Shown: positions 1 to 64,000 of the stretch, piece by piece | How positions within the stretch are numbered: position 1 is the stretch's first letter | Layout: each line of letters begins with the position of its first letter | Source: Aeromicrobium sp. IC_218 | GTDB taxonomy: Bacteria; Actinomycetota; Actinomycetes; Propionibacteriales; Nocardioidaceae | Length of the DNA: 64,000 nt | Direction of reading: 5' to 3' | Assembly (NCBI RefSeq): GCF_004336805.1 | Contig: NZ_SJXM01000017.1 | Coordinates: forward strand, 1 to 64,000 | Notes under the pieces: model-generated | What the model was told of the DNA's origin: nothing | The model's input: the letters and a program-made list of their open reading frames with translations, nothing else | Database searches by the model: none | Translations under genes and position numbers: made by a program

Positions 1-73
1 GGGAAGGGTGGGGAAGCTCACCGGTCAAGGATAGGTCGGATTCCCGGGAAACTCGCATCGGCGACCGGGTGTG

Positions 74-1477
74 TCAGGCGGGCAGCAGACGGGTGACGAA
101 GCGGCTGAGCTGGTCGACGTTGCAGCACTCGTGCATGGGCACCACGTCGGCGTACTCCAGCGCCACGGAGTCGCCCAGTCCCCAGCGTCCGGCCGCCTCC
201 GGGTTGAGCCAGAACGTCCGTCGCGAGCGCTGCGCGACCTGGTGGAGCGCCTCGAGGTTGGGGTCGAGGTTGTTGTTGCGGGCGTCGCCCAGCACCAGCA
301 CGGCCGTCCGCGGGCCGACGGCGTCGAGGTGGTCGGCGACGAAGTCCGCGAAGGCCTCGCCGTAGTCGCTGCTGGTGTGCCACTTGGTCACCCGGGCCTC
401 GGCGCGGATGCGGTCGGTGAGGTCGTCGCCTCCGGCCTTGACCAGGTCGGTCACCTCGGCCATGGCGTTCACGAACGCGAAGACCCGGATCTTGCTGAAC
501 TGGTCGCTCAGCGCCTGCACGAGCAGCATCGTGAACTCCGAGAACCCGGCGACCGAGCCCGAGACGTCGCACAGCAGCACGAGCTCGGGGCGGGTCGGCC
601 GCGGACGCTGCCAGGCGGGCTTGACCGGGACGCCACCGGTGGACGCCGCGCGGCGCAGGGTGCGGCGGACGTCGATGCGTCCGCGCCGGGCGGCCCGGCG
701 GCGGGACGCGAGCCGGGTCGCCAGCTTGCGTGAGAGCGGCCGGACGGTGAGCCGCAGCCGGCGCAGCTGCTCGTGGTTGGCGGCCAGGAAGTCGACCTGG
801 TCGCTGTTGCGCTGCACCGCGTGCTTGGCGACCACCTCACGTCCGCGGACCTCGGCGGTGCGGCGCCGCGCCTCGGCCTGCACGCGTCCGCGGAACAGCT
901 CGACGGCCTCGCGCACCTCGGGCCGGTCCAGGCGGGAGGTGAACCCCGAGGTGGACGCCTGGCCCGTGCCGGCACCGGCCGAGGCCCCGCCGGAGCCACG
1001 CAGCTGCAGCGCGCGGGCGACCAGCGTCTGCGGCGCCAGCCGGTCGAGCGTCTGGTACGCCGACCAGCCGCCGCTGCCCTGGTCGCCGACACCGCCGAGC
1101 AGGTCGACGGCCACCTGGGCGAGCCGGTCGAGCGCCGCGCCGTCGCCGTCAGCGAGCGCCTCGGCCAACCGATCTCGGAGGCGGGCCAGGTCCAGGCCCT
1201 CCTCCTGGGCCTCGCGCACGGCCTCGCCGGCACCGACGCCGGCCGGGAAGTACAGGTCGAAGACGGTGTCGAACACGTCCCGCTGGCCGCCGCGGCGCAC
1301 GAGCGCGGCCGCGAGTCCCTCGCGCAGCAGGCCGCGGTCGTGCATCCCCAGCACGCGCACCACGGCGGCCGCGTCGACGGTCTCGCTCGGTCCGGCCGGG
1401 ACGCCCTTGGCCCGCAGCGCCTCGACGAACGCGACCAGGCGGCGGGGGACGCTCTCGGCGTCCGGCGACGTGCTCAT
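74..1477 (-). CDS. VWA domain protein, CoxE-like
   Basis: 467 aa. The C-terminal half carries a von Willebrand factor A-like fold with a MIDAS-type DVSGS motif (LLCDVSGSVAGFS), the hallmark of CoxE-like proteins that work with MoxR AAA+ ATPases in metal-centre insertion or complex maturation. The N-terminal half is Arg/Ala rich and mostly helical. The gene lies 10 bp downstream of the moxR-type gene on the same strand, so the two are very likely one operon. The ATG start follows the MoxR stop directly. The protein they mature cannot be told from this window. Confidence 0.85.
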   Translation of the reverse strand: MSTSPDAESVPRRLVAFVEALRAKGVPAGPSETVDAAAVVRVLGMHDRGLLREGLAAALVRRGGQRDVFDTVFDLYFPAGVGAGEAVREAQEEGLDLARLRDRLAEALADGDGAALDRLAQVAVDLLGGVGDQGSGGWSAYQTLDRLAPQTLVARALQLRGSGGASAGAGTGQASTSGFTSRLDRPEVREAVELFRGRVQAEARRRTAEVRGREVVAKHAVQRNSDQVDFLAANHEQLRRLRLTVRPLSRKLATRLASRRRAARRGRIDVRRTLRRAASTGGVPVKPAWQRPRPTRPELVLLCDVSGSVAGFSEFTMLLVQALSDQFSKIRVFAFVNAMAEVTDLVKAGGDDLTDRIRAEARVTKWHTSSDYGEAFADFVADHLDAVGPRTAVLVLGDARNNNLDPNLEALHQVAQRSRRTFWLNPEAAGRWGLGDSVALEYADVVPMHECCNVDQLSRFVTRLLPA

Positions 1478-1487
1478 GCGGCGCCGG

Positions 1488-2369
1488 TCATGAGGAGGCG
1501 AGCACCGTGTCGAGGTCGAGCCCGGCGGTGGCCCGCTCGATGTCGTGGGTGTGCTTGAGCACCACGTTGAGCGTCCGGCGGACGACGTCGGCGTCCAGCC
1601 CCGTGGCGCCCAGCGTCAGCAGCGTGCGGGCCCAGTCGACCGACTCCGAGACGGACGGCGCCTTGCGCAGCGGCATGGCGCGCAGGGCGTCCACCACGCG
1701 CACCAGCGAGGTGACGAGCACGTCGTCCAGCTCGGGGACCTTCAGCCGCACGATCTGCTCCTCGAGGTCGGCGTCGGGGAACCCCACGTGCAGGAACAGG
1801 CAGCGCCGGCGCAGGGCCTCGCTGAGCTCGCGCGTGGCGTTGGACGTGAGCACGACGAACGGCCGGCGGGACGCGGTGATGGTGCCGAGCTCGGGCACCG
1901 TCACCTGGAAGTCGCCGAGCACCTCCAGCAGCAGGCCCTCGATCTCGACGTCGGCCTTGTCGGTCTCGTCCACGAGCAGCACGGTGGGCTCGGTCTGCCG
2001 GATGGCGGTGAGCAGCGGGCGGGGGAGCAGGAACTCCTCGCTGAACACGTCCGTGCGCGTGTCCTCCCACGACTCGTCGCGGGCCGCGGTGATGCGCAGG
2101 AGCTGCTTGGCGTGGTTCCACTCGTAGAGCGCGCGAGCCTCGTCGACGCCCTCGTAGCACTGCAGGCGCACCAGGGCGGCGTCCGCGGCCCGGGCCACGG
2201 CGCGGGCCAGCTCGGTCTTGCCGGTGCCGGCCGGTCCCTCGACCAGCAGCGGCTTGCCCAGCTCGCTGGCCAGGAAGACGGTGGTGGCGATCGCGTCGGA
2301 CGCGAGGTAGTCGGCGTCCGCCAGCTGTTGCTTGACGTCCTCGACGGACGTGAACGGCATCGTGCCCAT
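1488..2369 (-). CDS. MoxR-family AAA+ ATPase
   Basis: 293 aa from the chosen ATG. Walker A GPAGTGKTELA and Walker B VLLVDETDKAD are intact, followed by LTSNATRELSEALRRRC (sensor 1 and arginine-finger region), typical of MoxR ATPases, which act as chaperones for enzyme maturation with VWA partners. A GTG at 2402 is an alternative start, but the ATG at 2369 has GAGAGGA five bases upstream and begins next to the conserved PFTSVEDV region. First gene of a two-gene operon with the VWA protein. Confidence 0.88.
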   Translation of the reverse strand: MGTMPFTSVEDVKQQLADADYLASDAIATTVFLASELGKPLLVEGPAGTGKTELARAVARAADAALVRLQCYEGVDEARALYEWNHAKQLLRITAARDESWEDTRTDVFSEEFLLPRPLLTAIRQTEPTVLLVDETDKADVEIEGLLLEVLGDFQVTVPELGTITASRRPFVVLTSNATRELSEALRRRCLFLHVGFPDADLEEQIVRLKVPELDDVLVTSLVRVVDALRAMPLRKAPSVSESVDWARTLLTLGATGLDADVVRRTLNVVLKHTHDIERATAGLDLDTVLASS

Positions 2370-2407
2370 GGGGGTCCTCTCGTCGGGCGGGAGCGCCGCC
2401 ACGTTCC

Positions 2408-2413
2408 TACCAT
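2408..2413 (+). promoter_or_regulatory. -10 box, leaderless start of the SRPBCC gene
   Basis: TACCAT ends six bases before the GTG at 2420, the spacing expected when transcription starts on the start codon. Confidence 0.45.
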
Positions 2414-2419
2414 CGTGGC

Positions 2420-2821
2420 GTGGCGCTCATCCAGGTGGACCGTGACCCCGACCTCACTCCCGAGCAGGTGTGGGAGCGGGTGACCGACTGGCGCCGTCAC
2501 GGCGACGTCGTCCCGCTGACCACGGTGACGGTCGACGGCGACCGGTTCACCGCGCGCACGGGCATCGGCCCGGTCGGGTTCGACGACGTGATGGAGGTCG
2601 TCTCGTGGGACCCGCCCCGTCGCTGCCGCATCGAGAAGCGCGGCCGGCTCGTGCGCGGGTGGGCCGAGATCGACGTCCGCCCCCGGGCCGACGGGGGAGC
2701 GCACCTGACCTGGCGCGAGGACGTCCACGTGCGAGGCGTCCCGCGTTTCCTGGCAGCGGTCGAGGCGTTCGCCGGACGGCTGCTGTTCACCCGCACCGTG
2801 GACGCCCTGCTCGCCGCTTGA
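2420..2821 (+). CDS. SRPBCC family (START-like) protein
   Basis: 133 aa. N-terminal VDRDPDLTPEQVWERVTDW followed by alternating strands and a C-terminal helix match the polyketide-cyclase/SRPBCC ligand-binding fold (usual length 130-160 aa). No catalytic residues identify a ligand. It is divergent from the moxR operon and followed by the M20 peptidase, which has its own promoter. Role unknown; lipid or small-molecule binding is inferred from the fold only. Confidence 0.75.
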   Translation: MALIQVDRDPDLTPEQVWERVTDWRRHGDVVPLTTVTVDGDRFTARTGIGPVGFDDVMEVVSWDPPRRCRIEKRGRLVRGWAEIDVRPRADGGAHLTWREDVHVRGVPRFLAAVEAFAGRLLFTRTVDALLAA

Positions 2822-2852
2822 GCCGTCCGCGCGCGGCTCGCGACCGCGCGCC

Positions 2853-2858
2853 TAGGGT
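2853..2858 (+). promoter_or_regulatory. -10 box, leaderless start of the M20 peptidase
   Basis: TAGGGT followed by six bases and the ATG at 2865; no Shine-Dalgarno sequence lies between. Confidence 0.6.
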
Positions 2859-2864
2859 GGGCAC

Positions 2865-4160
2865 ATGGCGCACGCACCGGAGTCCGAGACGGTCCAGATC
2901 GTCCGCGACCTGATCCGCATCGACACGTCCAACTACGGCGACTCGTCCGGTCCCGGCGAGCGCGAGGCGGCCGAGCTCGTCGCGACGCTGCTGGACGAGG
3001 TGGGCATCGAGTCGACGATCGTGGAGTCCGAGACCGGACGCGCGACCCTCGTGGCCCGCTGGGGCAACCAGGACAGCCCCCGTCCCGGGCTGCTGATCCA
3101 CGGCCACCTCGACGTCGTGCCGGCCCAGGCCGCCGACTGGACGGTCGACCCGTTCGCCGCCGAGATCGTCGACGACCACCTGTACGGCCGCGGGGCGGTC
3201 GACATGAAGGACTTCGACGGCATGCTGCTCTCGGTCGTGCGAGCCCGTCAGCGCGACGGACGCATCCCCGACCGGCCCATCACGCTCGTCTTCACCGCCG
3301 ACGAGGAGGCCGGCGGCGTCCTGGGCAGCCGCTGGCTGGTCGAGAACCACCCCGAGCTGCTGGAGGGCTGCACCGAGGCCGTCGGCGAGGTCGGCGGCTT
3401 CTCGACCGAGGTGGGCGGCAAGCGCCTGTACCTGCTCGAGACCGGCGAGAAGGGCATCGCCTGGATGCGCCTGACCGCCAAGGGCACCGCCGGCCACGGC
3501 TCGATGCAGCAGCACGACAACCCGATCACGCACCTGTCCGAGGCGCTGGCCCGCCTCGGCACCCACGCCTGGCCGGCCGAGCCGGGCCCGTCGATGCAGC
3601 ACCTCATGGCCACCATCCGTGAGCTGACCGGCGAGACGTCCACCGACCCGGACGAGGTGCTGCGCCACGTCGGCCCGGCGATCCGCATGGTCGGCTCGGG
3701 CATCCGCAACTCGACCAACGCGACGATGCTGGCCGCCGGCTACAAGCACAACGTCGTGCCCGGCGAGGCCACCGCGTACGTCGACGGCCGGTACCTGCCC
3801 GGCCACCAGGACACCTTCGTCCCGGCCGTCCGGGAGCTGCTGGGCGACCGCGTCAGCGTCGACCTGCACCACACCGACGACGCGCTGGAGTACCCGTTCG
3901 GCGGCGACCTGGTGGACGCGATGACGGTCTCGCTGCTCAAGCACGATCCCGCGGCGCACGTCGCGCCGTTCCTCATGAGCGGCGGCACCGACGCCAAGGC
4001 GTGGGACCGGCTCGGCATCACGTCCTACGGCTTCGTGCCGCTGGCGCTGCCGGCCGACCTGGACTTCACCGCGCTGTTCCACGGCGTCGACGAGCGCGTG
4101 CCGGTGGCGAGCCTGGAGCACGGCTCCCGGGTGTTCGACACCTTCCTCGACCTGGTCTGA
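2865..4160 (+). CDS. M20/M25/M40 family zinc metallohydrolase
   Basis: 431 aa, the usual size for ArgE/DapE/ACY1-type amidohydrolases. Metal-binding motifs are visible: HGHLDVVP (His and catalytic Asp), GRGAVDMKD (bridging Asp), TADEEAGG (catalytic Glu plus metal Glu) and a C-terminal MSGGTDAK with a later HGVDERVP His ligand. It likely cleaves a peptide or N-acyl bond in the cytosol; substrate is not evident. Its terminator is probably the 33-nt palindrome just downstream. Confidence 0.9.
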   Translation: MAHAPESETVQIVRDLIRIDTSNYGDSSGPGEREAAELVATLLDEVGIESTIVESETGRATLVARWGNQDSPRPGLLIHGHLDVVPAQAADWTVDPFAAEIVDDHLYGRGAVDMKDFDGMLLSVVRARQRDGRIPDRPITLVFTADEEAGGVLGSRWLVENHPELLEGCTEAVGEVGGFSTEVGGKRLYLLETGEKGIAWMRLTAKGTAGHGSMQQHDNPITHLSEALARLGTHAWPAEPGPSMQHLMATIRELTGETSTDPDEVLRHVGPAIRMVGSGIRNSTNATMLAAGYKHNVVPGEATAYVDGRYLPGHQDTFVPAVRELLGDRVSVDLHHTDDALEYPFGGDLVDAMTVSLLKHDPAAHVAPFLMSGGTDAKAWDRLGITSYGFVPLALPADLDFTALFHGVDERVPVASLEHGSRVFDTFLDLV

Positions 4161-4173
4161 GGCCGCCGTTCCC

Positions 4174-4206
4174 TGAGCTTGTCGAAGGGCCCCTTCGACA
4201 AGCTCA
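4174..4206. terminator. Perfect 16-bp-arm palindrome, dispersed repeat family
   Basis: Arms TGAGCTTGTCGAAGGG and CCCTTCGACAAGCTCA flank a single C. The palindrome sits between two converging genes and can act as a bidirectional terminator. The arm sequence recurs at 17.2, 20.8 and 22.2-22.6 kb, so it belongs to a REP-like repeat family. Confidence 0.75.
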
Positions 4207-4223
4207 CAGAACGGAACCGGTGC

Positions 4224-4406
4224 TCAGAGGGTGGCGCGCATCCGGATGATCTTGCGGCGCAGCACGACCGTGCGCTTGCCGGTGCGGTCCTTGCGCAGCC
4301 GCGCGAGCTCCCAGCCCTGGTACTCGGCGTAGTCGGTGAGCAGCTTGCGCACGGCGTTGCGCGACTCGCTCCGGTCGATGGTCAGGTTCCGGAACTCGTA
4401 CTCCAC
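4224..4406 (-). CDS. DUF5703 family protein
   Basis: 60 aa starting at GTG (VEYEFRNLTI). The small basic protein resembles the actinobacterial DUF5703 family: an EYEFR start, a WELARLR core and a basic LRRKIIR tail. Its GTG overlaps the TAG stop of the upstream aldo/keto reductase by one base (TAGTG), indicating translational coupling. Function unknown. A longer reading frame extends upstream but is only the shadow of the reductase. Confidence 0.75.
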   Translation of the reverse strand: MEYEFRNLTIDRSESRNAVRKLLTDYAEYQGWELARLRKDRTGKRTVVLRRKIIRMRATL

Positions 4407-5359
4407 TAGCGCGCTCCTTCGGAGACGTCGTCCAGGGCCTGGACGATCTCGACGGGCAGCTCGACGTGCTCGGAGGCGAGCGCGTGCTCGAGCTGGTCGG
4501 TGGTGCGGGCGCCCAGCAGCGCGGACCCGACCTGGGGTCGGTCGCGGAGCCAGGCGAGCGCGACGTGCGTGGGGGAGACGTCCAGGCCCTCGGCGGCGCG
4601 GGCGACGGCCTCGACGATGCGCGAGCGCGCCGGCGTCAGGTAGGCGCCGACGAACGACTCCCACTCCGGGTGCGCGGCGCGCGAGTCACCGGGGACGCCG
4701 CCGCGGTACTTGCCGGTGAGCACGCCGCGACCGAGCGGTGACCAGGCCAGCAGGCCGAGCCCGTGCGCCGCGGCGGCGGGCACGACGTCGGTCTCGACCG
4801 AGCGGCGCAGCAGCGAGTACTCCACCTGCGTGGCGGCCACCTGGACGTGGTCGGGCCGGGCGGCGAGCCAGCCGGCGGCCCAGGACGTCTGCCAGGCGCT
4901 GAAGTTGGAGACGCCGACGTAGCGGGCGCGGCCCGTACGCACGGCGTGCTCGAGCGCGGCGAACGTCTCCTCGGCCGGAGTGGCGTCGTCCCAGACGTGG
5001 ACGAGCCACAGGTCGAGATGGTCGGTGCCGAGGGCGGCCAGCGTGCGGTCGAGCTGGGTGAGCAGGTGCCCGCGCGACGTGTCGCGGACGACGTCCTCGC
5101 CGCGACGGCGCAGGCCGGACTTGCTCACCAGCTCGAGGTCGTCGCGGCAGCCGAGCTTGTCGACGAGCTCGCCGAGCAGGCCCTCCGCGCGTCCGTCGCC
5201 GTAGAGCGCGGCGGTGTCGACGAGCGACCCGCCGGCGTCCAGGAAGGCCGTCAGCTGCTCGCCCGCGGTCGCCGCGTCGACGCCGCGGCCCCACTGCATC
5301 GTGCCCAGGCCGAGGCGCGAGACCTCCAGCCCGGTGCGTCCGAGACGACGTCGCTCCAT
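4406..5359 (-). CDS. Aldo/keto reductase
   Basis: 317 aa (beta/alpha)8 oxidoreductase. Seen: N-terminal RRLGRTGLEVSRLGLGTMQWG, the catalytic Asp/Tyr region VDTAALYGDG, catalytic Lys in LVSKSGLR, and His in LDLWLVHVWD. A C-terminal SALLGARTTDQLE segment matches NADP-phosphate binding in the family. Substrate not predictable. Its start is divergent from uppP and sits behind a leaderless-type -10 box. Confidence 0.92.
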   Translation of the reverse strand: MERRRLGRTGLEVSRLGLGTMQWGRGVDAATAGEQLTAFLDAGGSLVDTAALYGDGRAEGLLGELVDKLGCRDDLELVSKSGLRRRGEDVVRDTSRGHLLTQLDRTLAALGTDHLDLWLVHVWDDATPAEETFAALEHAVRTGRARYVGVSNFSAWQTSWAAGWLAARPDHVQVAATQVEYSLLRRSVETDVVPAAAAHGLGLLAWSPLGRGVLTGKYRGGVPGDSRAAHPEWESFVGAYLTPARSRIVEAVARAAEGLDVSPTHVALAWLRDRPQVGSALLGARTTDQLEHALASEHVELPVEIVQALDDVSEGAR

Positions 5360-5365
5360 GCGGCC

Positions 5366-5371
5366 AGGCTA
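5366..5371 (-). promoter_or_regulatory. -10 box, leaderless start of the aldo/keto reductase
   Basis: On the minus strand TAGCCT is followed by six bases and the ATG at 5359. It is back-to-back with the uppP -10 box. Confidence 0.55.
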
Positions 5372-5395
5372 GTGGGCGCCCCGCGACGGCGTCGG

Positions 5396-5401
5396 TAGGC
5401 T
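5396..5401 (+). promoter_or_regulatory. -10 box, leaderless start of uppP
   Basis: TAGGCT, six bases, then the GTG at 5408. Confidence 0.55.
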
Positions 5402-5407
5402 CGCGCC

Positions 5408-6238
5408 GTGGATCTGTTCAAGACCGTGGTTCTCGGCGTCCTCCAGGGCCTGACGGAGTTCCTCCCGATCTCCAGCAGCGCCCACCTCGCGATCTTCCCG
5501 AAGTTCTTCGGCTGGGACGACCCCGGCGCGGCGTTCACCGCCGTGGTGCAGATCGGCACGGAGATCGCCGTCGTCCTGTACTTCTGGCGCGACATCTGGA
5601 CGATCGCGACCGGCTGGCTGCGCGGCGTGGCGAAGCCGGACGCGCGCGACACGCTCGAGTGGCGCATGGGCTGGTTCGTCATCGTCGGCTCGGTGCCGAT
5701 CGTCATCCTCGGCCTGCTGCTGCAGGACCTCATCGACAGCGAGTTCCGCAACCTGTGGGTCATCGGCACCACGCTGATCGTGCTGGGCGTCGTGCTGGGC
5801 GTCGCGGAGCGCGTCGGGCGCAAGACGCGGCCGATCGAGTCGCTCACCTGGGGCCACGCGGTGCTGTTCGGCCTCGCCCAGGCGGCGGCCCTCGTCCCGG
5901 GCGTCTCGCGCTCCGGCGCCACCATCTCGATGGGCCTGTTCCTGGGCTACGAGCGGGCCGCTGCGACCCGGTACGCGTTCCTTCTCGCCATCCCGGCCGT
6001 CGTCGGCGCCGGCCTGTTCAGCCTCAAGGACATCCCGGGCGGCGAGAACGAGTACGGCACCGTGCCGACGCTGGTGGGCACCGTCGTGTCGTTCGTCGTC
6101 GGTCTCGCGGTCATCCACTGGCTGCTCAAGTACGTCAGCACCCGCTCGTACGCGCCGTTCGTGGCGTACCGGATCGCCCTGGGCAGCCTGGTGCTGATCC
6201 TGGCGGGCGCGGGCGTCATCACCGCCGGCGTCGCCTGA
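5408..6238 (+). CDS. uppP: Undecaprenyl-diphosphatase
   Basis: 276 aa polytopic membrane protein (UppP/BacA). It dephosphorylates undecaprenyl diphosphate to recycle the lipid carrier of peptidoglycan synthesis. The two signature motifs are present: GVLQGLTEFLPISSSAHLAI near the N-terminus and PGVSRSGATISMGL near residues 164-177. GTG start behind a leaderless-type promoter. It neighbours mshC and PAC2 genes, an order commonly seen in actinobacteria. Confidence 0.97.
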   Translation: MDLFKTVVLGVLQGLTEFLPISSSAHLAIFPKFFGWDDPGAAFTAVVQIGTEIAVVLYFWRDIWTIATGWLRGVAKPDARDTLEWRMGWFVIVGSVPIVILGLLLQDLIDSEFRNLWVIGTTLIVLGVVLGVAERVGRKTRPIESLTWGHAVLFGLAQAAALVPGVSRSGATISMGLFLGYERAAATRYAFLLAIPAVVGAGLFSLKDIPGGENEYGTVPTLVGTVVSFVVGLAVIHWLLKYVSTRSYAPFVAYRIALGSLVLILAGAGVITAGVA

Positions 6239-6249
6239 GCGGCCGCGCG

Positions 6250-6636
6250 ATGGTGTTCTTCCGGCGCCGGCCCGCCGTGCCCGAGGATCCCGCGGTCGCG
6301 CCGATCGAGGCACGGCTCGACGCGCGGGCGACCCGCCGGGAAGACCGGTCGTCCGTCGCCGCGACCCACGTGCTCTGGCTCTGCCTCTGCTACGCGGACG
6401 AGGCACCCACGTTGCTCGTCCACGACGACGATGACGGGCGTCTGTGGTGGTGCCGCGTGCCCGACCGGACGAGCATCACCGACCTCGCCGACGGCCCTTT
6501 CTTCGCCGGCGGTCACACCGATCCGGCGTACGTGCTCGACTGGCTCGAACGTCGGGCCCACGATCCATGGGCCGACGGAGGCAACGACCCCGACCCCGAG
6601 GTGCTAGACGCCTTCGGCCCGCGCCTGCGCGACTGA
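6250..6636 (+). CDS. Hypothetical protein downstream of uppP
   Basis: 128 aa, unrecognised. It starts at an ATG 11 bp after the uppP stop, so it is probably cotranscribed. The protein is acidic toward the C-terminus, contains the Trp/Cys/Leu stretch THVLWLCLCYADEAPTLLVHDDDD, and has no signal peptide or clear transmembrane segment. The gene converges on corA with a three-base gap. Confidence 0.65.
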   Translation: MVFFRRRPAVPEDPAVAPIEARLDARATRREDRSSVAATHVLWLCLCYADEAPTLLVHDDDDGRLWWCRVPDRTSITDLADGPFFAGGHTDPAYVLDWLERRAHDPWADGGNDPDPEVLDAFGPRLRD

Positions 6637-6639
6637 GTC

Positions 6640-7614
6640 CTACAGCCAACCGGAGCGCTTGAAGCGCCAGTAGATGTAGCCGCAGACCGCGCCCATGAAG
6701 GCCAGGCACAGCGGGTACCCGTACGTCCAGGTCAGCTCGGGCATGTGCTCGAAGTTCATGCCGTACACGCCGGCGATCGCGGTCGGGACGGCGAAGATCG
6801 TGGCGCCGGCGGTGAGCTTCCGCATGTCCGCGTTCTGCTGGACGCTGAGCTGGGCCAGGTGCGCGTTGAGCGCGTTGTCGAGCAGGTGGTCGATGTTGTC
6901 GATCGTGTCCGACGCGCGGTTGAGGTGGTCGGACACGTCGCGGAAGTACGGCCGGCTTGGCTCGGGCATCGCGCTGGTGGCGAACCGGTGCAGCGGCTCA
7001 CGCAGGGGGAGCACCGCGCGCCGCAGCTCGAGGGTCTCGCGCTTGAGCCGGTAGATGCGGGACGAGTCGGACGTCCGCTCGCGCGAGAACACCGACGTCT
7101 CGACCTCCTGCACGTCCGTCTCGAGCTCGGCGGCGACCGCCTCGTACTGGTCGACGACGTGGTCCAGGACGGCGTAGAGCGCCGCGACCGGACCGTGCTC
7201 GAGCTCGTGGTCGGCCCGCTCGGCCGAGCGACGGGCCTCGCGCAGGTCGCCGCCCGCGCCGTGCCGCACGGTGAGCAGGTAGTGCTCGCCGAGGAAGGCG
7301 TTGATCTCGTGGGTCCGCACGTCGTCGTCGCGGTAGGTGACCGTCTTGACGCTGGCGAACAGGTGGTCGGAGTAGCGCTCGACCTTCGGACGCTGGTGCG
7401 CCTCGATCGCGTCCTCGACGGCCAGGGGGTGCAGCTGCAGCGGTCCGGCGACGGCGTCGAGCTCCTCGCGCGTGGGCTCGTGCATCCCGATCCACAGGAA
7501 GTCGCACGCGTCGTCCAGCTCGGCGAGCGCGGCCTCGAGGGCGGCCGGGTCGGTGCCGACCTCGTGCCGCTCGCCGTGCCGGTAGACCGCGCAGTCGATG
7601 ATCATGTGCGCCAT
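6640..7614 (-). CDS. corA: CorA-type magnesium/cobalt transporter
   Basis: 324 aa. The C-terminus has two transmembrane helices joined by the family loop, with the GMN signature in VYGMNFEHMPEL. The long charged N-terminal domain matches the cytoplasmic funnel of CorA. Expected role is Mg2+ influx by a homopentamer. The ATG at 7614 (MAHMIIDCAVY) gives the usual N-terminus; an upstream in-frame start at 7707 would overlap mshC and add a low-complexity leader. Confidence 0.92.
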   Translation of the reverse strand: MAHMIIDCAVYRHGERHEVGTDPAALEAALAELDDACDFLWIGMHEPTREELDAVAGPLQLHPLAVEDAIEAHQRPKVERYSDHLFASVKTVTYRDDDVRTHEINAFLGEHYLLTVRHGAGGDLREARRSAERADHELEHGPVAALYAVLDHVVDQYEAVAAELETDVQEVETSVFSRERTSDSSRIYRLKRETLELRRAVLPLREPLHRFATSAMPEPSRPYFRDVSDHLNRASDTIDNIDHLLDNALNAHLAQLSVQQNADMRKLTAGATIFAVPTAIAGVYGMNFEHMPELTWTYGYPLCLAFMGAVCGYIYWRFKRSGWL

Positions 7615-7676
7615 TGTCGCGGGCGGCGTCGAGCGCGGCGCGGCGGCGGGGGCCGTGCGGCTCGCGGACGTCCCGA

Positions 7677-7682
7677 TAGGCT
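7677..7682 (+). promoter_or_regulatory. -10 box, leaderless start of mshC
   Basis: TAGGCT, six bases, ATG at 7689. Confidence 0.55.
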
Positions 7683-7688
7683 CGGGGC

Positions 7689-8912
7689 ATGCGTTCGTGG
7701 TCGGCACCTGACATCCCCTCGCTCGACGCTCTCGGACTGGGCCGCGGCCCGGCCCCGCAGGTGCACGACACCGCCGCCGGCGCGCCCCGCGAGCTCGACC
7801 CCGAGGGCACCGCCCGCATGTACGTCTGCGGCATCACCCCCTACGACGCGACGCACCTGGGCCACGCGTCCACGTACCTGGCCTTCGACCTGCTCCAGCG
7901 GGTCTGGCGTGACCGCGGGCTCGACGTCACCTACGTCCAGAACGTCACGGACGTCGACGACCCGCTGCTCGAGCGCGCCGACGCCACCGGCGAGGACTGG
8001 GTCGCGCTCGCCGAGCGCGAGACCGAGCTCTTCCGCACCGACATGACGGCGCTGCGCATCATCCCGCCCCAGCACTACATGGGCGCGGTCGAGGCGATCG
8101 ACCTCGTGATCGACCTGATCGGACGTCTGGAGGAGGCCGGCGCGGTCTACCGCGTCGACGACGACCTCTACTTCGACGTGCACGCCGACCCCGGCTTCGG
8201 CGACGTCTCGCACCTCGACGCGGCCGCGATGGCCGAGGTCTTCGCCCAGCGCGGCGGCGACCCCGAGCGCGAGGGCAAGAAGCACCCGCTCGACTGCCTG
8301 CTGTGGCTGGCCGAGCGTCCGGGCGAGCCGTCCTGGGACAGCCCCTACGGCAAGGGACGCCCCGGCTGGCACGTCGAGTGCTCGGCGATGGCGCTGCACC
8401 ACCTGGGCACCGGGTTCGACGTGCAGGGCGGCGGGTCCGACCTGGTCTTCCCGCACCACGAGATGTCGGCGTCCGAGGCGCAGGTCGCCACGGGTGAGCC
8501 GTTCGCGCGGGCGTACGTCCACGCCGGCATGGTCGCGCTCGACGGCGAGAAGATGAGCAAGTCCAAGGGCAACCTCGAGCTCGTCTCGCGGCTGCGCGAG
8601 GCCGGCCACGACCCCATGGCCATCCGCCTGGCCCTGCTCGGCCACCACTACCGCACCGACTGGGAGTGGTTCGCCGGTGACCTCGAGGCGGCCGAGCAGC
8701 GCCTCGCCCGCTGGCGCGCCGCCGTCGAGCGTCCGGCCGGACCCGACGCCGGGTCGCTGGTCGCCGACGTCCGCGACGCCATGGCGTCCGACCTCGACGC
8801 CCCGCGGGCGCTCACGATCGTCGACGAGTGGGCCGCGTCCGAGGGCACGGACGAGTCGGCGCCCGCCACCGTCCGCGCCGTCGTGGACGCCCTGCTGGGC
8901 GTCGCGCTCTAG
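7689..8912 (+). CDS. mshC: Mycothiol ligase MshC
   Basis: 407 aa cysteine:1-D-myo-inosityl 2-amino-2-deoxy-alpha-D-glucopyranoside ligase, the ATP-dependent step that adds cysteine in mycothiol synthesis. It is a CysRS paralogue: zinc/substrate motif [20 protein letters not shown]-like THLGHA, and K-M-S-K-S at residues 288-292. It lacks the long C-terminal domain of true CysRS, as expected for MshC. Its stop abuts that of the converging PAC2 gene (TAGCTA). Confidence 0.97.
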
Positions 8913-9755
8913 CTACTCGCCGGTGCCGCGCCGGCGCAGGTAGCGCTCGAACTCGCGCGCGATCGCGTCCCCGGACGCCTCGGGCAGCTCGCTCTCGTCG
9001 CGCTCGCTCTCCAGCGCCTGCACGTACTCGGCGACGTCCGGGTCGTTCTCGAGCAGCTCGTCGGCCCCGCGCTGCCACGCGTCGGACATCTCGGGCAGCA
9101 CGCCCTGGGGGAGCGGCACCTGCATGACGTCCTCGAGCCGGTGCAGCAGCGCCAGCGTCGCCTTGGGGCACGGCGGCTCGGCCAGGTAGTGCGGCACCGC
9201 CGCCCACAGCGAGACGACGCCCATGCCCTGCTCGGCCGCGGAGTCCGCGACGACCGAGTTGATGCCCACGGGCCCGGTGTACGTCGACTCGGTGAGCGAG
9301 AGCCGGTCGGACATGACCGGGTCGGTGCTCTGGCCCTGCACGGGCACGGGGCGCGTGTGCGGGCTGTCGGCCAGCAGGGCGCCGAGCAGCACGACGTCCG
9401 TCGCACCCGCCAGGCTGGCCAGCCCGGTGAGCGTCGAGGCGAACAGGCGCCAGCGGTAGTTGGGCTCCAGGCCGCGCACGAGCAGGACGTCACGGTCCCA
9501 GCCGGGCGGGGAGGCGTAGTAGATGGCGCTGGTCTGCCACTGGATCACGCGGTTGCCGTCGTCGTCGCGCACCATGTGCGGGCGGCTCACCTGGAAGTCG
9601 TAGAAGTCCTCCGGGTCCATCTCGACCAGCGGCTTGGCGTCCCACTCGTCGATCAGGTGGTCGACGACGCCCGACGCGGCGTCGGCCGCGTCGTTCCAGC
9701 CCTCGAAGGAGGCGATGAGCCAGGGCTGGCGGAGCTCGGGGATCTCAGGTTCCAC
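8913..9755 (-). CDS. PAC2 family protein
   Basis: 280 aa. PAC2 domain features include the N-terminal IASFEGWNDAADAASGVVDHL and the central LLGALLADSPHTRPVPV. The family is related to proteasome assembly chaperone 2; the bacterial role is unsettled. GTG start (VEPEIPELRQPWL). It lies downstream of the iron/redox operon but has its own leaderless-type promoter. The actinobacterial pairing with mshC is kept here. Confidence 0.9.
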   Translation of the reverse strand: MEPEIPELRQPWLIASFEGWNDAADAASGVVDHLIDEWDAKPLVEMDPEDFYDFQVSRPHMVRDDDGNRVIQWQTSAIYYASPPGWDRDVLLVRGLEPNYRWRLFASTLTGLASLAGATDVVLLGALLADSPHTRPVPVQGQSTDPVMSDRLSLTESTYTGPVGINSVVADSAAEQGMGVVSLWAAVPHYLAEPPCPKATLALLHRLEDVMQVPLPQGVLPEMSDAWQRGADELLENDPDVAEYVQALESERDESELPEASGDAIAREFERYLRRRGTGE

Positions 9756-9761
9756 GTCTCC

Positions 9762-9767
9762 ACCCTA
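9762..9767 (-). promoter_or_regulatory. -10 box, leaderless start of the PAC2 gene
   Basis: Minus-strand TAGGGT, six bases (GGAGAC), then the GTG at 9755. Confidence 0.6.
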
Positions 9768-9814
9768 CGGGCCGGACGCGATGCGGCGCGCCGACGCGCA
9801 GGGCGGGACGTGCG

Positions 9815-11311
9815 TCAGGGCCGCGGGGACTCGGTGCGGGACAGCGGACGGGTCGCCGGCCCCTCGAGCACGGTGCCGTCGGCGCCGAACCGGGACCCGT
9901 GCAGCGGGCAGTCCCAGCTCTTCTCGGCGTCGTTCCACGCCAGGACGCCGCCGAGGTGGGTGCACACGGCGCTGACCGCGCACGTGCGTCCGTCGACGGT
10001 CGACACGGCGACCGGCTTGACGCCCCGACGGCCGACGACGCCCTCGCCCTCGGCCGGGGCCTGGGCGGGGAGCGGGGCCAGCTCGGCGCGGACGTAGCCC
10101 TTGGCCAGCTCCAGCCCGACCTTGGCGTTGGTCATCGCCGCCTTGGCCGCGCCGCTGAGCGTCGGGATGCTCGCCCGCATCGGGCGGGCCCACTCCGGGT
10201 CGTTGCCGAGGATCCAGGACGACACGGCGCGCGCCGCGGCGACGCCCTGCGACATGCCCCACTTGTCGTAGCCGGTGGCGACGAAGATGCGTCCACCCGA
10301 CCCGGGCAGCTCGCCCACGTACGGGATGTGGTCGGCGGGGGAGTAGTCCTGGGCGGACCAGGCGTGCGTCTCGACCGCGCCGGGGAAGTTCTGCTGGGTC
10401 CAGGCGCGCAGCTCGTCCAGGTGCTTCGCCGGGCTCGGGTCACGGCCCACGTCGTGGCCGGAGCCGCCGACCATGAGGAGCGTGCCGTCGGCCCGCGGGA
10501 CGTCGCGGACGGACCGGCTCGGCTGACCGGCCGACAGGTACATGCCCTCGGGCGCGTGGACGCCGGAGAACGTCAGCGCGTACGAGCGCTTCGGGTCGAG
10601 CCGGGCGAAGTGCAGGCCACGGTCGAGGAACGGGGTGCCGGTCGCGACGACCAGGTGCCGGCCGACGACCGTGCGTCCGTCGGTCACCTCCGCCCGCACC
10701 TCGTCGCCGTGGACGCGGACCTTGGCCACACGGGTGCCCTGCACGATCGTCCCGCCATGGGCGTGCAGGTCACGGGCCAGGGCGGTGACCATCTGGCCGG
10801 CCTCGACCTGGCCCTGGCCGGCCAGCACGGTGGCGCCGAACAGCTCGAACGGGACGTCGAGGCGGTCGTGCCAGCGCACCTCCAGGCCCAGGGACGACGC
10901 CGCCTCGTGCTCACGACGGACGGTCGAGACCTGCTGCGGCGACGACGCGTACGTGACGGCCGGGCGGATCTGCGCGTCGACGTCGTGGTCCTCGCAGAAC
11001 CGCAGCAGCCACTGCTGGCCCTCGCGATTCGCCTCGACGTAGTCGCGGGCCACGGACGGCCCCCGGCGGCTCAGCACCTGCGAGAGCTTCGTGCCCTGCA
11101 GCAGCGACACCTTCGCGGTGGTGTTGCCCGTGGTGACGGCGCCGGGCGTGCGCGCCTCGACGACACACACGCTCTCGCCGGCCCGGGCCAGCAGCAGGGC
11201 GGTGGTGAGGCCGGTGATGCCGGCGCCCACGACCACGTGGTCGTAACGGGCGCCGTCGTCCAGCGGGTCGGACGGGTCGTGCGGGAGGTCAGCGGTCCAG
11301 ACCGAGGTCAT
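9815..11311 (-). CDS. FAD-dependent oxidoreductase with C-terminal Rieske domain
   Basis: 498 aa. An N-terminal DAO-type FAD domain (HVVVGAGITGLTTALLLARAGE, GxGxxG) fills about residues 25-370. A Rieske [2Fe-2S] domain at the C-terminus has CTHLGG and CPLHGS, the Cys-x-His and Cys-x-x-His ligand pairs. It probably passes electrons between FAD and an iron protein. It is third in a tight operon after the diiron-like protein and the CDGSH protein (11-bp gap). The ATG at 11311 avoids overlap with the CDGSH gene. Confidence 0.93.
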   Translation of the reverse strand: MTSVWTADLPHDPSDPLDDGARYDHVVVGAGITGLTTALLLARAGESVCVVEARTPGAVTTGNTTAKVSLLQGTKLSQVLSRRGPSVARDYVEANREGQQWLLRFCEDHDVDAQIRPAVTYASSPQQVSTVRREHEAASSLGLEVRWHDRLDVPFELFGATVLAGQGQVEAGQMVTALARDLHAHGGTIVQGTRVAKVRVHGDEVRAEVTDGRTVVGRHLVVATGTPFLDRGLHFARLDPKRSYALTFSGVHAPEGMYLSAGQPSRSVRDVPRADGTLLMVGGSGHDVGRDPSPAKHLDELRAWTQQNFPGAVETHAWSAQDYSPADHIPYVGELPGSGGRIFVATGYDKWGMSQGVAAARAVSSWILGNDPEWARPMRASIPTLSGAAKAAMTNAKVGLELAKGYVRAELAPLPAQAPAEGEGVVGRRGVKPVAVSTVDGRTCAVSAVCTHLGGVLAWNDAEKSWDCPLHGSRFGADGTVLEGPATRPLSRTESPRP

Positions 11312-11322
11312 CGGGTCTCCGT

Positions 11323-11535
11323 TCAGGGTCGGTCGCGCTCGGGGAGCACCTTGTGGGTGCCGTCGCACCACGGCTGGAGCGCGGACTTGCCGCAGCGGCA
11401 CACCGCGCTCACCGGTCGCCGGGTCTCGTGCAGGTTGCCGTCGGCGTCCTCGACGACGTGCTTGCCGCGCAGCAGCATGGGCCCACCGGGGCACATGACG
11501 ACCGTCGGCGTGGGGCTCGGGGTGGGCTCACGCAT
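11323..11535 (-). CDS. CDGSH iron-sulfur domain protein
   Basis: 70 aa. The motif CRCGKSALQPWCDGTH supplies the three Cys and one His that hold a redox-labile [2Fe-2S] cluster in CDGSH (mitoNEET-like) proteins. It starts eight bases inside the end of the upstream diiron-protein gene, so it is translationally coupled. A Cys before the domain (VVMCPGGPML) is also present. Expected to be a small electron carrier in this operon. Confidence 0.9.
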   Translation of the reverse strand: MREPTPSPTPTVVMCPGGPMLLRGKHVVEDADGNLHETRRPVSAVCRCGKSALQPWCDGTHKVLPERDRP

Positions 11536-12478
11536 CGACCGCACCCCACCGAGCGAGGGCCGCCTCCGCGAAGCGGTCCTCCAGGTCCAGGCAGGTGAAG
11601 GCACCGAGGACGACGTCCTGCACCAGCGACGGGTCCTCGGCCACGACCGCGCCGGCGATCGTGCGGACGGCGAGCTGCTCGTGGACGGCGTCCGCCTCGA
11701 CGTGCTCGTCGTAGTAGGCCGACATCTCGGCCGGGAAGCCCAGGCGGCTCAGGCCGCGCGACATCCGCCGCGACGGGCCCGAGCTGGTGGCCTCGAACGC
11801 CGCCAGGTGACCCAGCGACGCCGCCCGCAGGCGGCGGTGCAGGGCGAACAGGCTCATCGCGTTGTTCTCCTCGAGCACCTCGACCGGGGCCTCGTCGATG
11901 TACGCGCCGTAGTCGGGACGCAGCCCGCTCGCCGCCAGCCCCTGCGCGAACAGGTGCGCGTGCAGCAGCTGCGGGTCGCCGTTGCCGAACTCGTCGTACT
12001 GCAGCTCCATGAGCGCGGCCTTCGGGCCGGGCGAGAGCCGCGGCACGACCCACGCCTGCGGGTCGCTCTCCTTCAGGTGGTAGATCGAGCGCCAGCGCAG
12101 CAGGTCCATGACCTGTTCGTGGGTGGCGTCGCGCTGCACGAAGCGGGCGACGGACGGTCCGTCGTGCTGCTCGATGAACGAGAACAGGCCGGCGGCGAAG
12201 TCGTCGCCCAGGTCGACCTCGGGGCACCGTTCGCGCAGGTCGGCCTCGAGCTCGGCCTCCAGGCCGGCCCGGACGGCGAGCAGGTCGGGGTGCCACTCGA
12301 GGGTGTCGTCGACGTCCTCGAAGCCGCGGTAGTGCAGCTCGTACAGCGACCACAGCGTGACCTGGGCGTCCTCGGGCCCGTCGGGCTCGACGTCGCGCAG
12401 CGTGGGGGAGACCTGACCGGACGTGAGAGCGGCGAGCACCTGCTCGCTGAGCGAGCCACGGGCCTTCGGGGCTAGCAA
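11528..12478 (-). CDS. Iron-containing redox enzyme family (haem-oxygenase-like diiron fold)
   Basis: 316 aa, all-helical. Conserved acidic/His helices such as YYDEHVEADAVHEQLA and QRDATHEQVMDLLRWRS resemble the haem-oxygenase-like diiron oxidase/oxygenase group, which often stands next to CDGSH proteins. Substrate unknown. The frame opens at TTG (12478). A stronger start signal, GGAGGT plus ATG at 12510, is in a different frame and ends at TAG after 12 codons, so either TTG is used, a leader peptide exists, or a base has been lost. Confidence 0.75.
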   Translation of the reverse strand: MLAPKARGSLSEQVLAALTSGQVSPTLRDVEPDGPEDAQVTLWSLYELHYRGFEDVDDTLEWHPDLLAVRAGLEAELEADLRERCPEVDLGDDFAAGLFSFIEQHDGPSVARFVQRDATHEQVMDLLRWRSIYHLKESDPQAWVVPRLSPGPKAALMELQYDEFGNGDPQLLHAHLFAQGLAASGLRPDYGAYIDEAPVEVLEENNAMSLFALHRRLRAASLGHLAAFEATSSGPSRRMSRGLSRLGFPAEMSAYYDEHVEADAVHEQLAVRTIAGAVVAEDPSLVQDVVLGAFTCLDLEDRFAEAALARWGAVDA

Positions 12479-12628
12479 GCGGCACCTGCCGGGGGAAGCT
12501 GGTTCGTCATCGCGACCTCCATGAATCGACTGCTCCCACTCTGCCCGCCGGGGGGCGGGTCCGCTCGTCGAGACGGACGTGACGAACGGCTCCCGGACGA
12601 GGGCTGGAGGGGCGGTCGAGGAGGGCGG

Positions 12629-16402
<3,774 letters not shown>

Positions 16403-16432
16403 GGAGGGTCCTCGCAGTCGTGGGGCAGTGCC

Positions 16433-16438
16433 ACGGTA
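16433..16438 (-). promoter_or_regulatory. Probable metH -10 box
   Basis: Minus-strand TACCGT about 30 bases upstream of the metH TTG, leaving a short leader that carries a GAGGA ribosome-binding site. No B12 riboswitch fits in the 167-bp gap. Confidence 0.35.
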
Positions 16439-16557
16439 CTCGCGGCGGGCGACTTCGCACGGCACCGTCTCTAGGCGTGGTCTCACGTGTCGGTCAGGTG
16501 TCTCGCCAGACGGACGCGCCGGTCCGTGCCGGCCGTCGGCGCCCCGGCCCGTCTCCG

Positions 16558-16563
16558 TAGGCT
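16558..16563 (+). promoter_or_regulatory. -10 box, leaderless start of the HAD gene
   Basis: TAGGCT, six bases, ATG at 16570. Confidence 0.55.
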
Positions 16564-16569
16564 GACGTC

Positions 16570-17214
16570 ATGACCGCGCTCGCTGCCGTCCTGTGGGACA
16601 TGGACGGGACCCTCGTCGACACCGAGCCGCTCTGGATGGCGGCAGAGGGACGCATCGCCGCCGAGCACGGCAAGGTCTGGACCGAGCAGGACGGGCTCGA
16701 CCTGGTCGGCAGCGCGCTCGAGGTGAGCGGCGAGATCATCCGCACCAAGCTCGACCTGCCCCTGACGTCGGCCGAGATCGTCGACCGGCTGGTCACCGAG
16801 GTCGCGGCCGGCCTCGCCGGCGGCGACGCCTCGTGGCGGCCCGGCGCGATGGAGCTGGTCAAGGCGCTGGACGCCGAGGGCGTGCCGCAGGCACTGGTGA
16901 CCATGTCGTACGTGCCGCTCGCGAAGGTCGTGGCCGACCAGCTCCCGTTCGCCGCGGTCGTGACCGGCGACGCCGTGACGCACGGCAAGCCGCACCCCGA
17001 GCCGTACGAGACGGCGGCGCGGATGCTGGGCGTCGACCCCGCGGCCTGCGTGGCGGTGGAGGACTCCTCGACGGGCGCGACGTCGGCCAACGCCGCCGGC
17101 TGCCACGTGCTGGCCGTGCCGAACATGGTCGCCGTGCCGCAGGCGCCGCTGCGGACGCACCGCACGACGCTGGCCGGCATGACCCCGGACGACCTGCGCG
17201 CCCTGCTCGGCTGA
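16570..17214 (+). CDS. HAD superfamily hydrolase (phosphoglycolate-phosphatase-like)
   Basis: 214 aa. Motif I VLWDMDGTLVDTEPLW carries the nucleophile Asp and acid/base Asp; motif III/IV is seen in HGKPHPEPYE and VAVEDSSTGATSA. The DGTLVDTEPLW cap arrangement fits beta-phosphoglucomutase-like subfamily I phosphatases. Substrate unknown. It is divergent from metH, a pairing seen in other actinobacteria. Its TGA stop is part of an inverted repeat (17211-17234). Confidence 0.9.
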   Translation: MTALAAVLWDMDGTLVDTEPLWMAAEGRIAAEHGKVWTEQDGLDLVGSALEVSGEIIRTKLDLPLTSAEIVDRLVTEVAAGLAGGDASWRPGAMELVKALDAEGVPQALVTMSYVPLAKVVADQLPFAAVVTGDAVTHGKPHPEPYETAARMLGVDPAACVAVEDSSTGATSANAAGCHVLAVPNMVAVPQAPLRTHRTTLAGMTPDDLRALLG

Positions 17215-17234
17215 GCTCCCTTCGACGAGCTCAG
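17211..17234. terminator. Inverted repeat containing the HAD stop codon
   Basis: Arms CTGAGCTC and GAGCTCAG around the loop CCTTCGAC. The first arm includes the HAD stop codon; the sequence is a degenerate member of the TTCGACAAGCTCA repeat family. Confidence 0.55.
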
Positions 17235-17236
17235 GG

Positions 17237-17328
17237 AGCGGCACCCTTTGGCTGAGCCTGTCGAAGCCGGGGCGGCTCAGCAAGCGGCACCCGCTGGCTG
17301 AGCCTGTCGAAGCCGGGGCGGCTCAGGA
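17237..17328. repeat. Two tandem 46-bp repeat units
   Basis: Units 17237-17282 and 17283-17328 differ at only a few bases. Each carries GCTGAGCCTGTCGAAGCC and GGGGCGGCTCAG. Unit 2 supplies the stop codon of the RecB-like gene (17323-17325). The core TGAGCCTGTCGAA is a variant of the dispersed repeat arm. Confidence 0.85.
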
Positions 17329-18171
17329 CGCGGCGGCGGGGAGCTCGTGGCCCGGGTACGGCGGCGGCGTGCCGCCCCAGGCCGGGCACAGCGCCTGGAA
17401 CGAGCACCAGCCGCACAGCGGCCCCTTACGGGGCAGGAACTCCCCGGTGCGCGTGGCCGTCTCGATCGCGGCCCACAGCGCCGTGACCCGCCGCTCGGTG
17501 GCGAGCAGGTCGGCCTCCTCGGGCACGTAGTGCAGGAAGGTGCCGTCGCCCAGGTACATGAGCTGGAGCAGCGACGGCATGACGCCGCGGGTGCGCCAGA
17601 CGACGAGCGCGTAGAACCGCATCTGGAACATGGCCTTGTCGGCGAACCGCTCGTTCGGGGCCTTGCCCGTCTTGTAGTCGACGACCCGGATGCGTCCGTC
17701 GGGCGCCACGTCTAGCCGGTCGACGATGCCGCGCAGGCGCAGACCGCCGTCGAGGACGTGCTCGACCTTGATCTCGCGCTCGGTCGGCTCGACCCACTGC
17801 GGGTCCTCCATGCGGAAGTAGCTGGCCAACAGCTGCTCGCACTCGGCCAGCCAGGCGGCCTCGCGCTCGGCGTCCGCGTCGAACAGCGAGCCGCAGCGGT
17901 CGTCCTCGTCGGCCAGCTCGGCCCAGCTGCCGGGCAGCAGGCCGCGGGCGGCGTCGAGCGTGCGCTGCGGGGCCTCGGCGTCGAACAGCTTCTCGAGCAC
18001 GGCGTGGACGAGGGTGCCGCGCACCGCCACGGGGTCGAGCGGCTCGGGCACCTTGTCGATGACGCGCAGGCGGTACTTGAGCGGGCAGGCGGTGAAGTCG
18101 GAGGCGCGGCTGGGCGACAGCGACCCCACGACGACGGGGTCGACGGTCTCGCTCGGCACGGTCTCGGTCAT
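17323..18171 (-). CDS. RecB-family nuclease (PD-(D/E)XK, Fe-S)
   Basis: 282 aa, COG2887-like. PD-(D/E)XK nuclease residues are readable as GTLVHAVLEKL, then the Asp in LRLRGIVDRLDVAPDGRIRV and the Lys motif VVDYKTGKAP. An N-terminal Cys (FTACPLKYRLR) and C-terminal Cys set (LCGWCSFQALCP) match a 4Fe-4S staple, as in AddB-type nucleases. A stand-alone copy lies near mpa and trmI in many actinobacteria. DNA-repair role inferred. Its last codons run into the tandem repeat. Confidence 0.88.
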   Translation of the reverse strand: MTETVPSETVDPVVVGSLSPSRASDFTACPLKYRLRVIDKVPEPLDPVAVRGTLVHAVLEKLFDAEAPQRTLDAARGLLPGSWAELADEDDRCGSLFDADAEREAAWLAECEQLLASYFRMEDPQWVEPTEREIKVEHVLDGGLRLRGIVDRLDVAPDGRIRVVDYKTGKAPNERFADKAMFQMRFYALVVWRTRGVMPSLLQLMYLGDGTFLHYVPEEADLLATERRVTALWAAIETATRTGEFLPRKGPLCGWCSFQALCPAWGGTPPPYPGHELPAAAS

Positions 18172-18177
18172 GCCTGG

Positions 18178-18183
18178 AGCCTA
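18178..18183 (-). promoter_or_regulatory. -10 box, leaderless start of the RecB-like gene
   Basis: Minus-strand TAGGCT, six bases, ATG at 18171. Confidence 0.55.
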
Positions 18184-18243
18184 GTCGCGGCCACCGACAG
18201 ACCCCGGACGCGCGGCGGGCGCGCCGCGTGGGGGAGCGACCTC

Positions 18244-18249
18244 TAGGTT
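18244..18249 (+). promoter_or_regulatory. -10 box, leaderless start of the site-2 protease
   Basis: TAGGTT, six bases, GTG at 18256. Confidence 0.5.
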
Positions 18250-18255
18250 GGTCGC

Positions 18256-19188
18256 GTGAGCACGAGACTGCCCGGCGGGCTGAGGCTGGGCCGCGTCGCG
18301 GGCGTCGACGTGCTGGTCCGCCCGTCGTTGCTCGTCATGGCGGTCGTCCTGGTCGTCCTGTTCGCGCCGCAGTTCGAGCTGGTCGGCTACTCCTCGCCGG
18401 TGCTCGCGGCCTTGGTGCTCGTGGTCGTCCTCTACGTCTCGGTGTTCCTGCACGAGTGCGCGCACCTGGCCGCCGCCCGGCTGTACCGGATGCCGGTCTC
18501 GTCCATCACGCTGCACCTGCTGGGCGGCGAGACGGTCATCGAGGGCGAGAGCCGCACCCCGGCGCAGGAGCTGTGGACGTCCGTCGTCGGTCCGCTCACG
18601 TCGCTCGCGCTGGGCGGCCTCTCGCTGGTCGCCGCGCCGCACACCCCGCCCGCGGTCGAGGGCATCCTGCTCGCCAGCGCCTACGTGAACCTCGTCGTCG
18701 GCGTCGTCAACCTCGTCCCGGGCCTGCCGCTGGACGGTGGGCACGTGCTGCGCGCGGTGCTGTGGGGTCTGCTGCGCGACCAGTCCCTCGCCACGGTGGT
18801 GGCCGCCCGGTGCGGCCAGGTGTTCGCGGTCGCGGCCCTGTCGCTGCCGTTCGTCCTCGCCCGCACCCGTGGCACGTCCGTCCAGCTGTTCGACGTCGCG
18901 CTCGCCGCGCTGATCGCGTGGTTCCTGTGGTCGGGCGCGGTGCAGAGCCTGCGCGCCACCCGCTGGGCCGAGGCGCTGGACGTCATCGTCGCGCGCGAGC
19001 TCGCACTGGCGGAGCCGGCGCCCGACGACGCACCGCCGCTGCCGGCCGACCTGCGGGGCGTCGCCCTGCTCCGCTCGGTCGCGATGAACCCGGCGCCCGT
19101 GTACGTCCTGGTCGACGACGGGGGCCGTCCGGTCGGCTCGCTGCGCGCGTCCGACGTCGACGCCGCCTACCGGCGTGCGACCGACTGA
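18256..19188 (+). CDS. Site-2 protease family (M50) membrane protease
   Basis: 310 aa multi-pass membrane protein. Zinc motif HECAH lies in the segment VFLHECAHLAAARLY, and the third ligand region is NLVPGLPLDGGHVLRAV. About six hydrophobic segments precede a C-terminal tail (PVYVLVDDGGRPVGSLRASD) that resembles half of a CBS domain. It probably cleaves a transmembrane regulator within the bilayer; the substrate is not in view. Expressed divergently from the RecB-like gene. Confidence 0.88.
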   Translation: MSTRLPGGLRLGRVAGVDVLVRPSLLVMAVVLVVLFAPQFELVGYSSPVLAALVLVVVLYVSVFLHECAHLAAARLYRMPVSSITLHLLGGETVIEGESRTPAQELWTSVVGPLTSLALGGLSLVAAPHTPPAVEGILLASAYVNLVVGVVNLVPGLPLDGGHVLRAVLWGLLRDQSLATVVAARCGQVFAVAALSLPFVLARTRGTSVQLFDVALAALIAWFLWSGAVQSLRATRWAEALDVIVARELALAEPAPDDAPPLPADLRGVALLRSVAMNPAPVYVLVDDGGRPVGSLRASDVDAAYRRATD

Positions 19189-19230
19189 CCCTGTCGTCCC
19201 GGGCGCGCCCGCGGCTGGGAGGATTCACCC

Positions 19231-20151
19231 ATGAGCCAGGACCCCGCGACCGACGCCGCCCAGCCCGAGCCCACCTGGTCCGGGGTGCGCCGCGGACCGA
19301 TGGCCGTGGGCGACTGGGTCCGGCTCGTGGACGCCAAGGGCCGCAAGCACAACATCCAGCTCGTGGCCGGCAAGGAGTTCTCGACCAAGAAGGGTCAGAT
19401 CAAGCACGACGACCTGATCGGACGTCCCGAGGGCGTCATCGTGCGGTCGTCGCTCGACGGCGAGTACCAGGTGTTCCGCCCGCTGCTGAGCGAGTACGTG
19501 GTGTCGATGCCGCGCGGTGCCGCGATCATCTACCCCAAGGACGCCGCGCAGATCCTGGTGCAGACCGACATCTTCCCCGGGGCCCACGTGGTCGAGGCGG
19601 GCGCCGGCTCGGGCTCGCTCACCTCGTACCTGCTCCGGGCCATCGGTCCGACCGGCCGGCTCTCGTCGTACGAGATCCGCGAGGAGTTCGCCGAGACCGC
19701 GCGCAAGAACGTCCACCAGCTGCTGGGCGAGCACCCGGCCTGGAACCTGACCGTGGGCGACCTGCGCGAGACGTGCACCGACACCGACGTCGACCGCTTC
19801 ATCCTCGACATGGTCGACCCGTGGACGTGCGTCGAGCTCGTCGCCGACCGGTTGACGCCCGGCGGCATCGTCTGCGCCTACGTGGCCACCACGACGCAGA
19901 TGTCGCTGTTCGTGGAGACCGTCCGTGCGCACGGCGGCTTCACCGAGCCGCACGCGTTCGAGACCCTGACCCGCGACTGGCACCTCGAGGGCCTGGCCGT
20001 CCGCCCGGCCCACGGTGCCGGCGCCCACACCGCGTACCTGGTCACCGCCCGCCGCATGGCTCCGGGGGAGCGCTCGCTGGGCAAGACTCGCCGTCCGGCT
20101 CCGGGCGCCTACGGGCCGGACTACAAGGGCCCGCGTCCCGAGGGAGCCTGA
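19231..20151 (+). CDS. trmI: tRNA (adenine-N1)-methyltransferase
   Basis: 306 aa. The SAM-binding motif I is VVEAGAGSGSLTSYLL; the N-terminal small beta domain and the FILDMVDPWTCVEL motif IV segment match TrmI (Rv2118c-like), which makes m1A58 in the T-loop of tRNA as a homotetramer. It has a leader with GGGAGGA seven bases before the ATG, unlike many leaderless neighbours. Its position close to mpa is conserved in actinobacteria. Confidence 0.93.
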   Translation: MSQDPATDAAQPEPTWSGVRRGPMAVGDWVRLVDAKGRKHNIQLVAGKEFSTKKGQIKHDDLIGRPEGVIVRSSLDGEYQVFRPLLSEYVVSMPRGAAIIYPKDAAQILVQTDIFPGAHVVEAGAGSGSLTSYLLRAIGPTGRLSSYEIREEFAETARKNVHQLLGEHPAWNLTVGDLRETCTDTDVDRFILDMVDPWTCVELVADRLTPGGIVCAYVATTTQMSLFVETVRAHGGFTEPHAFETLTRDWHLEGLAVRPAHGAGAHTAYLVTARRMAPGERSLGKTRRPAPGAYGPDYKGPRPEGA

Positions 20152-20166
20152 CCTGCGAGCCGCGGC

Positions 20167-20709
20167 CTAGCGCCGCGGCTCGTACCGCCGGGCGACGACA
20201 CCCGAGCCGACGTCCTCGGTGCCGACCAGCACGAGGTCGAGCGGCTCGGACAGGCCATCGAGCAGCCGCGGCCCCTGTCCGTAGACGCGGGGGTGGACCA
20301 CCAGCTCGTACTCGTCGATGAGTCCCAGCTCGGCGAGCGCCAGCGGCAGCTGCACCCCGCCCGTGCGCAGGTCGTCGACCTCGTCCTTGATCGCCCGCAC
20401 GGCGTCGCCCAGGTCGCCGCGCACCAGCTCGGCGTTCCAGTCGACGCTCGGCAGCGTGCTGGAGACGACGTACTTGCGGGCCGCGTCCATGACCCGCGCG
20501 AACGGCTGGGTCCACTCCGGCATCGCGTCGGACGCCGGCGGCCGCCAGGCGTCCTCCATCATCTGGAACGTGACGCGGCCGAAGATCAGCGCGTCGGCGC
20601 TCGCGAGCCCCTCCATGGCGTGCCGGTGCAGCGCCTCGTCGGCCAGTGCGGACCGGTGGTCGACGCAGCCGTCGAGGGTGACGTTGATCGAACACGTGAG
20701 CCGTCCCAT
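20167..20709 (-). CDS. Dihydrofolate reductase family protein (RibD C-terminal-like)
   Basis: 180 aa. N-terminal MGRLTCSINVTLDGCVDHRS, the SADALIFGRVTFQMMEDAW segment and ELVVHPRVYGQGPRLLDGL are typical of RibD-C/DHFR-like reductases. Such proteins use NADPH, but the physiological substrate of stand-alone copies is usually unknown. The gene converges on trmI and has a leaderless-type promoter. Confidence 0.88.
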   Translation of the reverse strand: MGRLTCSINVTLDGCVDHRSALADEALHRHAMEGLASADALIFGRVTFQMMEDAWRPPASDAMPEWTQPFARVMDAARKYVVSSTLPSVDWNAELVRGDLGDAVRAIKDEVDDLRTGGVQLPLALAELGLIDEYELVVHPRVYGQGPRLLDGLSEPLDLVLVGTEDVGSGVVARRYEPRR

Positions 20710-20715
20710 GCCAGG

Positions 20716-20721
20716 ACGCTA
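20716..20721 (-). promoter_or_regulatory. -10 box, leaderless start of the DHFR-family gene
   Basis: Minus-strand TAGCGT, six bases, ATG at 20709. Confidence 0.5.
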
Positions 20722-20754
20722 GCCGCGTGCGGGGTGCGTGAGGTCGGATTCGCG

Positions 20755-20819
20755 CCTTCGACAGGCTCAGGCAGCGACTCGCTCCTTGAGCTTGTCGAAA
20801 GGAGCCTTCGACAAGCTCA
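20755..20819. repeat. REP-like inverted repeat at the 3' end of the HNH gene
   Basis: CCTTCGACAGGCTCAGG (20755-20771) is followed by a hairpin with arms TGAGCTTGTCGAA (20787-20799) and TTCGACAAGCTCA (20807-20819). The last arm contains the stop codon of the HNH endonuclease gene. Same family as 4174-4206. Confidence 0.8.
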
Positions 20820-22127
20820 GGCGGGTTCGACGACTCGGGGTCGGTGCTCGACGTGGCGGGCGTGGCGCAGGGGTCGCTGCTGTGGGTCGATCCGGGGTGG
20901 TGGGACGACCTCGACGATTCCGTCCATCGCCAAGCGCGCTGACCAGTCGGAGTCGTGGAGCAGGTGGTGGTGGAAGAAGCAGAACAGGGCGCCGTTCTCG
21001 ATCGACGTGGCTCCACCTTCGCTCCACGGTCGGAGGTGGTGCGCTTCGCACCATCCGGGTGGCCGGTCGCAGCCCTTCCACGAGCAGCCACCGTCCCGCT
21101 TGGCCAGGGCGGCTCGTTGGTGCTGGTCGTGAAGTCGCTTGCGCCGGCCGACGTCCATCGACTGGCTCGCGCCGTCGAGAACCATGGGGATGATTCCGGC
21201 GTTGCAGGCCAGCCGCCGGGCTTGGGAGGCGGAGAGTCCGGTGTCGGTGGAGAGCATCGCCCGGCCGAGGTCACGGACCAGGTCGTCGTGCTTCATCGAG
21301 ACCGTCACCGTGGCCGCAACACCGCCGGCCTGCGGAAAGCAGTCGCTCGGGAGGTGCTCGACCAGCTCGCACAGCGCCAGTCCCATCCGGCGGGCGTGGT
21401 CGAGCCGTCCGATCTCTTGGTCGGAGTGGTCGCCGTCGACGTCGCGGAAGATCGCACCGTCCCTACGGGGTGAGCCGAGGCCTTCGAGGACGGTCTTGAG
21501 CATGTCGGCCTGCACGTCCGGCAACACACCACGAATGAACGAGCGTCCCTTGCCCATGCGAGTGATCGACAGGTGGGTCTCGTCCCAGGCCTGCTTCTCC
21601 TGCCGCTCCAGCTGGGCGCCGATGATCTCGTCGGCACTGTCCGGGTCGACGACCTCCACGATCCGGTTCGCCAGCCGGCGCAGGTCGTCCGCCCCGAACT
21701 CGCGAGCGTGCTCCAGCAGGGTGGCCTCGGCGTCGTCGTGCTGCTCGTCCACGAACCACTCCGGCAGGGCGTCGAGGGCCTTCAGGATGATGTGGGCCTG
21801 CTCGGTCGTCAGTTCGCCGGCGTCCCACCGCTCGCGGGTGACGGCACCGCGCGTGGAGTCCAGCCGGGTCAGCGACACGAACTTCGACGCCTCGCGCTTC
21901 GAGACGTTCGTGGTGGCGGCCAGCCACACCGTGGGCGACGTGCAGCCGTCCTCACGGGGCAAGCCACGATCCTCAGCAGCCGCGGTGAGCCGGACGGTCA
22001 GCGCCTGGAGCGCGGCCGCGGCCTGGGCGGCGGCTCGCAGCTCAGCGCGGATCTCGCGGTCGGTCAGCGTCCACGGCTCGAGCGCGCTGGACTCCTCCAG
22101 CAGTGCCGCCACCTGATCGCTGATCAT
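20817..22127 (-). CDS. DUF222 / HNH endonuclease domain protein (13E12-like)
   Basis: 436 aa. A long helical DUF222 region is followed by a C-terminal HNH nuclease module with CSWKGCDRPPGWCEAHH, then GGATSIENGALFCFFHHH; all HNH residues look intact. Such genes are multicopy in actinobacteria, related to the REP13E12 family of mycobacteria, and several are DNA-damage induced. A LexA-type box overlaps this promoter. It is flanked on both sides by dispersed repeats, which suggests a mobile or recombination-prone spot; mobility is inference. Confidence 0.85.
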   Translation of the reverse strand: MISDQVAALLEESSALEPWTLTDREIRAELRAAAQAAAALQALTVRLTAAAEDRGLPREDGCTSPTVWLAATTNVSKREASKFVSLTRLDSTRGAVTRERWDAGELTTEQAHIILKALDALPEWFVDEQHDDAEATLLEHAREFGADDLRRLANRIVEVVDPDSADEIIGAQLERQEKQAWDETHLSITRMGKGRSFIRGVLPDVQADMLKTVLEGLGSPRRDGAIFRDVDGDHSDQEIGRLDHARRMGLALCELVEHLPSDCFPQAGGVAATVTVSMKHDDLVRDLGRAMLSTDTGLSASQARRLACNAGIIPMVLDGASQSMDVGRRKRLHDQHQRAALAKRDGGCSWKGCDRPPGWCEAHHLRPWSEGGATSIENGALFCFFHHHLLHDSDWSARLAMDGIVEVVPPPRIDPQQRPLRHARHVEHRPRVVEPA

Positions 22128-22141
22128 CCGAAACCCCCGTG

Positions 22142-22162
22142 TCGAACGTTTGTTCTAGTCTA
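22142..22162 (-). promoter_or_regulatory. LexA/SOS-type box overlapping the HNH gene promoter
   Basis: TCGAACGTTTGTTCTA (22142-22157) matches the actinobacterial LexA pattern TCGAAC-N4-GTTCGA at 11 of 12 fixed positions. The adjoining minus-strand TAGACT (22157-22162) is a plausible -10, so LexA binding would cover the start point. The HNH gene should then be SOS induced. Confidence 0.65.
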
Positions 22163-22230
22163 CCTCGCAGGGGTGACAGGAACAACGCGATATCCACTGG
22201 AATCTCAGACGATTTCGGGATTTCGACATG

Positions 22231-22600
22231 TCCTTTCGACAAGCTCAGCGAGCGGGGGCAGGCGAGCCGACAAGCCGAAGCGCTCGCGCACCCACCCGCC
22301 TCGTCATCAGCCCCTCGGGCGACCACGCACCCAAGCTCCTTTCGACAAGCTCTAGGAGCGGGGAGGGCGAGCCGACGAAGCAAGGCGAGCGAACACCCGA
22401 CCGCCTCCTCATCAGCCCTCGGGCGACCACGCACCCAGGGCTCCTTTCGACAAGCTCATGGAGCGGGGAGGGCGAGCCGACGAAGCAAGGCGAGCACCGC
22501 CCATCGCCTCGTCTCCAGCCCCTCGGGTGACCACGCACCCAACCTCCTTTCGACAGGCTCTAGGAGCGGGCTTGGGCGAGCCGACGAACCAACCGGGCCA
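22231..22600. repeat. Four tandem repeats of about 105 bp upstream of mpa
   Basis: Units begin with TCCTTTCGAC at 22231, 22337, 22442 and 22545 (periods 106, 105 and 103). Each unit has TTTCGACAAGCTC (or AGGCTC), then GGGCGAGCCGAC, and units 1-3 end in a CCCTCGGG-GACCACGCACCCA block; the fourth is partial. This fills most of the 567-bp gap between the HNH gene and mpa. Open frames through it exist on both strands only because the period is close to a multiple of three; no gene is called. Confidence 0.9.
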
Positions 22601-22661
22601 CCTCCACACGCCGCAACCGAGCCGCAACGTCCGTGCAACGCACGTGCTGGCCCGATCCTTG

Positions 22662-22667
22662 TAGGGT
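22662..22667 (+). promoter_or_regulatory. mpa -10 box and leader
   Basis: TAGGGT lies 27 bases before the mpa ATG; an AGGAGG ribosome-binding site sits at 22683-22688. Unlike many neighbours, mpa therefore has a conventional leader of about 20 nt. Confidence 0.55.
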
Positions 22668-22694
22668 CGTTCGCAAGAGCCCAGGAGGTGCACG

Positions 22695-24419
22695 ATGAGC
22701 GACCAGCAGCAGCCCTCTTTCCACGCCCTCGAGCAGGAGGCGGCCCAGCTCCGCGCCGAGGTCGAGCACCTGCGCCGGCGGGTCTCGCACGAATCCGGGA
22801 CGGACACCCGGCTCGCCGAGCTGGAGCACCGGCTGTCGACCACCGCGGCGCAGAACGAGCGTCTCGGCGCCACCCTCCGCGAGGCGCGCGACCAGATCAT
22901 CGCGCTCAAGGAGGAGGTCGACCGGCTCGCCCAGCCGCCCACGGGCTTCGGCACCTTCCTGCAGGGCAACGACGACGAGACCGTCGACGTGTTCACCGGC
23001 GGCCGCAAGCTCCGTGTCAACGTCAGCCCGGCCGTCGACCGCGAGGGTCTGCGCAAGGGCCAGGAGGTCATCCTCAACGAGGCGATGAACGTCGTCGCCG
23101 CGCTCGACTTCGAGCAGACCGGCGACGTCGTCATGCTCAAGGAGCTGCTGGCCGACGGCGACCGCGCGCTCGTGCTCGGCAACGCCGACGAGGAGCGCAT
23201 CGTCCGGCTGGCCGACTCGCTGCGCGACACCAAGCTGCGCGCCGGCGACTCGCTGCTGCTCGACGCCCGCTCCGGCTACGTGTACGAGCGCATCCCCAAG
23301 AGCGAGGTCGAGGAGCTCGTGCTGGAGGAGGTGCCCGACATCGACTACGAGTCCATCGGCGGCCTGCGCGGCCAGATCGACTCCATCAAGGACGCCGTCG
23401 AGCTGCCCTACCTGCACCCGGACATGTTCATCGAGCACGAGCTGAAGCCGCCGAAGGGCGTCCTGCTCTACGGACCGCCCGGCTGCGGCAAGACGATGAT
23501 CGCCAAGGCGGTCGCCGCGTCGCTGGCCAAGAAGGTCTCCGAGCGCACGGGGGAGGAGGGCCGCTCCTACTTCCTCAACATCAAGGGCCCCGAGTTGCTC
23601 AACAAGTACGTGGGCGAGACCGAGCGGCACATCCGGCTCGTCTTCCAGCGCGCGCGAGAGAAGGCCAGCGAGGGCACGCCGGTCATCGTCTTCTTCGACG
23701 AGATGGACTCGCTGTTCCGCACCCGCGGCTCGGGCGTCAGCTCCGACGTCGAGAACACGATCGTCCCGCAGCTGCTCAGCGAGATCGACGGCGTCGAGGG
23801 CCTGGAGAACGTGCTCGTCATCGGCGCCTCCAACCGCGAGGACATGATCGACCCGGCCATCCTGCGTCCGGGCCGCCTCGACGTGAAGATCAAGATCGAG
23901 CGTCCGGACGCCGAGTCCGCCCGCGACATCTTCAGCAAGTACCTGCGCCCGTCGCTGCCGCTGCACGCCGACGACCTGTCCGAGTGGGGCGGCGACCGGG
24001 TCGGCTGCGTGAACGCGATGATCCAGCGGGTCGTCGAGCACATGTACGCCGAGACCGAGGCGAACCAGTTCCTGGAGGTGACCTACGCCAACGGCGACAA
24101 GGAGGTCATGTACTTCAAGGACTTCAACTCCGGCGCCATGATCCAGAACATCGTCGACCGCGCGAAGAAGATGGCGATCAAGGACCTGCTCGACCACGGC
24201 AGCAAGGGCCTGCGTGTCCAGCACCTGCTGCAGGCCTGCGTCGACGAGTTCAAGGAGAACGAGGACCTGCCGAACACCACGAACCCGGACGACTGGGCCC
24301 GCATCTCGGGCAAGAAGGGCGAGCGCATCGTGTTCATCCGCACGCTCATCTCGGGCAAGGGCGGCAACGAGCCCGGACGCTCGATCGACACCGTCGCGAA
24401 CACGGGACAGTACCTCTGA
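22695..24419 (+). CDS. mpa: Proteasome-associated ATPase (Mpa/ARC)
   Basis: 574 aa AAA+ ring unfoldase of the Pup-proteasome. N-terminal coiled coil (about residues 10-80) binds Pup; OB-fold domains follow; Walker A GPPGCGKT spans residues 260-267 and Walker B is FFDEMD near 333-338. The C-terminus ends in Gln-Tyr-Leu, the motif that docks into the 20S core. It unfolds pupylated proteins and feeds them into PrcBA. Its stop overlaps the next gene. Confidence 0.98.
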
Positions 24420-24886
24420 GCACCATCACGCTGCGCGTCGGTGCCTACGACGACCCCGAGGTCGTGGCCATGACGCACGAGGTCCAGGGCGAGTACGCCG
24501 TGCTGTACGGCGGTGACGGCGACACCGCGCCGATCGCCGCGGACGAGTTCGTGGCCCCGCACGGCCACTTCGTCGTCGCCGAGGTCGACGGCGAGGCGGC
24601 CGCGATGGGCGGTTGGCGGCGTGGCGGTCCGCAGCCGGGCGACGCGGAGATCAAGCGGATGTTCGTGCGCAGGCGCTTCCGCCGGCAGGGGCTCTCGCGG
24701 CTCGTGCTTGCCGAGGTCGAGCGCACCGCGGCCGAGGCCGGGGTGGCCCGGCTCGTGCTCGAGACCGGGCTAAAGCAGCCCGAGGCGATCGCGCTGTACC
24801 GGGCCAGCGGGTACGAGGACATCCCGCCGTTCGGCTACTACGCCGAGTCGCCCAGCAGCGTCCCGCTGGCCAAGTCGCTGACCTGA
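24416..24886 (+). CDS. GNAT family N-acetyltransferase
   Basis: 156 aa if CTG (24416-24418) is the start; the codon overlaps the mpa stop (CTCTGA). Acetyl-CoA motif is [20 protein letters not shown], followed by [16 protein letters not shown], both typical of GNAT enzymes. No ATG, GTG or TTG lies in frame at the expected N-terminus ([15 protein letters not shown]); the next is inside the domain. Tight overlap indicates coupling to mpa. Substrate unknown. The domain call is firm, the start codon is not. Confidence 0.8.
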
Positions 24887-24910
24887 TCCCGGGCGACTCG
24901 CCGCCACACC

Positions 24911-24960
24911 TGAACGCGTTCAAGTGCGATGCGCTACGGTGCAGTTGAACACGTTCAACT
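24911..24960 (+). promoter_or_regulatory. Twin palindromic operators, probable TetR sites
   Basis: TGAACGCGTTCA (24911-24922) and AGTTGAAC-AC-GTTCAACT (24943-24960) share GAAC/GTTC half-sites and are about 35 bp apart centre to centre. They lie just upstream of the tetR ATG and likely mediate autoregulation of the tetR-TIGR01777 pair. Confidence 0.7.
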
Positions 24961-24975
24961 GAGAGGTGGACCGAG

Positions 24976-25659
24976 ATGGCACGGACCGGGGCGGAGACCC
25001 GCGAGCTGCTCGTCGACACGGCGCTCCGGCTGTTCCGCGAACAGGGCTTCGACGGCACGACGATGCGCGGCATCGCCACGGAGGCCGGGGTCTCGCTCGG
25101 CAACGCGTACCACTACTTCGCCGGCAAGGACGAGCTCGTGCAGGAGCTCTACCGGGTCGTGCAGGTCGAGCACCGCGACCGGACGCTGCCGCGGCTCGAC
25201 CCCGGTGCGCCGCTGGCCGAGAACCTGCGGACGACGCTCCACACCGGCCTGGACGTCATGGCGCCCTACCACGCGTTCGGCCAGGCGTTCGTGCGCGTGG
25301 CGCTGCCGTCGTCGTCGCCGGCGAGCCCGTTCTCGCCGGAGTCGGCCGGGCCGCGCGACCTGGCGGTCGACCTCATGCGGACGGTCGTGGAGTCGTCGAG
25401 CACCCGCGTCCCGGCCCGGCTCCGGGAGCGGCTGCCGCACCTGCTCTGGCTGGCCTACCTCGGCGTGACGCTGCACTGGGTCACCGACGGCTCTCCGGAC
25501 CAGCGCCGCACCCGCCGGCTGGTCGACGGCCTGGCACCGGTGGTCGGTCGAGCCCTCTCGCTCTCGCGCCTGCCGGTCGCCCGCGGCCTGGTCGACGACG
25601 TCCTCACCCTCGCGACCGGCCTCGACGGGGCCGACCGCCCCACGAAGGAGCACGCATGA
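24976..25659 (+). CDS. TetR family transcriptional regulator
   Basis: 227 aa. The N-terminal HTH is clear: LLVDTALRLFREQGFDGTTMRGIATEAGVSLGNAYHYF split over residues 10-50. The C-terminal ligand domain is unassigned. Its last codon overlaps the start of the TIGR01777 oxidoreductase (ATGA), so the two are one operon. Twin palindromes in its own promoter suggest autorepression relieved by a small ligand. Confidence 0.92.
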   Translation: MARTGAETRELLVDTALRLFREQGFDGTTMRGIATEAGVSLGNAYHYFAGKDELVQELYRVVQVEHRDRTLPRLDPGAPLAENLRTTLHTGLDVMAPYHAFGQAFVRVALPSSSPASPFSPESAGPRDLAVDLMRTVVESSSTRVPARLRERLPHLLWLAYLGVTLHWVTDGSPDQRRTRRLVDGLAPVVGRALSLSRLPVARGLVDDVLTLATGLDGADRPTKEHA

Positions 25660-26579
25660 GCCGCACCGTCGTCATCGCCGGAGCCTCCGGCTTCCTCGGC
25701 CGGCACCTGAAGGGTCGCTTCGAGCAGGACGGCGTCCGGGTGCGCACCATCGGCCGCGGAGCCGCTGCCGACGCCGACTGGAGCGACGACGCGCACCTGG
25801 CCGCCGTCCTCGACGGCACCGACCTGCTCGTCAACCTCGCCGGACGCTCGGTCAGCTGCCGCTACACGAAGCGGACGGCCGACGAGATCTTCTCCTCCCG
25901 GGTGCAGACCACCGCCGCCCTGGGCCGCGCGCTGGCCGCCTGCGCCGCCCCACCCCAGCTGTGGGTGAACGCCAGCACCGGCACGATCTACCGCGACTCG
26001 CGGGACCGGCCGATGGACGAGCCCACCGGCGAGATCGGCACGGGCTTCTCGGTCGCCGTGGCCCAGGCGTGGGAGCGGACCCTGTTCGAGTCGCCCGCGC
26101 CGGTGCGCAAGGTCGCGCTGCGGATGTCGATCATCCTCGGCCCGGGCGGGGGCGCGGTGAACCCGCTGATCGACCTCGCGCGCGTCGGGCTCGGTGGCCA
26201 CATGGGCGACGGCGGTCAGGTCTTCAGCTGGGCCCACGCGGACGACGTCCTGGGCGCCGTCGAGCACCTCGTCGCCCACCCGGAGATCTCCGGCCCGGTC
26301 AACGTCGCCACCGACGACCACGTCACCAACGCCGAGCTCATGGCCCAGGTGCGGGCGGCCGTCGGACGCCGACGGGGCGTGCCGACCCCTGCCTGGCTGC
26401 TCGAGCTCGGTGCCCGGGTCATCCGCACCGAGCCGGAGCTGGTGCTGAAGAGCCGCTGGGTGGATCCGCGCGTGCTGCGCGAGAGCGGGTACGCCTTCGT
26501 CCACCCGACGCTCGCGGGCGCCTTGGACGACGTGGTGGCCGGGTCGCCGCGCGGTCTTCTGCCCGTGCAGCTGGGGTAG
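25656..26579 (+). CDS. TIGR01777 family NAD(P)-binding oxidoreductase
   Basis: 307 aa epimerase-like Rossmann protein (YfcH/SDR39U1 type). Seen: VVIAGASGFLGRHLKGRF, LLVNLAGRSVSCRYT and the C-terminal VDPRVLRESGYAFVHPTL. Family members bind NADPH but their reaction is largely unknown. ATGA overlap with the TetR gene puts it under that regulator. Confidence 0.9.
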   Translation: MSRTVVIAGASGFLGRHLKGRFEQDGVRVRTIGRGAAADADWSDDAHLAAVLDGTDLLVNLAGRSVSCRYTKRTADEIFSSRVQTTAALGRALAACAAPPQLWVNASTGTIYRDSRDRPMDEPTGEIGTGFSVAVAQAWERTLFESPAPVRKVALRMSIILGPGGGAVNPLIDLARVGLGGHMGDGGQVFSWAHADDVLGAVEHLVAHPEISGPVNVATDDHVTNAELMAQVRAAVGRRRGVPTPAWLLELGARVIRTEPELVLKSRWVDPRVLRESGYAFVHPTLAGALDDVVAGSPRGLLPVQLG

Positions 26580-26586
26580 GCGCCCC

Positions 26587-26592
26587 TAGGGT
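26587..26592 (+). promoter_or_regulatory. -10 box for the dop leader
   Basis: TAGGGT, six bases, ATG at 26599. The predicted start point is the A of a 10-codon ORF, not of dop itself. Confidence 0.6.
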
Positions 26593-26598
26593 GGGGGC

Positions 26599-26631
26599 AT
26601 GAGCGTGCGAGTCGTCGAGACGGAGGCCTGA
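26599..26631 (+). CDS. Leaderless 10-codon ORF upstream of dop
   Basis: Encodes [10 protein letters not shown] and stops two bases before the dop GTG. The ATG sits exactly where the TAGGGT promoter would start a leaderless transcript, and the dop ribosome-binding site (GGAGG, 26622-26626) lies inside the ORF. This arrangement predicts that its translation governs dop initiation by coupling or reinitiation. Peptide function, if any, is unknown. Confidence 0.5.
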
Positions 26632-26633
26632 CC

Positions 26634-28136
26634 GTGACCGTCCGCCGGGTGCAGGGCAGCGAGGTCGAGTACGGCATCGCCGTGCAGGGTCAGCCGCGCG
26701 CCAACCCGATGGTGAGCTCGACCCACCTGGTCAACGCCTACGCGGCCGCGCACGGCCTCACCCGCCGGGCGCGCTGGGACTTCGAGGAGGAGAGCCCGCT
26801 GCGCGACGCCCGCGGGTTCGACCTCTCGCGCGACGCCGCCGACCCGACGCAGCTCACCGACGAGGACCTCGGGCTGGCCAACATCATCCTGACCAACGGG
26901 GCGCGGCTGTACGTCGATCACGCGCACCCGGAGTACTCCAGCCCCGAGTGCACGAACCCGCGCGACGTCGCCCTGTGGGAGAAGGCCGGCGAGCTGGTCA
27001 TGGGACGCGGCGCCGACCTCGCCGGACAGGTGCCCGGCCAGCCCGCGCTGCTGCTCTACAAGAACAACATCGACAACAAGGGCGCCTCGTACGGCTCGCA
27101 CGAGAACTACCTGATGGACCGCCGGGTGCCGTTCGACCGCATCGTCGCCCAGCTGACGCCGTTCTTCGTCTCGCGCCAGGTGTTCACCGGCGCCGGACGC
27201 GTCGGGCGCAAGCAGGACGGCAGCGAGAGCGGCTTCCAGGTCAGCCAGCGCGCCGACTACTTCGAGGTCAACGTCGGGCTCGAGACCACCCTCAAGCGTC
27301 CGATCATCAACACCCGCGACGAGCCGCACGCCGACGCCAAGAAGTACCGCCGGCTGCACGTCATCATCGGCGACGCCAACCTCAGCGAGACCGCCATCTA
27401 CCTCAAGCACGGCACGACGTCGCTGGTGCTCGCGATGATCGAGGCCGGGTTCCTGGCCGACGTGCCCGTGCTCGCCAAGCCGGTGCCGGCCCTGCACGCG
27501 ATCTCGTACGACCCGACGCTGCGCGCCACCGTGCCGCTCGACGACGGCCGCGCCGTCACCGCGCTGCAGCTGCAGCGCTGGTACCTGGAGCAGGCGCAGA
27601 AGTTCGTCGTGGCCGAGGGCGGCGACGACATGACCGACGACGTGCTGCGCCGCTGGGACGACGTCCTGACCCGGCTCGAGCGCGACCCGATGGAGTGCCG
27701 CAGCGAGCTGGACTGGGTGGCGAAGCTGTCGCTGCTCGAGCGTTACCGCGAGCGCGACGGCCTGGACTGGGACCACGCGAAGCTGCACCTGGTGGACCTG
27801 CAGTACCACGATCTGCGCCCGGCCAAGGGGCTGTTCCACCAGCTCGTGCGCACCGGACGCATGCAGCGGCTGTTCACCGACGACGAGGTGCGCGCCGCGG
27901 TCGAGAACCCGCCCGAGGACACGCGGGCGTACTTCCGCGGACGCTGCCTGGCCAAGTTCTCGCGCGACGTCGCCGCCGCGTCGTGGGACTCGGTCGTGTT
28001 CGACCTGCCCGGGCACGACTCGCTGCAGCGCGTGCCCACGATGGAGCCGCTGCGCGGCACGCGCGAGCACGTCGGACAGCTGCTCGACGACTGCGACACC
28101 GCGACCGAGCTCGTCCGCACCCTCACCGGTCGCTGA
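26634..28136 (+). CDS. dop: Pup deamidase/depupylase
   Basis: 500 aa, glutamine-synthetase-like fold shared with PafA. Dop-type N-terminus [16 protein letters not shown] with the ATP/Mg Glu residues, then [17 protein letters not shown] and [14 protein letters not shown]. It removes Pup from substrates and, where Pup ends in Gln, deamidates it. Pup here already ends in Glu, so only depupylation should be needed. GTG start with GGAGG seven bases upstream. Separated from pup by a small membrane protein gene and a VOC gene on the other strand. Confidence 0.96.
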
Positions 28137-28174
28137 ACGACGCTGGTCCAGGTTCGTCCGCCACGCCGCGCCAC

Positions 28175-28180
28175 TAGGGT
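28175..28180 (+). promoter_or_regulatory. -10 box, leaderless start of the small membrane protein
   Basis: TAGGGT, six bases, GTG at 28187. Confidence 0.55.
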
Positions 28181-28186
28181 CGGGGC

Positions 28187-28483
28187 GTGACCGAGCACCC
28201 CGAGACCACGTCCCCGCGGCGTGCCTGGCTCCGCCGGGCCTTCGACGACATGGGCGAGGCCGACTGGACTCGTGGCTGGGTCCTCTACGTGCTGTCGACC
28301 CTGCTGGGGGCGATGCTCGTCGGCGACCGTTCGATCTCGGTCAGCGACGCGTTCTGGGGGATCCTCCCGGCGATGCTCGCAGCCTGGCTCTGGCGCCGCG
28401 AGCATCGCGTCGCCGCCCTGCTCGTCGGCGCCCTCATGCTCGGTCTCGGCTTCGCGGCGGGCGCTTCGCAGGGATCCTGGTGA
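28187..28483 (+). CDS. Hypothetical small membrane protein
   Basis: 98 aa, unrecognised. A charged N-terminus (about 30 aa) is followed by two or three hydrophobic segments (GWVLYVLSTLLGAMLVG; AFWGILPAMLAAWLW; VAALLVGALMLGLGFAAG). It lies between dop and pup. Its own leaderless-type promoter supports it as a real gene. Function unknown. Confidence 0.65.
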   Translation: MTEHPETTSPRRAWLRRAFDDMGEADWTRGWVLYVLSTLLGAMLVGDRSISVSDAFWGILPAMLAAWLWRREHRVAALLVGALMLGLGFAAGASQGSW

Positions 28484-28487
28484 CCGT

Positions 28488-28895
28488 CTAGCCGACGAAC
28501 AGGCAGAACGGGTGCCCGGCCGGGTCGGCGTAGACGTACAGCGCCTCCTCCGGGTCGTCGGACTCGTCGAGCAGCAGCCGCGCGCCGAGACCGAGGATGC
28601 GCTGGTGCTCGGCCTCGAACGAGTCCTGGTCGGGCACCGTGAGGTCGAGGTGCAGCTGCTGCGGCACGCCGTCCTCGGGCCAGGTGGACTCCGGCAGGGT
28701 CGGCACCTGCTGGAAGCAGACCTGGACGCCGCCGCCCGGCGGCACCAGCGTCAGCCAGCCGTCGCCCTCGTCGGGCGTCTCGTCGCCGTCGCGGTACTCG
28801 TAGCCGAGCAGCTCGCGGTAGAACTTGGCGAGGGCTCGGGTGTCGGTCGTGTCGAGCACCACCTGTCGCAGGGACGCTCGTGCGTGCTGGGTCAT
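28488..28895 (-). CDS. VOC family (glyoxalase-like) protein
   Basis: 135 aa with two beta-alpha-beta-beta-beta half modules: RQVVLDTTDTRALAKFYRELLGYEY and QQLHLDLTVPDQDSFEAEHQRI, ending YADPAGHPFCLFV. Metal positions suggest a His/Glu VOC site, but the substrate cannot be named. GGAGG lies seven bases before the ATG. It is inserted on the opposite strand between dop and pup. Confidence 0.88.
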   Translation of the reverse strand: MTQHARASLRQVVLDTTDTRALAKFYRELLGYEYRDGDETPDEGDGWLTLVPPGGGVQVCFQQVPTLPESTWPEDGVPQQLHLDLTVPDQDSFEAEHQRILGLGARLLLDESDDPEEALYVYADPAGHPFCLFVG

Positions 28896-28975
28896 GGGAC
28901 CACCTCCGGCTCCGAGCGTCGCACGCCGCGCCGACACCGGCACGCGATCCACCGAGCGCGCCTCCGGGTGCGTAC

Positions 28976-28981
28976 TAGGGT
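28976..28981 (+). promoter_or_regulatory. -10 box, leaderless start of pup
   Basis: TAGGGT, six bases (GGCGCC), ATG at 28988. This promoter should drive pup-prcB-prcA. Confidence 0.6.
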
Positions 28982-28987
28982 GGCGCC

Positions 28988-29182
28988 ATGGCCGAGCAGC
29001 AGCACCGGAGCACCCGCAAGAGCAACGAGGACGAGGTCCGGACCGACGTCCCCGAGGTCGACGCCGAGCGCCGCGAGAAGCTCGACGACGACGTGGACGC
29101 GATCCTCGACGAGATCGACGACGTGCTGGAGGAGAACGCCGAGGAGTTCGTCCGCAGCTTCGTCCAGAAGGGCGGCGAGTAG
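28988..29182 (+). CDS. pup: Prokaryotic ubiquitin-like protein Pup
   Basis: 64 aa, highly acidic and probably disordered. The C-terminal half (VDAILDEIDDVLEENAEEFV) is the Mpa-binding helix and the protein ends Gly-Gly-Glu. PafA couples this terminal Glu to substrate lysines. Mycobacterial Pup ends in Gln and needs deamidation; this one does not. Its TAG is followed directly by the prcB ATG. Confidence 0.97.
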   Translation: MAEQQHRSTRKSNEDEVRTDVPEVDAERREKLDDDVDAILDEIDDVLEENAEEFVRSFVQKGGE

Positions 29183-29998
29183 ATGCTGCCGGAGGAGTAC
29201 CGAGCCGTCGGTGGTTCCTCGTTCGCAGACTTCCTCGCCTCCCGGGCACCGGACATGCTGCCGGGCGCCCGCTACAACGGCACGACCGAGCTGGAGGGCG
29301 TCACCCACGGCACGACGATCGTGGCCGCGACGTTCGACGGCGGGGTCGTCATGGCCGGTGACCGCCGGGCCACCATGGGCAACGTCATCGCCCAGCGCGA
29401 CATCCAGAAGGTCTTCCCGACCGACGAGTACTCGTGCGTCGGCATCGCCGGCACGGCGGGCATCGCGGTCGAGATGACCCGGCTGTTCCAGGTCGAGCTC
29501 GAGCACTACGAGAAGATCGAGGGCGCCACGCTGTCCACGGACGGCAAGGCGAACCGGCTGGCCGCGCTCATCCGCGGCAACCTCGGCATGGCGATGCAGG
29601 GCCTGGCCGTCGTGCCGCTGTTCGCCGGCTATGACCTCGACGCCGGTGTCGGGCGCATCTTCGCCTTCGACGTCACCGGCAACAAGAACGAGGAGCGCAC
29701 CTTCCACTCGGTGGGGTCGGGCTCGACGTTCGCCCGCGGCTCGCTGAAGAAGCTCTACCGGGCCGGCATGAGCGAGGCCGACGCCGTCACCGCGGTCGTC
29801 CAGGCGCTGTACGACGCCGCGGACGACGACACCGCCACCGGCGGGCCCGACCTGGCCCGGCGCATCTTCCCGCTCGTCTCGGTCATCACCGCCGACGGCT
29901 ACCGCGCCTGGACCGAGGAGCAGACCGCCGCGGTCGCCGACCAGGTCATCTCGGCGCGTATGCACGCGCCGGACGGACCGCACGCCCCGCTGACCTGA
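29183..29998 (+). CDS. prcB: Proteasome beta subunit
   Basis: 271 aa including an N-terminal propeptide of about 43 residues. Autocleavage before Thr44 ([13 protein letters not shown]) would expose the catalytic threonine; the lysine/aspartate-rich [11 protein letters not shown] follows as expected. Forms the catalytic rings of the 20S core with PrcA. Zero-base spacing after pup indicates coupling. Confidence 0.97.
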
Positions 29999-30022
29999 CG
30001 GCCGCTCGACCAGGAGACTCCC

Positions 30023-30718
30023 ATGACCGCACCTTTCTACGTCTCGCCCGAGCAGCTCATGAAGGACCGGGCGGACTTCGCCCGCAAGGGCATCTCGCGC
30101 GGCCGCAGCGTCGTCGTCGTGCAGTACGCCGACGGCATCCTGCTGGTGGCCGAGAACCCGTCCAAGGCGCTGCACAAGATCAGCGAGATCTACGACCACA
30201 TCGGCTTCGCCGCGGTCGGCCGCTACAACGAGTTCGAGAACCTGCGCATCGCCGGCATCCGGCTGGCGGACGTCCGCGGGTACTCCTACGACCGCCGTGA
30301 CGTCACCGGCCGCAGCCTGGCCAACGCGTACGCGCAGACGCTCGGCACGATCTTCTCCTCGGGCGCCGAGAAGCCCTACGAGGTCGAGCTGTTCGTCGCC
30401 GAGGTCGGGCACGCGCCCGAGGACGACCAGGTGTACCGGCTGACCTACGACGGCTCGGTCGCCGACGTCCAGGGCTACGGCGTCATGGGCGGGCAGAACG
30501 AGCTCGTCGAGACCTACCTGGGGGAGCACTACGCGGCCGGCCTCGACCTGGCCGGCGCGCTGCGCCTGGCCGCGTCCGCGCTCGGGGCCGACAGCACCCC
30601 GGCCCGCACGGTCACCGCGGAGTCCCTCGAGGTCGCCGTGCTCGACCGCACCCGCTCCCAGCCGCGCAAGTTCAAGCGGCTCGGGGACGCCCGGGTGGCC
30701 GAGGCGCTGCAGGGCTGA
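30023..30718 (+). CDS. prcA: Proteasome alpha subunit
   Basis: 231 aa. N-terminal [22 protein letters not shown] is the alpha-ring gating segment; the body is the Ntn fold without the catalytic Thr. It forms the outer rings that bind the Mpa C-terminus. AGGAG lies upstream of the ATG, 24 bp after prcB. Confidence 0.97.
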
Positions 30719-30773
30719 CCCACGCCACGCCGCGCCCGCCGTGAGATCACCTGGCGCGACCTGGCCCGCGGAC

Positions 30774-30779
30774 TAGGGT
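30774..30779 (+). promoter_or_regulatory. -10 box, leaderless start of pafA
   Basis: TAGGGT, six bases (TCCTAC), ATG at 30786. Confidence 0.6.
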
Positions 30780-30785
30780 TCCTAC

Positions 30786-32147
30786 ATGGACCGGCGGATC
30801 TTCGGGATCGAGAACGAGTACGGGGTCACCTGCTCGTTCAAGGGCCAGCGCCGACTGTCGCCCGACGAGGTGGCGCGCTACCTGTTCCGTCGGGTGGTGT
30901 CGTGGGGGCGCAGCAGCAACGTGTTCCTCAAGAACGGCGCCCGGCTGTACCTGGACGTGGGCAGCCACCCCGAGTACGCGACGCCCGAGTGCGACGACAT
31001 CGTCGACCTGGTCACCCACGACCGCGCCGGCGAGCGCATCCTCGAGGGACTCATGCTCGACGCGCAGAACCGGCTCGCCGAGGACGGCGTCGAGGGCGAC
31101 ATCTACCTGTTCAAGAACAACACCGACTCGGCCGGCAACTCCTACGGCTGCCACGAGAACTACCTCGTGGGCCGGCAGGGGGAGTTCAGCCGGCTGGCCG
31201 ACGTCCTCATCCCGTTCCTGGTGTCGCGCCAGATCATCGTCGGCGCGGGCAAGGTGCAGCAGACGCCGCGCGGCACCGTGTTCTCGGTGAGTCAGCGGGC
31301 CGAGCACATCTGGGAGGGCGTCTCGAGCGCCACCACCCGGTCGCGGCCGATCATCAACACCCGCGACGAGCCGCACGCGGACGCCGAGCGCTACCGCCGG
31401 CTCCACGTCATCGTCGGCGACTCGAACATGAGCGAGACGACGACGATGCTCAAGGTCGCGTCCACCGACCTGGTGCTGCGGATGATCGAGGCCGGCGTCC
31501 CCATGCGCGACATGACGCTGGAGAACCCGATCCGGGCGATCCGCGAGATCGCCCACGACATGACCGGACGCCGCAAGGTGCAGCTGGCCAACGGCCGTGA
31601 GCTGTCGGCGCTGGAGATCCAGGCCGAGTACTTCTCCAAGGCCGCCGACTTCGTCGACCGCACCGGGCTGTCGTCGCCGACCCTGCTGCGTGCCCTCGAC
31701 CTGTGGGAGCGCACGCTCAAGGCGGTCGAGTCCGAGGACCTCTCGCTCGTGGAGCGCGAGATCGACTGGGTGATCAAGTACAAGCTGCTCGAGCGCTACC
31801 GCTCGACGCACGGCCTGACCTGGTCGGACGCGCGCATCGCCCAGCTCGACCTGGCCTATCACGACATCCGCCGCGACCGCGGCCTGTTCCACCTGCTCGA
31901 GCGGCGCGGCTCGGTCGCCCGCGTGTCGCGCGACCTGGACGTGTTCACCGCCAAGAGCGTCCCGCCGCAGACCACCCGCGCCCGCCTGCGCGGAGAGTTC
32001 ATCAAGCGCGCGCAAGAGCGCCGGCGCGACTTCACGGTCGACTGGGTGCACCTCAAGCTCAACGACCAGGCGCAGCGCACGGTGCTGTGCAAGGACCCGT
32101 TCCGGGCCCACGACGAGCGCGTCCAGAAGCTCATCGACGGCATGTGA
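30786..32147 (+). CDS. pafA: Pup ligase PafA
   Basis: 453 aa, usual length. N-terminal [14 protein letters not shown] carries the ATP/Mg-binding glutamates; [17 protein letters not shown] and [14 protein letters not shown] are shared with Dop. It phosphorylates the Pup C-terminal Glu and joins it to substrate lysines by an isopeptide bond. It has its own leaderless-type promoter rather than being coupled to prcA. Confidence 0.97.
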
Positions 32148-32200
32148 CGGGCTGCCGGAGACACACAGCCGGCTGTCAGCATCCTCTTGGCCTCCGTCGC

Positions 32201-32206
32201 TAGGGT
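32201..32206 (+). promoter_or_regulatory. -10 box of the FKBP lipoprotein gene
   Basis: TAGGGT about 34 bases upstream of the GTG; the leader contains GGAGG at the normal ribosome-binding distance. Confidence 0.5.
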
Positions 32207-32240
32207 GGGGGAGGTTTTCCCGTCCTCCAGGAGGTACTTC

Positions 32241-33158
32241 GTGCGCCGTCTTCTCGCTGTGGCCCTCGGGTCGATGCTCGTCCTGTCCGGCTGTGGTGGT
32301 GGTGACGACGCCGGCTCCAAGGCGCTCTCCGACGTGAAGGTGACCGGCGCGGCCGACAAGGAGCCGAAGGTCGACCTGGAGAAGGGCCTCGAGGTCGACT
32401 CGACGTCCACGAAGGTCATCGAGGAGGGCGACGGCGAGGAGCTGAAGGAGGGCGACGTCGTCAAGCTGAGCTACGTCGCGTACAACGGCCGCACCGCCAA
32501 GGAGGTCGACAACTCCTGGAAGGCCGACCAGCGCCTGGTCGCCACCCTCAAGGAGGGCGCGATCCTGCCCGGCTTCGTCAAGGGCCTGACCGGCCAGAAG
32601 GTCGGCAGCCGCGTGCTCGTCGGCATCGCCCCGAAGGACGGCTTCGGCCAGGCCAACACCCAGCTCGACCTGAAGAAGGACGACTCGATGGTGTTCGTCT
32701 TCGACGTCGTGGCGAAGCTGCCCACCGAGGCGACCGGCGCCGAGCAGAAGGTGCCGAGCACCGTCCCGACCGTCGAGCTGGACGACCAGGGCCACCCGAA
32801 GGGCTTCAAGGCGACCAAGCAGACGCCGAAGAAGGTCTCCAAGCAGGCCGCGTACGTCGCGATCAAGGGCGACGGCCCCAAGGTCGAGAAGCAGCAGGCC
32901 ATCACCATCAACTACACCGGCCAGGTCTACCCCCAGGGCGCCGTCTTCGACGAGTCGTGGTCGAAGGGCCAGCCGTTCACGAGCACGATCGGCACCGGCC
33001 AGCTCATCCCGTGCTGGGACCAGCTGATCGGCCAGACCGTCGGCAGCCGCGTGCTGCTGGTCTGCCCGGCCGACACCGCGTACGGCGACCAGGGCCAGGG
33101 CGACATCAAGCCGGGCGACACGCTGCTGTTCGCAGTGGACGTGCTCGACGCCGACTGA
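32241..33158 (+). CDS. FKBP-type peptidyl-prolyl isomerase lipoprotein
   Basis: 305 aa from the GTG. A lipoprotein signal peptide ends in the lipobox LSGC at about residue 18. Two FKBP modules follow, at about residues 75-155 (VKLSYVAYNGR...FVFDVVAKL) and 210-305 (ITINYTGQVYPQGAVFDESW...LLFAVDVLDAD). It should assist folding of exported proteins on the outer membrane face. It sits between pafA and pafB, a placement found in related actinobacteria. Confidence 0.93.
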   Translation: MRRLLAVALGSMLVLSGCGGGDDAGSKALSDVKVTGAADKEPKVDLEKGLEVDSTSTKVIEEGDGEELKEGDVVKLSYVAYNGRTAKEVDNSWKADQRLVATLKEGAILPGFVKGLTGQKVGSRVLVGIAPKDGFGQANTQLDLKKDDSMVFVFDVVAKLPTEATGAEQKVPSTVPTVELDDQGHPKGFKATKQTPKKVSKQAAYVAIKGDGPKVEKQQAITINYTGQVYPQGAVFDESWSKGQPFTSTIGTGQLIPCWDQLIGQTVGSRVLLVCPADTAYGDQGQGDIKPGDTLLFAVDVLDAD

Positions 33159-33170
33159 CATCCTGCGGGC

Positions 33171-34133
33171 ATGGTGGCGCGCAAGACCGAGCGGTTGATG
33201 AACCTGGTCATCGCGCTCCTGGTCTCACGACAGTTCCTCACGAAGGACCGGATCCGTCAGGTGGTCGAGGGCTACCGCGACCAGTCCGACGAGGCCTTCG
33301 ACCGGATGTTCGAGCGTGACAAGGACGAGCTGCGCGAGATCGGCATCGTCATCGAGACCGGCTCGCACGACAAGCTGTTCGACGACGAGGTCGGCTACCG
33401 CATCAGCCGCGGCGACTTCGAGCTCGGCGACATCGACCTCACGCCCGAGGAGGCGGCCGTCGTCGGCCTGGCCGGACGCGTGTGGGAGCACGCGGGCCTG
33501 GCCGGGGAGTCGGGCCAGGCGCTCGTGAAGCTCAAGGCCGCCGGCATCGAGGTCGACGACCGCGTGCTGTCGATGGTCGAGCCCCGGCTGTCGGCCAACG
33601 AGCCGTCCTTCGACGCTGTCTGGGACGCCGCCACCCGCCGGGTCCCGATCTCGTTCGAGTACCAGCGTCCCGGCCGTGAACCGTCCACGCGCCACGTGCA
33701 GCCGTGGGGCGTCCTGTCCTGGCATGGCCGCTGGTACCTGGCCGGCTTCGACGTCGACCGTGACGCGCCGCGGGTCTTCCGCCTGACGCGAGTGACGGGC
33801 GACGTCACCCGCACCGGCGCGCCCGGCTCCTACGACGTGCCGGCCGACCTCGACCTCAAGGCGCTCGCGCACGAGCTGTTCCCGGCCCCGGCCGTCGAGC
33901 CGGCCCGGCTGCGCGTGCGCCGCGGGCGGGGCAACTCGCTGCGCCGCACCGCGCAGAGCACCGTCCCGGTCGACGACGAGTGGGACGAGATCATGGTCGC
34001 CTACGCCTCGCCGTGGGAGCTGGCCTCCGAGGCCGCGTCCTTCGGCCCGGACGTCGTCGTGCTGGAGCCCGAGGACGTCCGCGCCCAGACCGTCGCGCGC
34101 CTGCGCGCCGCCGCCGAGGAGGCAACCAGATGA
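33171..34133 (+). CDS. pafB: WYL-domain regulator PafB
   Basis: 320 aa. N-terminal winged HTH (RLMNLVIALLVSRQFLTKDRIRQVV) and a central WYL domain (WGVLSWHGRWYLAGFDVDRD). With PafC it forms the activator of the LexA-independent DNA-damage response in mycobacteria. Its stop overlaps the pafC start (ATGA). No clear promoter is visible in the 12-bp gap after the FKBP gene, so it may be cotranscribed with it. Confidence 0.94.
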   Translation: MVARKTERLMNLVIALLVSRQFLTKDRIRQVVEGYRDQSDEAFDRMFERDKDELREIGIVIETGSHDKLFDDEVGYRISRGDFELGDIDLTPEEAAVVGLAGRVWEHAGLAGESGQALVKLKAAGIEVDDRVLSMVEPRLSANEPSFDAVWDAATRRVPISFEYQRPGREPSTRHVQPWGVLSWHGRWYLAGFDVDRDAPRVFRLTRVTGDVTRTGAPGSYDVPADLDLKALAHELFPAPAVEPARLRVRRGRGNSLRRTAQSTVPVDDEWDEIMVAYASPWELASEAASFGPDVVVLEPEDVRAQTVARLRAAAEEATR

Positions 34134-35116
34134 CCGGCGGTTCGTCGCGTGACCAGCTCGCGCGGATGCTGACGCTCGTGCCGTACCTGCACGGACGCGA
34201 CGGCATCCCGGTCAAGCAGGTCGCCCAGGACTTCGGCGTCAGCACCAAGCAGATCGTCAAGGACCTCAACGTGCTGTGGTTCTGCGGCCTGCCGCAGGCG
34301 ATGCCCGGCGAGATGATCGACGTCGACATGGACGCGCTCGAGCTCGACGGCATCGTGCGCATCGACAACGCCGACTACCTCGACCGTCCGCTGCGCCTGG
34401 ACCGTGGTGAGGCCGCCGCGCTCATCGTCGCCCTGCGCACGCTGCGCGCGTCCTCGACGCAGGCCCAGTCCGACGTCATCGACGGCGTGCTGGCCAAGCT
34501 GGAGGCGCTCGTCGGCGAGCTGGCGACGTCGCCGGCCCACGTGCACGTCGAGGAGGCCGACCCGGTCGTCCAGGACACGCTGACGCGCGCGCTGGCCGAG
34601 CACGAGGCCGTCCGCATCACCTACGCCACCCCGGCCCGTGACGAGGTCACCGAGCGCACCATCGAGCCGCTGCGTCTGTTCGCCGCGCAGGGCCGCCGCT
34701 TCGTCGAGGCCTGGTGCCGCCGGGTCGACGACCTGCGCACCTTCCGGCTGGACCGCATCGAGACGGCGGAGCCGACCGGTGACCACTACGAGCCGCGCGA
34801 GGTGGCGCCCGAGGCGATGTCCGAGGGCACCTTCCGGGTGGGGGAGCAGACGCCGTCCGCGGTGCTCGACCTGCGCCCGGACGCCCACTGGCTGACCGAG
34901 TACTACGACGTCGAGCACGTGGGCGAGCCCGAGCCCGACGTCGTCCGCATCCGCCTGCACGGCAGCACGATGGACTGGCTCCGCCGGCTCGTGCTGCGCA
35001 ACGGCGGCGCGGTCACCGTCGTGGAGCCGCGCGAGCTCGCGGAGGCGGTCACCGCCACCGCCGCGCAAGCACTGGCGGCGTACGATGAACAGACGTCCCC
35101 CCACGAGGAGAACTGA
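34130..35116 (+). CDS. pafC: WYL-domain regulator PafC
   Basis: 328 aa. HTH region VPYLHGRDGIPVKQVAQDFG, then a WYL domain (LFAAQGRRFVEAWCRRVDDLRTFRLDRI) and a WCX C-terminal domain. It partners PafB. The start is an ATG four bases inside pafB. The tatA ATG follows one base after its stop, so pafBC and tatAC form one transcription unit. Confidence 0.94.
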   Translation: MTGGSSRDQLARMLTLVPYLHGRDGIPVKQVAQDFGVSTKQIVKDLNVLWFCGLPQAMPGEMIDVDMDALELDGIVRIDNADYLDRPLRLDRGEAAALIVALRTLRASSTQAQSDVIDGVLAKLEALVGELATSPAHVHVEEADPVVQDTLTRALAEHEAVRITYATPARDEVTERTIEPLRLFAAQGRRFVEAWCRRVDDLRTFRLDRIETAEPTGDHYEPREVAPEAMSEGTFRVGEQTPSAVLDLRPDAHWLTEYYDVEHVGEPEPDVVRIRLHGSTMDWLRRLVLRNGGAVTVVEPRELAEAVTATAAQALAAYDEQTSPHEEN

Positions 35117-35117
35117 C

Positions 35118-35342
35118 ATGCGAAACATCGGCCCGACGGAGATCCTGCTGATCCTGGCGGTGGTCGTGCTGCTGTTCGGCGCGAAGAAGCTCCCCGAGCT
35201 CGCGCGCGGCTCCGGTCGCGCCCTGCGCATCTTCAAGTCCGAGGTGCGTGGGCTGGAGGAGGACGACAAGCGTCACGACGCGGCGACCCAGCACGAGGCG
35301 ATCGACCCGCTCGAGGTCGACAAGAAGACCGACCGCCCGTAG
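35118..35342 (+). CDS. tatA: Twin-arginine translocase subunit TatA
   Basis: 74 aa. N-terminal transmembrane helix (PTEILLILAVVVLLFGAKKLPELA) with the conserved FG hinge and LPELAR amphipathic helix, then an acidic tail. It forms the pore-like component of Tat export. The true start is MRNIGPTE; the TAG stop is followed directly by the tatC GTG. Confidence 0.95.
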   Translation: MRNIGPTEILLILAVVVLLFGAKKLPELARGSGRALRIFKSEVRGLEEDDKRHDAATQHEAIDPLEVDKKTDRP

Positions 35343-36158
35343 GTGGCGCTGTTCAAGCGCCGCCCGGTCTCCGCGCCGGGCGGCACCATGACGCTGGTCG
35401 AGCACCTCGCGGAGCTGCGGAACCGGCTGTTCCGGTCGGTGCTGGCCATCGCGATCGGCACCGTGGTCGGCTGGTTCCTGTACCCGCAGGTCCTGGACCT
35501 GCTGACCAAGCCCTACGAGACGGGCATCGCCCCGCTGCTGCGTGAGCAGGGACTCGACGCGACCCTCGCCATCACCGGCGTGGGCGGAGCCCTGCAGTTC
35601 CAGCTCAAGATCTCGGTCATCGTCGGGCTGGTCATCTCCAGCCCGGTCTGGTTCTGGCAGATCTGGGCCTTCGTGCTGCCGGCCATGCACAAGCACGAGA
35701 AGAAGTGGGCGGTGCTGCTCACCGGCACCGGCGTCCCGTTGTTCCTGGCCGGCGTCGGCGTCGGCTACCTCGTGCTGCCGAAGGGCATCGAGGTGCTGCT
35801 CGGCTTCGTGCCCGAGGGCTGGGAGTCGATCCTCACGGCGGCCGACTACCTCGACTTCGTCACCCGCATGCTGCTGGTGTTCGGCCTGGCCGCCGAGATC
35901 CCGCTCGTGGTCATCCTGCTCAACCGCATCGGCGCGGTCAGCCACAGCGCCCTCGTGCGTGCGCGGCCGTGGATCGTCATCGGCATCTTCGTGTTCGCCG
36001 CGGTGGCCACCCCGACGACCGATCCGGTCACGATGATCTTCCTGGCGGCCCCGATGACGGTGCTGTACTTCATCGCCGAGGTCATCACGCTGTTCACCGA
36101 CCGCCGTCGCGCGCGTGAGTCGTCGCAGTGGTCCGACGACGAGGCCTCGCCGCTCTAG
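35343..36158 (+). CDS. tatC: Twin-arginine translocase subunit TatC
   Basis: 271 aa, six transmembrane helices. Family motifs MTLVEHLAELRNRLFRSVL near the N-terminus and the central SSPVWFWQIWAFVLPAMHKHEKK are present. It recognises twin-arginine signal peptides. GTG start directly after tatA. Its stop codon overlaps the -10 box of the next gene. Confidence 0.96.
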   Translation: MALFKRRPVSAPGGTMTLVEHLAELRNRLFRSVLAIAIGTVVGWFLYPQVLDLLTKPYETGIAPLLREQGLDATLAITGVGGALQFQLKISVIVGLVISSPVWFWQIWAFVLPAMHKHEKKWAVLLTGTGVPLFLAGVGVGYLVLPKGIEVLLGFVPEGWESILTAADYLDFVTRMLLVFGLAAEIPLVVILLNRIGAVSHSALVRARPWIVIGIFVFAAVATPTTDPVTMIFLAAPMTVLYFIAEVITLFTDRRRARESSQWSDDEASPL

Positions 36159-36161
36159 GGT
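36156..36161 (+). promoter_or_regulatory. -10 box of the diacylglycerol-kinase-like gene
   Basis: TAGGGT overlaps the tatC TAG; seven bases then ATG at 36169. Confidence 0.5.
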
Positions 36162-36168
36162 GAGCGCC

Positions 36169-37041
36169 ATGCGTCTCGCCGTCGTCGTCAACCCGCTCTC
36201 CGGCCGCCAGCAGGGCGACCGTGTCGCGGGGGAGGCCGCCGCCCTCCTGGGCCGGGCGGGACACACCGTCGTGGTGGTCCCCGGACAGACTGCCGCCGAG
36301 CGCCGCGCGGCGCTGAGCCTGGAGCTCGACTCCGGACTCGTCGACGGCGTCGTCGTGGTCGGCGGTGACGGTGCGCTGCACGGCGTGCTCGACGCCGTCG
36401 CCGGCACGGGCGTCCCGGTCGGCCTGGTGCCCGCCGGCACCGGCAACGACGTGGCCCGCACCCTCGACCTCCCGCTGCGCTCCGTGCACGCGGCCGTCGA
36501 CGTCGTCCACGCCGGACGCACGCGGTCCATCGACCTCATGGACGTCGGCGGCATCCTCGTCGCGTCCGTCGTCGCGTCCGGCTTCGACTCCAAGGTCAAC
36601 GAGCGGGCCAACGCGCTGCGGTGGCCGCACGGCCGGCTGCGCTACCTGCGGGCCGTGGCCCAGGAGCTGCGCGTGTTCGAGCCGCTGCCGTTTGAGCTCG
36701 ACCTGGACGGCGAGCGGCTGAGCACCGAGGCGATGCTCGTGGCGGTCGGCAACGGCGAGTCGTTCGGTGGCGGGCTGCGCATCTGCGCCGGCGCCGTGCC
36801 CGACGACGGACTGCTCGACGTCGTGGTGATCAAGCCGGTCTCCAAGGCCGAGCTGCTCAAGGTCTTCCCGCAGCTGCCGTCGGGACGGCACGTCGACCAT
36901 CCGGCCTTCGAGCGTCACCGGGTGCGTCGCGTCCGGGTCGCGTCGCCGGGCGTCGTCGCGTACGGCGACGGCGAGCGGCTCGGTCCGCTGCCGCTCACCG
37001 CGGACGTCCGGCCGGGCGCGCTGCAGGTCTTCGTTCCGTGA
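36169..37041 (+). CDS. Diacylglycerol/lipid kinase family protein
   Basis: 290 aa. N-terminal VVVNPLSGRQQGD and the catalytic-domain GGDGALHGVLD plus PAGTGNDVARTL motifs define the DAGK_cat/YegS family. It phosphorylates a lipid such as diacylglycerol with ATP. A GTG at 36160 is in frame and possible, but the ATG fits the promoter spacing better. Same gene order tatC-DAGK-helY is seen in relatives. Confidence 0.93.
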   Translation: MRLAVVVNPLSGRQQGDRVAGEAAALLGRAGHTVVVVPGQTAAERRAALSLELDSGLVDGVVVVGGDGALHGVLDAVAGTGVPVGLVPAGTGNDVARTLDLPLRSVHAAVDVVHAGRTRSIDLMDVGGILVASVVASGFDSKVNERANALRWPHGRLRYLRAVAQELRVFEPLPFELDLDGERLSTEAMLVAVGNGESFGGGLRICAGAVPDDGLLDVVVIKPVSKAELLKVFPQLPSGRHVDHPAFERHRVRRVRVASPGVVAYGDGERLGPLPLTADVRPGALQVFVP

Positions 37042-37058
37042 CCTCACGGCGCGCTCAC

Positions 37059-37064
37059 TAGGCT
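37059..37064 (+). promoter_or_regulatory. -10 box, leaderless start of helY
   Basis: TAGGCT, six bases, ATG at 37071. Confidence 0.55.
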
Positions 37065-37070
37065 GGAGGC

Positions 37071-39794
37071 ATGAGCACGACGAGAAGTCCCGCCGAGGCC
37101 TACGCCCAGGCGCGGCGGGACCGGAAGCACCCCCATCTCGCCGAGTTCCGCGGCGGCTACCCGTTCGGGCTCGACCCGTTCCAGGAGGAGGCCTGCCGCC
37201 ACGTCGAGGACGGGTCGGGCGTGCTCGTCGCCGCCCCCACCGGTGCCGGCAAGACCGTCGTCGGCGAGTTCGCCGTGCACCTCGCGCTCGCCCGGGGCCA
37301 GAAGGCGTTCTACACGACACCGATCAAGGCGCTGTCGAACCAGAAGTTCCACGACCTGGTCGAGCGTCACGGCGCGGAGAACGTCGGCCTGCTGACCGGC
37401 GACAACTCGATCAACGGCGAGGCGCCGATCGTCGTCATGACGACCGAGGTGCTGCGCAACATGCTCTACGCGGGCAGCCGGACCCTCGTCGGTCTGGCCT
37501 TCGTCGTCATGGACGAGGTGCACTACCTGGCCGACCGGTTCCGCGGCGCGGTGTGGGAGGAGGTCATCATCAACCTCCCCGAGTCCGTCTCGGTCGTCGC
37601 GCTGTCGGCCACCGTGTCCAACGCCGAGGAGTTCGGCGACTGGCTCACCGAGGTGCGCGGCTCGAACGTCACCGTCATGGAGGAGCGCCGGCCGGTCCCG
37701 CTGCACCAGCACGTGCTCGTCGGACGCCGGATGTTCCCGCTGTTCGAGGACGACGGCACCACGGTCAACAAGGCGTTGGAGCGCGTGGCCCGCGAGGACT
37801 GGCAGCTCTCGCGCATCCCGCGTGACCGGCGCCCGGGCAAGGGCGGCAAGCGTCCGCACGCCAAGCGCTTCCACACGCCGAGCCGGCCCGACCTGGTGGC
37901 CAAGCTCGACTCCGAGGCCCTGCTCCCGGCCATCGTGTTCATCTTCAGCCGCGCGGGCTGCGACGCGGCGGTGCGCCAGTGCGCCGACGCGCGCCTGACG
38001 CTCACCACGCCCGAGGAGCGCGAGGAGATCCGTGGCTACGTCGACGCCGCGGTCTCCGAGCTGTCCGAGGACGACCTGCACGTCCTGGGCTACCACGACT
38101 TCGCCGAGTCGCTCGTGCGCGGCGTCGCGGCCCACCACGCCGGCGTGCTGCCGACGTTCAAGGAGTGCGTCGAGAAGCTGTTCAGCCGTGGCCTGGTGAA
38201 GGTCGTCTTCGCCACCGAGACGCTGGCCCTGGGCATCAACATGCCGGCCCGCTCGGTCGTGCTGGAGAAGCTGACCAAGTGGAACGGCGAGACCCACGCC
38301 GACGTGACGCCGGGGGAGTACACCCAGCTGACCGGGCGCGCGGGCCGCCGCGGCATCGACGTCGAGGGCCACGGGGTGGTGCTGTTCCAGCCCGGCCTCG
38401 ACCCGCGGCAGGTGGCTGGCCTCGCCTCGACCCGCACGTATCCCCTCAAGTCGAGCTTCAAGCCGTCCTACAACATGGCGGTCAACCTGGTGCACCAGGT
38501 CGGACGCTCGTCGGCCCGGGAGCTGCTGGAGCAGTCGTTCGCCCAGTTCCAGGCCGACCGCTCGGTGGTCGGCCTGGCCCGCCAGATCCACCAGGCCGAG
38601 GAGGCACTGGAGGGCTACGCCGAGGCCGCCACCTGCCACCTGGGCGACTTCATGGAGTACCAGGGGCTCCGGCGCCAGATCAGCGACCTCGAGGCCCAGG
38701 GCGCCCGCCGCCGCAAGGCGCAGGCACGCGAGCAGGTCGTCGACTCCCTGCTCGCGCTCAAGGTCGGCGACGTCATCGACGTGCCGGGGGGCAAGTTCTC
38801 CGGCCTGGCCGTGGTGCTCGACGGGGCCAGCCCGGCCGACCGCGACGGTCCGCGCCCGCTCGTGCTGACCGAGTCGCGGCACGCCAAGCGGCTGGGCACG
38901 ATCGACTTCCCGGTGCCGGCCGAGCCGCTGCTGCGCATGCGGGTGCCGCGCCAGTTCAACGCGCGCAACGCCCAGGCCCGGCGCGACCTGGCCAACACGC
39001 TGCGCCTGCAGGCCGACAATGCCGACTACCAGCGCACCCGCCAGCGTCCGCGGCCCGCACGCGACGGCCACGACGACCCGGAGATCGCCGAGCTGCGCCG
39101 CCGCATGAAGGACCACCCCTGCCACCAGTGCCCCGACCGGGAGTCGCACGCGCGGTGGGCGGAGCGGCACCTCAAGCTCGACCGCGACACGTCCAACCAG
39201 CGCCGCCGGATCGAGCAGCGCACCAACACCGTGGCCCGCGAGTTCGACCGCGTGTGCGAGGTGCTGGAGACGCTCGGCTACCTCGAGGGCGACACGGTCA
39301 CCGACGAGGGCCAGCGGCTGCAGCGGCTCTACAGCGAGTCCGACCTGCTCATCAGCGAGTGCCTGCGCCAGGGGCTGTGGAACGGGCTGGGCCCGGCGGA
39401 GCTGGCGGCGGTGCTGAGCGGCCTGACGTTCAGCAGCCGGGCCAACGAGGACACGCCCGCCCCGCGGTTCCCGAGCGACGGGCTGCGCGAGGTCGCGGTC
39501 GACATGGACCGGCTGGCCGGCGAGCTGGCGATGGTCGAGCGCGAGCACCGGCTGCGCTTCCTGCGCCCGCCGGACTTCGGCTTCGCCCACACCGCGTACC
39601 GCTGGGCGTCCGGTGCCGAGCTCGACGAGGTGCTCTACGAGGCCGACGTGGCCCCGGGCGACTTCGTCCGCTCGGTCAAGCAGCTCATCGACCTGACCGC
39701 GCAGGTGGCGGACGCTGCCGGTTCCGGCGACCTGGGGAAGACCGCCCGCGAGGCCGTGTCGCTGCTGCGTCACGGCGTCGTCGACACCGCCTGA
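37071..39794 (+). CDS. helY: HelY-like Ski2 family DEVH-box RNA helicase
   Basis: 907 aa. Walker A APTGAGKT, motif II DEVH (VVMDEVHYLADRF), SAT motif LSATVSNAEEF, and motif VI QLTGRAGRRGID. The C-terminal DSHCT-like helical domain follows. Family is Ski2/Mtr4-like, so RNA unwinding linked to decay is likely. Location after tatC matches Rv2092c in M. tuberculosis. Confidence 0.95.
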   Translation: MSTTRSPAEAYAQARRDRKHPHLAEFRGGYPFGLDPFQEEACRHVEDGSGVLVAAPTGAGKTVVGEFAVHLALARGQKAFYTTPIKALSNQKFHDLVERHGAENVGLLTGDNSINGEAPIVVMTTEVLRNMLYAGSRTLVGLAFVVMDEVHYLADRFRGAVWEEVIINLPESVSVVALSATVSNAEEFGDWLTEVRGSNVTVMEERRPVPLHQHVLVGRRMFPLFEDDGTTVNKALERVAREDWQLSRIPRDRRPGKGGKRPHAKRFHTPSRPDLVAKLDSEALLPAIVFIFSRAGCDAAVRQCADARLTLTTPEEREEIRGYVDAAVSELSEDDLHVLGYHDFAESLVRGVAAHHAGVLPTFKECVEKLFSRGLVKVVFATETLALGINMPARSVVLEKLTKWNGETHADVTPGEYTQLTGRAGRRGIDVEGHGVVLFQPGLDPRQVAGLASTRTYPLKSSFKPSYNMAVNLVHQVGRSSARELLEQSFAQFQADRSVVGLARQIHQAEEALEGYAEAATCHLGDFMEYQGLRRQISDLEAQGARRRKAQAREQVVDSLLALKVGDVIDVPGGKFSGLAVVLDGASPADRDGPRPLVLTESRHAKRLGTIDFPVPAEPLLRMRVPRQFNARNAQARRDLANTLRLQADNADYQRTRQRPRPARDGHDDPEIAELRRRMKDHPCHQCPDRESHARWAERHLKLDRDTSNQRRRIEQRTNTVAREFDRVCEVLETLGYLEGDTVTDEGQRLQRLYSESDLLISECLRQGLWNGLGPAELAAVLSGLTFSSRANEDTPAPRFPSDGLREVAVDMDRLAGELAMVEREHRLRFLRPPDFGFAHTAYRWASGAELDEVLYEADVAPGDFVRSVKQLIDLTAQVADAAGSGDLGKTAREAVSLLRHGVVDTA

Positions 39795-39834
39795 TCCGGG
39801 GGACCTCACCACCGCCGAGGGGTCGCCCTCGCGC

Positions 39835-39891
39835 TGAGCGTGACGTTCTGCACGCCATCCGCGGCGTGTCGCGGACAGAACGTCACACTCA
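39835..39891. terminator. Large hairpin between converging helY and exonuclease genes
   Basis: Arms TGAGCGTGACGTTCTG (39835-39850) and CAGAACGTCACACTCA (39876-39891) pair with one mismatch. The 25-base loop itself holds CACGCC and GGCGTG, giving a branched stem. Probably a bidirectional terminator, possibly another intergenic repeat family. Confidence 0.65.
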
Positions 39892-39904
39892 ACGGGACGG
39901 TGAG

Positions 39905-40837
39905 TCAGTCGTCGGTGGGGTGGCCCAGGGCGGTGAGCACCCGCTGGGCGGAGCCGCCGAGGTTCCAGCGCTCGGCGAAGGTGGCGAAGCCGTCCAGGTC
40001 CGGCGGCGCCATGGCCGGCTGCGGCAGGTTCGGCAGGTCCGGCTTGACGGTGACGACCTCCACGGCCGCCGTGATGTAGGCCAGCGAGTCGCGCAGGCTC
40101 TGGCGCACGCGCGGCTTGAGCGTCGAGCCGTCGTCGTGCGCGGCCTGCGCGATGGCCAGGACGTCCGGGTAGGTGCCGAGCAGCGTCGCCGCCGTCTTCT
40201 CTCCGATGCCGGCCACGCCGGGCAGCCCGTCGGACGCGTCGCCGCGCATGACCGCGTAGTCGACGTACTGGGCGGCCTCGATGCCGTACTTGTCGCGCAC
40301 CCACGCCTCGTCGACCACGTCGTGCTGGCGGACGCCGCGGGCCGTGTAGAGCACCCGGACGGGCTTGGCGTCGTCGACGAGCTGGAAGAGGTCGCGGTCG
40401 CCGGTGACCACGTCGACCGGGCCGTCCCACGACACCGCGTAGGTGCCCAGCACGTCGTCGGCCTCCGCGTCCGGCGCCCCCACGACGGGGATGCCCAGCA
40501 GCCCGAGCGCCTCGCGGATGAGCGGCACCTGCGGCGCCAGCCCCTCGGGCGACTCCTCGGCCTGCTCGGAGGCGGGCGCCTCGGGATCGGCGAGCCGGTG
40601 CGTCTTGTAGGTGGGCAGCAGGTCGACCCGCCACTGCGGCCGCCACGCGTCGTCCCAGCACGCCACGACGACGTCGGGGGAGTGCGCGTCGGCGAGCGTC
40701 GCGACGAAGTCGAGCAGCCCGCGCACGGCGTTGACGGGCGTGCCGTCCGGCGCCTTGAGCGAGTCCGGGACGCCGTAGAAGGCACGGAAGTACAGGCTCG
40801 CGGTGTCGAGGGCGAGGAGGCGGGGGCGCGACGGCAT
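39905..40837 (-). CDS. 5'-3' exonuclease (FEN-like)
   Basis: 310 aa, equal to the PolI N-terminal nuclease domain as a free protein. Metal residues appear in LLALDTASLYFRAFYG, DAEADDVLGTYA and VTGDRDLFQLVDD; the H3TH segment is GLPGVAGIGEKTAATLLGTY. It probably removes RNA primers or flaps. Divergent from pepQ, with facing leaderless-type promoters. Confidence 0.93.
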   Translation of the reverse strand: MPSRPRLLALDTASLYFRAFYGVPDSLKAPDGTPVNAVRGLLDFVATLADAHSPDVVVACWDDAWRPQWRVDLLPTYKTHRLADPEAPASEQAEESPEGLAPQVPLIREALGLLGIPVVGAPDAEADDVLGTYAVSWDGPVDVVTGDRDLFQLVDDAKPVRVLYTARGVRQHDVVDEAWVRDKYGIEAAQYVDYAVMRGDASDGLPGVAGIGEKTAATLLGTYPDVLAIAQAAHDDGSTLKPRVRQSLRDSLAYITAAVEVVTVKPDLPNLPQPAMAPPDLDGFATFAERWNLGGSAQRVLTALGHPTDD

Positions 40838-40844
40838 GGCCGTG

Positions 40845-40850
40845 AGTCTA
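40845..40850 (-). promoter_or_regulatory. -10 box of the 5'-3' exonuclease gene
   Basis: Minus-strand TAGACT, seven bases, ATG at 40837. Confidence 0.5.
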
Positions 40851-40866
40851 GTGAGGAGGGCGGCCG

Positions 40867-40872
40867 TAGGGT
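40867..40872 (+). promoter_or_regulatory. -10 box, leaderless start of pepQ
   Basis: TAGGGT, six bases, GTG at 40879. Confidence 0.58.
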
Positions 40873-40878
40873 GGCCGC

Positions 40879-41970
40879 GTGACTTCTCGACTCGACCGTG
40901 CCCAGGCCCTCGCGCAGCGCGAGGGCGTCGACGCCCTGTTGGTGACCCCCGGAGCCGACCTGCGCTACCTCACCGGGTACGCGGCCAAGCCGCTCGAGCG
41001 CCTGACCTGCCTGGTCGTGCGCGCGTCGGGCGACCCCGTGCTGGTCGTGCCGCGGCTGGAGAAGCAGGCCGCGCTGGACTCCGGCACGTCCGTCGAGCTC
41101 GCGACGTGGGACGAGTCCGACGACCCGTTCGCGCTGGTCGCCTCGATCGTGGGCGACGCTGCCGGCACGGTGGCGCTGGACGACCAGATGTGGGCCTCGC
41201 GGGTCTTCGCCCTCGGCGAGGCGCTGCCCACCACCGACCAGGTGCTGGCCGGCCCGCTGCTCACCGAGCTGCGCATGCGCAAGGACGCCGCCGAGGTCGC
41301 CGCGCTCCGCGCCGCCGGCGAGGCGATCGACCGGGTGCACGCCCGCATGGGCGAGTTCCTGCGCGTCGGGCGCACCGAGCGCGAGGTGGGCGCCGACATC
41401 GCCCGTGCGATCCTGGAGGAGGGCCACGAGACGGTCGACTTCGTCATCGTCGGCTCCGGCCCGAACGGCGCGTCCCCGCACCACGAGGTCTCCGACCGCG
41501 TCATCGGCGCCGGTGAGCCGGTCGTCGTCGACCTCGGCGGCACGACCCCCGAGGGCTACTGCTCGGACTCCACCCGCAACTACGTCGCCGGGGGAGAGCC
41601 GCCCGCCGACTACCTGGCCAAGTACGAGGTGCTGCTCGCCGCGCAGGCCGCGCAGCGCGAGCACGCACGCGCCGGGGTCAGCGCCGAGTCGGTCGACGCC
41701 GTCGGCCGTGACCTCATGACCGAGGCGGGCATCGGTGAGCTGTTCCTGCACCGCACGGGCCACGGCATCGGCCAGGAGACCCACGAGGAGCCGTACATCA
41801 TCGCCGGCAACGACCTCGCCCTCGAGCCGGGCATGGCGTTCTCGATCGAGCCCGGCTTCTACGTCGAGGGCTCCTACGGGGCCCGCATCGAGGACATCGC
41901 GGTCATCGGCGAGGACGGCGCGCTCGAGGTGCTGAACGTGCGTCCGCGCGAGCTCGTCCGGCTTCCCTGA
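40879..41970 (+). CDS. pepQ: M24 family Xaa-Pro peptidase
   Basis: 363 aa. Creatinase N-terminal domain then pita-bread fold with metal ligands: Asp pair in VVVDLGGTTPEGYCSDSTRN, His in RTGHGIGQETHEEP, Glu in EPGMAFSIEPGFY and GARIEDIAVI. It cleaves Xaa-Pro peptides in the cytosol. The pepQ name is by family; aminopeptidase P-like specificity is possible. Confidence 0.9.
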   Translation: MTSRLDRAQALAQREGVDALLVTPGADLRYLTGYAAKPLERLTCLVVRASGDPVLVVPRLEKQAALDSGTSVELATWDESDDPFALVASIVGDAAGTVALDDQMWASRVFALGEALPTTDQVLAGPLLTELRMRKDAAEVAALRAAGEAIDRVHARMGEFLRVGRTEREVGADIARAILEEGHETVDFVIVGSGPNGASPHHEVSDRVIGAGEPVVVDLGGTTPEGYCSDSTRNYVAGGEPPADYLAKYEVLLAAQAAQREHARAGVSAESVDAVGRDLMTEAGIGELFLHRTGHGIGQETHEEPYIIAGNDLALEPGMAFSIEPGFYVEGSYGARIEDIAVIGEDGALEVLNVRPRELVRLP

Positions 41971-42263
41971 CCCGAAGGTCCCGGGCTCGGCCGAATCGCT
42001 TGACAGGCCGGCCCGCGGACCGGAAGAGTCGTCCCGTCCACCAACCGCCGCTGGACCGTCCGCGCCCCTGGCACGACGCAGCCTCCCGGTCTCCCGCCAA
42101 GACCGGGGACTGCGTCCGACAGGTCCCGCCGGGCCCCATGCGGTGGACGACGTCAAGGGCCCCGGCTCCAGTAGACAACGGCACCGCGCGGGCCTCCAGC
42201 TCGTTCGATGTCGGTCCGAAGGGGCCGGGCTCTTGGCGTGGACGATCCCTGTACGGTAACCGC
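41971..42263. other. 293-bp gap upstream of lnt, no gene recognised
   Basis: No convincing ORF or RNA was identified. A TTGACA hexamer at 42000-42005 resembles a -35 box but has no -10 at normal distance. The only clear element is the lnt -10 box at its end. Confidence 0.4.
42252..42257 (+). promoter_or_regulatory. -10 box, leaderless start of lnt
   Basis: TACGGT, six bases, GTG at 42264. Confidence 0.5.
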
Positions 42264-43742
42264 GTGCGAACGACCGTGGCCCTGGTGGCGAGTGCCGCCG
42301 CCGGCGTCGTGTCGGCCCTGGCCTTCGACCCGCTCGCCGTCCCGTACGCGATGGTCGTCGGCGTCGCCGGCCTCCTGGTCGTCGTCCACCACCTGCAGCC
42401 GCGCCGCGCGCGGGTCACCCTCGCCGCCGGCGCCCTCTACGGGCTGGCGTTCATGGCCGTCCTCATCTGGTGGATGCGTGCGGTCAGCGACGGTGCGTAC
42501 GTCGCCCTCGTCCTCGCCCAGGTGCCGTTCCTCGCCCTCGCCGCCCTCGGGCTGCGCCGCGCCATGCGCCTGCGCTGGTGGGCGCTGTGGGCCACGGGCG
42601 TGTGGGTCGGCGTCGAGATGCTCCGCGGTCGGGTTCCGTTCAGCGGCTTCCCGTGGGGCCGGCTCGGCCACACCGCCATCGACACGCCGTTCGAGTCCAG
42701 CGTCCGCTACCTCGGCGTGCCGGGCACCAGCGCGCTGCTGTTCGCGGTGTCGGCCGGCCTCGCCTCGCTGGTCATCGCGTTCAGCGTCCGCCGGGCCGTC
42801 GGCGTCGTGGCCGGGATCGCGGCGGCGACCGTCGTGTGCGCCGTGCTGCCGACCGGCGTCGCCGGCCCCAGCGGGACACGCCAGTTCTCGCTCGTGCAAG
42901 GCGACGTGCCCGGCGTCTTCCTGACCTGGCCACGCGGCGAGATCTTCGGCCTCCACGTCGCCGAGACGCGCCGGCTGGCCGACGACGTGCGCGCCGGCCG
43001 GGTGCCGCAGCCGGACGTTGTCCTGTGGCCGGAGAACGCCACCGACATCGACCCGCTCCAGGACGCGAACGCCGCCGCGGTGCTCGACGACCTCGTCGCC
43101 GACCTGGGCGCCCCGCTGCTCGTCGGCGGCATCCTCGACGGCCCCACCGACACCACCGCGCTCAACGCCGGCCTGGTGTGGACGGCGGACGGGCCGGGGG
43201 AGAAGTACGTGAAGCGCCGCCCGGTGCCGTACGGCGAGTACGTGCCGTTCCGCCAGCAGCTGGGCTCGATCGTGCCGCGCATCGACCGCGACATCCCGCG
43301 CGACTTCGTCGCCGGCGAGGACCCGGGAGCGCTGACCATCGGCGGCACCGAGGTCGGCGACACCATCTGCTGGGACATCGCCTACGACGACGTCGTCCGC
43401 GACGACGTCGAGGGCGGCGCCGAGGTGATGGTCGTGCAGACGTCCAACGCCGCCTTCACCGGCACCGCGCAGCCGGACCAGCAGTTCAAGATCTCCCGGC
43501 TCCGGGCCATCGAGACCGGACGCTGGGTGCTGGTGCCCTCGACGAACGGCGTCAGCGGCATCGTGGACGCCCACGGCGACGTGGTGGACGTCGCGCCGCG
43601 CCAGCAGCCCGCCACGCTCAGCGCGTCGGTGCCGCTCGCGACCGAGCAGACGGCGGGCGTCCGCTGGGGTCGCGAGATCGGCTGGCTCCTCGTGGCGCTC
43701 GGCGTGGTCGGGTTCGTCGGCCGCGCCCCGCGCCGCCGCTAG
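42264..43742 (+). CDS. lnt: Apolipoprotein N-acyltransferase
   Basis: 492 aa. About six N-terminal transmembrane segments precede a periplasmic-side nitrilase domain. The Glu-Lys-Cys triad is visible in VLWPENATDI, GEKYVKRRPVPYGEYVPF and GDTICWDIAYDD. It adds a third acyl chain to lipoproteins such as the FKBP lipoprotein here. In mycobacteria it is fused or adjacent to Ppm1; no such gene follows here. GTG start fixed by the promoter spacing. Confidence 0.93.
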   Translation: MRTTVALVASAAAGVVSALAFDPLAVPYAMVVGVAGLLVVVHHLQPRRARVTLAAGALYGLAFMAVLIWWMRAVSDGAYVALVLAQVPFLALAALGLRRAMRLRWWALWATGVWVGVEMLRGRVPFSGFPWGRLGHTAIDTPFESSVRYLGVPGTSALLFAVSAGLASLVIAFSVRRAVGVVAGIAAATVVCAVLPTGVAGPSGTRQFSLVQGDVPGVFLTWPRGEIFGLHVAETRRLADDVRAGRVPQPDVVLWPENATDIDPLQDANAAAVLDDLVADLGAPLLVGGILDGPTDTTALNAGLVWTADGPGEKYVKRRPVPYGEYVPFRQQLGSIVPRIDRDIPRDFVAGEDPGALTIGGTEVGDTICWDIAYDDVVRDDVEGGAEVMVVQTSNAAFTGTAQPDQQFKISRLRAIETGRWVLVPSTNGVSGIVDAHGDVVDVAPRQQPATLSASVPLATEQTAGVRWGREIGWLLVALGVVGFVGRAPRRR

Positions 43743-43757
43743 GCCCGGGACGCACGA

Positions 43758-43782
43758 AGGCCCCGGCCGGTGGCCGGGGCCT
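43758..43782. terminator. Strong terminator hairpin between lnt and rbpA
   Basis: Eleven-base arms AGGCCCCGGCC and GGCCGGGGCCT with loop GGT, between converging genes, so it may serve both. No T-tract follows, as usual for high-GC actinobacteria. Confidence 0.8.
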
Positions 43783-43828
43783 CGCGCACGGTCGACGTCG
43801 CCGGGGGAGAGCGGACGCCGCCGCGTTC

Positions 43829-44206
43829 CTAGGCGGGCTTCTTCTTGGTGCCGCGGTGCAGGTGCGGCGGGCCGATCTCACCGGCGCGGAGCATCTCCAG
43901 CCGCTCGGTCAGGATCTCCTCGAGCTCGTCGACGGAGCGACGCTCGAGCAGCATGTCCCAGTGCGTGCGTGCGGCCTTCTCGTCCTTGGCCTCGGGCTCG
44001 CCGGCGTCCTTGCGACGGGCCATGACCCCGGTCTTGGGGTCCTCCCACTCGTCGGGCACCTCGGCCTCGACGGACATGGTGACGGTGAACGTGCCGCCGT
44101 CGGGCAGCACGTACTCGATCTGCTGTCGGGGCGCCATCTCGACACCGCGCTCGTCCTCGAAGCTCTGGGTTCCGAGACGCGCTCCCCGTAGTGCGCGCTC
44201 TGCCAT
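43829..44206 (-). CDS. rbpA: RNA polymerase-binding protein RbpA
   Basis: 125 aa. The N-terminal MAERALRGARLGTQS and C-terminal sigma-interaction domain ARTHWDMLLERRSVDELEEIL identify RbpA, which stabilises the housekeeping sigma-RNAP open complex. It contains no cysteine at all, so unlike Streptomyces RbpA it cannot hold the Cys zinc site. AGGAG precedes the ATG, and a SigR-type promoter lies upstream. Confidence 0.95.
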   Translation of the reverse strand: MAERALRGARLGTQSFEDERGVEMAPRQQIEYVLPDGGTFTVTMSVEAEVPDEWEDPKTGVMARRKDAGEPEAKDEKAARTHWDMLLERRSVDELEEILTERLEMLRAGEIGPPHLHRGTKKKPA

Positions 44207-44241
44207 GCGTGCTCAACTCCTTCGTCCGTTACGTCAGTGTG

Positions 44242-44267
44242 AACGTCCGAGGGCCTCGTGAGATTCC
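44242..44267 (-). promoter_or_regulatory. SigR-type promoter of rbpA
   Basis: Minus strand GGAAT (44263-44267), exactly 18 bases, then GTT (44242-44244): the SigR/SigH consensus GGAAT-N18-GTT. Streptomyces rbpA is a known SigR target, so thiol-oxidative control is likely here too. Confidence 0.7.
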
Positions 44268-44296
44268 CCGAAGGGGGTGAAGGTGTCCCCGAGATT

Positions 44297-45673
44297 TCAC
44301 AGTACGGCAGGCTCGGCGTTGCCCGCCTCCCGAACTCCGCGACGCGGATCGACCTTGAGCAGCAGGGCGCCGCCGACGACGAAGAACACGATGAGCGCCA
44401 GGATCGCCGGCCGGTACGAGCCGGTCATCTGGTGGACGACGGCGAACACGAGGGTGCCGAACCAGCTCGTCCCGCGCTCGCAGGCCTGGTAGAGGCTGAA
44501 GTACTCCGCCTCGCGGCCGGGCGGGATGAGCTGGCTGAAGAACGAGCGCGAGAGCGCCTGCGTGCCGCCCATGACCAGGCCGATGCCGGCGGCCATGACC
44601 AGGAACGGGACGATCTGGCCCGCGGGCAGCACGTAGCCCGCGCAGACGATGAGGATCCACACCGCCAGGCCGCCCAGGATCGTCCGCCGGGCGCCGATGC
44701 GGGCGGCGACCCGGCCGAACAGCAGCGCGCCGCCGAAGGCGACGAACTGCACGAGCAGGATCGTGGCCATGAGGACGTTGGTGTCGAAGCCCAGCTCCTT
44801 CTCCCCGTACACCGAGGAGGCCGAGATGACGGTCTGGATGCCGTCGTTGAAGAACAGGTACGCGGCCAGGAAGAGCATGGTCTGCGGGTACGCACGCAGG
44901 CCGCGCAGCGTCGTCCAGAGCTGCACGAAGCTGCCGCGGACGGTCGCCGTGCCGGCCTCGGGGTCGACCACGGCCCGCGGCGGGTGGTCCTTGAGGCCGC
45001 GGAACGGGATGATCGTGAACCCGGCCCACCAGATCGCGGCGCTCAGCATCGAGACCCGGACGGCCTCCTGCGTCGTCATGCCGAGCGCGTCGTGCATGGT
45101 GACGACGGCCAGGTTCACCGCGAGCAGGATGGCGCCGCCCAGGTAGCCCAGCGCCCAGCCGCGCGAGGAGATGCGGTCGCGGTCGTCGGGCGGCGCGATG
45201 TCGACCAGGATCGCGTCGTAGACCACGATCGAGGACGCGAAGCACAGGTTGGCCCCGATGAGCAGGAGGGCGCCGAGCTCCCAGCTCGACCCGGTGACCA
45301 GGAACATGGCCGCGGCGAAGACGCTGCCGGTCCAGCCGATGCCGGCGAGCAGCTTGCGCTTGGACTCGGTGCGGTCGGCCAGCACGCCCACGACCGGCAG
45401 CAGGAGCGCCGACAGCAGCGTCGTGAAGGTGATGACGTAGAAGACCAGCGAGCCGGCCGAGAGGCTCAGGAAGCCGAGCACGTCGACGTCCTCGCGGCAG
45501 GGCCGGTCGGACGTGCCGGCGTACCCGCAGGCGGCCTGCTCGGCGACGCTGGTGAGGTACGGCGAGAACAGCACCGTGGCCGTCGTCGTCCAGTAGCCGC
45601 TGTTGGCCCAGTCGTAGAAGAACCAGGCCCGCTGCTCGCGGGTGATCGTCGGCTTGGGGGAGAGGGTGGTCAT
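44297..45673 (-). CDS. MFS transporter, UMF1/Atg22-like
   Basis: 458 aa with about twelve transmembrane helices. N-terminal REQRAWFFYDWANSGYWTTT is characteristic of the UMF1 family; GVLADRTESKRKLL is the MFS loop 2-3 motif. Substrate unknown. Its ATG overlaps the stop of the glycerophosphodiesterase (ATGA), so it could export or import a product of that enzyme; this is inference. Confidence 0.9.
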   Translation of the reverse strand: MTTLSPKPTITREQRAWFFYDWANSGYWTTTATVLFSPYLTSVAEQAACGYAGTSDRPCREDVDVLGFLSLSAGSLVFYVITFTTLLSALLLPVVGVLADRTESKRKLLAGIGWTGSVFAAAMFLVTGSSWELGALLLIGANLCFASSIVVYDAILVDIAPPDDRDRISSRGWALGYLGGAILLAVNLAVVTMHDALGMTTQEAVRVSMLSAAIWWAGFTIIPFRGLKDHPPRAVVDPEAGTATVRGSFVQLWTTLRGLRAYPQTMLFLAAYLFFNDGIQTVISASSVYGEKELGFDTNVLMATILLVQFVAFGGALLFGRVAARIGARRTILGGLAVWILIVCAGYVLPAGQIVPFLVMAAGIGLVMGGTQALSRSFFSQLIPPGREAEYFSLYQACERGTSWFGTLVFAVVHQMTGSYRPAILALIVFFVVGGALLLKVDPRRGVREAGNAEPAVL

Positions 45674-46461
45674 GCGGCGTCCTTCCACTGGCCCCGCTCG
45701 AGCAGGACGTCCTTGAGCAGGTCGGGCCGGTCGGTCACGAGGCCGTCCACGCCGAGGTCGAGCAGCGCGCGCATCTCGGCCGGGTCGTCGATCGTCCAGA
45801 CGTGCACGACGCAGCCGGCGGCGTGCGCCCGCTCCACGAACCGGCGGGTCACGACGGTGAGCGGCCCGCGGGTGCGGGGCACCTGCAGGCAGCGGGCGCC
45901 CCGCCGGACGGGCCGCTCGCGCCACCGGCGTATCGGGGCCAGCACGAACGTCGCGACCTCGGTGCTGGCGAACGACGTGAGCGCCTGCGGCCGGGCGGCG
46001 CGCACCCGCTGGATGCGCTCGGTCGAGAACGACCCGAGGCACACCCGGTCGTAGGCGTCGTGCCGGTCGAGCAGGGCGAGGGCCGGGTCGACGACGTCGT
46101 CGGACTTGAGGTCGATGTTGAAGCGGGCGTCGGGCAGGGCCGTGAGGGCGTCCTCGAGCCGGACGAACGGCTCGGCGTCGCCGACGCGCAGCTCACGCAA
46201 CTCGGCCTCCAGCATGCTCGCGATCGGGCGCTCGGCGCCGGCCAGCCGCAGCAGGTCGGCGTCGTGGCACAGGTACACCACGCCGTCCTGCGTGGCCCGG
46301 ACGTCGGTCTCCAGGTAGCGGTAGCCGAGGTCGACGGCGCGCCGGAGCGCGGCGAGGGTGTTCTCCAGCCCCTCGTTGCCGGCCATCGCGGCCCCGCCAC
46401 GGTGGGCGAAGGCGATCGGCCCGTCGACGTCGAGGTAGGGGTGGACGCGGGGGAGTGTCAC
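45670..46461 (-). CDS. Glycerophosphodiester phosphodiesterase
   Basis: 263 aa. GDPD motifs: FAHRGG (catalytic His), ENTLAALRRAVDLGYRYLETD (metal Glu/Asp) and CHDADLLRLAG (second His). No signal peptide, so a cytosolic UgpQ-type enzyme that hydrolyses glycerophosphodiesters to glycerol-3-phosphate. The GTG at 46461 fits a TAGCGT box seven bases upstream; a GTG at 46470 is also in frame. Confidence 0.92.
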   Translation of the reverse strand: MTLPRVHPYLDVDGPIAFAHRGGAAMAGNEGLENTLAALRRAVDLGYRYLETDVRATQDGVVYLCHDADLLRLAGAERPIASMLEAELRELRVGDAEPFVRLEDALTALPDARFNIDLKSDDVVDPALALLDRHDAYDRVCLGSFSTERIQRVRAARPQALTSFASTEVATFVLAPIRRWRERPVRRGARCLQVPRTRGPLTVVTRRFVERAHAAGCVVHVWTIDDPAEMRALLDLGVDGLVTDRPDLLKDVLLERGQWKDAA

Positions 46462-46468
46462 GCAGGTC

Positions 46469-46474
46469 ACGCTA
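46469..46474 (-). promoter_or_regulatory. -10 box of the glycerophosphodiesterase gene
   Basis: Minus-strand TAGCGT, seven bases, GTG at 46461. Confidence 0.45.
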
Positions 46475-46509
46475 GGGCACGGCCCGGGCCGCCTGGCCCG
46501 CGCCACGCC

Positions 46510-46515
46510 TAGGCT
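46510..46515 (+). promoter_or_regulatory. -10 box, leaderless start of the maltokinase-cap-like gene
   Basis: TAGGCT, six bases, ATG at 46522. Confidence 0.55.
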
Positions 46516-46521
46516 CGCGCC

Positions 46522-47142
46522 ATGGCACTCATCCACGACGCGACGCTGAGTCCGGGCAAGCTCGAGCTGCTGGCCGGGTGGCTCCCGGGCCGCCCCTGGT
46601 GGCGGGGCGACGCGTCGGCGCTGACCAAGGTGGCCACGTTCCGGTTCGACGACCCGGACGGCGAGGTGGGCATGGAGACATTCCTGCTGCGCGGCGGCGA
46701 CGGACCGCTCGTCCAGGTGCCGCTGACCTACCGCGCGGCGCCGCTCGAGGGCGCGGAGGCGGCGCTGGTCGGCACGATGGAGCACTCCGTGCTCGGCCCC
46801 CGCTGGGTGTACGACGCCTGCGCCGACCCCGTCCACATGCGCGTCCTGGCCACCACGATCGCCGGGGCGGGACGCGAGGCCGACCAGGAGCTGGCGACGT
46901 CGGACGGCACCCGTCCGCTGCCCGGCTCCGCCTCCGTGCGAGGCGACGGCGCGCCAGGGCTCGAGGTGCCCGGCGTCGTCCGGCCCGAGCCCGAGGACTC
47001 CGACGACGCCACGACCGTGCGCCTCGGCGACCACGTCCTGCGGGTGCAGCGCCGCCCCGGGACGTCCGTGGACGTCACCGGGGCGGCGCTGCGGCTGCGG
47101 CAGGACGAGGGCGACGGGCTGGTGCTCGCCACCCTGACCTAG
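46522..47142 (+). CDS. Maltokinase N-terminal cap-like domain protein
   Basis: 206 aa. The segments LSPGKLELLAGWLPGRPWW, VATFRFDDPDGEVGMETFLL and VPLTYRAAPLEGAEAALVG resemble the N-terminal cap of actinobacterial maltokinases, but the kinase domain is absent. These stand-alone proteins (CG0192-related) have no proven function. It converges on the XRE-MurA gene with four bases between stops. Confidence 0.7.
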   Translation: MALIHDATLSPGKLELLAGWLPGRPWWRGDASALTKVATFRFDDPDGEVGMETFLLRGGDGPLVQVPLTYRAAPLEGAEAALVGTMEHSVLGPRWVYDACADPVHMRVLATTIAGAGREADQELATSDGTRPLPGSASVRGDGAPGLEVPGVVRPEPEDSDDATTVRLGDHVLRVQRRPGTSVDVTGAALRLRQDEGDGLVLATLT

Positions 47143-47146
47143 CCGC

Positions 47147-48688
47147 TCAGATGTCGCGGAAGGTCTCGATGCTGGCGCCGAGCGCGTTGAGCCGCTCGGC
47201 CAGGTCCTCGTAGCCGCGGTTGATCACGTAGACGCTGCGCAGCACCGACGTGCCCTTGGCCGCGAGCATCGCGATGAGGATGACGACCGCCGGACGGAGC
47301 GCGGGCGGGCACACCAGCTCGGCGCCGCTCCAGTGCGTCGGGCCCTCGATGAGGACGCGGTGCGGGTCGAGCAGCTTCACCTGGGCACCGAGCTTGTTGA
47401 GCTCGGTCAGGTAGATCGCCCGGTTCTCGTAGACCCAGTCGTGCAGCAGGGTCTGGCCCTCGGCCGTCGCCGCGATGACCGCGAAGAACGGCAGGTTGTC
47501 GATGTTCAGGCCCGGGAACGGCATCGGGTGGATCTTGTCGATCGGCGCCTTGAGCGTGGACGGGTAGGTCGTGATGTCGACCAGGCGCGTGCGCTCGTTC
47601 TCGGCCGCGTACTCGGGGGAGCGGTCGTACTGGAAGCCCATCTCCTCCAGCAGCGCGAGCTCGATCTCCATGAACTCGATCGGGACGCGGCGCACGGTGA
47701 TGCTCGACTTCGTGACGATCGCGGCCGCGATGAGGCTCATGGCCTCGATCGGGTCCTCGCTCGGCGCGTAGTCGACGTCGACGTTGATGCGCGGCTTGCC
47801 GGTGACCCGCAGCGTCGTGGTGCCGATGCCCTCGATTTGGACGCCCAGCTTGGTCAGGAAGAAGCACAGGTCCTGGACCATGTAGTTGGGGCTCGCGTTG
47901 CGGATGACGGTGACGCCGTCGTAGCGGGCCGCGGCCAGCAGCGCGTTCTCGGTGACGGTGTCGCCGCGCTCGGTGAGCACGATCGGACGCTCCGGGCCGA
48001 CGCCCTGGGCGGTGGAGGCGTGGTAGCTGCCCTCGGTGGCGACGACCTTGAGGCCGAACGGACGCAGCGCGGTCATGTGCGGCTCGACCGTGCGGGTGCC
48101 GAGGTCGCAGCCACCGGCGTACGGCAGCTCGAAGTCGTCGTAGCGCTGCATGAGCGGGCCGAGGAACATGATGATGCTGCGCGTGCGGCGGGCGGCGTGC
48201 TCGTCCATCGCGGCCAGGTCGAGGCGCTCGGGCGCGACGAGCTCGAGGTCGTTCTCGTCGTTCATCCAGCGGGTCTTCACGCCGATGGACTCAAGCACCT
48301 CGAGCAGGCGGTTGACCTCCTCGATGCGGGCGACCTTGCGCAGCACCGTGCGGCCCTCGTTGAGCAGGGCGGCGCACAGCAGCGCGACGCCCGCGTTCTT
48401 GCTGGACTTCACGTCGATGGCGCCCGACAGGGTCGTGCCGCCGGCCACCCGCAGGTGGCTGGGGCCGGACGTGCCGACGCTGACGAGCTCGGAGTCGAGG
48501 GCGGCGCCGATGCGGGCGAGCATGTCCAGGGTCAGGTTCTGCTGACCCTTCTCGATGCGGTTGATCGCGCTCTGGCTGGTCTTCAGCTCGGTCGCGAGCT
48601 GCGCCTGGGTGAGGCCGCTGTGCTGACGGGCGTCGCGGATGAGCGACCCGATCCTCATGAGATAATCGTTGTCCCCGGTGTGATCCAT
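47147..48688 (-). CDS. XRE HTH domain fused to a MurA-like enolpyruvyl transferase
   Basis: 513 aa. Residues about 11-66 form an XRE/Cro HTH (LIRDARQHSGLTQAQLATEL); about 78-513 are MurA-like. MurA residues are retained: Lys97-Asn98 (SSKNAG), the fosfomycin-target Cys194 in GGCDLGTRTVE, Arg in YENRAIYLTELNKLGA and Asp in LNIDNLPFF. It may be active and also bind DNA, coupling cell-wall precursor level to transcription. ATG at 48688 chosen over an in-frame GTG at 48697. A TATCTCA palindrome overlaps its promoter. Confidence 0.88.
   Translation of the reverse strand: MDHTGDNDYLMRIGSLIRDARQHSGLTQAQLATELKTSQSAINRIEKGQQNLTLDMLARIGAALDSELVSVGTSGPSHLRVAGGTTLSGAIDVKSSKNAGVALLCAALLNEGRTVLRKVARIEEVNRLLEVLESIGVKTRWMNDENDLELVAPERLDLAAMDEHAARRTRSIIMFLGPLMQRYDDFELPYAGGCDLGTRTVEPHMTALRPFGLKVVATEGSYHASTAQGVGPERPIVLTERGDTVTENALLAAARYDGVTVIRNASPNYMVQDLCFFLTKLGVQIEGIGTTTLRVTGKPRINVDVDYAPSEDPIEAMSLIAAAIVTKSSITVRRVPIEFMEIELALLEEMGFQYDRSPEYAAENERTRLVDITTYPSTLKAPIDKIHPMPFPGLNIDNLPFFAVIAATAEGQTLLHDWVYENRAIYLTELNKLGAQVKLLDPHRVLIEGPTHWSGAELVCPPALRPAVVILIAMLAAKGTSVLRSVYVINRGYEDLAERLNALGASIETFRDI
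48654..48664. promoter_or_regulatory. Second TGAGATA half-site inside the XRE-MurA gene
   Basis: CTCATGAGATA lies in codons 9-12 of the XRE-MurA gene and repeats the half-site found in the promoter palindrome; it may be an auxiliary operator. Confidence 0.4.
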
Positions 48689-48695
48689 GACCACC

Positions 48696-48701
48696 ACGGT
48701 A
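48696..48701 (-). promoter_or_regulatory. -10 box of the XRE-MurA gene
   Basis: Minus-strand TACCGT, seven bases, ATG at 48688. Its upstream end overlaps the palindrome at 48700-48717. Confidence 0.5.
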
Positions 48702-48717
48702 TCTCAGTCATGAGATA
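48700..48717. promoter_or_regulatory. Palindromic operator TATCTCA-N4-TGAGATA
   Basis: Perfect seven-base arms flank GTCA. It abuts and overlaps the -10 box, so binding would block RNA polymerase. The N-terminal HTH of the gene product is the obvious candidate ligand. Confidence 0.65.
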
Positions 48718-48745
48718 AGTCCAGGCTCAGCCGATGACGCGCGTG

Positions 48746-49387
48746 TCACACCTGCGTGGACTCGTCCGGCGCGAGCCGGCGGGCGTCGGCCACCCCGCCC
48801 AGGGTAGCGGTGTGGTTCCAGTAGATGTCGTACGCCGGCGGCGCGATCGTCGCGTCGTGCACGGGCAGGTAGGTCCGCGGGGCGACGCGCTGCAGGAAGT
48901 CGATCGTCTCCGACACCTTCGTCCACGGCGCGCTGAGCGGGAGGGCCAGCACGTCCACGTCCTCGGGCGCGACGGCGTAGGAGTCGCCCGGGTGGAACAG
49001 GGTCGGCTCGCCGGGCGCGGACACCAGCACGCCGACGTTGCCGACGCGGGGGAGCTGCGCGGCGATGACGGCGTGCAGCTCGCCGACGCCGGTCAGCGTC
49101 GCCCCGCGCACGGTCACCGAGCGGCCGTGCGCGGTGGGTGTCCAGGCGTCGCCCAGCTTCTCCTGCACCTGCGGCTCGGCCAGCAGGACCGCGTCGGGGT
49201 TGAGCGCGAGCAGCCCGGGCAGGCGGTCGTCGTCGACGTGGTCGGGGTGCTGATGGGTGACCACGACGGCGTCCAGGCCCTCGAGGGCGAAGGCCGCGTC
49301 GGGACTGAAGACACCGGGATCGACCAGCACGTGGGCCCCGCCGGTCTCGACGAGCAGGCAGGCGTGACCGTGACGGGTGAGACGCAT
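48746..49387 (-). CDS. MBL-fold metallohydrolase (UlaG-like)
   Basis: 213 aa. The metallo-beta-lactamase motif is THQHPDHVDDDRL; further ligands are His in LFHPGDSY and VHDATIAPP. N-terminal RLTRHGHACLLVETGG matches the UlaG/YtnP-like subgroup, often lactonases or phosphodiesterases. Substrate unknown. A CATGAT hexamer six bases before the ATG may be its -10. Confidence 0.9.
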   Translation of the reverse strand: MRLTRHGHACLLVETGGAHVLVDPGVFSPDAAFALEGLDAVVVTHQHPDHVDDDRLPGLLALNPDAVLLAEPQVQEKLGDAWTPTAHGRSVTVRGATLTGVGELHAVIAAQLPRVGNVGVLVSAPGEPTLFHPGDSYAVAPEDVDVLALPLSAPWTKVSETIDFLQRVAPRTYLPVHDATIAPPAYDIYWNHTATLGGVADARRLAPDESTQV

Positions 49388-49429
49388 GCGGCCATCATGC
49401 CCCCGCGGCCGGGACCGGGCACCCGCACG

Positions 49430-49470
49430 CGAGCGTCCGGCCCCGGGACGGACGCGGGACCGGACGCTCG
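49430..49470. terminator. Terminator hairpin after the M28 peptidase gene
   Basis: Arms CGAGCGTCCGG and CCGGACGCTCG (11 bp each) begin nine bases after the M28 stop on the minus strand. Confidence 0.7.
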
Positions 49471-49478
49471 TCGGTGCG

Positions 49479-51107
49479 TCAGCGACGCGGGCCGTGCTCG
49501 GCCGACCGCCACGTGCGGTCGCGGTGCTGCTTCTTGCCGTGGTGGCCGCGCGGGCGGTCGTCCCGGCTGAAGCCGTCCCGCGACGTCAGCAGCGTCCCGG
49601 TGGCGAACGCCGCGGCGTCCCCGAGCTCGGACAGCGCCCGGTTGCTCAGGTTCGACAGGTCGTCGCACGCCGAGTGGTAGCAGGCGTCGTACGCCTCGCC
49701 CGCCGTGCCGCCGTAGACCGCCGCCTGCTCGGGCGTCTTGACGCCCTCGGCGCCGCTGAACAGCCCGCCCGCCGGGATGCCGGCCGCGATGAACGGGCCG
49801 TAGTCGGACCGTCCGTCGAAGTCGGTGGGCTCCGAGGCCAGGCCGCGCCGGTCGAAGTAGTCGGTGAAGACCTCCTCGATCTGGGCCGAGCCCTCCGGTC
49901 CGGCCTCGCCGCCCTCCGACCCGTCGCCGTCGTAGACGAAGCGGACGTAGTTCGGCGAGCCGAGCATGTCGAAGTTGAGGTTGGCGTGGATCGAGGCCAG
50001 CTCGTCCGGGCTCAGCGACGCGACGTAGTGCTCCGAACCGAGCAAGCCGGCCTCCTCGGCGCCCCAGAACGCGAACCGGACGGGACGACGCAGGTCACGG
50101 AAGCCCTGGTCGGAGAGCTCCTCGGCGATCTCGAGGATCGTGGCCGAGCCCGACCCGTTGTCGTTGATGCCCGGGCCCTCGGTGACGCTGTCGAGGTGGG
50201 CGCCCACGACGACGACCTCGTCCTCGGCGAACCGCTGGCTGCGGTCGTGCCCCTTGCCCTTCGAGCCCTTCGAGCCCTTCGAGCCGTGCGAGCCGTGGTG
50301 ACCCTGGCCGTGGTGGCGGGCCGGCAGGTCGGCGATGACGTTCTCGGTCTCGCGCTGCAGGTCGGTCTCGGTCTGGGTCGTCACGCGCACCTGGGCGCCG
50401 GCGGTCTGCGCCAGGGCGGATCCGTCGGCGAACGACAGCCCGACGACGGGCACCGTCACCGGGGCACCGAGCGTGCCGGTCGTGAGGTCGGTGCGGCCGG
50501 GATTGCCCTCGTTGAAGATGATCACCGCGTCGTAGCCGGCGGCGACCGCGTTCGCGACCTTCACCGCGAAGTCGCACGAGCCGCGCTGGACGAGCGCGAC
50601 CGTGGGAGCGGCGGGGGCCGGCGTGAAGTCGGCGGCCTCGCAGCCGGACGTGCTGCTCGGCTCGGGCGTGGGCGGGAGCGTCAGGTCGACCGGCACGACG
50701 GCTCCGGTCACGTCCCCGCTGCCGGAGTAGGTGAACGACCCGGTCTCGTAGTCGACCGAGCCGGGCGCGGTCTGGGCGAGCGTCGGCGGAGCCACGTCGC
50801 GCCAGAACGGGAAGGTGAACGTCTGGCGCGTGACCTCGTAGCCGGCGCGCTCGAGGCGGGTGGCCACGTAGTCGGCGGATGCGTCGTAGCCGGGCAGGCC
50901 GGAGGCGCGGTTGCCGTCGTTGCGGTCGGCGATGCGCTGGAAGGCGCGGGCGTGCTTGAGCACCCCGTCGACGGTGACCGCGCGGGCGAGCCTGGTGCCC
51001 AGCTCGCGGTCCTGATGGCTCTTGCCGCCGTGGGCGAGAGCAGGCGTGCCGGCCGACAGCGCGGCCATGACTGCCACGGTCGTGGCTACGGCGATGGTTC
51101 GTCGCAT
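49479..51107 (-). CDS. Secreted M28 family aminopeptidase with PA domain
   Basis: 542 aa. A signal peptide (TIAVATTVAVMAALSAG...ALA) precedes a PA-type insert (about 125-250) and the M28 catalytic domain. Zinc-site residues: His304 (GAHLDS), Asp316 (GINDNGSGS), Glu351-352 (WGAEEAGLLGS), Asp380 (NLNFDMLG). A His/Gly/Ser/Lys-rich stretch (264-290, GSKGSK repeats) interrupts the domain start and the tail is also His/Lys/Arg rich. Expected to release N-terminal residues outside the cell. Confidence 0.93.
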   Translation of the reverse strand: MRRTIAVATTVAVMAALSAGTPALAHGGKSHQDRELGTRLARAVTVDGVLKHARAFQRIADRNDGNRASGLPGYDASADYVATRLERAGYEVTRQTFTFPFWRDVAPPTLAQTAPGSVDYETGSFTYSGSGDVTGAVVPVDLTLPPTPEPSSTSGCEAADFTPAPAAPTVALVQRGSCDFAVKVANAVAAGYDAVIIFNEGNPGRTDLTTGTLGAPVTVPVVGLSFADGSALAQTAGAQVRVTTQTETDLQRETENVIADLPARHHGQGHHGSHGSKGSKGSKGKGHDRSQRFAEDEVVVVGAHLDSVTEGPGINDNGSGSATILEIAEELSDQGFRDLRRPVRFAFWGAEEAGLLGSEHYVASLSPDELASIHANLNFDMLGSPNYVRFVYDGDGSEGGEAGPEGSAQIEEVFTDYFDRRGLASEPTDFDGRSDYGPFIAAGIPAGGLFSGAEGVKTPEQAAVYGGTAGEAYDACYHSACDDLSNLSNRALSELGDAAAFATGTLLTSRDGFSRDDRPRGHHGKKQHRDRTWRSAEHGPRR

Positions 51108-51139
51108 GTGGATCCCCCCTGGATCTGGACTGTCTCGGC

Positions 51140-51145
51140 AACGTA
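51140..51145 (-). promoter_or_regulatory. -10 box of the M28 peptidase gene
   Basis: Minus-strand TACGTT about 32 bases upstream of the ATG; a GGGGGGA ribosome-binding site follows in the leader. Confidence 0.4.
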
Positions 51146-51285
51146 AGCCCGGTCACACCGAAACGTCACGGAACGGGTGCAGCGCGCAACGGGAACCCGC
51201 CGAACCCGCAACGGTCCGCAACGTCCGAGCGGCGCCGCCTCCCCGTCGCAGCCCGGGCGCGAGGGCCGGTCCGGAGGCCAGCGGC

Positions 51286-51291
51286 TAGCCT
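51286..51291 (+). promoter_or_regulatory. -10 box of the siderophore-interacting protein gene
   Basis: TAGCCT about 35 bases before the GTG; the leader holds GGAGGA. No iron-box palindrome was seen. Confidence 0.4.
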
Positions 51292-51326
51292 GCTGGTCGC
51301 ACCCGACGACGTCCTGGAGGAAGCCC

Positions 51327-52109
51327 GTGACCACGCCCGACGGCCCCCGCGCCGAGCACCTGGACCGTGAGCCGTCGGTGCACGGGCTGCGGCTGCTGCG
51401 GCGCGAGCAGGTGACCCCGCGGATGGTCCGGCTCGTGCTGGGCGGCGACGAGGTCGCCGCGCTGGAGCCCCGGACGCCGGACGAGCACGTGAAGATCATC
51501 TTCCCCGACGAGGACGGCTCGGTCCGGCTGCCGACGGTGGGGGAGAAGGGGCTGGAGTGGCCCCGCCCGTTCCCCGAGACCCGCGAGTACACGATCCGCC
51601 GGCTCGACCACGCGGCCGGCGAGGTCTGGATCGACTTCGTCGTGCACGAGGGCGGGCTGGCCTCGGACTGGGCGCAGCGCGTCGTGCCGGGCACCGACGT
51701 GTGGATCACCGGTCCGCGACCGACCTACCTGCTGCCGGACGCGTTCGGCCACCACGTCCTGCTCGCCGACCACACCGCGCTGCCCGCCGTGGCGCGCTGG
51801 CTCGAGGAGCTCGGACCGTCGACGACCGCCCAGGTCGCCGTCGCGGTGCCCGGCGCGGCGGACGAGCAGCCGCTGGCGGTGCGGGACGGGGTGCAGCTGA
51901 CCTGGTTCCACGAGGACGAGCCCGGCTACGACCTCGGCACGCTCGGGCGCCACCTGGAGTCGCTGACGCTGCCCGAGGGCGTTCCCACGTACCTGTGGGC
52001 CGCGGGGGAGGCGAGCGTGCTCAAGCCGGTGCGTGTGTGGGCGCGCCAGCACGGGTTCGCGCGGGGGACGTGCGACATCGCCGGCTACTGGCGCCGGCCG
52101 CGCGGCTAG
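51327..52109 (+). CDS. Siderophore-interacting FAD protein (ViuB-like)
   Basis: 260 aa. FAD motif RxYT appears as TREYTIRRLD; the C-terminal SIP domain has YLWAAGEASVLKPVRVW and ends GYWRRP. Such proteins reduce ferric siderophores to release iron. No siderophore synthesis or uptake genes are nearby. GTG start with GGAGGA. It overlaps the converging small gene by four bases. Confidence 0.92.
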   Translation: MTTPDGPRAEHLDREPSVHGLRLLRREQVTPRMVRLVLGGDEVAALEPRTPDEHVKIIFPDEDGSVRLPTVGEKGLEWPRPFPETREYTIRRLDHAAGEVWIDFVVHEGGLASDWAQRVVPGTDVWITGPRPTYLLPDAFGHHVLLADHTALPAVARWLEELGPSTTAQVAVAVPGAADEQPLAVRDGVQLTWFHEDEPGYDLGTLGRHLESLTLPEGVPTYLWAAGEASVLKPVRVWARQHGFARGTCDIAGYWRRPRG

Positions 52110-52435
52110 GCCTCGTTGCCGGCCGCCGGCACGCCGGCGTCGACCAGGGGGAGCAGGCCGAGCCGGTCGAGGTCGGCGTCGGTGAGGCCGTGGCGCGACC
52201 GCAGGATGGCCTCGGCGCGTCCGGCGGCGGTGCTCAGCAGCCCGACGGCGGTCGGGGCCCACGGCGCGGACGGGTGGGCGGCCTGCAGCTCGTCGACCTC
52301 GTGACGGGCCGAGACCAGGTCGCGGGCGACGTGGACGGCGTCGGGGTCGCCGGGCTCGAGCTGGAGCAGGTTGTCGACGAGCATGGAGGACCAGCGGACC
52401 GTGTTGCGCGCGCGGCGCTCGTCCACCTCGTCCAT
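52106..52435 (-). CDS. Hypothetical small helical protein
   Basis: 109 aa from the ATG (MDEVDERRARN); a GTG at 52462 would add nine residues. Acidic, helical, no recognised domain, no signal peptide. It ends inside the stop region of the converging siderophore-interacting protein gene. Function unknown. Confidence 0.6.
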   Translation of the reverse strand: MDEVDERRARNTVRWSSMLVDNLLQLEPGDPDAVHVARDLVSARHEVDELQAAHPSAPWAPTAVGLLSTAAGRAEAILRSRHGLTDADLDRLGLLPLVDAGVPAAGNEA

Positions 52436-52645
52436 GTCGCTCGTCCGTTCCCCTCTGGACACCGCCCGGTCGCGGTGTCGACACGTCGACCCTACCGGCC
52501 CCGTCCGACGTCGGCGCCGTGTCCGGACCTCCTGGGACGATCGGACGGTCGCGCGCGAACCTGAGCCGCGGTCCCGTCGGACTCGCCCCGGCTGTCACCC
52601 GGGCCTGCGAGGATGCCTGCGACGTCCGCTCCCGAGAGGCAGGCC

Positions 52646-55024
<2,379 letters not shown>

Positions 55025-55078
55025 CCGCGCCGGCACCCTCGGGGCCGGTGGGCCTCCGGCGACGTGCGCCCGTGGGCT

Positions 55079-55804
55079 TCACCAGGGGACCGGGCCGGCG
55101 TCCTCGAAGAACCCGCCGCTCGGGCCGCCGTCGGGCAGCGTCGCCAGGCGGATGGGCGTCGCTGCTCCCTGCGCGGGCGTGCGGTGACCGCGGAAGCCGT
55201 TGAGGTCCGTGGCCACGAACCCGGGGCACGCCAGGTTGATGAGCACGTTCGTGTCGGCGAGCTCCTTGGCGTACTGCAGCGTGATGGCGTTGAGGTACGT
55301 CTTCGAGGGGGAGTAGACCGCCGAGAGCGGGCCCGTGTCGCCGCCGTCCTGGCTCTGCCGGGTCAACGAGCCGACGCTGCTGGACACGTTCACGATGCGT
55401 GGCGACGGCGACCGACGGAGCAGGGGGAGCAGGGCGTTCGTGAGGGCGACGACACCGATGACGTTGGTCTCCAGCACGGCACGCAGGTTGTCCGGCGAGG
55501 CGAGGGTCGGCGCCTGGGGCATCGAACCGGTGACCCCGGCGTTGTTGACCAGCACGTCCAGGCGTCCTTCCTCGTCCTGGAGCTGTCGGGCGGCGGAGGC
55601 GACGGAGTCCGCGTCGGTGACGTCCAGGGCGACCCCGAAGGCGTCGACCCCGTCCTCGCGGAGCCGTGCGACGGCGTCCTCACGCCGCCCCGCGTCACGA
55701 GCACCCACCCCCACGCGCATCCCGTGCCGGCCCAGTCCCAGCGCGATCTCGTAGCCGATTCCCTTGTTCGCGCCGGTGACCAGCGCGGTCGTCTTCTCGT
55801 TCAT
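55079..55804 (-). CDS. SDR family oxidoreductase
   Basis: 241 aa. Cofactor motif TALVTGANKGIGYEIA, NNAG motif VLVNNAGVTG, catalytic Ser in IVNVSSSVGSL and YSPSK (Tyr and Lys). An active NAD(P)-dependent carbonyl reductase is expected. It is divergent from a LysR gene with a LysR box between them, so it is a probable target of that regulator. Confidence 0.92.
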   Translation of the reverse strand: MNEKTTALVTGANKGIGYEIALGLGRHGMRVGVGARDAGRREDAVARLREDGVDAFGVALDVTDADSVASAARQLQDEEGRLDVLVNNAGVTGSMPQAPTLASPDNLRAVLETNVIGVVALTNALLPLLRRSPSPRIVNVSSSVGSLTRQSQDGGDTGPLSAVYSPSKTYLNAITLQYAKELADTNVLINLACPGFVATDLNGFRGHRTPAQGAATPIRLATLPDGGPSGGFFEDAGPVPW

Positions 55805-55860
55805 GGCTCGATCGTCCGGCCCGGGCACCGCGCACCCCAACACCGTCTCGGTGGGCATCC

Positions 55861-55875
55861 ATACCCCGCGGGTAT
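55861..55875. promoter_or_regulatory. LysR-type T-N11-A palindrome
   Basis: ATACCC-CGC-GGGTAT is a perfect inverted repeat with the T-N11-A spacing of LysR boxes, midway between the divergent SDR and lysR genes. Confidence 0.65.
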
Positions 55876-55896
55876 CGGTCCAGCAGGGGACCGGCG

Positions 55897-55902
55897 TACG
55901 GT
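55897..55902 (+). promoter_or_regulatory. -10 box of the lysR gene
   Basis: TACGGT, seven bases, ATG at 55910. Confidence 0.45.
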
Positions 55903-55909
55903 CGTGACC

Positions 55910-56761
55910 ATGGAGACGCGGGAGCTCAGGTACTTCGTCGCCGTCGCCGAGGAGCTGCACTTCGGACGCGCGGCCGAACGCCTCGGCATCGCCCAGCCGC
56001 CGCTGTCACGGGCGATCGCTCAGCTCGAGCGCCGGCTCGGCACGGTGCTGCTGGAGAGGTCGAGCCGGACGACGTCCCTCACGGAGGCCGGCCAGCTGCT
56101 GCTGCGCGAGGCCCGCGCCGCGCTGTCGGCCGTCGAGGCCGCCGAGCGACGCACCCGACGAGTCGGCCGAGCCGGTACCGGCCAGTCGGCGAGCCTGGTG
56201 CTCGTGACGAAGTCGGGAGCGTCCAGCGAGCTGCTCGCCAAGCTGCTCGACGCCTACGCGGCGGAGCCCGACGCTGTCGCCGTGGACGTGCAGCTGTGCG
56301 GCATCGGTGAGCAGGGACCGATGCTCCGCGACGGACGGGCCGACGTGGCGCTGCTGCACCTGCCGCACGACTCCGTCAGCGGCCTGGACGTCGAGGTTCT
56401 CGCCGAGGAGGTCCAGATGGTGCTGCTGCCCGCAGGGCACGACTGGACCGGCCGCGCGAGCGTCACGACCGCCGAGGTGGACGCCCTGACCGACCCGCCG
56501 CCGGCGCGCTGGCCGCGTCCGGACGGCACGTATCCCGACGGCGACGGACCCGAGGTCCGCGACCACACCCAGCTGCTGCAGCTCGTCGCGCTCGGACGCA
56601 CCTGCGTCGTGCTGCCGGAGTCCGCGCGGTCGCTGCTGCGCGACGGCATCGTCGCCGTCCCGATCTCGGACGCACCCCGCGTCACGACGGTGATCGCCTG
56701 GCCGCCGCACAGCCGCTCCGCCGGCGTCGCCTCGCTGGTACGGACGGCGCTGAGGCTCTAG
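55910..56761 (+). CDS. LysR family transcriptional regulator
   Basis: 283 aa. N-terminal HTH (ELRYFVAVAEELHFGRAAERL; PPLSRAIAQLERRLG) and a LysR substrate domain with VLVTKSGASSELLAKLL. It likely controls the divergent SDR gene and itself through the 55861-55875 palindrome. Effector unknown. Its 3' end lies 47 bp before the dif site. Confidence 0.93.
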   Translation: METRELRYFVAVAEELHFGRAAERLGIAQPPLSRAIAQLERRLGTVLLERSSRTTSLTEAGQLLLREARAALSAVEAAERRTRRVGRAGTGQSASLVLVTKSGASSELLAKLLDAYAAEPDAVAVDVQLCGIGEQGPMLRDGRADVALLHLPHDSVSGLDVEVLAEEVQMVLLPAGHDWTGRASVTTAEVDALTDPPPARWPRPDGTYPDGDGPEVRDHTQLLQLVALGRTCVVLPESARSLLRDGIVAVPISDAPRVTTVIAWPPHSRSAGVASLVRTALRL

Positions 56762-56808
56762 GAAGCGCTCAGGCGGTGCTGGCGCCCCTTCCGGAGACCC
56801 GTACCCAC

Positions 56809-56836
56809 TTGTCCGATAATGCACATTATGTCAACT
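56809..56836. other. dif: dif site (XerC/XerD chromosome dimer resolution)
   Basis: Arms TTGTCCGATAA (XerC side) and TTATGTCAACT (XerD side) flank the 6-bp centre TGCACA, giving the 11+6+11 layout of dif. The XerD arm matches the E. coli arm at 9 of 11 positions, and CCGATAA/TTATGTCAA cores fit the actinobacterial dif pattern as recalled. The site is an AT-rich island in 70% GC DNA between two converging genes. It implies that the replication terminus lies here. Confidence 0.85.
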
Positions 56837-56886
56837 TGTGCATCTTCAGGTCGACCTGGGCGGCCGACCAGCGCTCCCCTCGACGG

Positions 56887-57285
56887 TCACCACGGCGGCA
56901 ACGACAGCAGCGGATCGGGCACGAGCACGCTGCCGCGCGGATCGCGCCGCCGCACCGGTGACGCGTCCGGCTCGTCGTCCAGCGCAGCGAGCGCCAGGAC
57001 GAGCGCCGACAGCTCGCCGGCGTCGTACGCCTGCGCCGGGCACGTCTCGTCGCGGAACGTGCCGTCCGCGGCCGCCACGAGCCGGATGCGCGTCCCGTCG
57101 ACGGTGAGCACCCGCACGACGACGACGCGGGACGCCTGACGACGAGCCAGCGCGACGACCCGCTCCAGGACGTCCCTCGGGCACGGATGTCGCTGCGAGA
57201 CGCCGTCGACGGTCAGCACGGAGCGGCCGCTGGCGAAGAACGTCGCGGTGACGCGTGGTGCGGTGCGGGGCGGATCGTCCGTCAT
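56887..57285 (-). CDS. Hypothetical protein next to dif
   Basis: 132 aa from MTDDPPRT, with GGAGG upstream of the ATG. Mixed alpha/beta, about 75 residues of regular sequence (VTATFFASGRSVLTVDGVSQ; VVVVRVLTVDGTRIRLVAAADG) and a Pro/Arg-rich end. No family recognised. Its stop lies 50 bp from dif. Confidence 0.6.
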   Translation of the reverse strand: MTDDPPRTAPRVTATFFASGRSVLTVDGVSQRHPCPRDVLERVVALARRQASRVVVVRVLTVDGTRIRLVAAADGTFRDETCPAQAYDAGELSALVLALAALDDEPDASPVRRRDPRGSVLVPDPLLSLPPW

Positions 57286-57407
57286 GGCGCCTCCTGCTGT
57301 CGAGCCGGCCCAGTCCAATCTAGGCCGGTCGGCGGCTCCTGGACATGGGTCGACCTCGACGGCTCCCACGGCGTTCTCGAGCGTGCCACTTCCCTATCGT
57401 GCAGTTC

Positions 57408-57420
57408 AGTGCACTATGCT
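57408..57420 (+). promoter_or_regulatory. -10 box and palindrome of the XRE-cupin gene
   Basis: TATGCT (57415-57420), six bases, ATG at 57427. The palindrome AGTGCACT (57408-57415) overlaps the -10 and a second GTGCA lies just upstream; probable autoregulatory site. Confidence 0.5.
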
Positions 57421-57426
57421 GCTCGC

Positions 57427-58032
57427 ATGGACTCCTCCGCCGCCGAGCTTGCCGCGCTGATCGGCGACCGCGTGCGCGTCGCCCGCACCGCGCAGGGATG
57501 GACGCTCGACCAGCTCGCCGAGCAGGCCGGTCTCAGCCGCCGCGCCCTGGTCAACGTCGAGCAGGGCGCGACGAACCCCAGCGTCTCGACCCTGCTGGCG
57601 CTCAGCGACGCCCTCGGCATCGGACTCCCCTCGCTCGTCGAGCCCGCCCACCGCACCGGCCCGAAGGTGACCCGGGCCGGCGAGGGCGCCACCCTCTGGA
57701 CCGGCGAGCACGGCGGACGCGGCGTGCTCGTCACGGGCACCGAGCCGCCGGACGTGCTCGAGCTGTGGGACTGGACGCTCGAGGCCGGCGAGTCACAGGT
57801 CAGCGAGGCGCACTCGCGCGGCACGGCCGAGCTCCTGCACGTCCACGAGGGTGAGCTGCAGGTGCGCGTCGGCGACGACACGACCCTGCTCGCCGCCGGG
57901 GACGCGCTCAGCTTCCGAGGGGACGTGGAGCACGCCTACGTCAACGCCGGCGACGCCCCGGTGCGCTTCTCCATGACGATCCTGGAGCCCGGCGTCGGCT
58001 CTCGTCCGGGGAGCAGGGACCCTCGTGGCTGA
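57427..58032 (+). CDS. XRE family regulator with cupin sensor domain
   Basis: 201 aa. HTH at about residues 10-65 (VRVARTAQGWTLDQLAEQAG), then a cupin domain (HSRGTAELLHVHEGELQVRVG; GDALSFRGDVEHAYVNAG) that may bind a small ligand. It overlaps the transporter gene by eight bases and so likely regulates it and itself. Confidence 0.92.
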   Translation: MDSSAAELAALIGDRVRVARTAQGWTLDQLAEQAGLSRRALVNVEQGATNPSVSTLLALSDALGIGLPSLVEPAHRTGPKVTRAGEGATLWTGEHGGRGVLVTGTEPPDVLELWDWTLEAGESQVSEAHSRGTAELLHVHEGELQVRVGDDTTLLAAGDALSFRGDVEHAYVNAGDAPVRFSMTILEPGVGSRPGSRDPRG

Positions 58033-58912
58033 CCGGCACCGCACTCACCTGGCCGTCCCGCCGTGGTCGATGGCGCTGCTCGCCATGTTCTCGGTGCAGC
58101 TCGGCTCCGCGCTGTCGGTCGGCCTGATCGACGACGTCGGCCCGGCCGGCACCGCGTGGCTCCGGCTCACCATGGGCGCGCTGGTGTTCGTCGTCCTCGT
58201 GCGCCCCTCCGTGCGCTCCCTGCGCCGGGCGGACCTGCCCGTCGTGCTCGGCCTGGGCGTGGCGACGGGTCTCATGACGCTGTCGTTCCTGGCCGCCCTC
58301 GACCGGATCGACCTGGGCACGGCGGTGGCGATCGAGTTCCTCGGCCCCCTGACCGTCGCGGCGGTCCGCAGCGGGAGCCGTCGCGGCCTGCTCCTCCCCC
58401 TGCTCGCGCTCGCCGGCGTGGTCCTGCTGACCGAGCCCTGGCACGGCGACGTCGACCCCGCCGGCGTCGGGTTCGCGGCGCTCGGCGCGGTCGGCTGGGC
58501 CTGCTACATCCTGCTGACCCAGCACGTGGGCGACCGGTTCGCCGGCGTCGACGGGCTCGCGTTCACGATCCCCGTCGCCGCCCTCACCGCCGCGGTCGTC
58601 GGCGTCCCGCAGGCTGCCGGGCACCTCTCCCCCGGCATCGTGGCCACGGCGCTCGGGCTGGCCCTGCTGCTGCCCTGCCTGCCGTTCGCGCTGGAGATGC
58701 TCGCCCTGCGCCGCATGACCCCGCTGGCGTTCGGCACGCTCATGGCGCTGGAGCCGGCCATCGGGGCCCTGCTCGGGCTCGTCGTGCTGGGCCAGCAGCC
58801 CGGCGTCCTGCAGGTGCTGGGCGTGGCCCTGGTGGTGACGGCCGGTGCCGCCGCCCAGCGCGGTGGCCTGCGCGAGCCGATGGTGACGCCCGACCAGGAC
58901 GTCCTGACCTGA
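58025..58912 (+). CDS. EamA/DMT family transporter (RhtA-like)
   Basis: 295 aa, about ten transmembrane helices in two EamA repeats. Segments such as IDLGTAVAIEFLGPLTVA and GTLMALEPAIGALLGLVVLGQ match RhtA-type amino-acid exporters. GTG start inside the end of the XRE-cupin gene. Substrate is inferred only from family. Confidence 0.9.
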   Translation: MADRHRTHLAVPPWSMALLAMFSVQLGSALSVGLIDDVGPAGTAWLRLTMGALVFVVLVRPSVRSLRRADLPVVLGLGVATGLMTLSFLAALDRIDLGTAVAIEFLGPLTVAAVRSGSRRGLLLPLLALAGVVLLTEPWHGDVDPAGVGFAALGAVGWACYILLTQHVGDRFAGVDGLAFTIPVAALTAAVVGVPQAAGHLSPGIVATALGLALLLPCLPFALEMLALRRMTPLAFGTLMALEPAIGALLGLVVLGQQPGVLQVLGVALVVTAGAAAQRGGLREPMVTPDQDVLT

Positions 58913-58920
58913 CCCTCCCC

Positions 58921-58926
58921 TAGCCT
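58921..58926 (+). promoter_or_regulatory. -10 box of the NTF2-like gene
   Basis: TAGCCT with a 30-nt leader holding GAGGAGGA before the GTG at 58956. Confidence 0.4.
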
Positions 58927-58955
58927 CGGCGTGACCCGATCCGAGGAGGACCGCC

Positions 58956-59345
58956 GTGACCACCTTCCGCGAGGCCGTCGAGGCCCACGACATGGACGCC
59001 GTCGACCGGCTGCTGGCCGACGACGTCGTGTTCCGCAGCCCGGTGGCCCACACGCCGTACCCGGGCAAGCCGATCACCAGCGCGATCCTGCGCGCCGTCG
59101 TCGAGGTCTTCCAGGACTTCCGGTACGTCCGCCAGCTGCAGGACGGTCACGAGCACGCGTACGTCTTCGAGGCCACCGTCGACGGGCTCGAGCTGACCGG
59201 CTGCGACTTCCTGACGCTCGACGACGAGGGGCGTGTCACCGAGTTCATGGTCATGGTGCGTCCGCTCAAGGCGGCGCAGGCGCTCGCCGGCCGGATGGCC
59301 GAGCGCTACCCCTCGATCGTCGCCGACGCGGAGGCGCGCGCCTGA
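58956..59345 (+). CDS. NTF2-like / SnoaL family protein
   Basis: 129 aa alpha+beta cone fold: TFREAVEAHDMDAVDRLLADDVVFRSPV and LELTGCDFLTLDDEGRVTEFMVMV. Family members include enzymes and binding proteins; no catalytic set is obvious. GTG start after a strong ribosome-binding site. Confidence 0.85.
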   Translation: MTTFREAVEAHDMDAVDRLLADDVVFRSPVAHTPYPGKPITSAILRAVVEVFQDFRYVRQLQDGHEHAYVFEATVDGLELTGCDFLTLDDEGRVTEFMVMVRPLKAAQALAGRMAERYPSIVADAEARA

Positions 59346-59355
59346 GCCGACCGGC

Positions 59356-59997
59356 TCAGGCGTACAGGCCCTGGGCGTACTGCTCGGGCGCGTAGTAGCG
59401 GTCGAGCTCGTCCAGCGTCTGGCCGGTCGGCTCGAGCTGCGACGCGAGCACGGCCCGGCGGGGCACGTGCGCCTCGGGGTCCCAGGTCTCCGGCTCCCAC
59501 AGCCGCGAGCGCATGAACGCCTTCGCGCAGTGGAAGAAGACCTCCTGCACGTCGACCACCATCGCCATGACCGGTCGGCGGTCCTGCACCCGCATCTCGT
59601 CCAGGAACGGCGCGTCGCTGACCAGCGTCGCCCGCCCGTTGACCCGTAGCGTGTCGCCCCGCCCCGGGATGACGAAGATCAGGCCGACGTGCGGGTCCTG
59701 CAGCAGGTTGCGGTACCCGTCGGCGCGCCGGTTGCCCGGCCGCTCGGCGAGCGCGATCGTCCGGTCGTCGAGCACGTGGACCAGACGGCCGGCGGGATCG
59801 CCCTTCGGCGAGGCGTCGCAGCCACCGGCCCCGGACGTCGCCAGCACGCAGAACGGGCTCGCGGCCAGCCACGCCCGGTCGGCGTCGGTCAGCCGGGTGC
59901 GGCCCTTGTCGCGGGCCCGGGCCGCCGGCTCCCCCAGCAGGTCCGTCAGCGCCTGCTCCGAGTCCACCGTCGTCCACCCGCGCTCGTCCGTCGTCAT
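59356..59997 (-). CDS. PPOX-type FMN flavoprotein
   Basis: 213 aa. FMN-binding split-barrel: WLAASPFCVLATSGAGGCDASPKGDPAG, NRRADGYRNLLQDPHVGLIFVIPG, and FFHCAKAFMRSRLWEPETW. It resembles the MSMEG_1061-type subgroup, pyridoxamine-phosphate-oxidase related but probably acting on another substrate. It converges on the NTF2-like gene. Confidence 0.88.
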   Translation of the reverse strand: MTTDERGWTTVDSEQALTDLLGEPAARARDKGRTRLTDADRAWLAASPFCVLATSGAGGCDASPKGDPAGRLVHVLDDRTIALAERPGNRRADGYRNLLQDPHVGLIFVIPGRGDTLRVNGRATLVSDAPFLDEMRVQDRRPVMAMVVDVQEVFFHCAKAFMRSRLWEPETWDPEAHVPRRAVLASQLEPTGQTLDELDRYYAPEQYAQGLYA

Positions 59998-60003
59998 GGC
60001 CGC

Positions 60004-60009
60004 AGGCTA
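60004..60009 (-). promoter_or_regulatory. -10 box, leaderless start of the PPOX gene
   Basis: Minus-strand TAGCCT, six bases, ATG at 59997. Confidence 0.5.
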
Positions 60010-60164
60010 CGCCGCTCCGACCCGCCGCCGTCACGACGACGTGAGACGCGCCACGTCGACCGCGAGGGGTGGAGGGCGCGGCGGCCGTGTCGCTCAGGTC
60101 GGCGGCGGCGCTGACGAAGGTGCTCGGGACCGTGCTCGGACGGTCCTCGGACCCAGGAGCCGTC

Positions 60165-62564
60165 TTGCGCCACCCGCTCGCCCGTCTGGTCGTCGTCGCC
60201 CTCGTCGCCGCCGGGCTCCCGCTCACCGGCTCGGCCGTCGCGTCGGCCGCTCCCGTCTCGCTCGCCTCCCCGTGCTCGGACCCGCTGGTCGACGAGGCGC
60301 AGCCCGCCGAGGACGCGCTCGCGGAGCTGCCGGACGCCGAGGTGGCCGCCGTCAACGACCTCTCGGTGCCCCGGCTCCGCGAGGAGGCCCGGGACGAGGC
60401 CCTGTGGGTCGATCCGTGCGGTCGGCTGTACGCGGTCGAGGAGGCGCCCGCCGAGCCCGAGCCCGCCGACGTCGCTCCCCCGGTGGCCCGGGCGGCGACC
60501 GATGCGTTCGCGCTGCACTCGCGCCCGGGGGCGCCGCGCACGATCTACCTGGACTTCACCGGGCACTCCCTGACCCGCACCGCGTGGAACAGCGAGCGGC
60601 CGACCATCACCGTCGGCGCGTGGTCGTCGGACGCCGACCCGGCGACGTTCTCCGCCGCCGAGCGCGCGACGGTCGCCGCGGTCTGGGAGTCGGTCGCGGC
60701 CGACTACGCGGCCTGGGACGTCGACGTGACCACCCAGGACCCCGGCGTCGACGCGCTCGTCCGCACCAGCACGTCCGACGCGCGGTACGGGATGCGCGTG
60801 CTCGTCGCGGGCGACAGTGACGGCATGCAGACCGAGTGCGGCTGCGGCGGCGTCGCGTTCGTCGGCGTCTTCGACCGCGTCGGCGGCGCCTACCAGCCGG
60901 CGCTCGTCTTCGGCCGGGTGCTGGGCTCGGCGAAGGCGATCGCCGAGGCCGCCTCGCACGAGGCCGGCCACACCTTCGGACTGTTCCACGACGGCGACGC
61001 CTCGGCGGCGTACCACGTCGGCACGCGGCCCTGGGCGCCGATCATGGGCGTCGGCTACTACCAGCCCGTGTCGCAGTGGAGCCACGGCGAGTACGCCGGC
61101 GCCACCAGCACCCAGGACGACACGGCGATCATCTCCTCGAGCCTGCCCCTGCTCCGGGACGACCACGCCGGGCCGGCGACCCTGGCCACGGCCACGCCGC
61201 TGACGTCCTCGGCCGCCGGCGTCGTCACCGGACCGGCGGACCAGGACTCGTTCGCGGTCGAGTCCCTCGGAGCGGTGACGGTCACCGCGACCCCCACGAG
61301 CGCGACGACCGACCTCGACGTGGAGCTCGTCGTCACCGACGCCTCGGGCGTCGTGCGCCAGAGGGTCAACCCGGCGGCCACCCGCGTGAGCGCGTCCGTG
61401 GCGAGCGGCCTGGGCGCCTCGGCGCAGCTGGCGGCCGGCCGCCACGTCGTCACGGTGCGGGGTGGCGCGGGGCCGGGCTACAGCGCGTACGGGTCGCTCG
61501 GCGCGTACCGCATCACCGCGACCGGCGAGGTGGCCGGAACGGTGCTGACCGCCGCACGGACGGTCGCCCCGGCCGTCGTCGGCCGGCCTTACACGGCCAC
61601 CGTCGTCACCGGCGGCACGCCGCCGCTCTCCTGGAGCGGTGCCGACGTGCCGCCCGGCCTCGTCTTCACCGACGACGGTCGCCTCACCGGCACCCCCACG
61701 GCCACGGCCGGCCCGAGCCCCCAGGTGCCGGTCGTCCGCGACGCCACCGGCCGCACGGTCGAGCTCGCCGCCTGGTCCGGCTTCGCGGTGGAGACGCCCC
61801 TGACCCCGATCGCGGCGTCGCTCCCCCGCGCGACCCGAGGACGTCCGTACGCCCACCTGCTCGGGGTGACGAGCGCACCCGCCGACGTGCGCTGGAGCGC
61901 GTCCGACCTGCCCACCGGGCTGGCCCTGGACACGGACGGACGCCTGTCGGGGACGCCGGCGCGGGCCGGCACCTCCACGGTCACGCTCACCGCGGCGAGC
62001 GGCCGCCAGAGCCGGACGCAGCGCGTGCCGCTGGTCGTCCAGGACGTCGTCGGAGTCAGCACGTCGAGCGTGCCGACCGCCGTGGTCGGCACGGCGTACC
62101 GGGCCCGGCTCGGCGCCACCGGCGGCGACGGGCGGTACCGCTGGACCGCCACCGGCCTTCCCGCCGGCCTGGCCCTGGCCGCGGACGGGACGCTCAGCGG
62201 CCGGCCCCGCGCCGTCGGCACCACCCGCGTCACCGTGACAGCGAGCAGCGCGGCCACCACCGCGACCCGTCAGGTCACCGTCGTCGTCCGCCGGACGGTC
62301 TCGGTGCGCACCCGCACGGTCCGGTCCGGGCGACTCGGTCGTGCCTACCGGTCGGACGTGAGGATCGACGGCGGACGGCCGACGTTCGTGTGGCGGGCGA
62401 CGGGCGTGCCCCGCGGCGTCCGCCTGGTGCCCACGCGGGCCGGGACACGCGCCACCCTGCAGGGTCGTCCGCGCCGGGCCGGCACCTACCGCGTGCGGGT
62501 GCGCGTGGCCGACGCCACCGGCCGCGCCGTGACGCGCACGCTGACCCTGCGCGTCCGCCGCTGA
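60165..62564 (+). CDS. Secreted metzincin-type protease with four Ig-like repeats
   Basis: 799 aa from TTG. The signal peptide (about residues 1-29, ending ASA) is followed by a protease domain with HEAGHTFGLFH, i.e. HExxHxxGxxH at 265-275, and a Met-turn IMGVGYY near 293. A beta-rich segment resembling a PPC domain (about 330-430) and four putative-Ig (He_PIG-like) repeats follow. The TTG is preferred over upstream in-frame GTGs because its AGGAG leader matches that of the downstream paralogue. Substrate unknown. Confidence 0.85.
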   Translation: MRHPLARLVVVALVAAGLPLTGSAVASAAPVSLASPCSDPLVDEAQPAEDALAELPDAEVAAVNDLSVPRLREEARDEALWVDPCGRLYAVEEAPAEPEPADVAPPVARAATDAFALHSRPGAPRTIYLDFTGHSLTRTAWNSERPTITVGAWSSDADPATFSAAERATVAAVWESVAADYAAWDVDVTTQDPGVDALVRTSTSDARYGMRVLVAGDSDGMQTECGCGGVAFVGVFDRVGGAYQPALVFGRVLGSAKAIAEAASHEAGHTFGLFHDGDASAAYHVGTRPWAPIMGVGYYQPVSQWSHGEYAGATSTQDDTAIISSSLPLLRDDHAGPATLATATPLTSSAAGVVTGPADQDSFAVESLGAVTVTATPTSATTDLDVELVVTDASGVVRQRVNPAATRVSASVASGLGASAQLAAGRHVVTVRGGAGPGYSAYGSLGAYRITATGEVAGTVLTAARTVAPAVVGRPYTATVVTGGTPPLSWSGADVPPGLVFTDDGRLTGTPTATAGPSPQVPVVRDATGRTVELAAWSGFAVETPLTPIAASLPRATRGRPYAHLLGVTSAPADVRWSASDLPTGLALDTDGRLSGTPARAGTSTVTLTAASGRQSRTQRVPLVVQDVVGVSTSSVPTAVVGTAYRARLGATGGDGRYRWTATGLPAGLALAADGTLSGRPRAVGTTRVTVTASSAATTATRQVTVVVRRTVSVRTRTVRSGRLGRAYRSDVRIDGGRPTFVWRATGVPRGVRLVPTRAGTRATLQGRPRRAGTYRVRVRVADATGRAVTRTLTLRVRR

Positions 62565-62677
62565 GCCCGGGCCGAGCGGCAGGATTCCGCGCAGGACCGC
62601 TCAGGTCGGCCGCGAGCCTGCCGATGGTCGGTCATCGTCCTGCACGGAAGCGGGACGCTCGTGACCCAGGAGCTCGT

Positions 62678-64000
62678 ATGTCACACCGCAGGACGCACTC
62701 CCTTCTCGTCGCCGCCCTGATCAGCACCGCGGTGCTGGCGGCCGGCGCCACCACCGTCGACGGACCGGCGGCCGTGGCCGCCGCCACGACGTGCACCCGA
62801 CCGCTGCTCGACGAGCCGCAACCGGCGCAGGACGCGCTGCCCGAGGTGCCCGACGCGACCGTCGCCGACCTCAACAAGATCCCCGTCCGGACGCTGCAGC
62901 ACGAGGCCGCCGAGGACGACGCCCTCTGGCTCGACCAGTGCGGCCGGCTGTTCGTCGTCGACGAGCTGCCCGCCGAGCCGGCGGCCACAGCGACCACGCC
63001 GATCGCCAACGCCAGCGTGAAGCCGGCCGACGCGTTCTCGCTGCACTCGCGCAAGGGCGCCTCGAAGGTCATCTACCTCGACTTCCGCGGCCGGACGCTG
63101 AGCGGCACCGCGTGGAACACCTCGCGCGGACGCACGTCGATCCCGCTCGGGGCCTACGACACCAACGGCGTCCCCGGCACGTTCACCGACGCCGAGCGCG
63201 CCGCGGTCGCCGCGGTGTGGGAGTCGGTCGCGGCCGACTACGCCGCCTGGGACGTCGACGTGACGACCCAGGACCCCGGCACCGCCGCCCTCGGCCGCAC
63301 GACGTCCACCGACACCAAGTACGGCATCCGCGTCGTGGTGACCAGCCGCAGCAGCGGCATGCAGGCCGAGTGCGGCTGCGGCGGCATCGCCTACGTGAAC
63401 GTCTTCGAGCACGTCGGCGTCCAGTACCAGCCGGCGCTGGTGTTCGCCGAGGCGCTCGGCTCGCCCAAGGCGATCGCCGAGGCGGCCTCGCACGAGGCGG
63501 GCCACAACTTCGGTCTGTTCCACGACGGCGACGCCAACGCCGGCTACCACACCGGCACCGACCCGTGGGCGCCCATCATGGGCGTCGGCTACTACCAGCC
63601 GGTCTCGCAGTGGAGCCGCGGCGAGTACGCCACCGCCACCAACCAGCAGGACGACACGGCGATCATCGGCCGCCAGCTCGGCGTCGCCGCCGACGACCAC
63701 CCGGGCACCACCGACCCGGCCGTCGCCACGCGGCTGACCACCAGCGCCACGGGCCTGGTCACCGGACCGGACGACGCGGACAGCTTCGTCGTCACGTCCG
63801 AGACGCCCATGGACGTCGTCGCCGAGCCGCTCACCACCTGGAGCAACCTCGACGTCGAGCTCACCGTCAGCGACGCGTCGGGCGCGACCACCCAGGTGGT
63901 CAACCCCGGCACCACGCGCAGCAGCGCCACGACGGCCCAGGGTCTCGGCGCGACCGCCAGCCTCCCGGCCGGCACGCACGTCGTCACGGTCCGCGGCGGC
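62678..64000 (+). CDS. Paralogous secreted metzincin-type protease, 3' end outside window
   Basis: 441 codons without a stop before the window ends. Signal peptide at residues 1-36, then the same protease core: AAVWESVAADYAAWDVDVTT, MQAECGCGG, HEAGHNFGLFH at 272-282 and IMGVGYYQPVSQWS. About half the positions match the upstream gene over the shared region by eye, so the pair is a tandem duplication. The leader (CCCAGGAGCTCGT before ATG) matches that of its neighbour. Confidence 0.9.
   Translation, partial: MSHRRTHSLLVAALISTAVLAAGATTVDGPAAVAAATTCTRPLLDEPQPAQDALPEVPDATVADLNKIPVRTLQHEAAEDDALWLDQCGRLFVVDELPAEPAATATTPIANASVKPADAFSLHSRKGASKVIYLDFRGRTLSGTAWNTSRGRTSIPLGAYDTNGVPGTFTDAERAAVAAVWESVAADYAAWDVDVTTQDPGTAALGRTTSTDTKYGIRVVVTSRSSGMQAECGCGGIAYVNVFEHVGVQYQPALVFAEALGSPKAIAEAASHEAGHNFGLFHDGDANAGYHTGTDPWAPIMGVGYYQPVSQWSRGEYATATNQQDDTAIIGRQLGVAADDHPGTTDPAVATRLTTSATGLVTGPDDADSFVVTSETPMDVVAEPLTTWSNLDVELTVSDASGATTQVVNPGTTRSSATTAQGLGATASLPAGTHVVTVRGG

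Follow-up and report, generated by a model that had tools for sequence, protein, structure and literature searches.

The 28-bp sequence TTGTCCGATAATGCACATTATGTCAACT, found on the plus strand at positions 56809..56836 of the window (the whole 64,000-nucleotide stretch of DNA analysed here), is almost certainly the chromosomal dif site of an Aeromicrobium species, with a probability that we put at about 0.97. We base this assignment on the facts that the sequence is present in a single copy, is conserved and lies opposite dnaA in the relatives, that the polarity of an oriented motif switches at it, and that XerC, XerD and an FtsK gamma domain are encoded in the genome. It is an ordinary dif site, part of a known system, and by itself of low to moderate interest.

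The site has a 6-bp centre between two 11-bp arms, i.e., a left, XerC-side arm (TTGTCCGATAA; 56809-56819), the central hexamer TGCACA (56820-56825), and a right, XerD-side arm (TTATGTCAACT; 56826-56836). This 11+6+11 layout fits the dif sites of the phylum. The arms have been assigned to XerC and XerD by analogy, taking the dif sites of E. coli and Frankia alni as models. The right arm is identical at 9 of 11 positions to the E. coli XerD arm; the layout and this identity, both already given in the preliminary description, hold. The likeness to the E. coli dif/XerCD-FtsK system covers the layout and the presence of XerC, XerD, and an FtsK gamma domain, whereas the left arm is unlike, and the KOPS motif is GGGNAGGG there while GGGGGAG carries the bias here. 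With the actinobacterial dif sites (F. alni, PMC3025954; Corynebacterium aurimucosum, PMC2830990) the site shares the 28-bp length, the 11+6+11 layout, the single copy, the location opposite oriC, and the position at the switch of GGGGGAG-type octamers. The predicted dif of F. alni (PMC3025954) has the same base as TTGTCCGATAATGCACATTATGTCAACT at 23 of 28 positions, and the whole core CCGATAATGCACATTATGTCAA is identical, but the outer arm bases differ (TTGT...CT versus CACG...GT). Our literature search found no paper pairing Aeromicrobium with the term "dif site".

The exact sequence occurs once, and it is the sole match at up to three mismatches both in the window, where 100 shuffles gave 0 matches, and in the whole 3,314,464-base genome. 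The search for a second copy proposed in the preliminary description gave none; the only other dif-like sites are two degenerate ones confined to contig C7, which is apparently a plasmid. Among the relatives, the core pattern CCGATAATNNNCATTATGTCAA was present with at most two mismatches in 58 of 59 genomes, nearly always once, and a reversed control of the pattern was never found in the same 59. Exact copies of TTGTCCGATAATGCACATTATGTCAACT were also present in Mycetocola reblochoni, which belongs to another order, and in six further Aeromicrobium records; the window was assigned to Aeromicrobium on this evidence. When the dif sites of the relatives were aligned side by side, they agreed across the 28 bp, and the adjoining bases varied by species. 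The dif itself is conserved but its neighbourhood is not, and the conservation stops sharply at the 28-bp edges. Just to the right of the site, the centre TGCACA is mirrored by TGTGCA (56820-56842: TGCACA-TTATGTCAACT-TGTGCA), probably by chance, since the mirror is absent as a conserved feature from the flanks of the relatives. A blastn search of dif and its flanks against phages, in which the first bases of the query were inexact, returned chance matches only.

The AT-rich island between converging genes, in which the site had been placed, is real but small: the GC content is 0.48 in the 60 bases over dif (56800-56859) against about 0.75 around it. The convergence stands on the left, where a plus-strand LysR-family regulator gene (55910..56761; Pfam HTH_1 and LysR_substrate) ends 47 bp before dif. 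It is weaker on the right, where the converging element is a minus-strand 132-aa ORF (56887..57285) that has no Pfam match. Further to the left, a plus-strand gene encoding an 803-aa UvrA-like ABC ATPase (52613..55024; Pfam ABC_tran) accompanies dif, with its relative orientation preserved, at 8 of the 16 Aeromicrobium dif loci examined. An intergenic, AT-rich sequence that adjoins LysR-type and XRE-cupin regulator genes could also be read as a promoter or operator of these regulators resembling dif by chance, but the probability of this explanation is negligible. The LysR gene runs into the 28-mer, and therefore its promoter is not located there; in other species the neighbours of the 28-mer are quite different; and neither the shuffles nor the reversed-pattern control produced a match. 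Conservation without conserved neighbours refutes a regulatory role as the explanation of the 28-mer.

Our own assembly comprises 25 contigs, and contig C8, which contains the window, has only 66,583 bases. Because of this fragmentation, the position of dif on the chromosome was inferred from the relatives. In all 13 single-contig Aeromicrobium chromosomes, the distance between dnaA and dif is 0.458-0.495 of the circle; were dif placed uniformly on the circle, such clustering would have a probability of about 1e-14, a figure that treats the genomes as independent although they are only partly so. The comparison with the dif sites of related genomes thus gave matching sites opposite dnaA in every one of these chromosomes. 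The strand of dif relative to dnaA is the same in 7 of them and opposite in 6, a mixture that suggests inversions of the terminus region in which dif was carried along.

In the relative G005, whose dif lies 51% of the way round from dnaA, the DNA from 67 to 6 kb from dif is collinear with the window genes at 1.5-55 kb, an M28 peptidase gene being the single exception to the order. The genes identified by Pfam as metH (12629-16486, minus strand), the Pup ligase gene pafA (30786-32147, plus strand), and a helY-type helicase gene (37071-39794, plus strand) are found 47.8, 31.9, and 25.4 kb from dif in G005, respectively, and the UvrA-like gene at 6 kb. Since the window is collinear with the DNA flanking dif in G005, the metH-proteasome-helY block can be placed within 50 kb of the terminus, and the earlier statement that this block lies near the terminus (25-48 kb from dif in G005) is borne out within the genus. 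The 13 single-contig relatives and the collinearity with G005 place dif in the terminus, opposite oriC. Together with the motif switch described below, the relatives also uphold the claim that the window spans the terminus, with the qualification that dif is the endpoint of segregation and that the replication forks need not meet exactly there.

Plain GC skew was rejected as a terminus locator, being too weak in the two sampled chromosomes: pooling the leading strand gave a skew of -0.003 for G005 and 0.007 for G018, i.e., weak and noisy in the genus. The skew profile of the window shows several sign changes and no clear extremum. By far the strongest strand-biased word in these two chromosomes is GGGGGAG, with leading:lagging counts of 247:10 and 92:2, respectively. 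The E. coli KOPS GGGNAGGG showed no consistent strand bias (72:66 and 40:25), and the Bacillus subtilis SRS GAGAAGGG showed a modest one only (27:15 and 12:7). In the window, 33 copies of GGGGGAG between 2021 and 55429 are all on the plus strand, with 0 on the minus strand, and point at dif from the left; five copies between 58394 and 61827 are all on the minus strand and point at it from the right. A sixth right-hand copy is located beyond the window at contig base 66553, also on the minus strand, so that 39 of 39 sites in contig C8 are concordant with dif. In G005 the change of polarity falls in the interval from -26 to +574 bp relative to dif, and one site alone deviates among all those within about 250 kb. 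Concordance was 198/200 over 16 Aeromicrobium dif loci, and 53/57, 67/68, and 60/61 in three other families of the order (180/186 in total).

Both the bias and the density of GGGGGAG in G005 fall away from dif, from 213:1 within 1 Mb to 34:9 beyond. A rise of bias and density toward the terminus distinguishes architecture imparting sequences (AIMS) from words like chi that simply have a strand bias (PMC5993296). GGGGGAG has the properties expected of a KOPS/AIMS motif, i.e., leading-strand bias, a density that increases toward the terminus, and a switch at dif. The motif is not new, since (T/C)GGGGGAG is known as an architecture imparting sequence from corynebacteria, where it placed dif in C. 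aurimucosum and C. resistens (PMC2830990, PMC3350403). The likeness to KOPS and AIMS lies in a short strand-biased motif that switches at dif, with the same octamer core as in Corynebacterium; the difference is that GGGGGAG, seen here in Aeromicrobium and in three related families of the order, is a putative FtsK-bound motif. We infer that it is read by FtsK. As a marker of the terminus its polarity is better here than plain GC skew, and the switch at dif is decisive.

The genome encodes exactly two recombinases of the phage-integrase family, on contigs C25 and C17. The former scored 336 bits with the XerD model, over the cut-off, and was taken as XerD; the latter scored 271 bits and was taken as XerC. 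No serine resolvase was found in the genome. A single FtsK gamma domain (85.6 bits) aligns with solved gamma domains, including 2ve8/2ve9, and the genome thus contains the cognate XerC, XerD, and FtsK gamma domain of a chromosomal dif. By homology with E. coli, the site would be bound and recombined by XerCD in an FtsK-dependent manner. A circular dimer would arise whenever sister chromosomes undergo an odd number of crossovers. At division, FtsK would load on the chromosome, be steered by the oriented GGGGGAG motifs converging on dif, and pair the two dif copies, its gamma domain activating XerD. XerD and then XerC would swap strands across the 6-bp centre, yielding two monomers.

The 132-aa ORF to the right of dif had no homolog in 35 relatives and no match in the plasmid and phage collections searched; its only homolog among 36 genomes is on contig C7 of the same strain, and the ORF is only a putative gene. 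A dif-like site lies about 870 bp to the left of the homolog (C7:65933-66310, minus strand, 43% identity), and their relative orientation is the same as that of dif and the ORF; the two ORFs possibly reflect an exchange between the chromosome and C7 near Xer sites. A tblastx comparison of the dif flank with C7 was set aside, being swamped by the GC-rich composition. The position of this homolog could be taken to mean that the 28-mer is an attachment site or remnant of a mobile element exploiting Xer (an IMEX or a plasmid) and not a resident dif. This is very improbable, because the 28-mer is single, with no second copy bordering an element, because the same site is found opposite dnaA in nearly all the relatives, and because the 28-mer marks the switch of the GGGGGAG polarity. 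Although an element could have used it, the 28-mer is the resident site.

Contig C7 has 69,434 bases, a GC content of 0.683, and ends that overlap by 127 bases, which is what a circular contig should show, and it is apparently a complete circular plasmid of about 69.3 kb. Its genes include one for a ParA-family protein, close to a GGGGGAG polarity switch at about 11.6 kb, and one for a relaxase (Pfam Relaxase) whose relatives are on MOBP-typed actinobacterial plasmids; C7 has no recombinase of its own. The two degenerate dif-like sites (61171-61192, minus strand, ATGGCCGATAATAGATCTTATGTCATGT; 65039-65060, plus strand, ACCGCCGATAGTGATCGTTATGTCAGAT) form an inverted pair inside a second GGGGGAG polarity switch (60351, plus, to 66676, minus), and 23 of 24 GGGGGAG sites are concordant (permutation P = 0.00045). 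C7 thus appears to be a circular replicon with dif-like sites within converging motifs. The centres of the pair, TAGATC and TGATCG, are unlike one another and also unlike the chromosomal TGCACA. Between the two sites (61212-64984; L115:13211-16983, plus strand) there are three ORFs, the second and third of which match RmrT and RmrA of PADLOC, while the first matches nothing in Pfam or PADLOC. Dif-like sites of the CCGATAACAGATCTTATGTCA type, with at most two mismatches from the minus-strand site of C7, were observed in five genomes of two families of the same order (f3 and f4; L156-L160).

A 77-kb contig of the relative G010 (C4) carries much of the C7 gene set and the same dif-like pair in the same kind of switch, with 33 of 33 GGGGGAG sites concordant. 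A 51-kb contig of G012 (C1), read over 40 kb, has one dif-like site. In a small comparison, four other actinobacterial MOBP plasmids showed no close dif-like site, and all have annotated recombinase-family genes. Since there is no resolvase in the genome, the action of the host XerCD at the dif-like sites would be the obvious means of dimer resolution for C7, and the layout of its sequence suggests that dimers of this mid-sized plasmid are resolved by FtsK/XerCD in the chromosomal manner. With other plasmid Xer sites (the Acinetobacter pdif modules, cer/psi, and the FtsK-controlled ones of enterobacterial megaplasmids; PMC11724359) C7 shares 28-bp dif-like sites and the lack of its own recombinase, but at 69 kb it is within the size range that in Enterobacteriaceae tends to lack such sites. 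There, plasmids of 30-100 kb tend to be without them, and the chromosome-like mode is the rule only above 250 kb (PMC11724359). A broader proposal, which could equally well prove right or wrong, is that mid-sized Aeromicrobium plasmids such as C7 and the G010 contig have the build of miniature chromosomes, with GGGGGAG motifs converging on an inverted dif-like pair. Such plasmids would be resolved by the host XerCD under FtsK, and recombination between them and the chromosomal dif would be prevented, although enterobacterial plasmids of this size rely on resolvases of their own.

The dif site narrows the segregation terminus of an Aeromicrobium chromosome down to 28 bp, and a strand count of GGGGGAG locates dif within a few kb from one contig in GC-rich, near-skewless actinobacteria. 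The lead offered by the plasmid C7 is more interesting than an ordinary chromosomal dif: if this reading is true, it would cast doubt on the size rule, worked out in enterobacteria, that says when a plasmid adopts chromosome-like dimer resolution.

Follow-up and report, generated by a model that had tools for sequence, protein, structure and literature searches.

Near the end of the analysed window, a stretch of 64,000 nucleotides from the 3.3 Mb genome of a member of the Nocardioidaceae, two adjacent genes raise the question of what kind of protein they encode, what these proteins do, and how the pair arose. The closest named relative in the analysis was Aeromicrobium massiliense. The reading that we favour, with a probability of roughly 0.78, is that the pair encodes zinc endopeptidases, secreted and of zymogen type, which belong to an adamalysin-like (M12B-like) clade of bacterial metzincins and cut extracellular protein, and that it stems from an old tandem duplication.

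The two genes are tandem paralogues on the + strand. Gene 1 (60165..62564) is an open frame with a TTG start, encoding a metzincin protease precursor of 799 aa, and gene 2 (62678..64000, on to contig position 64831) is an open frame with an ATG start, encoding a metzincin protease precursor of 717 aa. The contig ends at position 66583, and the end of gene 2, at 64831, lies outside the window; read beyond 64000, the gene was found to encode approximately three Ig-like repeats, compared with four in gene 1. The first-pass annotation had placed tandem metzincin-type protease genes near the window end, and both open frames were found there together with all the motifs that it named. No further paralogue besides this pair was found in the genome. 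A divergent neighbour gene (59356-59997, - strand) has a pyridoxamine-oxidase-type look when read by eye, and the same divergent gene adjoins the protease in A. massiliense, upstream of the gene 2 orthologue. A plasmid or phage origin of the gene pair was rejected, as only distant matches were obtained. A distant match (33%) was located on the large replicon of Cupriavidus metallidurans (NC_007974.2 1163427-1164122), at a place for which the PLSDB table lists no gene.

The zinc motif HExxHxxGxxH was identified as HEAGHTFGLFH in gene 1 (60957..60989, +) and as HEAGHNFGLFH in gene 2 (63491..63523, +), and the Met-turn region IMGVGYYQPVSQWS was common to both (61041..61082 and 63575..63616, both +), as the sequence had first been read. 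In gene 1 numbering, H265, E266, H269, G272, H275, and M294 were invariant in 54 aligned relatives, and their equivalents were also invariant in 76 aligned relatives, both sets being drawn from Actinomycetota, Pseudomonadota, Verrucomicrobiota, Planctomycetota, and Cyanobacteriota; the corresponding methionine of gene 2, Met266 of alignment A3, was likewise invariant. The third zinc histidine, being one of these residues, aligns with the third histidine of adamalysins in the family profile. It is followed by Asp (D276) in 45 of the 54 members, and both window proteins carry HD at this place. The cysteine-rich segment ECGCGG, reported earlier as a shared feature, was matched exactly in both genes (60834..60851 and 63368..63385, both +) but does not serve as a family hallmark: it is lineage-restricted, with cysteine at the position of Cys225 in 29 and at that of Cys227 in 37 of the 54 aligned members, and these cysteines are missing from many Verrucomicrobiota, Planctomycetota, and Cyanobacteriota.

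The conservation of these residues bears on whether both proteins are enzymes at all. One or both copies might be adhesins that have retained the fold but lost catalysis, as could be argued from the divergence of gene 1, whose protein is 56% identical to that of gene 2 over 704 aligned residues (far beyond chance), and from its one extra Ig-like repeat. However, neither copy has lost any residue of the zinc motif or the Met-turn, and identity between the paralogues is highest in the catalytic domain, at 69% compared with 53% in the prodomain, 58% in the PPC-like domain, and 48% in the Ig-like region; we consider the loss of catalysis hardly credible.

A Foldseek search with the whole gene 1 protein as modelled was dominated by Ig-domain matches, and the pro- plus catalytic part of gene 2 was therefore modelled by itself. 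The AlphaFold model of this part of gene 2 was confident (pLDDT 92.4, pTM 0.92), as was that of the gene 1 catalytic domain (pLDDT approximately 95). The PDB matches listed by Foldseek for the gene 2 model were metzincins, namely ADAM33, acutolysin A, adamalysin II, serralysins, ADAMTS-4/-5, and profragilysin. The best of them reached an E value of 2e-3 with a probability of 0.98, and the TM score by target length was approximately 0.5 with an rmsd of 8-10, a modest similarity that points to the superfamily fold and not to a close relative. No close family member with a solved structure was found. When the family profile was compared with the PDB, adamalysins were retrieved at an E value of 2e-5, and HExxHxxGxxHD was aligned residue for residue. 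In Pfam, Reprolysin_3 picks up many members of the family, including gene 2 (26.3-27.0 against a cut-off of 22.4); gene 1 fell below every peptidase cut-off, its reprolysin scores being just short of them (Reprolysin_3, 20.2 against 22.4; Reprolysin_5, 24.5 against 27). Gene 2 is predicted by the model to have the metzincin catalytic fold, and sequence and model together indicate that both genes encode metzincin-type zinc endopeptidases, which are probably secreted.

Both proteins have the same domain order: a signal-peptide-like N-terminus, a prodomain, the metzincin domain, a PPC-like domain, and Ig-like repeats. Judged by eye, each N-terminus has a basic start followed by a hydrophobic stretch and an A-x-A; in gene 1 the signal-peptide-like part covers residues 1-28 (60165..60248, +). 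The gene 1 prodomain and linker (residues 29-112; 60249..60500, +; border approximate) are conserved in relatives and confident in the model. The catalytic domain (residues 113-335; 60501..61169, +; borders approximate) was delimited by motif invariance, the model, and profile alignment, and the PPC-like domain (residues 336-457; 61170..61535, +) by alignment with relatives matching PF04151 (PPC), which was matched by 24 of 32 homologous segments at an E value of 0.1, the gene 1 segment itself giving no match. The rest of gene 1 (residues 458-799; 61536..62561, +) consists of four Ig-like repeats, beta-rich in the model; their earlier count was confirmed by He_PIG (PF05345), which matched four stretches at 93.6 bits, compared with a cut-off of 24. 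He_PIG was not among the Pfam matches of gene 2 at an E value of 0.05.

From this anatomy, a course of action can be proposed. A signal peptide would export each protease; the conserved N-terminal prodomain of approximately 60 residues would keep the enzyme latent or assist its folding; and once the prodomain has been removed, extracellular protein would be cut with the aid of a single zinc bound by the three HExxHxxGxxHD histidines, presumably in a nutritional role. The PPC-like domain and the three or four Ig-like domains may extend the enzyme and bind substrate or envelope material non-covalently. The repeats had been taken earlier to point to surface or glycan binding, which is unproven: the Ig-like and PPC-like domains are merely suggestive of it, and a C-terminal anchor was found in neither the gene 1 nor the gene 2 protein.

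The lack of an anchor also weighs against dedicated cell-surface processing in place of scavenging, such as shedding or envelope maturation, in which the enzymes would be tied to the wall by their Ig-like and PPC-like domains, with different envelope proteins as substrates of the two copies. The He_PIG repeats of gene 1 would suit such a role, and so would the C-termini of two members from the same genus (L090 and L091), which appear to be SLH-type repeats and suggest surface tethering there; two members match Pfam SLH. However, the distribution of the family is patchy, with members in 11 of the 49 genus genomes (two being marginal) and in 85 of the 198 genomes sampled from the taxonomic family, a pattern unlike that of an envelope function of the housekeeping kind. 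We judge surface processing unlikely, and the reading as secreted endopeptidases acting on extracellular protein is preferred.

For latency, the prodomain is the part of interest. The motif DxxGRL..(V/I)(D/E) marks a folded unit at the N-terminus that is common to Actinomycetota, Pseudomonadota, and part of the Verrucomicrobiota; the model places this unit with confidence, which would be compatible with a zymogen prodomain. In Planctomycetota and Cyanobacteriota it is absent or replaced by another form; therefore, latency conferred by this prodomain cannot be general. A cysteine switch was considered and rejected as a family feature because Cys85, in DPCGRLY, is confined to the Aeromicrobium trio, with D, R, Q, and other residues elsewhere. 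Cys85 is perhaps paired with Cys37, and that an acidic residue takes the place of the switch cysteine is only a guess.

How the pair arose can be approached from its upstream regions and from its relatives. The 12-mer GCTCAGGTCGGC was matched exactly 73 bases before the start of gene 1 (60092..60103, +) and 79 bases before that of gene 2 (62599..62610, +), and CCCAGGAG, a probable ribosome-binding site, lies five bases before the TTG of gene 1 (60152..60159, +) and five bases before the ATG of gene 2 (62665..62672, +), so that the shared leader motifs described earlier, some 80 bp upstream and just before the start, are both present. Scattered matches between the two upstream regions extend from the 12-mer to the ribosome-binding site, which would fit a duplicated upstream region. 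Across the genome, the 12-mer was matched exactly 7 times, compared with 1 for the reversed control, and A. massiliense retains only CTCAGGTC of it. With the two copies before the pair examined, a GCTCAGGTCGGC regulon was not demonstrated. The 12-mer may be a shared relic of the duplication or a minor element, and by itself it is weak evidence. No upstream RNA element was detected, with zero Rfam matches over 8.6 kb.

In a maximum-likelihood tree, gene 2 and its A. massiliense counterpart formed a group (100/99) to which gene 1 was sister, the trio being supported at 100/100. A. massiliense carries the gene 2 orthologue alone. The simplest reading of the tree would be that an old tandem duplication preceded the separation from A. 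massiliense, where gene 1 was later lost; alternatively, gene 1 could be young and fast-evolving. Comparison of gene 2 with the A. massiliense gene gave dN of 0.065 and dS of 0.336, indicative of purifying selection, and dN/dS between gene 1 and gene 2 was set aside because third positions are 96-98% G+C. Adjacent copies, approximately 3 kb apart or less, were also found in six genomes besides the present one (G098, G104, G118, G122, G126, and G157), as well as in Kribbella (L006) and at two Verrucomicrobiota loci (L016 and L043, listed with L006 as tandem). Tandem copies thus recur in distant members, indicating that local duplication is common in this metzincin family.

A single scan across 84,980 species genomes yielded 193 confirmed relatives, and the best 80 of the 193 belonged to Actinomycetota, Pseudomonadota, Verrucomicrobiota, Planctomycetota, and Cyanobacteriota, with one in a Saccharibacteria bin. 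A further possibility is that the enzymes are aimed at other cells, competitors or hosts, whose surface glycoproteins they would cut. The superfamily fold is that of fragilysin and of snake venom metalloproteases, the family shows weak profile similarity to CpaA, and its patchy distribution and recurrent tandem copies would be in accordance with such a role. However, the similarity to fragilysin and the venom enzymes is at the superfamily level only, the relatives are mostly environmental bacteria of several phyla, and no neighbour gene suggests a conflict system. An offensive role is accordingly rated as quite improbable, and secreted endopeptidases directed at extracellular protein remain the preferred reading.

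A family member with a PPC-like region was also found in cyanophage S-CRM01 (L097:3818-5728; HQ615693.1 46147-48057), its gene lying between those for the gp21 prohead protease and the gp22 scaffold. Its zinc motif reads HEIGHTLNLFHDG, with the motif Gly changed to Asn. The only strong match in a viral structure library was the 636-residue F5B3R2 (E 2e-21), which by its length is the S-CRM01 protein.

The kind of enzyme is well known and the family is under-described. The suggestion in the first-pass annotation that the family is poorly described holds, since there is no dedicated NCBIfam model for it and no paper on it was found in the literature library searched; Reprolysin_3 nevertheless recognises many members. 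No biochemically tested member of the family was found. We tentatively propose, at somewhat less than even odds, that the pair belongs to a distinct, unnamed subfamily of bacterial metzincins, with an adamalysin-like core, its own small prodomain, a near-obligate PPC-like domain, an occurrence in at least five phyla and one cyanophage, recurrent tandem duplication, and prodomain latency by a means other than a cysteine switch. The pair itself is an ordinary duplication of a probably secreted enzyme; the clade, which is large, would be of interest as a source of bacterial ADAM-like proteases and, possibly, of a different zymogen mechanism.

Among known systems, serralysins resemble the pair as secreted bacterial metzincins, but the putative signal here looks to be of the Sec type, RTX repeats were not seen in the Pfam scan, and the NCBIfam serralysin model (NF035945) gave 13.3 bits against a subfamily cut-off of 500. 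Mep72 of Pseudomonas aeruginosa, a biofilm-secreted metzincin described as adamalysin-related (PMC4334185), is likewise a secreted bacterial metzincin with accessory binding domains after the protease; it differs in its carbohydrate-binding modules and associated BamI (PMC4334185), none of which was seen here, and the NCBIfam Mep72 model (NF052434) gave 14.1 bits against an equivalog cut-off of 645. Fragilysin (profragilysin-3, 3p24, 7pnd) is a bacterial metzincin made as a zymogen and was matched by Foldseek, but the structural match is weak (E approximately 0.03) and no tail domains are in common. Clostridial collagenase ColH also has a PPC-like domain after the protease, and its binding domain was matched at an E value of 0.084; the catalytic domains are from different families, and the gene 1 segment lies below Pfam PPC. 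Compared with adamalysins and reprolysins (Pfam Reprolysin_3 and Reprolysin_5; MEROPS M12B; adamalysin II, acutolysin, and ADAM33), the present proteins are bacterial, have only four cysteines, two of which form the CxC found in part of the family, carry a different prodomain, and end in PPC-like, PKD, or Ig tails and not in disintegrin domains. At 10-17% identity in structure alignments, the two groups share HExxHxxGxxH with the following Asp, the GxAYvg strand before the active-site helix, the Met-turn, and the overall fold.
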